Virus record (IMG/VR): IMGVR_UViG_3300021168_000084 | Coordinates: 1-23,711 of that record | Direction: 5' to 3' (one strand) | DNA: 23,711 nucleotides | Source of the DNA: a virus | Part shown: in pieces, positions 1-23,711 of the stretch | How the letters are laid out: the number at the start of each line of letters is the position of its first letter | Position numbering within the stretch: position 1 is the first letter of the stretch | Made by a program: the position numbers and the translations under genes | The notes under the pieces: model-generated | The model's database searches: none | What the model was told of the DNA's origin: nothing | The model's input: the letters and a program-made list of their open reading frames with translations, nothing else

Positions 1-20
1 AATCCGACATTTGAACAATG

Positions 21-500
21 TTAGCCATTTCGCTTCTCCATCACTGCACCGGGGGCGATATCCTTATCCTTGCCAGAGGCTTTTCGTACCCCGACAGATC
101 GTATTGCTGTTAACCGCACGCCGGGAGGGAGTTCCTTGTGCTCCTCGGCGTAGTCTCTCACTACAATTGCGCTGGCCCGACGCTCAAGGAGGTCGAACTT
201 ATTGTTTTCCTTCACAAATTCCATGAAGGCTTCTGCATCATCTACACTCGCCGTGTAGCGGGTGTTCAAATGAATGGTACCCGACGGCGTCCGCGCAGAT
301 GTGGCGCCGGTAGCTTCCAAATGGGTGTCAAAACTGCCAGAGAGACGTGACTGTAGTCTTAACAGCGGCTTAGTCTCCTCATCGAGAGCTGCCTCCAGAA
401 GCGCTATCTGCTGCTTTATCAGCAACCATAGCTCCACCTGCTGAGCGAGCGGAAGCTCTTCGATATTAAAATCCTCAGCTTGTTCTAGTGTTAGGTTCAT
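21..500 (-). CDS. Hypothetical phage protein, 159 aa
   Basis: I do not recognise a characterised family. The N-terminal third is acidic and helical, with the stretch QQVELWLLIKQQIALLEAAL predicted to form an amphipathic or coiled-coil helix. The middle is polar, and the C-terminus is basic (GVRKASGKDKD). The ATG start overlaps the stop of the upstream helicase gene by four bases (ATGA), so translation is probably coupled. It is the last complete gene of the leftward DNA-metabolism block. The architecture resembles accessory proteins next to phage helicases or recombination genes, but that is inference from context only. Confidence 0.75.
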   Translation of the reverse strand: MNLTLEQAEDFNIEELPLAQQVELWLLIKQQIALLEAALDEETKPLLRLQSRLSGSFDTHLEATGATSARTPSGTIHLNTRYTASVDDAEAFMEFVKENNKFDLLERRASAIVVRDYAEEHKELPPGVRLTAIRSVGVRKASGKDKDIAPGAVMEKRNG

Positions 501-2035
501 GATGTCGCTTCCTCAAAAAGTGCAAGCAGCTTGTCTTGCACGGATGCCTTGCGTCGCAGCAAGGCGTATATCCGGCGTTCCACCGGAGTTCCTTGTAAAT
601 GCAGCACCTGCTGCTTCTTGGTCTGCCCTACCCTACGAATGCGGGCACAGGCTTGCACGTAGATCTCCAAAGATAATATCGGACAGAACCATATGATAGT
701 GTCCGCCGCCGTCAGGGTTATACCGTGGTGCATAGTCGCTGGATGTGCCAATAACACCTTATATTGCGGAGTAGTCTGGAACGCTTGGAATATCTTGTTA
801 CGCTCCTCTGCATCCACGTCCCCGTGAATGATGGCATGGTCTATGTGTTTTAGGGTTTTAGTCAATCCTGTAACCATGTGACGGAACGGACAGAACACAA
901 TAACCTTGCCCGACGTTGACTCGATCAGGTCAATCAAGATATCTTTTCTTTCGTCTGCGTCAAGTTCAACCGTGGTATGGTCCTCGTCGTATACGTAGCC
1001 GCCTGATATCTGGAGTAGCTTGTTCATAGCCACTCCTGCATTCATGGCAACTATTTTTTTGTCCTTTATGCGCGTTATCAAGTCGTTCACCATATTCTTG
1101 TAGGTCTCCATTACCTCCTTGTTCATTGGCACGTCGATATAGCGCTCTACTAGCTCGGGCAACTCTACGACATCGTCCAAAGTGAACCGCACCGCCGGCT
1201 GCATCCACGAGTACGCTGTTTCAATCGCGTGCTCTTTAGGGACCCACAAAAACTCGCTCTTCTTAAGCATAAGAGCATCACGAGCGTGGGAGAAATAGCG
1301 GGGAACAGTGTGCGGCGTTACGATTCGACACTGCATCCACACATCAGTTGGTGCATTCGGCATCGGGGTGCCGGTTAAACCCCATACCCACTTCATGCCC
1401 TCAACAAATTTCTGCATCAGTTTGGAGCGCGAAGAACTGTTACGATACACGGCTAGCTCATCTATGCAGAGGGTGTCTATGTCCTTACGTGCCGTAATCT
1501 CGTTGTGGATTACCTGCAGCCCATCGTGATTGATGACAAAGATTTCAGCCCCCGGTGTGGCAAGGGCTTTCAATCGCTGCGCCCGAGTGCCATGAAGAAC
1601 GGCTACCTTCCGATGCGGGATAGTGCCGAACGCTTGGTTCCCCCAGACAAGCTCTAGCGTCGAGAGGGGCGCCACCACAAGCAGCTTACCGGCCGCACCG
1701 ACACTGCGCAGATAGTCCCACGCCCACAACACGGTGCGCGTCTTACCGGTGCCCATGTCGTTCAACACGTACGCGCGATGGTTGCTCACCAGCAAATCGC
1801 AAGTCTTACGCTGTACGTCGAACGGGGTGTTCTTGTTCCATTCGTAGTAACACATGGGATTAGGAAGCTCGTACCCCAACTTTCTGAGCGTGTGGTATTC
1901 CTCAACCCCATGTGGGATAACCCATAGATCGTCTAGAGGCTGTCCCTGGGGGAACAGCGTCGTGACGCCTACGGTGCGCGGCAGCGCCAAAGCTTGGTTA
2001 GGCTTTGAGATTATGAGTTCAGGTAGTACCGACAT
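497..2035 (-). CDS. SNF2-type superfamily 2 DNA helicase
   Basis: Predicted ATP-dependent DNA translocase or helicase of 512 residues. A Q-motif-like region lies near residues 72-75, Walker A is DMGTGKT with Lys98, and a DEAD-like motif II reads DELA near residue 185. Motif III is GLTGTP near residue 219, and motif VI is ARIRRVGQTKK near residue 470. This order and the length fit compact phage SNF2 helicases. The start ATG follows GGTGGAGACTTT and lies inside the 3' end of the VRR-NUC gene (25-base overlap). Pairing of SNF2 helicase with VRR-NUC nuclease is frequent in phages, and the two probably act together in replication, recombination or repair. The exact substrate cannot be read from the sequence. 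Confidence 0.93.
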   Translation of the reverse strand: MSVLPELIISKPNQALALPRTVGVTTLFPQGQPLDDLWVIPHGVEEYHTLRKLGYELPNPMCYYEWNKNTPFDVQRKTCDLLVSNHRAYVLNDMGTGKTRTVLWAWDYLRSVGAAGKLLVVAPLSTLELVWGNQAFGTIPHRKVAVLHGTRAQRLKALATPGAEIFVINHDGLQVIHNEITARKDIDTLCIDELAVYRNSSSRSKLMQKFVEGMKWVWGLTGTPMPNAPTDVWMQCRIVTPHTVPRYFSHARDALMLKKSEFLWVPKEHAIETAYSWMQPAVRFTLDDVVELPELVERYIDVPMNKEVMETYKNMVNDLITRIKDKKIVAMNAGVAMNKLLQISGGYVYDEDHTTVELDADERKDILIDLIESTSGKVIVFCPFRHMVTGLTKTLKHIDHAIIHGDVDAEERNKIFQAFQTTPQYKVLLAHPATMHHGITLTAADTIIWFCPILSLEIYVQACARIRRVGQTKKQQVLHLQGTPVERRIYALLRRKASVQDKLLALFEEATS

Positions 2036-2328
2036 AAAGTCTCCACCGTATAGTTTATGGTGTCATCGTCGTATATTAGAAACACCCTCCCGCCCGCTTG
2101 TTCTATCTCGTGCATAGTGTTTATTTGTTGGGGCGTCATCGAATGGTCTTTGTCGCGTTTCGCTTCTACTGCAACAAACCTGCCAGCTACGCAAAGGATG
2201 TAGTCTAAGAGCGGCGCTCCCATCCCTCGCGTAACAGGCATGCGGCGAAAAATGCGGCCTGGGTAGGCCGCACTAAGCTGAAGAAGCTTCTTATTGAACT
2301 TACTCTTGATCTTCCCCTCGGGGGTCAT
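2011..2328 (-). CDS. VRR-NUC domain nuclease
   Basis: Small single-domain nuclease of 105 residues in the PD-(D/E)XK superfamily (VRR-NUC type). Catalytic elements are visible: GAPLLDYILCVAGRFVAVEAK contains the Asp (LDY) and the E-x-K (VEAK), followed by the conserved MTPQQ and the EIEQAGGRVFLI strand. Virus-type VRR-NUC proteins are metal-dependent nucleases thought to act on branched DNA or replication intermediates. The gene overlaps the 47-residue zinc-ribbon ORF upstream by 29 bases and the helicase downstream by 25 bases, so it is embedded in one polycistronic unit. The basic N-terminus (GKIKSKFNKKLLQL) is typical of the family. Confidence 0.9.
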   Translation of the reverse strand: MTPEGKIKSKFNKKLLQLSAAYPGRIFRRMPVTRGMGAPLLDYILCVAGRFVAVEAKRDKDHSMTPQQINTMHEIEQAGGRVFLIYDDDTINYTVETLCRYYLNS

Positions 2329-2443
2329 TGGCTATTTCTCCTTCACAGCAATGTATAATACCGTACCCCCCGCAGTCGGGGCACGCCTCAAATTTCCGCT
2401 CTCGTTCTAGAAGCCCTGTGCCGTCGCATCGCTGGCATATCAT
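2300..2443 (-). CDS. Zinc-ribbon microprotein, 47 aa
   Basis: Short reading frame with ATG at 2443 sharing bases with the preceding stop (TAATG) and ending inside the VRR-NUC gene. The protein has CQRCDGTG at its N-terminus and CPDCGGYG about 15 residues later, a CxxC...CxxC layout like half of a DnaJ-type zinc finger, followed by a CC pair and an acidic tail. Such four-cysteine ribbons usually bind one zinc and mediate nucleic-acid or protein contacts. Reality is supported by tight packing between genes and by the cysteine pattern; the function is unknown. GGGAG lies about 11 bases upstream as a possible ribosome site. Confidence 0.7.
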   Translation of the reverse strand: MICQRCDGTGLLERERKFEACPDCGGYGIIHCCEGEIANDPRGEDQE

Positions 2444-2610
2444 TAGTAGATCGCTCCCGCATTTTTAAGTTCCGTTGAGACAAACTCATAAAGTTTATCA
2501 GCATCTTCTACTATAGTCGGGATATCCCATTCGCCGGCCGCTTGATCCTCGATAAAGGCTCTACACCTGAGCCACAAGCCCGTTTCATGATCTATTAGCT
2601 CCGTTGTCAT
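2443..2610 (-). CDS. Small acidic protein, 55 aa
   Basis: ORF starting with the ATG that overlaps the stop of the nuclease gene (ATGA at 2607-2610) and ending in TAATG shared with the zinc-ribbon ORF. The product (starting MTTELIDHETGLWLRCRAF) is acidic and probably helical throughout, with a central WDIPTIVEDADKLYEFV segment. No family is recognised. The perfect nesting between two other genes argues for a translated gene rather than spacer. A regulatory or protein-binding role is conceivable but unsupported. Confidence 0.65.
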   Translation of the reverse strand: MTTELIDHETGLWLRCRAFIEDQAAGEWDIPTIVEDADKLYEFVSTELKNAGAIY

Positions 2611-3275
2611 CTGTAGCTTCCTTTCCCGTGGAATTCACACTCTCTCACTGCACACCATTTCGTACATAAGCCCCCCGGCTTAGGAGGAAAATTATTATCC
2701 TCGTGAGCCTTCTCGAACGTATCGACCCGCTTCAACAGAGGTAAGATAAAGTCCGGCAGGGTCTCTCTATAATAGTTTATCGAAGTAGTCGTGTCATCGT
2801 TCAGCCATACAAACTCTGTCCGAACCACTTGCACCTCAGGAAAGGTCTGCATGACGCAGAGCGCCATTATGCCCAGCTGCACAGAGTTGGGCTTCGGCTT
2901 GCCCGTTTTCCAGTCGAGCGCAAGCCCCAGATCGGCATCGACACGCACCACATCAGCGATACCCCGCAGCCACGCCCACTTGCCGAACCACTCGGTAGGG
3001 TTGAAGGTCGGGTCAAGGGCGTAGCGTTGTTCTACGTATAGCGTTCCTGGTCCCGCCTTGACAGTATCGACCCAGTGCTGCCATTGCTTCATATTCTCGG
3101 GCAGGGGAGCTCTGTCCTCGATCGCCTTCGCCATCGCGGCGTGAACCTTGTTGCCCCAAAGCAGCACCTCGCTTTCGCCCTCAACCGCTGATTTCGTTAT
3201 ATAGTACTCTTTGTACCTCCGGGGGCAGGTCTCGTACGCTTCCAGCTTGGAAAAGGTCCAACTAGTCTTTTTCAT
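2607..3275 (-). CDS. PD-(D/E)XK nuclease, Cas4/RecB-like, with Cys cluster
   Basis: Predicted exonuclease of 222 residues. Conserved positions are His45 (GNKVHAAM), Glu82, Asp108 (GIADVV), and Asp121 plus Lys123 in LALDWKTGK, the D-x-K core. Cys17 in ETCPRRYK together with Cys204, Cys208 and Cys213 near the C-terminus matches the one-plus-three cysteine layout of Cas4 and AddB iron-sulfur nucleases, so an Fe-S cluster is likely. I chose the ATG at 3275 because GGAG sits six bases upstream and the codon overlaps the previous stop as ATGA; GTG 3287 and ATG 3281 are in frame but less well placed. Probable role: end processing during recombination or replication, alongside the VRR-NUC and SNF2 proteins. 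Confidence 0.9.
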   Translation of the reverse strand: MKKTSWTFSKLEAYETCPRRYKEYYITKSAVEGESEVLLWGNKVHAAMAKAIEDRAPLPENMKQWQHWVDTVKAGPGTLYVEQRYALDPTFNPTEWFGKWAWLRGIADVVRVDADLGLALDWKTGKPKPNSVQLGIMALCVMQTFPEVQVVRTEFVWLNDDTTTSINYYRETLPDFILPLLKRVDTFEKAHEDNNFPPKPGGLCTKWCAVRECEFHGKGSYR

Positions 3276-3598
3276 GTGCATCTCCACGATGCTTCTATCT
3301 CAAGTTGTAAGATAGCCATAGCTCTCCATGCCATCTTCGCCGAGTGTCTCAAACCATCACTATCTCGCGTCCCTCTTTCCAAAAAATGCCGCATGAGGGC
3401 GTCCGCTTGATCCATAGACTTATCCCGAGCCCAATGCAAGGGTTCCCCCGGATTGTGTTGTTCATTCCCATGAAACGAAACATGGGCAACCTCTATCATG
3501 GCATCCTTGAAATAATCCACAAACCCCGTTGCCACTGGATATTTCTTTCGCTTAGCAGCCTCCGTTGGGAGGGTATCTGATTTCGAACCATTCGTCAT
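3272..3598 (-). CDS. DUF5664-type protein, putative dNTP diphosphohydrolase-related
   Basis: Protein of 108 residues. The body (YPVATGFVDYFKDAMIEVAH, then SFHGNEQHNPGEPLHWARDK, then SMDQADALMRHFLERG and DGLRHSAKMAWRAMA) matches my memory of the phage family DUF5664. As far as I recall, Pfam labels this the N-terminal domain of dATP/dGTP diphosphohydrolases, an all-helical fold. A role in adjusting deoxynucleotide pools is therefore plausible, but the catalytic activity of this short version is unproven. An upstream extension to 3667 is open, but ATG 3598 has AGGAG at good spacing and reduces the overlap with the DUF4406 gene to 47 bases. Confidence 0.75.
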   Translation of the reverse strand: MTNGSKSDTLPTEAAKRKKYPVATGFVDYFKDAMIEVAHVSFHGNEQHNPGEPLHWARDKSMDQADALMRHFLERGTRDSDGLRHSAKMAWRAMAILQLEIEASWRCT

Positions 3599-3896
3599 GC
3601 CCGCTGTCTCCTCTCGCTTGAATAAACCGTCGTAGCCCCAGAGCCATAGCCAGAGCGCTCTCTGCACGTGCGCCGCGACTCGTTTCCCAGTCTCTTAAAA
3701 GATATACGGCTTCCGCCTGTTCACAGATGTACTCACAGTCGATCGCAAACGCCGCACGTATCGGCGTGTTAGGGTCAACCGTAGCAGGGTTAAAGACTTC
3801 ATGCCCCTGCCCTTCAAGTTCCTGCGCTGCCTTGTAAAAGGTTGAGCGGTTGTCCCCCTCTATATTCCGCATTGGCCCAGCCAGATATATCTTCAT
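3552..3896 (-). CDS. DUF4406 protein, nucleoside 2-deoxyribosyltransferase-like
   Basis: 114-residue protein with the Rossmann-like start MKIYLAGPMRNIEGDN, the segment GHEVFNPA, and the later YICEQAEAVYLLRDWETSRG followed by ARAESALAMALGL. This pattern is that of DUF4406, related to nucleoside 2-deoxyribosyltransferases, which handle free nucleosides or modified nucleotides. The start at 3896 has GGGAGC seven bases upstream; that site covers the end of the preceding gene. An in-frame ATG six codons upstream is less well placed. The C-terminal 15 residues overlap the DUF5664 gene, which suggests coupled expression. Substrate unknown. Confidence 0.85.
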   Translation of the reverse strand: MKIYLAGPMRNIEGDNRSTFYKAAQELEGQGHEVFNPATVDPNTPIRAAFAIDCEYICEQAEAVYLLRDWETSRGARAESALAMALGLRRFIQARGDSGHDEWFEIRYPPNGGC

Positions 3897-3900
3897 TGAT

Positions 3901-4224
3901 TTAGCTCCCGTCATATTTAAAATGTATAGGTTCTTCTATTCTTATAACCCAGTATCGACCGTCCCCGATGTGTTTGTCCCCCCATAGTGGGGCCTCCACC
4001 TTATCGAATGTGCCGATAACTCTCATATAGCCGTCTTTGAACGTTATGATGACCCTATCTTTTACCACTGGTGCCTCCATGCCGTAGTTGTGAGCCAATA
4101 TAGCAGCAGATATAGTATCTGCCCTGCATTTAGGCAGCCCATGATCCATAAGCAGCTCCACCAGTTCTTTGTCGTCGGTTGCCCGCCTCAGGGCTATAGT
4201 CATAGCTTCAGCGCGATCCATCAT
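3901..4224 (-). CDS. Hypothetical phage protein, 107 aa
   Basis: No family recognised. The N-terminal half is helical and acidic (RAEAMTIALRRATDDKELVELLMDHG). The C-terminal half looks like a small beta domain (KDRVIITFKDGYMRVIGTFD, then GDGRYWVIRIEEPIHFKYDGS). ATG 4224 is preferred over an in-frame ATG at 4257 because GGAGAGC precedes it at suitable spacing; the longer version would begin within a local repeat. It lies just upstream of the DUF4406 gene, with the ribosome site of the latter overlapping its last codons. Confidence 0.7.
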   Translation of the reverse strand: MMDRAEAMTIALRRATDDKELVELLMDHGLPKCRADTISAAILAHNYGMEAPVVKDRVIITFKDGYMRVIGTFDKVEAPLWGDKHIGDGRYWVIRIEEPIHFKYDGS

Positions 4225-4283
4225 TTGCTCTCCATCCATGATCCATAAGCAGCGCATTTAGGCCACCCATGATCCACTTGTGC

Positions 4284-4409
4284 TCACACAGCACAATAGA
4301 CTTGTAACGCCTTAACCTTTTGCTCGTCCGCTACAAATTGCGCGCTCAACACCTTGGCCATTTTGTCTATCGCGGAAATAAGCTCTTCAAACTCTTCACG
4401 CGTCATCAT
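4284..4409 (-). CDS. Small helical protein, 41 aa
   Basis: ORF whose ATGATGA start overlaps the stop of the DNA polymerase gene. The product (MMTREEFEELISAIDKMAKV, then LSAQFVADEQKVKALQVYCAV) should be a single long amphipathic helix. No family recognised. Support comes from the overlap-type start and the gene-like composition; GGAGAGTGTAA precedes the ATG. It may be a translationally coupled accessory protein, but nothing in the sequence shows a function. Confidence 0.55.
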   Translation of the reverse strand: MMTREEFEELISAIDKMAKVLSAQFVADEQKVKALQVYCAV

Positions 4410-6316
4410 TTACACTCTCCATAGCTCGGGCCAGGACTCACCTCAGCTTTAAGTGGGATATCCCGGCCCCACCATGGTGCCCTAGTTAACTCTGCAAGAA
4501 TTGTCTGTGCAGCAGCCGTAGCGTCCTCAGCCTTAACCAAGTAAACTAGCTCATCGTGGGCTTGGTGGGAGAAGCGATACCCCAAGTTATTTAGCCGCAG
4601 CGCTGCGTCCATCAAGATCGTTCGGCCTAATAACTCTATTATATTCTGCAATAGGCGGCCAGGGAATAGCTTGATCGGCTTACCTCCGTAGTTGTAGCCC
4701 CATTCTGTCCCTATCACCTCTTCACCATCATAAACGGGCATCCTTCGAGGGTTACCATATCGCATCATCAAGCCATTCGGCCCCTCAACCTCCCCGTGCC
4801 GTATAGTGACCGGCCCCAGCTTCACAGACGAACAATTGTCAGCCGAGCGAGAAGTCCCCCATACTGTCTCTATGGCCCGCCCCAGCATTCGCCACAACCT
4901 TGGTATCGCAGCATATTTCGCTCGATAAGCATCAACGGTTTTTTGTGCCAGTTCCGGTGTCCACTCGATACCTAACCCACTAAGATCGATACCAAATCTC
5001 CGCGCGTCAGTAAGGACCATGTTATAAAACCGCCTAACCCCGCACTGGTACTGCAGTCCCAACACCCCTGTCTTAGCAATGAACCCATGCCCCGGATGCT
5101 TATTCTTTCTATCGATTTCAAATCCAAACAGGAGTGACCCGAACGAATTGTAAGGATCACCCTGCTTGAATTCTTCCAGCAACGTTTTCTCGCCGGCCAG
5201 CCACGCGGTCAGCCGCGCCTCGATTTGAGCCAAGTCACCGGATATAACCACATGCCCCGGAGGCGCTATTAGAGCCCTTCTGATAGCGTTTGTCTGGCCC
5301 CCCCTCCCTGCCGGAAGGTTCTGGAAATTTAAGCCCCACTCCCCACTAAGGCGGTGTGTATGGGCCCCCCCATACCGGAGCGGCACGGGCATCTTTATCA
5401 TAAGGCGAGATATGTTTATTAGCTTCTCGGTGCGGGTTTCTTCGATGGTAGACTTGAACCCGAGCCGTGCCGAAGCTAGCGCTTGAACTACAGGATCAGG
5501 GGAATTCCGCAGGTCCTCCATAAAACGATCGGTTTTAGCCAAAGCAGGGATCGTACCTTCCCCGGTCGGGCTAGGCTTGTACTCGATCGGAACTTGTCTG
5601 GCCTCAAGAGCTTTCACAAATTTATCGGACGACATGAGGTCGGCTTTAGAGAGGCCGCAGGCTCGAAGAAGGTTAGCCTTAGAGGTTTTTAGGGTGTTAA
5701 GGTGTTCTTTCAAAGCAAATTGATTTACGTGGAAAGTAGGCTCGACCGCGCAACGAATGACAAGATCCATAACCTTGAGTTCTTCAGAGGGTAATTCTTG
5801 GACAAGCATCTTGAAAATATCACGAGAGCGCTCGTTGTCACGGTTCGAATAGGCACAATAATCGTCCCACAGGCCGGCAGCCTTGATGGCATCGGCGCGC
5901 ATACCCTTAACTTTGGCAATCGTACTCTTGTCGTGGGGCAGGCCGAGCACCTCGCATACCTTCTCTAAGGTCAACCTAGGCAATATATGCCCCCGCGTCG
6001 CTCGTGCTAGGTTCATGCTGTCTAGCATCAAAGCCGGCACGAAACCGAAGCGCCACGCTAGCACTGAATTATCAAATAGGGCGTTGTAAGTGACAGTTGC
6101 AGTGGTTTTAGGGTCGAATTGAGACAGAAAATTGCTCAAAGCAGAAACCCCCTCCACAATAGTGGAGGGGTCGTTGTTGATAGCCACGGCACAGATGATA
6201 GTCTCGAACCTGTTGTCCAAGATGTACTCTGGCACAGTCATCTTGCGAAGACTGTATTCTTTGTCGTAATAAGATTCGACATCTAGGAACAGGAAATTTT
6301 CAATCACACTGGCCAT
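4406..6316 (-). CDS. Family A DNA polymerase with 3'-5' exonuclease domain
   Basis: Replicative phage polymerase of 636 residues. Exonuclease motifs: Exo I FLFLDVESYYD with Asp12 and Glu14, Exo II TYNALFDNSVL, and Exo III YSNRD. Polymerase motifs: A, SGDLAQIEARLTAW; B, FIAKTGVLGLQYQCG; C, HQAHDELVYL. The position equivalent to E. coli Phe762 is Leu. The Arg usually found four residues before the motif B Lys appears to be Gly, with His one residue earlier. The frame stays open upstream to an ATG at 6454, but I prefer ATG 6316: the protein then begins directly at the exonuclease domain as relatives do, and its start overlaps the stop of a membrane microprotein ORF that carries the strong ribosome site. 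Confidence 0.93.
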   Translation of the reverse strand: MASVIENFLFLDVESYYDKEYSLRKMTVPEYILDNRFETIICAVAINNDPSTIVEGVSALSNFLSQFDPKTTATVTYNALFDNSVLAWRFGFVPALMLDSMNLARATRGHILPRLTLEKVCEVLGLPHDKSTIAKVKGMRADAIKAAGLWDDYCAYSNRDNERSRDIFKMLVQELPSEELKVMDLVIRCAVEPTFHVNQFALKEHLNTLKTSKANLLRACGLSKADLMSSDKFVKALEARQVPIEYKPSPTGEGTIPALAKTDRFMEDLRNSPDPVVQALASARLGFKSTIEETRTEKLINISRLMIKMPVPLRYGGAHTHRLSGEWGLNFQNLPAGRGGQTNAIRRALIAPPGHVVISGDLAQIEARLTAWLAGEKTLLEEFKQGDPYNSFGSLLFGFEIDRKNKHPGHGFIAKTGVLGLQYQCGVRRFYNMVLTDARRFGIDLSGLGIEWTPELAQKTVDAYRAKYAAIPRLWRMLGRAIETVWGTSRSADNCSSVKLGPVTIRHGEVEGPNGLMMRYGNPRRMPVYDGEEVIGTEWGYNYGGKPIKLFPGRLLQNIIELLGRTILMDAALRLNNLGYRFSHQAHDELVYLVKAEDATAAAQTILAELTRAPWWGRDIPLKAEVSPGPSYGECK

Positions 6317-6468
6317 CCCATCAGTTGAGCGAAAGCAAAGAACAGCAGGGGGATTGCGATTGCCGAGGGCACCAATTTGAATACAAAGTGGGATGGCCAG
6401 TTTTCCGTCTTCATCACAATCGCAAACGTCAACATATAAATTGACGCCATCCATTGCAAAGTCAACAT
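6304..6468 (-). CDS. Putative two-helix membrane microprotein, 54 aa
   Basis: ORF preceded by AGGAGGT at ideal distance, the best ribosome site in this neighbourhood. The product has two hydrophobic segments, QWMASIYMLTFAIVM near residues 5-19 and VPSAIAIPLLFFAFAQLMG near residues 33-51, joined by a short polar loop (KTENWPSH). Its stop codon lies 11 bases inside the preferred polymerase start, so it could couple translation of the polymerase. The alternative is that this stretch encodes a polymerase N-terminal extension in another frame. Membrane topology and function are predictions only. Confidence 0.5.
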   Translation of the reverse strand: MLTLQWMASIYMLTFAIVMKTENWPSHFVFKLVPSAIAIPLLFFAFAQLMGWPV

Positions 6469-6480
6469 AGATGTACCTCC

Positions 6481-6642
6481 TTAGTGCAGTGTCAAGCTTT
6501 CAGTGGTAAACAAACCTCGCTCGAAAGCGAGGTCTATCAGGCGTGTCGCCCATAATTTGTTGGCGATTACAAATTGTTCGGTGTTAGGGTTATAGGTTAT
6601 ATACCCCTCAGCATCCAGCTGTTCAAGGATTTCATCCATCAT
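6481..6642 (-). CDS. Hypothetical small protein, 53 aa
   Basis: Begins MMDEILEQLDAEGYITYNPN, with its ATG overlapping the stop of the upstream Cys-rich gene (ATGA), and ends just before the ribosome site for the membrane microprotein. The sequence has a helix, a short strand (EGYITYNPNTEQFVIANK) and two further helices, which could be a small winged-helix-like fold. A longer in-frame version to 6783 is antisense-like shadow of the neighbouring gene, so the short start is chosen. No family recognised. Confidence 0.65.
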   Translation of the reverse strand: MMDEILEQLDAEGYITYNPNTEQFVIANKLWATRLIDLAFERGLFTTESLTLH

Positions 6643-7367
6643 GACGGACGCCCTTCCGCTATTGCGCTTGCCTTCTTCTTCCGCACCCCGTGCGCAGGGA
6701 AGCCTACGATTACCTTCCTTTCTTGCCGCTGGCACAATTGGCACGTGGCACAGGACACGTCGTCCCGATACGTAGCAGGGCACACTACAACCTGACGCCC
6801 CCTAGGGGTAGTGATATATGTGCGTCCGTGTACCTTCTCGGGTAACACCACGACAACAGGCCCAGCCTTGGCCGCGGACAACTTGTCAGCCTCTTTCAGG
6901 TTATCTGCCGATAGGTTAATTGTGAAGCCCCGCTTGTTGGCGCGCTTGATTGCCGCCTTATTGGCCTTAGTCAACGGCTTGTGGGTATAGGTAAACCCCC
7001 GCTTACCCTTGTTGGCCTCTACAAGATCGTCAAGAGCAACCTCGTCTATCTTGTCCCCAAGGCCCGGCAGATCGCCAGCTTGGTTGTGCCGCCATAACGT
7101 GCCGTCCTCCAATTGGGATATGGCAGTGGTAAATTGCGACCATGTAAGGGTTTGCATTGTAGCCTTGGTATTGCGTTTTACCAATGCGCCCGGTTCTGCA
7201 GCGGACAGGATCGACCAGAGTAAACCAAGGGGGCCAATATCAGCATAGCAGCCGTTGTCCTTGAGCGGACATGCATCGGGACAAGTGCTTCTACTGGTAG
7301 TTGAGACAGGTATTGGACCCGTCTTTCCATTACCGGATTTAGGGGTGAGATAAACAGCATATGACAT
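6639..7367 (-). CDS. DUF7227-like Cys-rich phage protein
   Basis: 242-residue protein starting MSYAVYLTPKSGNGKTGPIP. N-terminal cysteines occur in STCPDACPLKDNGCYAD and a C-terminal group in VSCATCQLCQ. Between them are conserved-looking blocks WRHNQAGDLPG, GFTYTHKPLT and GFTINLSADNL. This matches my memory of a phage family now called DUF7227, similar in layout to the mycobacteriophage Gp88 group; function is not established. The two cysteine groups could bind a metal or iron-sulfur cluster. ATG 7367 follows the AGAGGGACACC start context shared by this gene set; upstream in-frame sequence to 7529 overlaps the preceding leader element and gene end and is probably not translated here. Confidence 0.8.
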   Translation of the reverse strand: MSYAVYLTPKSGNGKTGPIPVSTTSRSTCPDACPLKDNGCYADIGPLGLLWSILSAAEPGALVKRNTKATMQTLTWSQFTTAISQLEDGTLWRHNQAGDLPGLGDKIDEVALDDLVEANKGKRGFTYTHKPLTKANKAAIKRANKRGFTINLSADNLKEADKLSAAKAGPVVVVLPEKVHGRTYITTPRGRQVVVCPATYRDDVSCATCQLCQRQERKVIVGFPAHGVRKKKASAIAEGRPS

Positions 7368-7392
7368 GGTGTGGTGTCCCTCTAAGGTGAGA

Positions 7393-7427
7393 GCGGGCCA
7401 TCGGGCCCGCCCTTGCTCGCTGGCGGC
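7393..7427 (-). promoter_or_regulatory. Leader element copy a (conserved core plus hairpin)
   Basis: Read on the minus strand, core GCCAGCGAGCAAGG (7411-7424) is followed at once by a hairpin with stem GCGGGCC/GGCCCGC and a four-base loop (7393-7410). The start codon of the DUF7227-like gene lies about 26 bases further on. Five more copies of the core precede other genes on both strands. The role (phage promoter, 5' mRNA structure or protein-binding site) is inference. Confidence 0.6.
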
Positions 7428-7440
7428 GTCGCGATTCCCC

Positions 7441-8286
7441 CTACCCCTCATACGCTTCCGCTTCTTCACGTGTGATGAAAAAGTGGATGCCTTGCGTACA
7501 TTCGCGGCGGAAATCCGGATCAAATCCATCCGGCCGGGTTATTTCCCCTACCACATATAGCGTTTCCTCACAGTATAAACCGAACGCCTCCGTTCCGCTT
7601 GAAAGCCATAGTGTTTTAACCCATTCCGCGCGGCATTTACGCCCGGTTGAATTAACGCGGCGTGCTTCGCTGGGTATCTCCAGTTTAGCAAGTATGCCCT
7701 TCCTAAGTCGTTTCCATCCAATGATTGTGCCCTCTGGCAAGATAGAAAGACTAGGAAGTATAGCATCTGTAAGATTGGTATGGCTCAGCTCAACCCCGGT
7801 CAATTTGGCGTTGGTCAGGTCGGCACCGCGAAAGTCTGCGCTAGTCAGAACGGCGGAGATCAGAATGGCGTTCCTCAGATCGGCATGGGCGAGGTCAGCG
7901 TGGGTCAAGTCAGCATGGATCAGGATGGTGTAGCGCAGGTGGGCGCGGCTCAAGTCGGCATGACCCAGATTAGCGCTGTTCAACTTGGCACCGAACAGGT
8001 GGGCACCAGTCAGACTGGCACCGCTCAGGTTAGCGTAGCTCAGGTCAGCGTTGGTCAAGTCGGCACGGATCAGATTAGCGCCGCCCAGATTGGCCCCGCG
8101 CAGATCAGCGTTTCTGAGATCGGCACTGCTCAGATTAACGCCGATCAGATTAGCGCCGCTCAGATTAGCGCCGCTCAGATTGGCCCCGCTCAGGTTGGCG
8201 CCGGTCAGGTCGACGCGGCTCAGATTGGGACGTAAGAAATCACGGGTGCCGACGGCGTAGGCTGCTAAAATTTCATCGCGTGTCAT
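7441..8286 (-). CDS. Pentapeptide-repeat protein with C-terminal DUF5758-like domain
   Basis: 281 residues. Residues from about 18 to 177 form some 32 consecutive A(D/N)LxX-type pentapeptides (TGANL, SGANL, SSADL, RNADL and so on), expected to fold as a right-handed quadrilateral beta helix of roughly eight coils. The remaining 90 residues (WKRLRKGILAKLEIP, ARRVNSTGRKCRAEWVKTL, CTQGIHFFITREEAEAY) match the domain often fused behind phage pentapeptide repeats, DUF5758 as I recall. Some pentapeptide proteins mimic DNA and bind gyrase, but nothing here proves that role. ATG follows AGGACACCACACC. The near-identical repeat codons create long open frames on the opposite strand that are not genes. 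Confidence 0.9.
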   Translation of the reverse strand: MTRDEILAAYAVGTRDFLRPNLSRVDLTGANLSGANLSGANLSGANLIGVNLSSADLRNADLRGANLGGANLIRADLTNADLSYANLSGASLTGAHLFGAKLNSANLGHADLSRAHLRYTILIHADLTHADLAHADLRNAILISAVLTSADFRGADLTNAKLTGVELSHTNLTDAILPSLSILPEGTIIGWKRLRKGILAKLEIPSEARRVNSTGRKCRAEWVKTLWLSSGTEAFGLYCEETLYVVGEITRPDGFDPDFRRECTQGIHFFITREEAEAYEG

Positions 8287-8653
8287 GGTGTGGTGTCCTT
8301 CTCTTCACGATGTAGTTGTAATGGTTCGGGTCGAATACGTATGGATAAGCCACCTTGAACAAAAGTCTAACTAGCCTTTCCATCTGTATTCGATCGTCTT
8401 TCACCTTTTTCTTGTAAGTGTGTAAGTTTCTTCTCCTCTCGTGTTTGGGTGTGGCGGTACTGAATATCTTCTTCTCTTCTATTAGTTTAGGAGCAACAGG
8501 CTCTTTGAACGGCACGGGCCGTGCCGCTTTTTTACGGGCTTGATACCGTAAAGTCCGTTGGCGTTGTTGTTCTTTGACCGCGGGGTCGTTTTTACGGCGC
8601 TCTTTATACGCCTTATCATAGGCTGCTCTTGCAGCCAGATCTTTGTGGGGCAT
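8273..8653 (-). CDS. Basic hypothetical protein, 126 aa
   Basis: Strongly basic throughout: the N-terminus (DLAARAAYDKAYKERRKNDP, then VKEQQRQRTLRYQARKKAAR) resembles the charged helix in front of some phage HNH nucleases, and the middle carries KHERRRNLHTYKKKVKDDR. No HNH or other catalytic motif is visible. A nucleic-acid-binding role is plausible from charge only. The start has GGAGACACCAC before ATG. It overlaps the pentapeptide-repeat gene by 14 bases, so both are probably on one transcript. The 5' leader holds two stacked hairpins. Confidence 0.65.
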   Translation of the reverse strand: MPHKDLAARAAYDKAYKERRKNDPAVKEQQRQRTLRYQARKKAARPVPFKEPVAPKLIEEKKIFSTATPKHERRRNLHTYKKKVKDDRIQMERLVRLLFKVAYPYVFDPNHYNYIVKRRTPHHDTR

Positions 8654-8676
8654 GTGGTGTCTCCTGGCCTCATCAG

Positions 8677-8712
8677 GCAGCGCATAACGCTGCTACGGGG
8701 GCGTACCCCCGT
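8677..8712 (-). promoter_or_regulatory. Twin hairpins between genes
   Basis: Two adjacent perfect stems on the minus strand: ACGGGGG/CCCCCGT with a TACG loop (8695-8712), then GCAGCG/CGCTGC with a five-base loop (8677-8693). They lie just after the stop of the secreted-protein gene and 24 bases before the next ATG. There is no U-tract, so a 5' leader structure or processing site is more likely than a classical terminator. Confidence 0.5.
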
Positions 8713-8719
8713 TTCGGCC

Positions 8720-9142
8720 TTACGTGTGGGGCTTGTAAATTACCCCCGTGTAGTACCGCCCTCCAGGACAACCTGGATCGGTAAAATGATCACAGTTAGC
8801 TTGTGCCTTCACCGCGGTAGCGAACGCCGCGTCCGAAGTGAACACACCAAGGTACGCAACAAGATGAACCTCTCCATTCTTGGCCTGCACCGCTAGCAGC
8901 TCATTACTTAGACTGACAGCCTCCGCCTGCGTTGTATATCCGCCAGTCGGATCGGGATACGTAAAAACATTTCCAAACGTCCATGGCGGAGTGTTGAGAT
9001 TGTTCGGCAGCACAACCTCACCCAACACAAACCAGCAATTTTTCATGGCGAGTGTAGTCGGGCAAAGAGCGGCTTGACTGGGGGTAACGGCAAACGGCGA
9101 TAGTACCGCAGCGGCCAACAGTATGTTTCGAAGCGTCTTCAT
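8720..9142 (-). CDS. Secreted/periplasmic protein, 140 aa
   Basis: Begins with a classic Sec signal peptide: MKTLRNILLAAAVLSPFAV then TPSQA, with cleavage likely after SQA near residue 24. The mature part has four cysteines (ALCPTT, KNCWF, ANCDHF, DPGCPGG) that could form two disulfides in the periplasm. The C-terminal pattern V-x-YLG ... C ... C ... YYTGVIYK recurs in the gene immediately upstream, so the two are probably diverged tandem duplicates. Function unknown; exported early phage proteins can act in superinfection exclusion, but that is only a possibility. Its ATG lies one base after the previous stop, with GGAGGTAAGTGAG as ribosome site. Confidence 0.8.
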   Translation of the reverse strand: MKTLRNILLAAAVLSPFAVTPSQAALCPTTLAMKNCWFVLGEVVLPNNLNTPPWTFGNVFTYPDPTGGYTTQAEAVSLSNELLAVQAKNGEVHLVAYLGVFTSDAAFATAVKAQANCDHFTDPGCPGGRYYTGVIYKPHT

Positions 9143-9143
9143 C

Positions 9144-9515
9144 TCACTTACCTCCGGTCTTCACGATAGCAACAAAATAATAACTCTCACACGCGGTCGG
9201 CGTGCACTTGACGGTCAACATGTCCCCAGCCAATTTGCCGATATCCGCGATCGTAGGCTGCAGACCAAGATATTCAACGTGGGTATAGTTTCTCGTCTCC
9301 TCAGTCAAGAGCAACGAGGCTTCCACCGAGGCATGTGCCAGAGTGTCGAACCACGGCAGACCGTTAGGATACTCCCGCATAAGTGAAATATCCCATTTAT
9401 GTGCCTTTTGGTCATACGTTGCAGCGGCCCCGAACACAGTCCACCCATCGTTAACCGCGAAAGCCGGTAGGGCTATGGCAGTAGCAAGTAGCGTCGCACC
9501 AAGTAGCTTCTTCAT
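9144..9515 (-). CDS. Secreted/periplasmic protein, 123 aa, related to its neighbour
   Basis: Signal peptide MKKLLGATLLATAIALPAFA with an AFA-type cleavage site. The mature region contains VEYLGLQPTIADIGKLAGD, two cysteines (VKCTPTACES) and the ending YYFVAIVKTGGK, which parallels the downstream gene (VAYLGV ... C ... C ... YYTGVIYK). I infer tandem duplication of an exported protein. The ATG follows GAGAGGAGAAACTAC. Transcription into this gene must either pass or start after the strong terminator-like hairpin at 9549-9579. Confidence 0.78.
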   Translation of the reverse strand: MKKLLGATLLATAIALPAFAVNDGWTVFGAAATYDQKAHKWDISLMREYPNGLPWFDTLAHASVEASLLLTEETRNYTHVEYLGLQPTIADIGKLAGDMLTVKCTPTACESYYFVAIVKTGGK

Positions 9516-9535
9516 GTAGTTTCTCCTCTCGTGGT

Positions 9536-9579
9536 AAAATAAATAAGAGGGAGTGGCGATTTACCAGATCGCCACTCCC
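9536..9579 (-). terminator. Intrinsic terminator, leftward
   Basis: Perfect 12-bp stem GGGAGTGGCGAT/ATCGCCACTCCC with a seven-base loop at 9549-9579. On the minus strand it is followed by TCTTATTTATTTTACC. It lies between the stop of the 52-residue ORF and the start of the secreted-protein gene, so it would end or attenuate the upstream leftward transcript. Confidence 0.75.
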
Positions 9580-9587
9580 GAGCACCA

Positions 9588-9746
9588 CTAGGTGGCGCTC
9601 ACCCCTGAGACACCACTATCAGGGGCCTGTCTCTTCAGATCTACGAGTTCCTGAAATAGTTGTTGTTCTTCCATTGTCAAGAGATGCGTCCTCGGCAGGG
9701 CGTCAAGCCGAGCTTGTAGTTGTTCACGCCTCTTTTCCGTGTCCAT
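9588..9746 (-). CDS. Small charged protein, 52 aa
   Basis: ORF beginning MDTEKRREQLQARLDALPRT and continuing MEEQQLFQELVDLKRQAPDS. It is a Glu/Gln/Arg-rich helix, probably a short coiled coil, with a small-residue tail. GGGAAACACAAAG precedes ATG. The 3' end contains a small inverted repeat (CCCCTGA/TCAGGGG at 9602-9626) and is followed by the terminator. No family recognised; support is moderate. Confidence 0.5.
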   Translation of the reverse strand: MDTEKRREQLQARLDALPRTHLLTMEEQQLFQELVDLKRQAPDSGVSGVSAT

Positions 9747-9773
9747 CTTTGTGTTTCCCAAGTTTATACGTTC

Positions 9774-9800
9774 TCGCGTATAAAGTCGCAGTATACGCGA
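9774..9800. repeat. Inverted repeat, operator-like
   Basis: Nine-base arms TCGCGTATA and TATACGCGA separated by nine bases, in the short gap between two leftward genes. No U-tract follows on either strand, so it is not an obvious terminator. The AT-rich centre within CpG-flanked arms looks like a regulator-binding site or promoter element; a specific binder is unknown. Confidence 0.45.
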
Positions 9801-9806
9801 ACGCGT

Positions 9807-10148
9807 TTATAGTGTCTCCCAGTGCTCAGAAATTAAACTGGCAATTTCGTCAAACGGTACACCTTTGTCATTGAGATCAGCCAAGGACCTAGCAACACCG
9901 AAGGCTCCACTATCGCTCTTCATGCCCGCCTCATCCCGGACCACTCTGGGGAGAAGAACAGTGCTACCCTCACATAAATATACGGCACGTTCATGATTCG
10001 TATAAGCAGGAGCGAACTGTTTTCCCAAGACACGGCACAGCACGCCCAAGCAGCAATATCCGTCCCCATCGTGCAAGACGGTCTGTGTCTGTTTGTATTC
10101 ACCTGATCGTAGCGCTGCTACCCACAAGTCTTTTACTTGTTCCTTCAT
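9807..10148 (-). CDS. Conserved phage hypothetical protein, 113 aa
   Basis: The N-terminal signature LWVAALRSGEYKQTQTVLHD followed by GDGYCCLGVLCRVLG is one I recognise from many phage proteins of unknown function (W-x-x-ALRSG-x-Y-x-Q ... CCLGVLC). The C-terminal part (LADLNDKGVPFDEIASLI, then SEHW) also fits that family. The paired cysteines might bind a metal. AAGGAGACACCACC precedes the ATG. No biochemical role is known to me. Confidence 0.75.
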   Translation of the reverse strand: MKEQVKDLWVAALRSGEYKQTQTVLHDGDGYCCLGVLCRVLGKQFAPAYTNHERAVYLCEGSTVLLPRVVRDEAGMKSDSGAFGVARSLADLNDKGVPFDEIASLISEHWETL

Positions 10149-10160
10149 GGTGGTGTCTCC

Positions 10161-10274
10161 TTACGATAGCAGCATTCTAAGCCCGTTTACGATTGCGATA
10201 ATGCCGATCGCAAATATCCCCCAAGCTATAACCGCTGACACTGAAATCACGATCGTCTTCTCCAGCTGAGTCAT
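10161..10274 (-). CDS. Single-pass membrane microprotein, 37 aa
   Basis: ORF with TTAGGAGACGCTGCA before ATG, a good ribosome site. The product starts MTQLEKTIVISVSAVIAWGI and continues FAIGIIAIVNGLRMLLS: a short charged N-terminus followed by one transmembrane helix. It overlaps the last 98 bases of the 84-residue ORF in another frame. Both the ribosome site and the clean membrane helix argue that it is real. Function unknown; small phage membrane proteins of this size can affect the cell envelope. Confidence 0.55.
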   Translation of the reverse strand: MTQLEKTIVISVSAVIAWGIFAIGIIAIVNGLRMLLS

Positions 10275-10431
10275 TGCAGCGTCTCCTAAGGGTTACCTCA
10301 AGGGGTTCAGTTACATCAAGCTCGCTCAACACGTCCCACGACGTGTCAAGCAACGGAATTTCTTCACCGCCTCCTCCGTCTTTGACAGAGGGAGGCCAAT
10401 CAATCCACCCATTTTCCAACTTGGCAGTCAT
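10177..10431 (-). CDS. Hypothetical acidic protein, 84 aa
   Basis: Starts MTAKLENGWIDWPPSVKDGG at an ATG overlapping the upstream stop (ATGA), with GAGGATAAGACC as ribosome site. The first 60 residues are acidic and gene-like (IPLLDTSWDVLSELDVTEPL). The final third is arginine-rich and coincides with the overlapping membrane microprotein, so the C-terminus may be less constrained. No family recognised. Confidence 0.6.
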   Translation of the reverse strand: MTAKLENGWIDWPPSVKDGGGGEEIPLLDTSWDVLSELDVTEPLEVTLRRRCNDSAGEDDRDFSVSGYSLGDICDRHYRNRKRA

Positions 10432-10658
10432 GGTCTTATCCTCGATTGGTAGTTGACGGTCACATAGAGACTACCGTCAGAGCCTTTTAGGGTTTCAGGG
10501 ACCGCGGTAGCTGCATAGAACGCGTCCTCGCCGGTAGGGGTGAACCCGCACACGCCATTCGACATGTGAAGCTCTATTCTAGCCCGCAGGAACGGGTCCG
10601 ACTTGTCCGCCTGTATGTAGTGCTCTGTGGCCTCTAAACGCTTCGGATCGTATTTCAC
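10428..10658 (-). CDS. Hypothetical protein, 76 aa, GTG start
   Basis: Starts at GTG with GGGAG six bases upstream; the product begins MKYDPKRLEATEHYIQADKS and includes RARIELHMSNGVCGFTPTGE and a final beta-like SDGSLYVTVNYQSRI. Predicted mixed alpha/beta. It is coupled to the following gene by ATGA. No family recognised. Confidence 0.6.
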   Translation of the reverse strand: MKYDPKRLEATEHYIQADKSDPFLRARIELHMSNGVCGFTPTGEDAFYAATAVPETLKGSDGSLYVTVNYQSRIRP

Positions 10659-10670
10659 GCGTCACTCCCG

Positions 10671-10892
10671 TCACGCTGGCGTTCCCTGGCTTTCAGGATT
10701 GAGCATATCGGTACGCACGCAAGAAATTGCAATGCTGTACGGCTCCCAGCCGTGATGGAAGGCGTCAAGTAACATCTCGACCTTGCGAGCGTCAAGTTGT
10801 TTCATGCACTCCACCTTGGACACGAATACGTCGCTAGACACGCCATCGTCGTATCCTTGCAAGGCTGCAACCGTTGCTATGATCTTGAACAT
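10671..10892 (-). CDS. Hypothetical protein, 73 aa, related to the 19006 gene
   Basis: Begins MFKIIATVAALQGYDDGVSS, then VFVSKVECMKQLDARKVEML and PYSIAISCVRTDML. The pattern MFKI ... EC ... ISC matches the plus-strand gene at 19006-19227 (MFKIFAVVML ... EAC ... ISC), so I regard the two as distant paralogues. The hydrophobic N-terminus could be a signal or anchor, and the two cysteines a disulfide. ATG 10892 is preferred to ATG 10898 because AGAGG lies nine bases before it. Confidence 0.6.
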   Translation of the reverse strand: MFKIIATVAALQGYDDGVSSDVFVSKVECMKQLDARKVEMLLDAFHHGWEPYSIAISCVRTDMLNPESQGTPA

Positions 10893-10938
10893 AGTCATGG
10901 TCCTCTCTCCATCGTTTAGATCACATCTGGCTTAACAT

Positions 10939-11169
10939 TTAGTGGGGGACGAAGTTGAAATAGAAGCGCGGGCTATGGGTGAACTCCATACTACCGGTCA
11001 CGTTGTCGGCCCGGCGACGCACAACCACGAAGGGAGCGGCGAAGTCGAGTATTTCGAACTCCTCCCGTAGTTGAGCGGTATTCCAACGCTGATGTGCTTG
11101 CTCCAAGTCACGCTGCGGCTGACCAGTTGCGATCATTTCACGACGTACGTTCTCTGTTTCATCGACCAT
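10939..11169 (-). CDS. Conserved phage hypothetical protein, 76 aa
   Basis: The central and C-terminal sequence WNTAQLREEFEILDFAAPFV followed by VVRRRADNVTGSMEFTHSPR and FYFNF matches a small family seen in many phages as I remember them (EFE...F.APFVVVRRK..G..GS.EF.HSPR.YF). Function unknown. The N-terminal part is charged (NVRREMIATGQPQRDLEQAH). ATG 11169 is preferred over ATG 11175 on ribosome-site spacing; both share the GGAGAGAGGACC leader found before the neighbouring 73-residue gene. Confidence 0.72.
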   Translation of the reverse strand: MVDETENVRREMIATGQPQRDLEQAHQRWNTAQLREEFEILDFAAPFVVVRRRADNVTGSMEFTHSPRFYFNFVPH

Positions 11170-11368
11170 GGTCATGGTCCTCTCTCCACCAGTAAAGGGC
11201 TTTAACTAGTTGATCGTGCAGATTATGGGCTTCATCGATGCTAAGCTCGGCCAGAGATACCGTGCCACCGCGTGGTCCGTACAGCGAGATAATGATACCG
11301 GGCTTATCAATATTGGTCATATCGTTGTAGGTGACAGTGGCGGAAACATAGCGTTTTAAGGTAGTCAT
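11159..11368 (-). CDS. Hypothetical protein, 69 aa
   Basis: Starts MTTLKRYVSATVTYNDMTNI and has beta-like first half (PGIIISLYGPRGGTVSL) and a helical second half (DEAHNLHDQLVKALYWW), possibly a small alpha/beta fold. The ribosome site is GGAAAGGAGGGAAC. It overlaps the downstream gene's start region by about 11 bases. No family recognised. Confidence 0.6.
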   Translation of the reverse strand: MTTLKRYVSATVTYNDMTNIDKPGIIISLYGPRGGTVSLAELSIDEAHNLHDQLVKALYWWREDHDHGR

Positions 11369-11595
11369 TGTTCCCTCCTTTCCACATGGCGCCCGCGTTC
11401 CATCAAATAACCCGTGGTGTAAGCGTCGCGCTCGTCGTCTGATTGTAGATAAACCGGGATTAACATCGGTCGCGGGTCGCGATAATCACGGCACCCAAGC
11501 TCGTGCGCTGCAATCATACGTTGTATCTTGAGGCCGTCCATGAACCTCGCTTTTCCTTTACCCCAGCGGGTCTGTTTCAAAGGGTTATCGTTCAT
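11365..11595 (-). CDS. Hypothetical protein, 76 aa
   Basis: Begins MNDNPLKQTRWGKGKARFMD. The rest is basic, with arginine-rich C-terminus (TTGYLMERGRHVERREQ). The ATG follows CTGAAAGGATACCACA, the start context common in this block. Its stop overlaps the next gene's ATG (ATGA). No family recognised; the phrase DERDAYTTGYLMERG hints at a small helical protein. Confidence 0.6.
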   Translation of the reverse strand: MNDNPLKQTRWGKGKARFMDGLKIQRMIAAHELGCRDYRDPRPMLIPVYLQSDDERDAYTTGYLMERGRHVERREQ

Positions 11596-11614
11596 TGTGG
11601 TATCCTTTCAGGGT

Positions 11615-11833
11615 TTAAGGTTGAAAGATGCGTTTGAACGCAGTAGAGAAATTCTGATCGTTGTATCGCTTGTAAAGATCGTTGCCATCAATTCGTTTTT
11701 CGTTCCACGCCTTGTGGAAAACGTCCCAAGCATGACCTGCGTTCTGCACCATGAACGGATGCAAGTTGTGTGCCTTTAACGTGTCGAACAATCCTTTGCG
11801 CAACACGTCGTAGTCGTGACCTTTGATCTGCAT
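11615..11833 (-). CDS. Hypothetical protein, 72 aa
   Basis: Small, probably all-helical protein: DYDVLRKGLFDTLKAHNLHP, then HAWDVFHKAWNEKRI and DGNDLYKRYNDQNFSTAFKR. It is rich in His, Asn and aromatic residues. The ATG follows AAAGGACACCACC. No family recognised, although the pattern resembles many phage proteins of unknown function in early regions. Confidence 0.6.
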   Translation of the reverse strand: MQIKGHDYDVLRKGLFDTLKAHNLHPFMVQNAGHAWDVFHKAWNEKRIDGNDLYKRYNDQNFSTAFKRIFQP

Positions 11834-11845
11834 GGTGGTGTCCTT

Positions 11846-12070
11846 TCATTCGTATTGACAAACTGCACTATCTTGTTTCCTCCTGACTGGCTGGTACGCG
11901 GTAAACCAGCGTTGACCGACAACGTAACCGACATGGTACGTCTTACCGGCACGGTCGTCGCGATACATTTTCCGAACCTTGCCACCGACTTTCTTGCGTA
12001 GTTCCTCCACGGTTGCTGCATACTCGCAATTCCCGTACTGGTCGCGATAAAGCATTACTATACCGTTCAT
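11846..12070 (-). CDS. Hypothetical basic protein, 74 aa
   Basis: Begins MNGIVMLYRDQYGNCEYAAT. The sequence includes VEELRKKVGGKVRKMYRDDR followed by a beta-rich GKTYHVGYVVGQRWFTAYQP segment. ATG follows AAAGGACACCACC, and leader element copy b lies about 30 bases upstream, so this gene probably heads a transcript. No family recognised. Confidence 0.6.
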   Translation of the reverse strand: MNGIVMLYRDQYGNCEYAATVEELRKKVGGKVRKMYRDDRAGKTYHVGYVVGQRWFTAYQPVRRKQDSAVCQYE

Positions 12071-12099
12071 GGTGGTGTCCTTTCTCAGTTTGGAGCGGC

Positions 12100-12131
12100 A
12101 CGGGGCGGTGTCCCCGTTGTTCGCTGGCGGC
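12100..12131 (-). promoter_or_regulatory. Leader element copy b
   Basis: On the minus strand the core GCCAGCGAACAACGG (12114-12128) runs into a hairpin with stem ACGGGG/CCCCGT and six-base loop (12100-12117). The ATG at 12070 follows. The core differs by one base near its end from the other copies, and the hairpin sequence is unrelated to that of copy a, which suggests the structure rather than its sequence is kept. Confidence 0.55.
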
Positions 12132-12177
12132 GTGCCGTTTGATAGGCTCCCGTAGGGGCCTATCAGGCTGCAAGCCC

Positions 12178-13248
12178 TTAGCCAACCAGTGTGGGCCGGA
12201 AAGATTGCTTGAGGATAGCGGTTACGTCACCATCGCTAGCCGTCTTGGCAGCAACGGCACGCAGCAGCTCGCCATCACAGATCTCATCAAGATATGTAAC
12301 CGCCTTAGCCTTAAGCGCTGCACCGCTGCCAAACTGAGCGGACACAAATTGCTTTTCCACGTTATTGCTTCCCCGATCATGGTCAACATAACGCGTCACA
12401 GCGTTGAGTGCGGCCCATGCCGTCCCTATGTGCGTGTTGTTTTCCTCCCGCACGGTCTGAGTGTAAGCTTGAGACAGTTCGTCAAACTGGTTCAGCTTGC
12501 GGGTGGACACGTCATCCCGTCCTGCTTCGAACGGAATATCGAGAACATGCCGGAACAACTTATTAATTTGCTCCTTCTCCAGATGCCTCGTTGCCATCTC
12601 CTCGCCCATCGCCTTATATGCTGCGAAGCCACTGATAACCTTCGCTAATTCCTTGCCAACGCGGTTAGCGTCAAACTTGCTGCGGTGTGACGTAGTGATC
12701 CTGCTTGCTCCCCCATCGGCAAGGCCAGCCTGGAGCGTATTATTGCATACGATCTTGACCATCGTCGCAAAATTATGGGTGGCCATTGTGCCGTCAAAAC
12801 TAGTCGTCATGGCGAGGTATGCGTCGTGCTTGGCCCCTGCAACGGTCATCCCCCCGTTGTACTTAGCGGTCGCGAATATGCGCTCACCCTGCAAGAGCGC
12901 AGCGACTGATGACATCTGGAAATCAGGGTTAACCGAGATGTACTGCCGGAACCACTCACGCAATTCGCTCGGCTGAACCGGCTTGTACTGGTCAGACATG
13001 GTCCGGTTCGACAGGACATGATGTGTGTCATGCCGCACGATCGCGTGTTGATTTTCTAACCGTATCACCGTACCATCAGCAAGGTGGGCATAAGCCGGTA
13101 CTTTAAGCGCCTCGAAATCCAAACCTCCCTTACTCCACCAAGTTTCGATGGTGTCGAGAGGCTGCATGATGTGGCCAAGTCCGTGCCACGCGGGTTTGTC
13201 GAGCGCTGCATTGATACGGCCGTTAGTCTGTTGGATAAGATGTGCCAT
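12178..13248 (-). CDS. DUF932 family phage/plasmid-like protein
   Basis: 356-residue protein beginning MAHLIQQTNGRINAALDKPA and WHGLGHIMQPLDTIETWW, the hallmark start of DUF932 (TIGR03299, phage/plasmid-like protein). Other family blocks are RNRTMSDQYKPVQPSE-like sequence (SNRTMSDQYKPVQPSELREW), MTTSFDGTMATHNFATMVKI and VCNNTL, plus a C-terminal helical part with DHDRGSNNVEKQF. Length is close to that of the family. The function is not established; it is common in phage and plasmid early regions. ATG 13248 has GAGGACATCACC before it, whereas the upstream in-frame extension runs through leader element copy c. Confidence 0.9.
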   Translation of the reverse strand: MAHLIQQTNGRINAALDKPAWHGLGHIMQPLDTIETWWSKGGLDFEALKVPAYAHLADGTVIRLENQHAIVRHDTHHVLSNRTMSDQYKPVQPSELREWFRQYISVNPDFQMSSVAALLQGERIFATAKYNGGMTVAGAKHDAYLAMTTSFDGTMATHNFATMVKIVCNNTLQAGLADGGASRITTSHRSKFDANRVGKELAKVISGFAAYKAMGEEMATRHLEKEQINKLFRHVLDIPFEAGRDDVSTRKLNQFDELSQAYTQTVREENNTHIGTAWAALNAVTRYVDHDRGSNNVEKQFVSAQFGSGAALKAKAVTYLDEICDGELLRAVAAKTASDGDVTAILKQSFRPTLVG

Positions 13249-13282
13249 GGTGATGTCCTCGTTTGGTGCAGAGTTGATGCGG

Positions 13283-13321
13283 AGCGGACGCGGTGGCCCG
13301 GCCTTGTTCGCTGGCGGCGGA
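13283..13321 (-). promoter_or_regulatory. Leader element copy c
   Basis: Contains the core GCCAGCGAACAAGG (13302-13315, minus strand) and one GGACGCGGT unit (13286-13294, plus strand). The whole 39-base stretch is identical to copy d at 14009-14047. It lies about 35 bases before the DUF932 start codon. No simple hairpin follows, only a GGCCGGGCC interrupted palindrome. Confidence 0.55.
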
Positions 13322-13346
13322 TCAGGGTTTAGCATGTCTCTTCGTT

Positions 13347-13538
13347 TCAGGGCTGGAACTTTATCATAGCATCGTCAATCAAGCGGTTACACTCGTCCTC
13401 TCCTACCATTTTGTATAGGTGCAGCATGATATAGTCGGAGCGTCCAAGGGTCGGATGCACGCACGCACCCCACCCGTCCGTTGGCCCGTGAATAGTTTCG
13501 ACGTATGCTTGTGCCAGTTGTTGTGCAGTCATTGCCAT
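13347..13538 (-). CDS. Hypothetical protein, 63 aa
   Basis: Begins MAMTAQQLAQAYVETIHGPT and has a helical C-terminal part (YIMLHLYKMVGEDECNRLID). ATG 13538 lies four bases after the stop of the previous gene and has GGAG seven bases upstream. A longer in-frame start at 13571 would overlap that gene without a ribosome site. No family recognised. Confidence 0.6.
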   Translation of the reverse strand: MAMTAQQLAQAYVETIHGPTDGWGACVHPTLGRSDYIMLHLYKMVGEDECNRLIDDAMIKFQP

Positions 13539-13542
13539 GGTG

Positions 13543-13752
13543 TTACTCCACGTTGTCACGAAGCCAATCATCGGCAGCGCCGTAGTAGCCTAGGCTCGCC
13601 ATGATCCTTGCGGGCTCACGCCAGAACTCGGGCAAGCTCTCGACGAATGGTGCGGCTTCCTCTTGCGAGACATACCCATACCCTGAGTGCTTGTTACTCC
13701 AGTCAAGCATGGCACGAACGGCATTGGCGAATTCCTCGTTTAAGTAGGCCAT
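13543..13752 (-). CDS. Hypothetical protein, 69 aa
   Basis: Starts MAYLNEEFANAVRAMLDWSN and continues SQEEAAPFVESLPEFWREPA and IMASLGYYGAADDWLRDNVE. Acidic and helical; the ribosome site is AAAGGACAAGACTA. It forms a pair with the downstream 63-residue gene. No family recognised. Confidence 0.6.
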   Translation of the reverse strand: MAYLNEEFANAVRAMLDWSNKHSGYGYVSQEEAAPFVESLPEFWREPARIMASLGYYGAADDWLRDNVE

Positions 13753-13777
13753 TAGTCTTGTCCTTTCAGTGGTGGGG

Positions 13778-13984
13778 TTATCGGAACAGCCTTTCCGCTA
13801 CGCTCAGGCTTATGCAAGGTATGTGCCAGTTCCCGTCACTAAGGCCGATAGCCCGCAAGGCTTCGATCAGTGCGGTAGGGGTTCGAGGCAGTGACATGGC
13901 ATGAGCCACAAAGATCGGCTCTCCTGCGCCGTAGGCATATAAATCTCCAAGGCCGCCGAACCCAAGATACTTAAATTCCTTCAT
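13778..13984 (-). CDS. Hypothetical protein, 68 aa, first leftward gene
   Basis: Starts MKEFKYLGFGGLGDLYAYGA and includes EPIFVAHAMSLPRTPTALIE. It is the promoter-proximal gene of the whole leftward block: upstream lie leader element copy d and the gene-free divergent region. The ATG has GAGGACACCAAC in front. An in-frame upstream extension to 14080 encodes only repeat sequence and is not credible. No family recognised. Confidence 0.6.
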   Translation of the reverse strand: MKEFKYLGFGGLGDLYAYGAGEPIFVAHAMSLPRTPTALIEALRAIGLSDGNWHIPCISLSVAERLFR

Positions 13985-14008
13985 GTTGGTGTCCTCATTT
14001 GGGGCCGC

Positions 14009-14047
14009 AGCGGACGCGGTGGCCCGGCCTTGTTCGCTGGCGGCGGA
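14009..14047 (-). promoter_or_regulatory. Leader element copy d
   Basis: Core GCCAGCGAACAAGG at 14028-14041 on the minus strand. It is part of a 39-base block identical to copy c, including a GGACGCGGT unit at 14012-14020. It merges on its right with the iteron-like array and stands about 45 bases ahead of the first leftward start codon. Confidence 0.55.
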
Positions 14048-14276
14048 CGCGGTTATAGCTAAAGTTGGACGCGGTCGCATCTAGGGTTGTAGGGTTGTAG
14101 GGTGCACAACTTCGTAAACCGGCAAAATTTATATGTCTAGGGTTGTAATATTGTAGGATGCACCAAGGCAAAGGACGCGGTTATAGCTAAAGTTGGACGC
14201 GGTCAGGACGCGGTTTAGCACAGGACGCGGTTTAGCACAGGACGCGGTCAGGACGCGGTTTAGCACAGGACGCGGT
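14045..14276 (+). repeat. Iteron-like array of GGACGCGGT
   Basis: Nine same-orientation copies begin at 14045, 14067, 14173, 14195, 14206, 14223, 14240, 14251 and 14268. Spacings are 22, 11 and 17 bases, set by three spacers: TATAGCTAAAGTT, CA and TTAGCACA. A 32-base block covering two units is exactly repeated at 14045-14076 and 14173-14204. TCTAGGGTTGTA sequences occur in the longer gap. Additional single copies lie in leader elements c and d and in both arms of the inverted duplication. Such direct repeats are typical of initiator-protein binding sites in origins. Confidence 0.75.
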
Positions 14277-14399
14277 CGGGATTGGGGTGTCCGCAGGGGG
14301 AGGGGAGGGCTAAGTTGTTGATTTTATTAGATTTCAATTGCCACGTGTATGGCTAATGGCTTACAAACGGGACAAAAATGAGAGCCCGACTTTGTGTAA

Positions 14400-14671
14400 G
14401 GGTTTCAGGGTGTTAGGTCAAAATGGCTTAAAACCAGCGATTTCGGCGATAGAATATATAGAGAATTACAAAAACCGAGGACCGCGTCTTATTAAGAAGT
14501 ATAAAATATTTATACTTCTATCTATTTTTTGCAAATATTTTAATAAAATCAATAACTTACATTTCCTCCTCCCCCTGCAGGACTCGGTGGACGCGGTTTT
14601 TTGTAATTCACCCCTAGTCTTATCTTCAAAATCGCTGGTTTTTAGCCATTTCACCCTAACACCCTGAAACC
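14400..14671. repeat. Long imperfect inverted duplication
   Basis: The left arm (14400-14488) and the reverse complement of the right arm (about 14581-14671) align over some 88 bases, with exact blocks GGTTTCAGGGTGTTAGG, AAATGGCT, AAAACCAGCGATTT and GAATTACAAAAA. Both arms, read outward from the centre, begin with GACGCGGT, the iteron unit, and run toward the left and right gene blocks respectively. About 92 AT-rich bases separate them. Open frames across this region are shadows of the duplication. Confidence 0.75.
14495..14519. repeat. AT-rich palindrome at the centre
   Basis: Perfect 11-base arms AGAAGTATAAA and TTTATACTTCT separated by ATA, between the arms of the inverted duplication. 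The surrounding 60 bases are strongly AT-rich, which would favour strand opening. It could be a melting element of an origin, an operator, or a bidirectional terminator-like structure. Confidence 0.6.
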
Positions 14672-14795
14672 ATTAGATATTATTGGGATACCACTACTTA
14701 CCCGACAGCCATTCAAGTCTCACACTTATAGGTTGTTAGGGTTTCAATCCGTTCTAGGGGCCTCTTACCTGCGCAGCCCCAAGCCTACAGCGGCT

Positions 14796-14827
14796 GCCAG
14801 CGAGCAAGGGTGACCCGGTCGAACCGG
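14796..14827 (+). promoter_or_regulatory. Leader element copy e
   Basis: Core GCCAGCGAGCAAGG at 14796-14809 followed by hairpin CCGGT/ACCGG with a CGA loop (14815-14827), then GAGGACACCATACC and the ATG at 14853. Same order of parts as the minus-strand copies, now on the plus strand, which shows that the element is tied to gene direction. Confidence 0.6.
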
Positions 14828-14852
14828 CCGGCGCAACCGAGGACACCATACC

Positions 14853-15137
14853 ATGTCGAACACTCTTACCCTGAAGCCCCAGACTACCGCTCTGTCGAAT
14901 GATCAACTCTTGGCCATGCTTATGGCAGAGCGGGAAAAGAGCGCGGTTCTGCAAGCCAAGCTGAACCAGCCTCGCAAGGTTACATTCAAGGTCGGGGAAA
15001 AGGGGGCGCTATCGATGTACGGTCTGGGGCGGTTCCCTGTCACCCTGTACCGCTCGCAATGGCAGACGCTGCTGGCCAACTCCAAGGCGATAGAGGAAGC
15101 CCTTACCCTGCCAGGGTTAAAGGACAAGGGCGAGTAG
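14853..15137 (+). CDS. Conserved phage hypothetical protein, 94 aa
   Basis: First rightward gene. The N-terminal half is a coiled-coil-like helix (SNDQLLAMLMAEREKSAVLQ). The second half, KVGEKGALSMYGLGRFPVTL followed by YRSQWQTLLA, is a signature I recall from many small phage proteins of unknown function (K.SEKGA.SVYGLGRFPVTLY..QW..LL). A DNA-associated role is possible from its place next to the candidate origin, but unproven. The stop codon overlaps the start of leader element copy f. Confidence 0.78.
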   Translation: MSNTLTLKPQTTALSNDQLLAMLMAEREKSAVLQAKLNQPRKVTFKVGEKGALSMYGLGRFPVTLYRSQWQTLLANSKAIEEALTLPGLKDKGE

Positions 15138-15138
15138 G

Positions 15139-15172
15139 GCCAGCGAACAAGGGTGGGCCAACTGGCCCACCC
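15139..15172 (+). promoter_or_regulatory. Leader element copy f
   Basis: Core GCCAGCGAACAAGG at 15139-15152, whose final GG begins a perfect nine-base stem GGGTGGGCC/GGCCCACCC with loop AACT (15151-15172). It lies between the 94-residue gene and a 29-residue ORF. There is no U-tract, so this is not a standard terminator. Confidence 0.6.
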
Positions 15173-15196
15173 TAACCCCTGAAAGGGCCCCACATC

Positions 15197-15286
15197 ATGA
15201 CCATCATCGAAACCGTAGAGTTCCCCGACTTCGAAATCCCCGAAGCCTTAGCGAAGGCGCTTGAAGAGCGGCTAAGCCAACGGTAA
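15197..15286 (+). CDS. Putative 29-aa acidic microprotein
   Basis: Short ORF coding MTIIETVEFPDFEIPEALAK and AL EERLSQR. Its first codons and upstream sequence resemble those of the next gene (CTGAAAGG ... ATGACCAT ... GAAACCG), pointing to duplication of a leader plus N-terminus. The acidic amphipathic helix and the ribosome-site-like GAAAGGG give modest support; it may instead be a remnant. Confidence 0.45.
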   Translation: MTIIETVEFPDFEIPEALAKALEERLSQR

Positions 15287-15312
15287 CCCCACACTGAAAG
15301 GACACCCACAAC

Positions 15313-15507
15313 ATGACCATTACTGAAACCGCCGCCTATGCCTCTCTGGAAACGGATGACCTTGTCACACTGTTGGAAATCGCCGAAGACGTCTTCACTG
15401 ACGTCCACACCTTGGATCGTGATGAGGCACATGAGTTCTATGGCGAGGCAATGCCAGAGCTACGGGGCCTCCTACTGAAACTCCGAAGCATAGACGCTCT
15501 CCCCTGA
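15313..15507 (+). CDS. Small acidic protein, 64 aa
   Basis: Starts MTITETAAYASLETDDLVTL and continues EIAEDVFTDVHTLDRDEAHE, strongly acidic and helical. AAAGGACACCCACAAC precedes ATG. It is the last gene before the intrinsic terminator at 15533. No family recognised; small acidic phage proteins sometimes bind host enzymes, but nothing specific is seen here. Confidence 0.65.
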   Translation: MTITETAAYASLETDDLVTLLEIAEDVFTDVHTLDRDEAHEFYGEAMPELRGLLLKLRSIDALP

Positions 15508-15532
15508 TTCGAAGCGTAGTAGGGTTTCACGG

Positions 15533-15562
15533 TCCGCCCCGGCGACGGGGCGGATTTTTTTT
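15533..15562 (+). terminator. Strong intrinsic terminator
   Basis: GC-rich stem TCCGCCCC/GGGGCGGA with loop GGCGAC followed by eight T residues. It closes the first rightward transcript (14853-15507) and implies that the genes from 15784 onward use a separate promoter or depend on read-through. Confidence 0.92.
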
Positions 15563-15642
15563 GCCCCCCGCTACCCTGGACTTGGGGGGTGCCAGGGTCG
15601 CGCGAAGATCCACTTTGAAAATATGTAGGACCTAAAATCGAC

Positions 15643-15663
15643 ACGTTAAGACTTTATTAACGT
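15643..15663. repeat. Operator-like inverted repeat
   Basis: Arms ACGTTAA and TTAACGT with a seven-base spacer, between the terminator and the Acb2-like gene. The rest of the 221-base gap (15563-15783) holds AAACCCTACCACCCTAAAA and GTTTTAGGGTTTTAGG motifs but no gene. A promoter for the downstream genes is expected here; I could not find a convincing -35/-10 pair. Confidence 0.45.
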
Positions 15664-15783
15664 TTGGTCCCTATCTCAAACCCTACCACCCTAAAAGGGA
15701 TTCAGATGCCCCACCAATGCCGTCTAGAGACCGCTGAGAGCGTTTTAGGGTTTTAGGCTACTACCCTAGCCAAGGAAAAAACG

Positions 15784-16002
15784 ATGTCCTACGGCGCCCG
15801 TGCAGTCGGTTTGAGCTTTAACCCGTCCAACGATAACAACGTAGATAAGATCAAGGCGCTCTATGCCGAGATAATCAACTTCTGCGATATCGCTCGCTGC
15901 AGTACAACCGATAGTGAGACTAGGCGGCTTTACAGTGTTGCGATCACCGAAGCGCAGACTGCCCAGATGTGGGCTGTGAAGGCAATCACTTGGAAGGCGT
16001 GA
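15784..16002 (+). CDS. Acb2/Tad1-hairpin-like protein, candidate anti-defence sponge
   Basis: 72 residues, starting MSYGARAVGLSFNPSNDNNV, with helix KIKALYAEIINFC and then RRLYSVAITEAQTAQMWAVK followed by AITWKA. The C-terminal pattern (S-x-AIT-x-A-x-x-AQMWAVKA) is what I recall for the Acb2/Tad1 hairpin domain family. Acb2 binds cyclic oligonucleotides to block CBASS, and Tad1 binds the Thoeris signal. This short protein matches the helical hairpin, so a signal-molecule sponge is plausible, but binding is unproven and many family members are untested. AAGGAAAAAACG precedes the ATG, and it sits first in the lysis-region transcript. Confidence 0.65.
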   Translation: MSYGARAVGLSFNPSNDNNVDKIKALYAEIINFCDIARCSTTDSETRRLYSVAITEAQTAQMWAVKAITWKA

Positions 16003-16006
16003 CCCC

Positions 16007-16753
16007 ATGGTCGATATCCGGGAACTGATTAAGAAGAACCAGCAACGCTGGGACGCTATGACCCTTCTACCCGCCCGCAAGGCGGGGGTGCAGATCAGGG
16101 CCAATGTAATTTTCCAGAACAAGGCCCGTTTCCAGACCGCTGCAGATCTCCTACACTCCAAGGGTTATGCGCAGCCACCGTGGTGGTTCATCGGCATCGC
16201 TGCCGAGCGCGAGGCGGGTGTGCCCCATTGCTTCGAGTGCCAGCTTGCGCAGGGCGACCCGCTGGGTAAAGTATCCACACATGAGCCCGCTGGCCGCGGC
16301 CCGTTCTTCGGCCCGGACGCGTTCGAGAGGAGTTGTCTGGACGCCCTCATCGATTGTCCTCCCCATGCGGCGTTATGGCACGACTGGACTCCGGGGGGCG
16401 TAGCGACAATTTTTGAAGAGTATAACGGGCTGGGATATGCCGGCCGCGGGGTGCCCAGTGCGTATGTGTGGAGTGGCAGCGATCAGTACGTGTCCGGTAA
16501 GTATGTTGCCGATCACGTATATCGCGCGAGTGCCGTGGATGTTCAGGAGGGCTGTATGCCGCTCCTCAAAGCCCTAGAAGCCTACGACCCTACCATAACC
16601 ACAAGCTTCATGACTAGCGTCCCGGCGGGCCCGTTGGCTCCGCCCTTGCTACCTAAAACCCTACCACAGTTGCCCCACCTAACGGTAGCGACTCCTGCTT
16701 CTCCCCACCCTTCGATATGGGAGATATTGCTTAATACTATCAAGGCGATGTGA
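16007..16753 (+). CDS. Endolysin, lysozyme-family protein
   Basis: Predicted peptidoglycan hydrolase of 248 residues. The core WWFIGIAAEREAGVPHC, LAQGDPLGKVSTHEPAGRGP, EEYNGLGYAGRGVPSAYVWS and SDQYVSGKYVADHVY matches a phage lysozyme family (COG5526-like) in which the glutamate of the ERE segment is the likely catalytic acid (Glu67 or Glu69 here). There is no signal peptide, so release would need a holin. A Pro-rich linker (about residues 205-235) and a short hydrophobic tail WEILLNTIKAM are additional. Candidate holin or spanin-type membrane proteins lie downstream at 17876 and 19285. Confidence 0.9.
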   Translation: MVDIRELIKKNQQRWDAMTLLPARKAGVQIRANVIFQNKARFQTAADLLHSKGYAQPPWWFIGIAAEREAGVPHCFECQLAQGDPLGKVSTHEPAGRGPFFGPDAFERSCLDALIDCPPHAALWHDWTPGGVATIFEEYNGLGYAGRGVPSAYVWSGSDQYVSGKYVADHVYRASAVDVQEGCMPLLKALEAYDPTITTSFMTSVPAGPLAPPLLPKTLPQLPHLTVATPASPHPSIWEILLNTIKAM

Positions 16754-16766
16754 TCAAGGCGTTGTG

Positions 16767-17111
16767 ATGGTATTTACGAAGGACATGCTCCGTGCCGTGT
16801 ACGACATGCTGGAGATGACGGAACCGTTCTGCCGATGGAACCTGCCACCCTCCGAGGATATTGAGTTCGCGGTTACACAGAGTCCCAAGATTAGCGGCCG
16901 GTGTAGCGTTGGGGAAGGGCCGACCTTCAAGCTTGAAGTTTCTAACAAGCTGCACACATACCCTAAAACCATGATGGCGACAATGGCTCATGAAATGATC
17001 CACGTTTATCAGGCGTGTGCCGGCATCGAGTTCGACGACGGACAGGGATTTAAGGTGTTGGCCGCTGAAGTGTGCGAGGCTCATGGGTTCGATCTGGGAG
17101 CATTTTTATGA
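16767..17111 (+). CDS. SprT-like zinc metalloprotease
   Basis: 114 residues with zinc-binding HEMIH at 75-79 in the helix MMATMAHEMIHVYQA, followed by DDGQGFKVLAAEVCEAHGFD. This is the SprT-like layout. In most relatives a third ligand His stands in HGxxF; here the corresponding stretch reads DGQGF, so Asp may replace it. A GTG directly in front (16764) could also serve as start. The gene overlaps the next one by ATGA. In phages such proteins are common beside lysis genes; the substrate is unknown. Confidence 0.85.
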   Translation: MVFTKDMLRAVYDMLEMTEPFCRWNLPPSEDIEFAVTQSPKISGRCSVGEGPTFKLEVSNKLHTYPKTMMATMAHEMIHVYQACAGIEFDDGQGFKVLAAEVCEAHGFDLGAFL

Positions 17112-17491
17112 TGACACTGTTGAAGGGTGCTTGGGTTGTAGGGTTGTTGGCTCTGACGGTGAGTGCGTTCGGGCGAGGGGGGCCGGACCAGTACAAGGAT
17201 GTGCCTCCCGCCGTGCAGGATTGGTTCAAGGCGGTGAAAAATGAGCGCGGTGTGCCATGTTGTGACCTTGCTGATGGTCATCGTACTGCTTGGCGGTATG
17301 CTGGAGATGGTGTTACTTTTGAAATTCCTGACCCGCGAGAAGGCCATACGGGAGAATGGGTTCGAGTCCCGGAGGAGGCGGTTGTAAGGAAGTACGGTAA
17401 CGTCGTGGGGGAGGCAGTGGCATGGTACGATTTGACATACTCCGCAGGTTCGCTGTATATACGGTGCTTCGTGCCGGAACAGGAAGTTTGA
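17108..17491 (+). CDS. Secreted protein, 127 aa
   Basis: Signal peptide MMTLLKGAWVVGLLALTVSA. The mature part starts after SA-FG and contains VQDWFKAVKNERGVPCCDLA, HRTAWRYAGDGVTFEI, GEWVRVPEEAVV and YIRCFVPEQEV. This layout (CCD ... EWVxVPxEAV ... IRCFVP) is a small conserved family of exported bacterial and phage proteins of unknown function. Three cysteines are visible. The ATG overlaps the preceding stop. A role at the cell envelope near lysis is possible. Confidence 0.8.
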   Translation: MMTLLKGAWVVGLLALTVSAFGRGGPDQYKDVPPAVQDWFKAVKNERGVPCCDLADGHRTAWRYAGDGVTFEIPDPREGHTGEWVRVPEEAVVRKYGNVVGEAVAWYDLTYSAGSLYIRCFVPEQEV

Positions 17492-17492
17492 T

Positions 17493-17717
17493 ATGGCCAA
17501 GCTGAGTAGCAAGACAAGACAGGCGTTACCGAAGAGTGATTTTGCATTGCCGGGGGAAGGCAAGGGGTCGAAGGGGGCGGGTGCTGGATCGTACCCAATC
17601 CCTGACGCCTCTCATGCACGCAACGCCCTGGCCAGGAGTGCTAACAAGTCGCCCGATGTTAAGGCAGCTGTACGGGCTAAGGTGAAGTCGAAATTTCCAG
17701 CCGTAGGGAGTAAGTGA
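17493..17717 (+). CDS. DUF6582-like small basic protein
   Basis: 74 residues: MAKLSSKTRQALPKSDFALP, a Gly/Lys-rich stretch, and YPIPDASHARNALARSANKS followed by VKAAVRAKVKSKFP. The pairing of TRxxLPxSDFAxPG with YPIxDxxHARNALAR is characteristic of small phage proteins I recall as DUF6582, function unknown, often near virion or lysis genes. AGGAAG is the ribosome site. Its stop overlaps the next ATG (TGATG). Confidence 0.78.
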   Translation: MAKLSSKTRQALPKSDFALPGEGKGSKGAGAGSYPIPDASHARNALARSANKSPDVKAAVRAKVKSKFPAVGSK

Positions 17718-17863
17718 TGAACTATAAACTGTCGATCGAGGAAGTTCGGGAACTTATCAGATATCATCTGGATAGTTACTCCGACGATGCGCCGCTCCAT
17801 GTTGCTAGTCTTAGCGCACTGTATCTTTCGCTCCATGACAAGATCGGTGATGAAGACGAGTAA
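17717..17863 (+). CDS. Small acidic protein, 48 aa
   Basis: MNYKLSIEEVRELIRYHLDS then SDDAPLHVASLSALYLSLHD and an acidic tail. Helical throughout. The start is fused to the preceding stop (TGATG), and the following stop provides the GGGGGA ribosome site of the next gene. No family recognised; packing supports expression. Confidence 0.6.
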   Translation: MNYKLSIEEVRELIRYHLDSYSDDAPLHVASLSALYLSLHDKIGDEDE

Positions 17864-17875
17864 GGGGGAATGACA

Positions 17876-18112
17876 ATGATACAATGGGGATGGGTTGATA
17901 CGGGTTGGTTGGTGGTAATTTTTGTGATCGGCGGGTTGGCGTATTACTTCTATACGCATTACTCGGCGATGCTCAAGACGACGGGGTCGCAGCTCGGTGC
18001 CGATATCAAGACGGCGGCTCAGACGGTCGAGAAGTCGAACGTGAGTACTGTAATCCCAAACACTTCAGCTGCAGTGAAAGAAGTTGTAGCTGACGTGAAA
18101 AAGGATCTTTAA
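17876..18112 (+). CDS. Single-pass membrane protein, 78 aa (lysis-associated?)
   Basis: Starts MIQWGWVDTGWLVVIFVIGG with one N-terminal transmembrane helix to about residue 24, then a cytoplasmic or periplasmic amphipathic region rich in Ala, Thr and Lys (KTAAQTVEKSNVSTVIPNTS, then VKEVVADVKKDL). Position after the endolysin makes a holin-like or spanin-like role possible, but no known motif confirms it. ATG 17876 is chosen because GGGGGA lies six bases upstream; ATG 17870 would be too close. Stop and next start overlap (TAATG). Confidence 0.65.
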   Translation: MIQWGWVDTGWLVVIFVIGGLAYYFYTHYSAMLKTTGSQLGADIKTAAQTVEKSNVSTVIPNTSAAVKEVVADVKKDL

Positions 18113-18672
18113 TGTTCGAGGTGACGGGTCTTCCGGGTGTAGGATTAATTTCGCTTGAGAGTGCGGTAGTACGGGCGGCATTGGAGGGGGTACCTATCGC
18201 TGCTCTCAAGCGGATTTTTCGACCGGGTGACAGTGTGGACATTCGGGATATCCTGGCAGCTGCTAAGGCGTCCGGGGTGATTCTTGACCTGCCCAGTGAA
18301 GACTGGCCGCCGTTCCTGCCTGTTGATAAGAGGGGGCCGATGGTTCCCAGGCGGACTGTGGCGATCGACGACGGGGAGCTTGTTTTTCAGCTGGTTAAGC
18401 TGTTCAAGACGACGCGGTTGGAGAGTAAGATTCTTCTGACGTTCATGCGTAGGGGGCATGTTAATCGGGCGCAGTTACACGATATCGTTGAAAGTAATCG
18501 GGGGAACCCGGACGAGGCGACGGATGAGAAGATAATTGACGTTATCATCTGCAAGCTGCGTAAGAAATTAACATTGAAGGAGATAAAGCTTACAACTGTA
18601 CACTCTATCGGATATGAGATGGGGGAGGCGGATAGAAAAAAGTGCTGGGAATACCTTAATGTCCCTGAGTAG
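18112..18672 (+). CDS. Winged-helix (OmpR/PhoB-like C-terminal) regulator-like protein
   Basis: 186 residues. The last 80 contain ESKILLTFMRRGHVNRAQLH and KIIDVIICKLRKKLTLKEIK followed by LTTVHSIGYEM, the recognition helix and wing of a PhoB/OmpR-type DNA-binding domain (V-x-x-LRKKL ... T-x-x-x-GYxM). The N-terminal 80 residues (LPGVGLISLESAVVRAALEG and so on) do not look like a receiver domain and hold no phosphoacceptor that I can see. It may control late or structural genes. The ATG overlaps the preceding stop. Confidence 0.75.
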   Translation: MFEVTGLPGVGLISLESAVVRAALEGVPIAALKRIFRPGDSVDIRDILAAAKASGVILDLPSEDWPPFLPVDKRGPMVPRRTVAIDDGELVFQLVKLFKTTRLESKILLTFMRRGHVNRAQLHDIVESNRGNPDEATDEKIIDVIICKLRKKLTLKEIKLTTVHSIGYEMGEADRKKCWEYLNVPE

Positions 18673-18991
18673 ACGGGACGTTCTGGTTAATGGGGAAGAC
18701 ATTAAGCACAACGCGTTTTGGTGTATGCGGATCGTGCAAGGTGTATCTAATCTCTCTGATGAGTTCGTCGGAGAGTTCCTGTTGAACGCTATCAGTGTCT
18801 ATGGTTCGGTTGTTCGTATCCAGACGCTCGAAACGATTAGTACGTCGATGTTGGCCGGTAACATTACACAGGAAGCGTTGGGCGAGTCTATAGATAGGCT
18901 GTGTGCCTTGTTGGACAAAGATTCGTTCGCTATGGCCGAAAAAGCCCTCCTGGTTCAGGAGGTTTTGGATGCCCCCAAACAAAAGCACTAA
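18659..18991 (+). CDS. Hypothetical protein, 110 aa
   Basis: Begins MSLSRRDVLVNGEDIKHNAF, overlapping the end of the regulator-like gene by 14 bases. The rest is helical (GEFLLNAISVYGSVVRIQTL, then ESIDRLCALLDKDSFAMAEK). A longer in-frame start at 18614 lies inside the previous gene without a ribosome site. No family recognised. Confidence 0.6.
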   Translation: MSLSRRDVLVNGEDIKHNAFWCMRIVQGVSNLSDEFVGEFLLNAISVYGSVVRIQTLETISTSMLAGNITQEALGESIDRLCALLDKDSFAMAEKALLVQEVLDAPKQKH

Positions 18992-19005
18992 CAAAGGAAC
19001 GTAAC

Positions 19006-19227
19006 ATGTTCAAGATATTCGCAGTTGTTATGCTTGCCTCCGGTGCGCACGGTCATTTCGTGTCGAAAGATACCTATCCTACGGCCGAAGCCTGTATGAT
19101 GGATATCGAAGCCGTGAAAACGGACATCGAAACGGAACTTCGTGCGGACAACGATCCGCTGGAGTCAGGTTACATTAGCTGCACTAATGTTAACGACCTC
19201 CCGGTGGAGGACGACGAAGAAAAGTAA
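19006..19227 (+). CDS. Hypothetical protein, 73 aa, related to the 10671 gene
   Basis: Starts MFKIFAVVMLASGAHGHFVS with AAAGGAACGTAAC in front; hydrophobic N-terminus, then YPTAEACMMDIEAVKTDIET and GYISCTNV. Shares MFKI ... EAC ... ISC with the minus-strand gene at 10671-10892 and has an acidic tail (VEDDEEK). The N-terminus is too short and weak for a confident signal peptide call. Confidence 0.62.
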   Translation: MFKIFAVVMLASGAHGHFVSKDTYPTAEACMMDIEAVKTDIETELRADNDPLESGYISCTNVNDLPVEDDEEK

Positions 19228-19284
19228 GCTACATCTTCTATTAACGGTCGGCTGTTACGCCATTCCATTCATGGGGATAGCGTA

Positions 19285-19551
19285 ATGGTGCCGCATCAAC
19301 CGTTCACCGAGGATATGAATTATATCCTAGGTTCCATTCATGCAACAGTGAAGACGTTGCCCGACCGCATGGATAAATTTGAAATGGAGATGAAGGCTAC
19401 CATTGCGGGATTGCATACTCGCCTTACAGAGGTCGAGAAGACGCAGGCGCACATTGCGGGGGCCAGGAACACATTGAACTGGTTGATCGGGATCGCCACG
19501 GCCTGCTGCAGCGGGCTGCTTACTGCGTTGTTTATGCGAAAAGTTGGTTAG
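19285..19551 (+). CDS. Coiled-coil protein with C-terminal membrane helix, XhlA/holin-like
   Basis: 88 residues: a helical region with heptad character (MDKFEMEMKATIAGLHTRLT, then EVEKTQAHIAGARN) followed by one transmembrane helix, WLIGIATACCSGLLTALFM, and a basic end RKVG. This arrangement resembles haemolysin XhlA-type phage proteins that help holins. It is the last rightward gene before the convergent terminase block. Function inferred from architecture and place only. Confidence 0.7.
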   Translation: MVPHQPFTEDMNYILGSIHATVKTLPDRMDKFEMEMKATIAGLHTRLTEVEKTQAHIAGARNTLNWLIGIATACCSGLLTALFMRKVG

Positions 19552-19642
19552 TTTATCCTTTGTGTCGTTAGCACCGGTGCACCGGAAACCGCTGGCACAC
19601 GCTAGGGCAAGCGACATCCGGGGTTGGAATCCCGGAAGCCCA
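19552..19642. other. Convergent intergenic gap with palindromes
   Basis: Gap between converging transcripts. It contains a perfect 12-base palindrome CCGGTGCACCGG (19574-19585) and a six-base stem TCCGGG/CCCGGA with an eight-base loop (about 19616-19636). No U-tract is present. It may be a Rho-dependent or bidirectional stop, or a structural site near terminase; no gene is seen. Confidence 0.4.
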
Positions 19643-21100
19643 TTAAGTCCAGCCAGCAGCTGTTATTGACGCCCCTCTAGGTTTTATCCTATTTTGACTG
19701 AATAACGCCTTGCTGATGGCTAAATATTGCCCTCCAGCGCACGCTAGGCAGGCGTATTGAAGGGCGTCTGCGACGTGGCTGTATTCATCCTTTTTGGGGA
19801 TGACCCGGCGAAGCCCGCTCACCTTGGCGTACTCGAATTTGTACCCCCCGCCTAGGGCTCTAATTAGTTTGGGGCAGTTCTCACGATTGATCAACATGCT
19901 GGGCCCCCCTTGCGTGTGCCGGCCCAGGAAGCTCTCCACAGCTCGAATGCGGGGGTCTAGATTGTTAGTAGGCGCTGGAATGCAGGGGAAACCTAGCCGA
20001 GTAATAAGCTCGAACGAGGTCTCTTCGGTGTGACTGGACTTAGCGATGCCGGCAGGGTCGCCTACGATCGCTACCTTACATCCGAGGTATTTCGATTGCA
20101 TCAGTCTGCCGCGCAGGTTCTGCTGGCAGTGTTTTTCTAGGCCTATGTTATCAGCCGAAACTTCCTCGTGAACTAGGAGCCGGCCTAAATGATCGGGTTG
20201 ACAAATAACTGACCATGGGTCGCGTCCGAAGTCCTGGCCAATAATAAGGGGATAGCCGGGGATAACTTCAGTCCCGTCCACGACATGCCATCCGTGTCGA
20301 AATGTTTCGTAAAATACTGCCCTGCCGCTAGGGTCGTCACCATATTCTGCTTTAACGTATCGTTTAACAAAGTTGCTATCGATACCATGATCCCTCACCA
20401 TGCGATTGTAATATTCCCGCCCCCGTTCTATGCGCTTGGGATCGCTCAGGGGAAGGTTTTTCGTGTCGGCAGTTTGCAGTAGGTACTCTAAATTTTCCGC
20501 GTTCCAGTCTAGTCCAGAAGGCTGTATGAAAACGTCCCAATCCGGGCGTTTTTTAATCATGAAATCATGCCACGGCGTCATCAACGCCGGCATGTTAGTA
20601 TCCGCCACGATACCGTTCCAGGTCGGTGCCCCCTTTGCGCCGCTTGGATAACGACCGATACGACCGGTGAGCGGACCTAGGATTGAGATATCCATCTCGA
20701 TGCACTCTGAGAGCCATGCCCCAGTAAGCTGCATGGAGAGCAATCGACCTTGATCGCTTGCGTCTTCGAGAGGCAAGAACATCCATTCGCTTCGAACGTG
20801 GTCGAAATTGACGTGGAAACAACTCTCTGAGACTTTCCATTCGCCTAGTCCGTTAGCTGTTAGCCACGTCTCGCAGTCCTTGAGGACCGTGTCTTTTAGC
20901 TGCTTGAGGGTTTGCCGGCAGACTGCATATCGCGTATAAGACAGTCCATCGTCTCCAGGCGTTTGAGTAATCGCTCTTCTAAGCAGTTCCACAATGACGC
21001 CGGTAGTCTTCCCAGAACCCAGAGGGCCAGCAAGTAGTCTTCCAAAAGCTTCTGATCTTGCGAATCTGGCGATTGTTGGAGGTGCTGTATAATCGAACAT
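19643..21100 (-). CDS. terL: Terminase large subunit
   Basis: DNA-packaging motor ATPase and nuclease of 485 residues. Walker A is GPLGSGKTTG (Lys31) and the Walker B-like segment is TGAWLSECIEM. The nuclease half shows GQDFGRDPWSV (first catalytic Asp), VAIVGDPAG, and DEYSHVADALQYAC with the final Asp. Length fits the family. It would act with the portal at the capsid vertex to cut and pump DNA. It is transcribed leftward, opposite to the portal gene to its right. The ribosome site is weak (GCAAGAACC), so coupling with the lipoprotein ORF just upstream is possible. Confidence 0.95.
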   Translation of the reverse strand: MFDYTAPPTIARFARSEAFGRLLAGPLGSGKTTGVIVELLRRAITQTPGDDGLSYTRYAVCRQTLKQLKDTVLKDCETWLTANGLGEWKVSESCFHVNFDHVRSEWMFLPLEDASDQGRLLSMQLTGAWLSECIEMDISILGPLTGRIGRYPSGAKGAPTWNGIVADTNMPALMTPWHDFMIKKRPDWDVFIQPSGLDWNAENLEYLLQTADTKNLPLSDPKRIERGREYYNRMVRDHGIDSNFVKRYVKAEYGDDPSGRAVFYETFRHGWHVVDGTEVIPGYPLIIGQDFGRDPWSVICQPDHLGRLLVHEEVSADNIGLEKHCQQNLRGRLMQSKYLGCKVAIVGDPAGIAKSSHTEETSFELITRLGFPCIPAPTNNLDPRIRAVESFLGRHTQGGPSMLINRENCPKLIRALGGGYKFEYAKVSGLRRVIPKKDEYSHVADALQYACLACAGGQYLAISKALFSQNRIKPRGASITAAGWT

Positions 21101-21110
21101 GGTTCTTGCA

Positions 21111-21182
21111 TCAATTTACCGTGAACGAGTTGAGGGTGCATGCTACTAGGGCTAGTGTTGGTGCAAGTGCGAGACACTTCAT
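21111..21182 (-). CDS. Putative 23-aa lipoprotein microprotein
   Basis: ORF with ATGA overlap to the upstream stop and GAGGAG 11 bases before the ATG. It starts MKCLALAPTLALVACTLN: a short positive start, a hydrophobic stretch and a lipobox-like LVAC, leaving a mature peptide of about nine residues. It resembles very small colicin-lysis or entericidin-type lipoproteins in layout, not in sequence. The terminase start lies 10 bases after its stop. Short length makes chance possible. Confidence 0.45.
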   Translation of the reverse strand: MKCLALAPTLALVACTLNSFTVN

Positions 21183-21706
21183 AATGTAGGTTTCTCCTCG
21201 ATAAGGGGGGGAGTGCTGTATTCCATCTTGTGGTCCTCCCCGAGATTTATGATGATCTTGAACTTTTCTTGCTGCCCACCTATCTGTGGTTGCTTCTTCA
21301 AGCCCGCCACGTCTGCTAGAAGCTTCATAGCCTCTGTTACGTGGTTCAGGGGCTCGCTTCTGTCTATGATGCGGGCGAACAGGTAAGGTAGGCCTTGCTC
21401 GAAGGCGATCGCCGTTTCGACCTGATTGCGGGATGCAGTGTTAAGAGAGTTGGCCCAGTCCGACCGAAAAACTTCAAGGAGTTCAATAAACCGGCTGTCT
21501 TTGTTAAGCTTATCGTAATCCAACTGCGATAAGCCTAAAGAAGTTAAAATGTCCTCTACGCCCTTCAGGCCCATGGCTAATTCGCGGGCCAGTGCACTTA
21601 TAAGTTGGGGCGTTGGGGCTTTTGTTACCTCCGAGGTATCATGGCCGCTCTTGGCAACGCTGGTGTTATTCAGGCTATCCCTCCCGCTGTTCTTGACGCT
21701 CAGCAA
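21179..21706 (-). CDS. Putative terminase small subunit
   Basis: Up to 175 residues, located directly upstream of the large terminase. The conserved-looking body runs from ISALARELAMGLKGVEDILT, through LGLSQLDYDKLNKDSRFIEL and ETAIAFEQGLPYLFARIIDR, to EAMKLLADVAGL. A helix-turn-helix-like N-terminal part and helical middle fit a DNA-recognising small terminase, judged mostly from place. The start is uncertain: the full frame needs TTG at 21706 without a ribosome site and overlaps the portal gene antiparallel by 66 bases; the first ATG is at 21574 inside the body. Confidence 0.65.
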   Translation of the reverse strand: MLSVKNSGRDSLNNTSVAKSGHDTSEVTKAPTPQLISALARELAMGLKGVEDILTSLGLSQLDYDKLNKDSRFIELLEVFRSDWANSLNTASRNQVETAIAFEQGLPYLFARIIDRSEPLNHVTEAMKLLADVAGLKKQPQIGGQQEKFKIIINLGEDHKMEYSTPPLIEEKPTL

Positions 21707-23711
21707 CAGAAAACGGCGTCTATGCAGGCTCAGGCCCAGAGTTCAGCGCAGCAAGCGCTGAGTGCTCCAGATGTATCGACGTTAGTAAGCTATGTCAAGG
21801 GTCAATTCGAAATCTTTAGGAACCATCGCAATACGAATGCGGGATGGTCCGAGCGGCTGCTAGTTGGGCTGCGGGCCTTCAACGGTCAGTATGACGAGAC
21901 TAAGCTCCACCAAATCCGTCGTTTTGGTGGTAGCGAAGTGTACATGCGAATGATTGCCCAGAAGTGCCGGGCAGCTAGTTCACTTCTGCGGGATATCTAT
22001 CTAGGGCCCGACCGTCCCTGGGGATTGCGGCCACCGGACGATCCCGTTATTCCGCAGGAGATTTTGGAGAAGATTGACCAGCTGATGCAGACTGAACTGC
22101 AAATGGTTCAGCAGACCTCTGGTCAACCGCCTCAAGGTACTGACCTTCAACAGCGCAAGATGGCACTTATGCAAAGTGCCCGGGATGCGGCTAAGAAGAA
22201 AGCCGCGGATCAAGCGCAAGCTAGCGAGGACAAGATCGATGAAATTTTACGAGAAGGAGGATTCTACCATGCCCTCGCTGAGTTCTTGGTGGATATCGCT
22301 ATTTTTCCTTTCGCTTGTATTAAGGGACCGGTGGTTCGGGTTATTCCTACTGTAACTTGGCCCGATGGAGGGGGCCAGCCAACCGTTCAGATGAAGCCTA
22401 CGCTTACGTGGGTCCGGTGTTCGCCGTTTGATCTTTGGTGGACGCCTGGGGTAGCCGATATCAATAATGCCAACATGATTGAGAAGTCGCAAGTTACCCG
22501 CGCCGAGTTGAACGAATGTATCGGGCTGCCGGGGTACAATGATGAGGAGATCCTGGCGGTACTTGACGAATTTGGGAGAGGGGGCTTATATGACAACTGG
22601 GACACGACCGATGCTGAGCGAGCGCTCCTAGAGAGCCGGGAGAACCCCGCTTGGAACCGGTCCTCCATGATGTCCATGATGGAGTTCAACGGTAATGTCC
22701 AGGGCCGCATATTGCAAGACTATGGTCTCGCGGTTCCCGACGAACTCCGAGACTATCACGTCCAAGTCTGGTGCATTGGTTCCCACGTTATTAAAGCTCA
22801 ATTGTCACCCTCTCCGAGGATGCGACACCCTTATTTCATCACAAGCTTTGAAAAAGTACCCGGCACTCCTGTCGGAAATGGACTTACCGATCTTCTGAGC
22901 GACGTGCAGGAGTGTTCAAACGCTACCTTAAGATCTCTAATTAATAACCTATCTATTGCGTCCGGCCCCCAGGTCGTTATCGATGATGATCAGTTCGACC
23001 CTTCCGAAAACACGGAGGACCTTTTTCCTTGGAAGCGCTGGCATGCCCGAAAAAATTTATTGGCCGGGGCCCCTGCAGGTAATAGAGCCCCGATTGAATT
23101 TTTTCAACCCCAAGATAACAGCGATAAACTTGTTAAGGTGTTGGAATATCTTACTGGAGTTGCTGATGACGTATCCGCTATTCCAAAATATGTTGGTGGT
23201 TCGGCTGGGGGTAATGCGGGTAGGACTGCTTCGGGTCTTGCCATGCTTATGGGTAATGCATCCAAAATACTGCAGACAGTATCGGCTAATATTGATCGAG
23301 AGGTTATGGAAGTTGCTCTTCTTCAACTCTTCGACTTAATTCTTTTGACGGATACTTCTGGGATCTTGACCGGCGAGGAACGTGTCAGCGTTGAGGGAGT
23401 GAACGTGGCAATTCAGCGGGAGACATTGCGACAGCGTCAGATAGAGTTCCTGCAGGCGACGGCTAACCCGATCGACCAGCATATCATGGGCATCGGAGGT
23501 CGCGGCAAGGTTCTGCGGGCGGTGTCTAACACGATCGGTCTTGTCGGGGAAGAAATTATCCCCCCTGACGACAAGCTTGACCAGATGCAACAACAGCAAA
23601 CGCAACAACAGCAGCCGGGGGCGGGGGGTAACGTTCAGCAGGCAATTCAAGAGGGCGTGCAAGCTGGCGTTAAGATGGGTGTGCAAAGGATAACTACTGA
23701 TTTGGCTGCAG
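21641..23711 (+). CDS. Portal protein, truncated by window edge
   Basis: Open frame of 690 codons with no stop before the edge, starting MAALGNAGVIQAIPPAVLDA with GAGGT just before the ATG. Typical large portal features are the internal AIFPFACIKGPVV strand region, WVRCSPFDLWW, and the segment GRTASGLAMLMGNASKILQT followed by VSANIDREVMEVALLQLFD. This resembles the SU10/phiEco32-like portal group as I remember it. A Gln-rich stretch near the visible end (QMQQQQTQQQQPGAGG) is common in portal C-termini. It would form the dodecameric DNA gate with TerL docking. The C-terminus is not visible. Confidence 0.88.
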   Translation, partial: MAALGNAGVIQAIPPAVLDAQQQKTASMQAQAQSSAQQALSAPDVSTLVSYVKGQFEIFRNHRNTNAGWSERLLVGLRAFNGQYDETKLHQIRRFGGSEVYMRMIAQKCRAASSLLRDIYLGPDRPWGLRPPDDPVIPQEILEKIDQLMQTELQMVQQTSGQPPQGTDLQQRKMALMQSARDAAKKKAADQAQASEDKIDEILREGGFYHALAEFLVDIAIFPFACIKGPVVRVIPTVTWPDGGGQPTVQMKPTLTWVRCSPFDLWWTPGVADINNANMIEKSQVTRAELNECIGLPGYNDEEILAVLDEFGRGGLYDNWDTTDAERALLESRENPAWNRSSMMSMMEFNGNVQGRILQDYGLAVPDELRDYHVQVWCIGSHVIKAQLSPSPRMRHPYFITSFEKVPGTPVGNGLTDLLSDVQECSNATLRSLINNLSIASGPQVVIDDDQFDPSENTEDLFPWKRWHARKNLLAGAPAGNRAPIEFFQPQDNSDKLVKVLEYLTGVADDVSAIPKYVGGSAGGNAGRTASGLAMLMGNASKILQTVSANIDREVMEVALLQLFDLILLTDTSGILTGEERVSVEGVNVAIQRETLRQRQIEFLQATANPIDQHIMGIGGRGKVLRAVSNTIGLVGEEIIPPDDKLDQMQQQQTQQQQPGAGGNVQQAIQEGVQAGVKMGVQRITTDLAA

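Follow-up and report, generated by a model that had tools for sequence, protein, structure and literature searches.

The region at positions 14012-14704 of the DNA considered here is probably (our rough estimate is 0.6) the replication origin of a phage, with the short word GGACGCGGT as its putative iteron and a 1043-aa primase-helicase as its putative initiator, a reading adopted because the anatomy of the region unites features of the iteron origins of phage-inducible islands with those of stem-loop origins. The DNA is a stretch of 23,711 nt, IMGVR_UViG_3300021168_000084 positions 1-23,711 (hereafter the window, to which coordinates refer unless marked as those of a contig), and it is contained at 100% identity in a 44.8-kb phage contig, IMGVR_UViG_3300050821_003054.

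Twelve copies of GGACGCGGT, each of them on the + strand, are present in the window, where 0.23 would be expected (the mean of 100 dinucleotide shuffles, the maximum in any shuffle being 2). Ten exact units in one orientation are clustered at 14012-14276 (+), with starts at 14012, 14045, 14067, 14173, 14195, 14206, 14223, 14240, 14251 and 14268. The initial annotation of this DNA had reported nine direct copies at 14045-14276, together with a 32-base exact duplication of two units, and both claims are borne out: the nine are exact matches at the spacings then given (in order 22, 106, 22, 11, 17, 17, 11 and 17), and 14045-14076 is identical to 14173-14204 (both +, repeat family D4). The tenth clustered copy, at 14012, precedes that at 14045 by 33. 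Some spacings are not divisible by 3, and the cluster is not spanned by any ORF of at least 100 aa. One of the two outlying copies, at 13286-13294 (+), is in the duplicated leader of a DUF932 gene; the duplicated stretch is of 54 bases (13280-13333 and 14006-14059, 89% identical) and carries the copies at 13286 and 14012. The other, at 14589, is past the AT-rich centre described below, where it abuts a one-mismatch unit, GGACTCGGT, the pair occupying 14580-14597 (+). A further one-mismatch unit, AGACGCGGT, is within the left palindrome arm in the opposite orientation (14481-14489, -). The array is thus lopsided: the AT-rich centre has ten units before it and one exact and one near unit beyond it. 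In the rest of the 44.8-kb contig there is no GGACGCGGT outside the array region and so none at other promoters. Searching phage and plasmid DNA collections in distant mode with 13950-14900 as query gave no match. Twenty-five stretches of viral contigs have three GGACGCGGT in a row; they were left unused because none besides the phage's own contig, L030, is a DNA relative of the window (blastn, 1e-5). A CsrA-type sponge was also considered and set aside: the + strand has GGA words, but no rightward promoter was found upstream of the array.

Next to the array is a large imperfect inverted repeat at 14397-14675, centred near 14536, which has the top inverted-repeat score of the contig. Its AT-rich centre (14490-14560, 14% GC) includes an 11+11 perfect palindrome at 14495-14519 and is a candidate melting site; the folded single strand of 14280-14720 has a z of -8.7 against shuffles. 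The AT-rich palindromic core that had been described beside the array is therefore real, and so is its placement between opposite gene blocks, since genes point away on both sides, leftward from near 13984 and rightward from 14853. The first leftward gene (13778-13984, -, 68 aa) has a start chosen in this analysis: the 100-aa ORF as listed (13778-14080) overlaps the left end of the GGACGCGGT cluster, and its true start is likely the ATG at 13984, behind GAGGACACC. The first rightward gene (14853-15137, +) encodes 94 aa. The leftward operon encodes a family A DNA polymerase (4406-6454, -), a PD-(D/E)XK exonuclease and an SNF2-type helicase, and the primase-helicase gene is in the same operon as that of the polymerase, beyond the window (IMGVR_UViG_3300050821_003054:40533-43664). 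The rightward operon closes with a gene (18112-18672, +) whose 186-aa product combines an OmpR/PhoB-type winged helix with an HTH-like part at the N terminus. Between the array and the terminase genes there are 5-6 kb.

Several other features of the gene layout may be recorded here. The leftward operon also has genes for the DUF932 protein (12178-13335, -) and a DUF7227 protein (6639-7529, -), and at 15784-16002 (+) a 72-aa protein with an Acb2/Tad1 hairpin domain is encoded (Pfam PF24729, E 4.5e-10), likely an anti-CBASS or anti-Thoeris sponge to judge from its domain. A leader element, GCCAGCGARCAAGG, precedes several genes on both strands, with a GC-rich hairpin after it in most cases; it is exact at 14796 (+), 15139 (+), 14028 (-), 13302 (-) and 7411 (-), and has one mismatch at 12115 (-). 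Words like TAGGGTTT are dispersed over the phage contig, for instance at 851, 10488, 14737, 15520 and 15746, and in the window are mostly on the + strand. A terminase scan of cellular genomes for the host yielded 9 distant loci only (25-36% identity).

What do relatives have in the same place? Searches with a polymerase alignment and with a terminase alignment yielded 80 viral loci apiece, 55 of the 80 terminase loci having enough sequence for the terminase-locus survey, and 32 contigs were read whole or in part. Absence of the array from relatives had been put forward as a point that would tell against it. This holds for the word itself, GGACGCGGT being present in 0-3 copies in each of the 31 other related contigs (overlapping pieces counted twice), but not for the type of element, for which relatives have units of their own, for example GCGAATAA in G002, ATGTTAGA in G011, AATGTTCG in G012, ATGGTGGG in G019, CGTAACTA in G028, GCATAGCA in G024 and TCGTAACA in KPP25. 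Their unit steps are mostly 8-12 bp. Two oppositely oriented sets of units are present in G002, G003, G011, G012, G028 and G030, not in the window phage, and in 14 of 15 hand-picked contigs units flank the AT-richest 60 bp of the cluster span left and right. The terL-pol interval makes up some 30% of the genome on average, but it accounts for the highest-scoring inverted repeat of 19 of 23 contigs (7.0 expected), all but G016, G021, G025 and G030, and for the highest-scoring non-coding cluster of short repeats of 13 of 14 contigs (4.2 expected), all but G033, with simulated p values of 5e-6 and below. This test took the 23 of the 32 contigs that have both terL and pol, treating those longer than 55 kb as circular, and the relatives in it are not independent (G014 and G015, for example, share 92% of the helicase part). 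Nine of the 23 have no non-coding cluster above the cut. The enrichment concerns the interval; G008 and G023 are among the contigs whose top inverted repeat falls within ORFs. In Rhizobium phage RHph_TM3_14A (L040, W01) there is a long AT-rich gap with no clear unit array.

Some repeats met with in passing deserve mention. KPP25 (AB910393) has a cluster of 8 copies of TCGTAACA plus a second of 5 (26394-26825 and 58257-58542), about half a genome apart, and both begin with spacings of 31, 46 and 8. In other phages long G/T-rich stretches with many GGCGGTC-like words are upstream of the DNA polymerase gene (L062 400-760, L112 1900-2450 and L121 1-540), and in L093, at 1257-1590, AACGAGTCA is repeated nine times, mostly 36 bases apart, outside ORFs of at least 100 aa. 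As for CtrA sites (TTAA-N7-TTAA), a further candidate that was rejected, the regions inspected have one, in a single region, and the others are without.

Relatives do share an 8-bp step. In the window a short array of this period, TAGGGTTG TAGGGTTG TAGGGTGC, is located between the two 32-base copies (14082-14106, +), with a degenerate second copy (86%) of 14080-14107 at 14136-14163 (+, repeat family D6), and the left arm of the inverted repeat has boxes at the same step, AGGGTTTC AGGGTGTT AGGTCAAA ATGG (14399-14428, +), mirrored in the right arm at 14653-14671 (-). Lag-8 repeats were counted in 24 regions, each picked for its inverted repeat, its motif cluster or an annotated gap, with 8 of the 32 contigs (G005, G008, G009, G010, G018, G022, G023 and G033) excluded because the region was not fixable in them. 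Pooled, the 24 regions have 113 exact 5-mer repeats at lag 8 versus 15.6 (sd 5.1) in shuffles, a z of 19, and every one of them has at least one such pair, a property of 9.6 regions on average, and 16 at most, after shuffling. Lags 9-12, 16 and 24 are also raised, but less (z 5 to 8). At lag 8 the region ranks in the top 2% of its own contig's windows in 16 of 24 cases. When regions are not preselected, 14 of 23 contigs have their strongest lag-8 window inside the terL-pol interval (p 0.002, with 7.0 expected); the corresponding p values for lags 7, 10, 11, 13 and 14 are 0.89, 0.40, 0.25, 0.13 and 0.06. Only 9 of 16 contigs have that lag-8 window at most 1 kb away from the region. The commonest pairs held in common are GGT-like boxes, ACGG-ACGG in 11 of the 24 regions and GGTG-GGTG in 10, their counterparts in the window being TAGGGTTG at 14082 and AGGGTTTC-AGGGTGTT at 14399. 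Since these 8-bp boxes recur across relatives, the GGACGCGGT array is a second, private element next to a common one.

Which protein would bind the units? The primase-helicase has a DUF927 domain (E 5.3e-14), and a family profile built from six relatives hits both Cch of SCCmec (5dgk, E 3.6e-16) and the Rep of SaPIbov1 (8tch, E 2.8e-13). Foldseek with a poor model of the protein (mean pLDDT 58) also found Cch and SaPIbov1 Rep, plus a PrimPol and RepB'. In PMC7581432 SaPI Rep is described as recognising the iterons of its origin via its C-terminal domain, and Cch, with its DUF927, as related to SaPIbov1 Rep. The C-terminal part of the phage primase-helicase is more variable than the helicase part (mean pairwise identity 0.28 versus 0.36).

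The 186-aa winged-helix protein presents the opposite picture. It has a match in 20 of 20 contigs, its C-terminal half is OmpR/PhoB-like (model pLDDT 88), and its most conserved stretch is the predicted recognition helix (residues 141-154, which we take from the OmpR/PhoB family to be that helix), with an identity of 0.68 versus 0.45 for the whole domain (mean pairwise, 19 proteins). G021 and G025 have 88% of this helix in common, yet their units are AATGATCC and ATTCGCCA. A recognition helix conserved while units change, taken with the variable C-terminal part of the primase-helicase, indirectly favours the latter as the binder of the iterons, and would leave the common boxes for the winged-helix protein. 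The 94-aa protein encoded at 14853, which the initial annotation had suggested as a binder, is a poor candidate, there being a homologue in just 4 of the 32 contigs (E 1e-4).

On the origin reading, GGACGCGGT would be the iteron for the phage's own primase-helicase, a protein with a probable AEP primase, the DUF927 helicase and a C-terminal domain. The primase-helicase would load on units either side of the centre of the AT-rich palindrome, the centre at 14490-14560 would melt, and replication would start there, with two helicase rings departing in opposite directions and the family A polymerase extending the primers. A second, conserved protein might use the GGT-type boxes at an 8-bp step as its sites. 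This could be the winged-helix protein, and early transcription might in that way be tied to replication; both are guesses.

Some features count against an origin: the distance of about 15 kb between the array region (contig 25.0-25.6 kb) and the primase-helicase gene (40.5-43.7 kb), the lopsided array, the lack of a fixable region in 8 of the 32 contigs, and a mixed GC skew. The last had been suggested as a check, and it comes out in favour in part. In this contig 1.2 kb separate the cumulative minimum from the array region. In 7 of 16 others the two are no more than 5% of genome length apart, and in 10 no more than 10%, but G030 and KPP25 have the region near the skew maximum. In terL, third-position skew is -0.10 in the 13 cases where the gene is oriented towards the region and -0.03 in the 5 where it is oriented away from it; the difference is weak and takes no account of kinship. 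As skew also tracks gene direction, it does not decide the matter.

Could the array instead be a multi-operator control region, its units binding a phage regulator such as the 186-aa winged-helix protein for divergent early promoters? A divergent early control or promoter region would occupy the same spot and look much alike, and the protein is widespread. OmpR/PhoB-type proteins bind direct repeats about 11 bp apart, and spacings of 11, 22 and 33 are present; those of 17 and 106 do not fit, nor do the mostly 8-12 bp steps of relatives. The wholesale change of units under a conserved recognition helix, as in G021 and G025, also speaks against such operators, as do the absence of the unit from other promoters of the contig and the finding in 13200-15400 of only two sigma-70-like sites, both weak and not above shuffles. 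The initial annotation had offered initiator-bound origin and multi-operator region side by side. The comparison with relatives favours the origin more, because they tend to carry, in the corresponding part of the genome, an inverted repeat and a short-repeat cluster with units of their own, and because the phage encodes a DUF927 primase-helicase like iteron-binding initiators; operators stay in contention as an unlikely explanation that is still to be taken seriously.

Neutral or selfish local expansion of repeats in non-coding DNA, with no conserved function, is improbable. The duplicated 32 bases, like the steps of 17 and 11, do have the look of recent slippage or duplication, and GGACGCGGT is private to this phage, but relatives have clusters of other units, with an inverted repeat, in this same interval, and share the 8-bp period. 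Least probable is a partition or packaging site with a segregation or terminase protein on the array, despite the nearness of the terminase genes and the direct-repeat arrays that exist at such sites of other phages and plasmids, since a Pfam scan of 18 distinct window proteins turned up no recognisable partition gene and the position of the region relative to terL varies, being before it in some relatives and after it in others.

If the region is an origin, what kind is it? Tentatively, and as something possible rather than probable, this family of tailed phages may have island-type iteron origins distant from the initiator gene, with a large inverted repeat and a common 8-bp step, in which the iteron word has been replaced wholesale from one relative to another. 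Were that so, origin identity would evolve like an incompatibility type, and could bar co-infecting phages or satellites from each other's replication. An origin of the same kind as that of the islands, with a Rep-like helicase, would link satellites to tailed phages, would provide natural initiator-iteron pairs for studying change of origin specificity, and would give this phage group a replication start, none described having been found in a literature search.

Known systems resemble the region each in its own way. The Vibrio cholerae PLE, a phage-related element, has an origin with iterons and inverted repeats in non-coding DNA (PMC7145576), but its initiator is RepA_N. Bacteriophage P4 alpha is, by its description in PMC4234260, a multifunctional phage primase-helicase that binds origin repeats, and differs in that its primase is of the TOPRIM type. 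According to PMC4234260, too, initiators of the primase-helicase kind work at a large stem-loop with no conservation of sequence; pRN1 is an instance and phage BIP-1 a proposed one. This keeping of a stem-loop structure without its sequence is seen here too, in the fold z of -8.7 and in the inverted repeats, the top one being in the terL-pol interval in 19 contigs of 23; pRN1 differs in being without iterons, and its stem-loop is of about 100 nt, downstream of the initiator gene. The pRN1-type initiator unites AEP primase, SF3-type helicase and C-terminal winged helix in a single protein, for which the low-confidence model of the phage protein offers its matches to PrimPol/RepB' and to Cch/Rep. 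The helicase of the phage resembles SCCmec Cch, and the short AAGTG iterons needed by Cch2 (PMC7581432) are a further likeness, but Cch2 belongs to a different helicase family from Cch, and its putative origin consists of three iterons only, beside the helicase gene. The islands themselves, with SaPIbov1 Rep and the E. coli PICIs as examples, share with the phage multiple short iterons and a DUF927 helicase of the SaPIbov1 Rep type (PMC6092414 and PMC7581432). Their origins always have two iteron sets around an AT-rich region, an arrangement that, according to PMC6092414, no other known bacterial replicon has. An island origin is immediately 3' of rep, whereas in the phage some 15 kb separate the region from the primase-helicase gene; the phage differs further in being tailed with a polymerase of its own, and in its large inverted repeat, its arms with an 8-bp step and its lopsided array.
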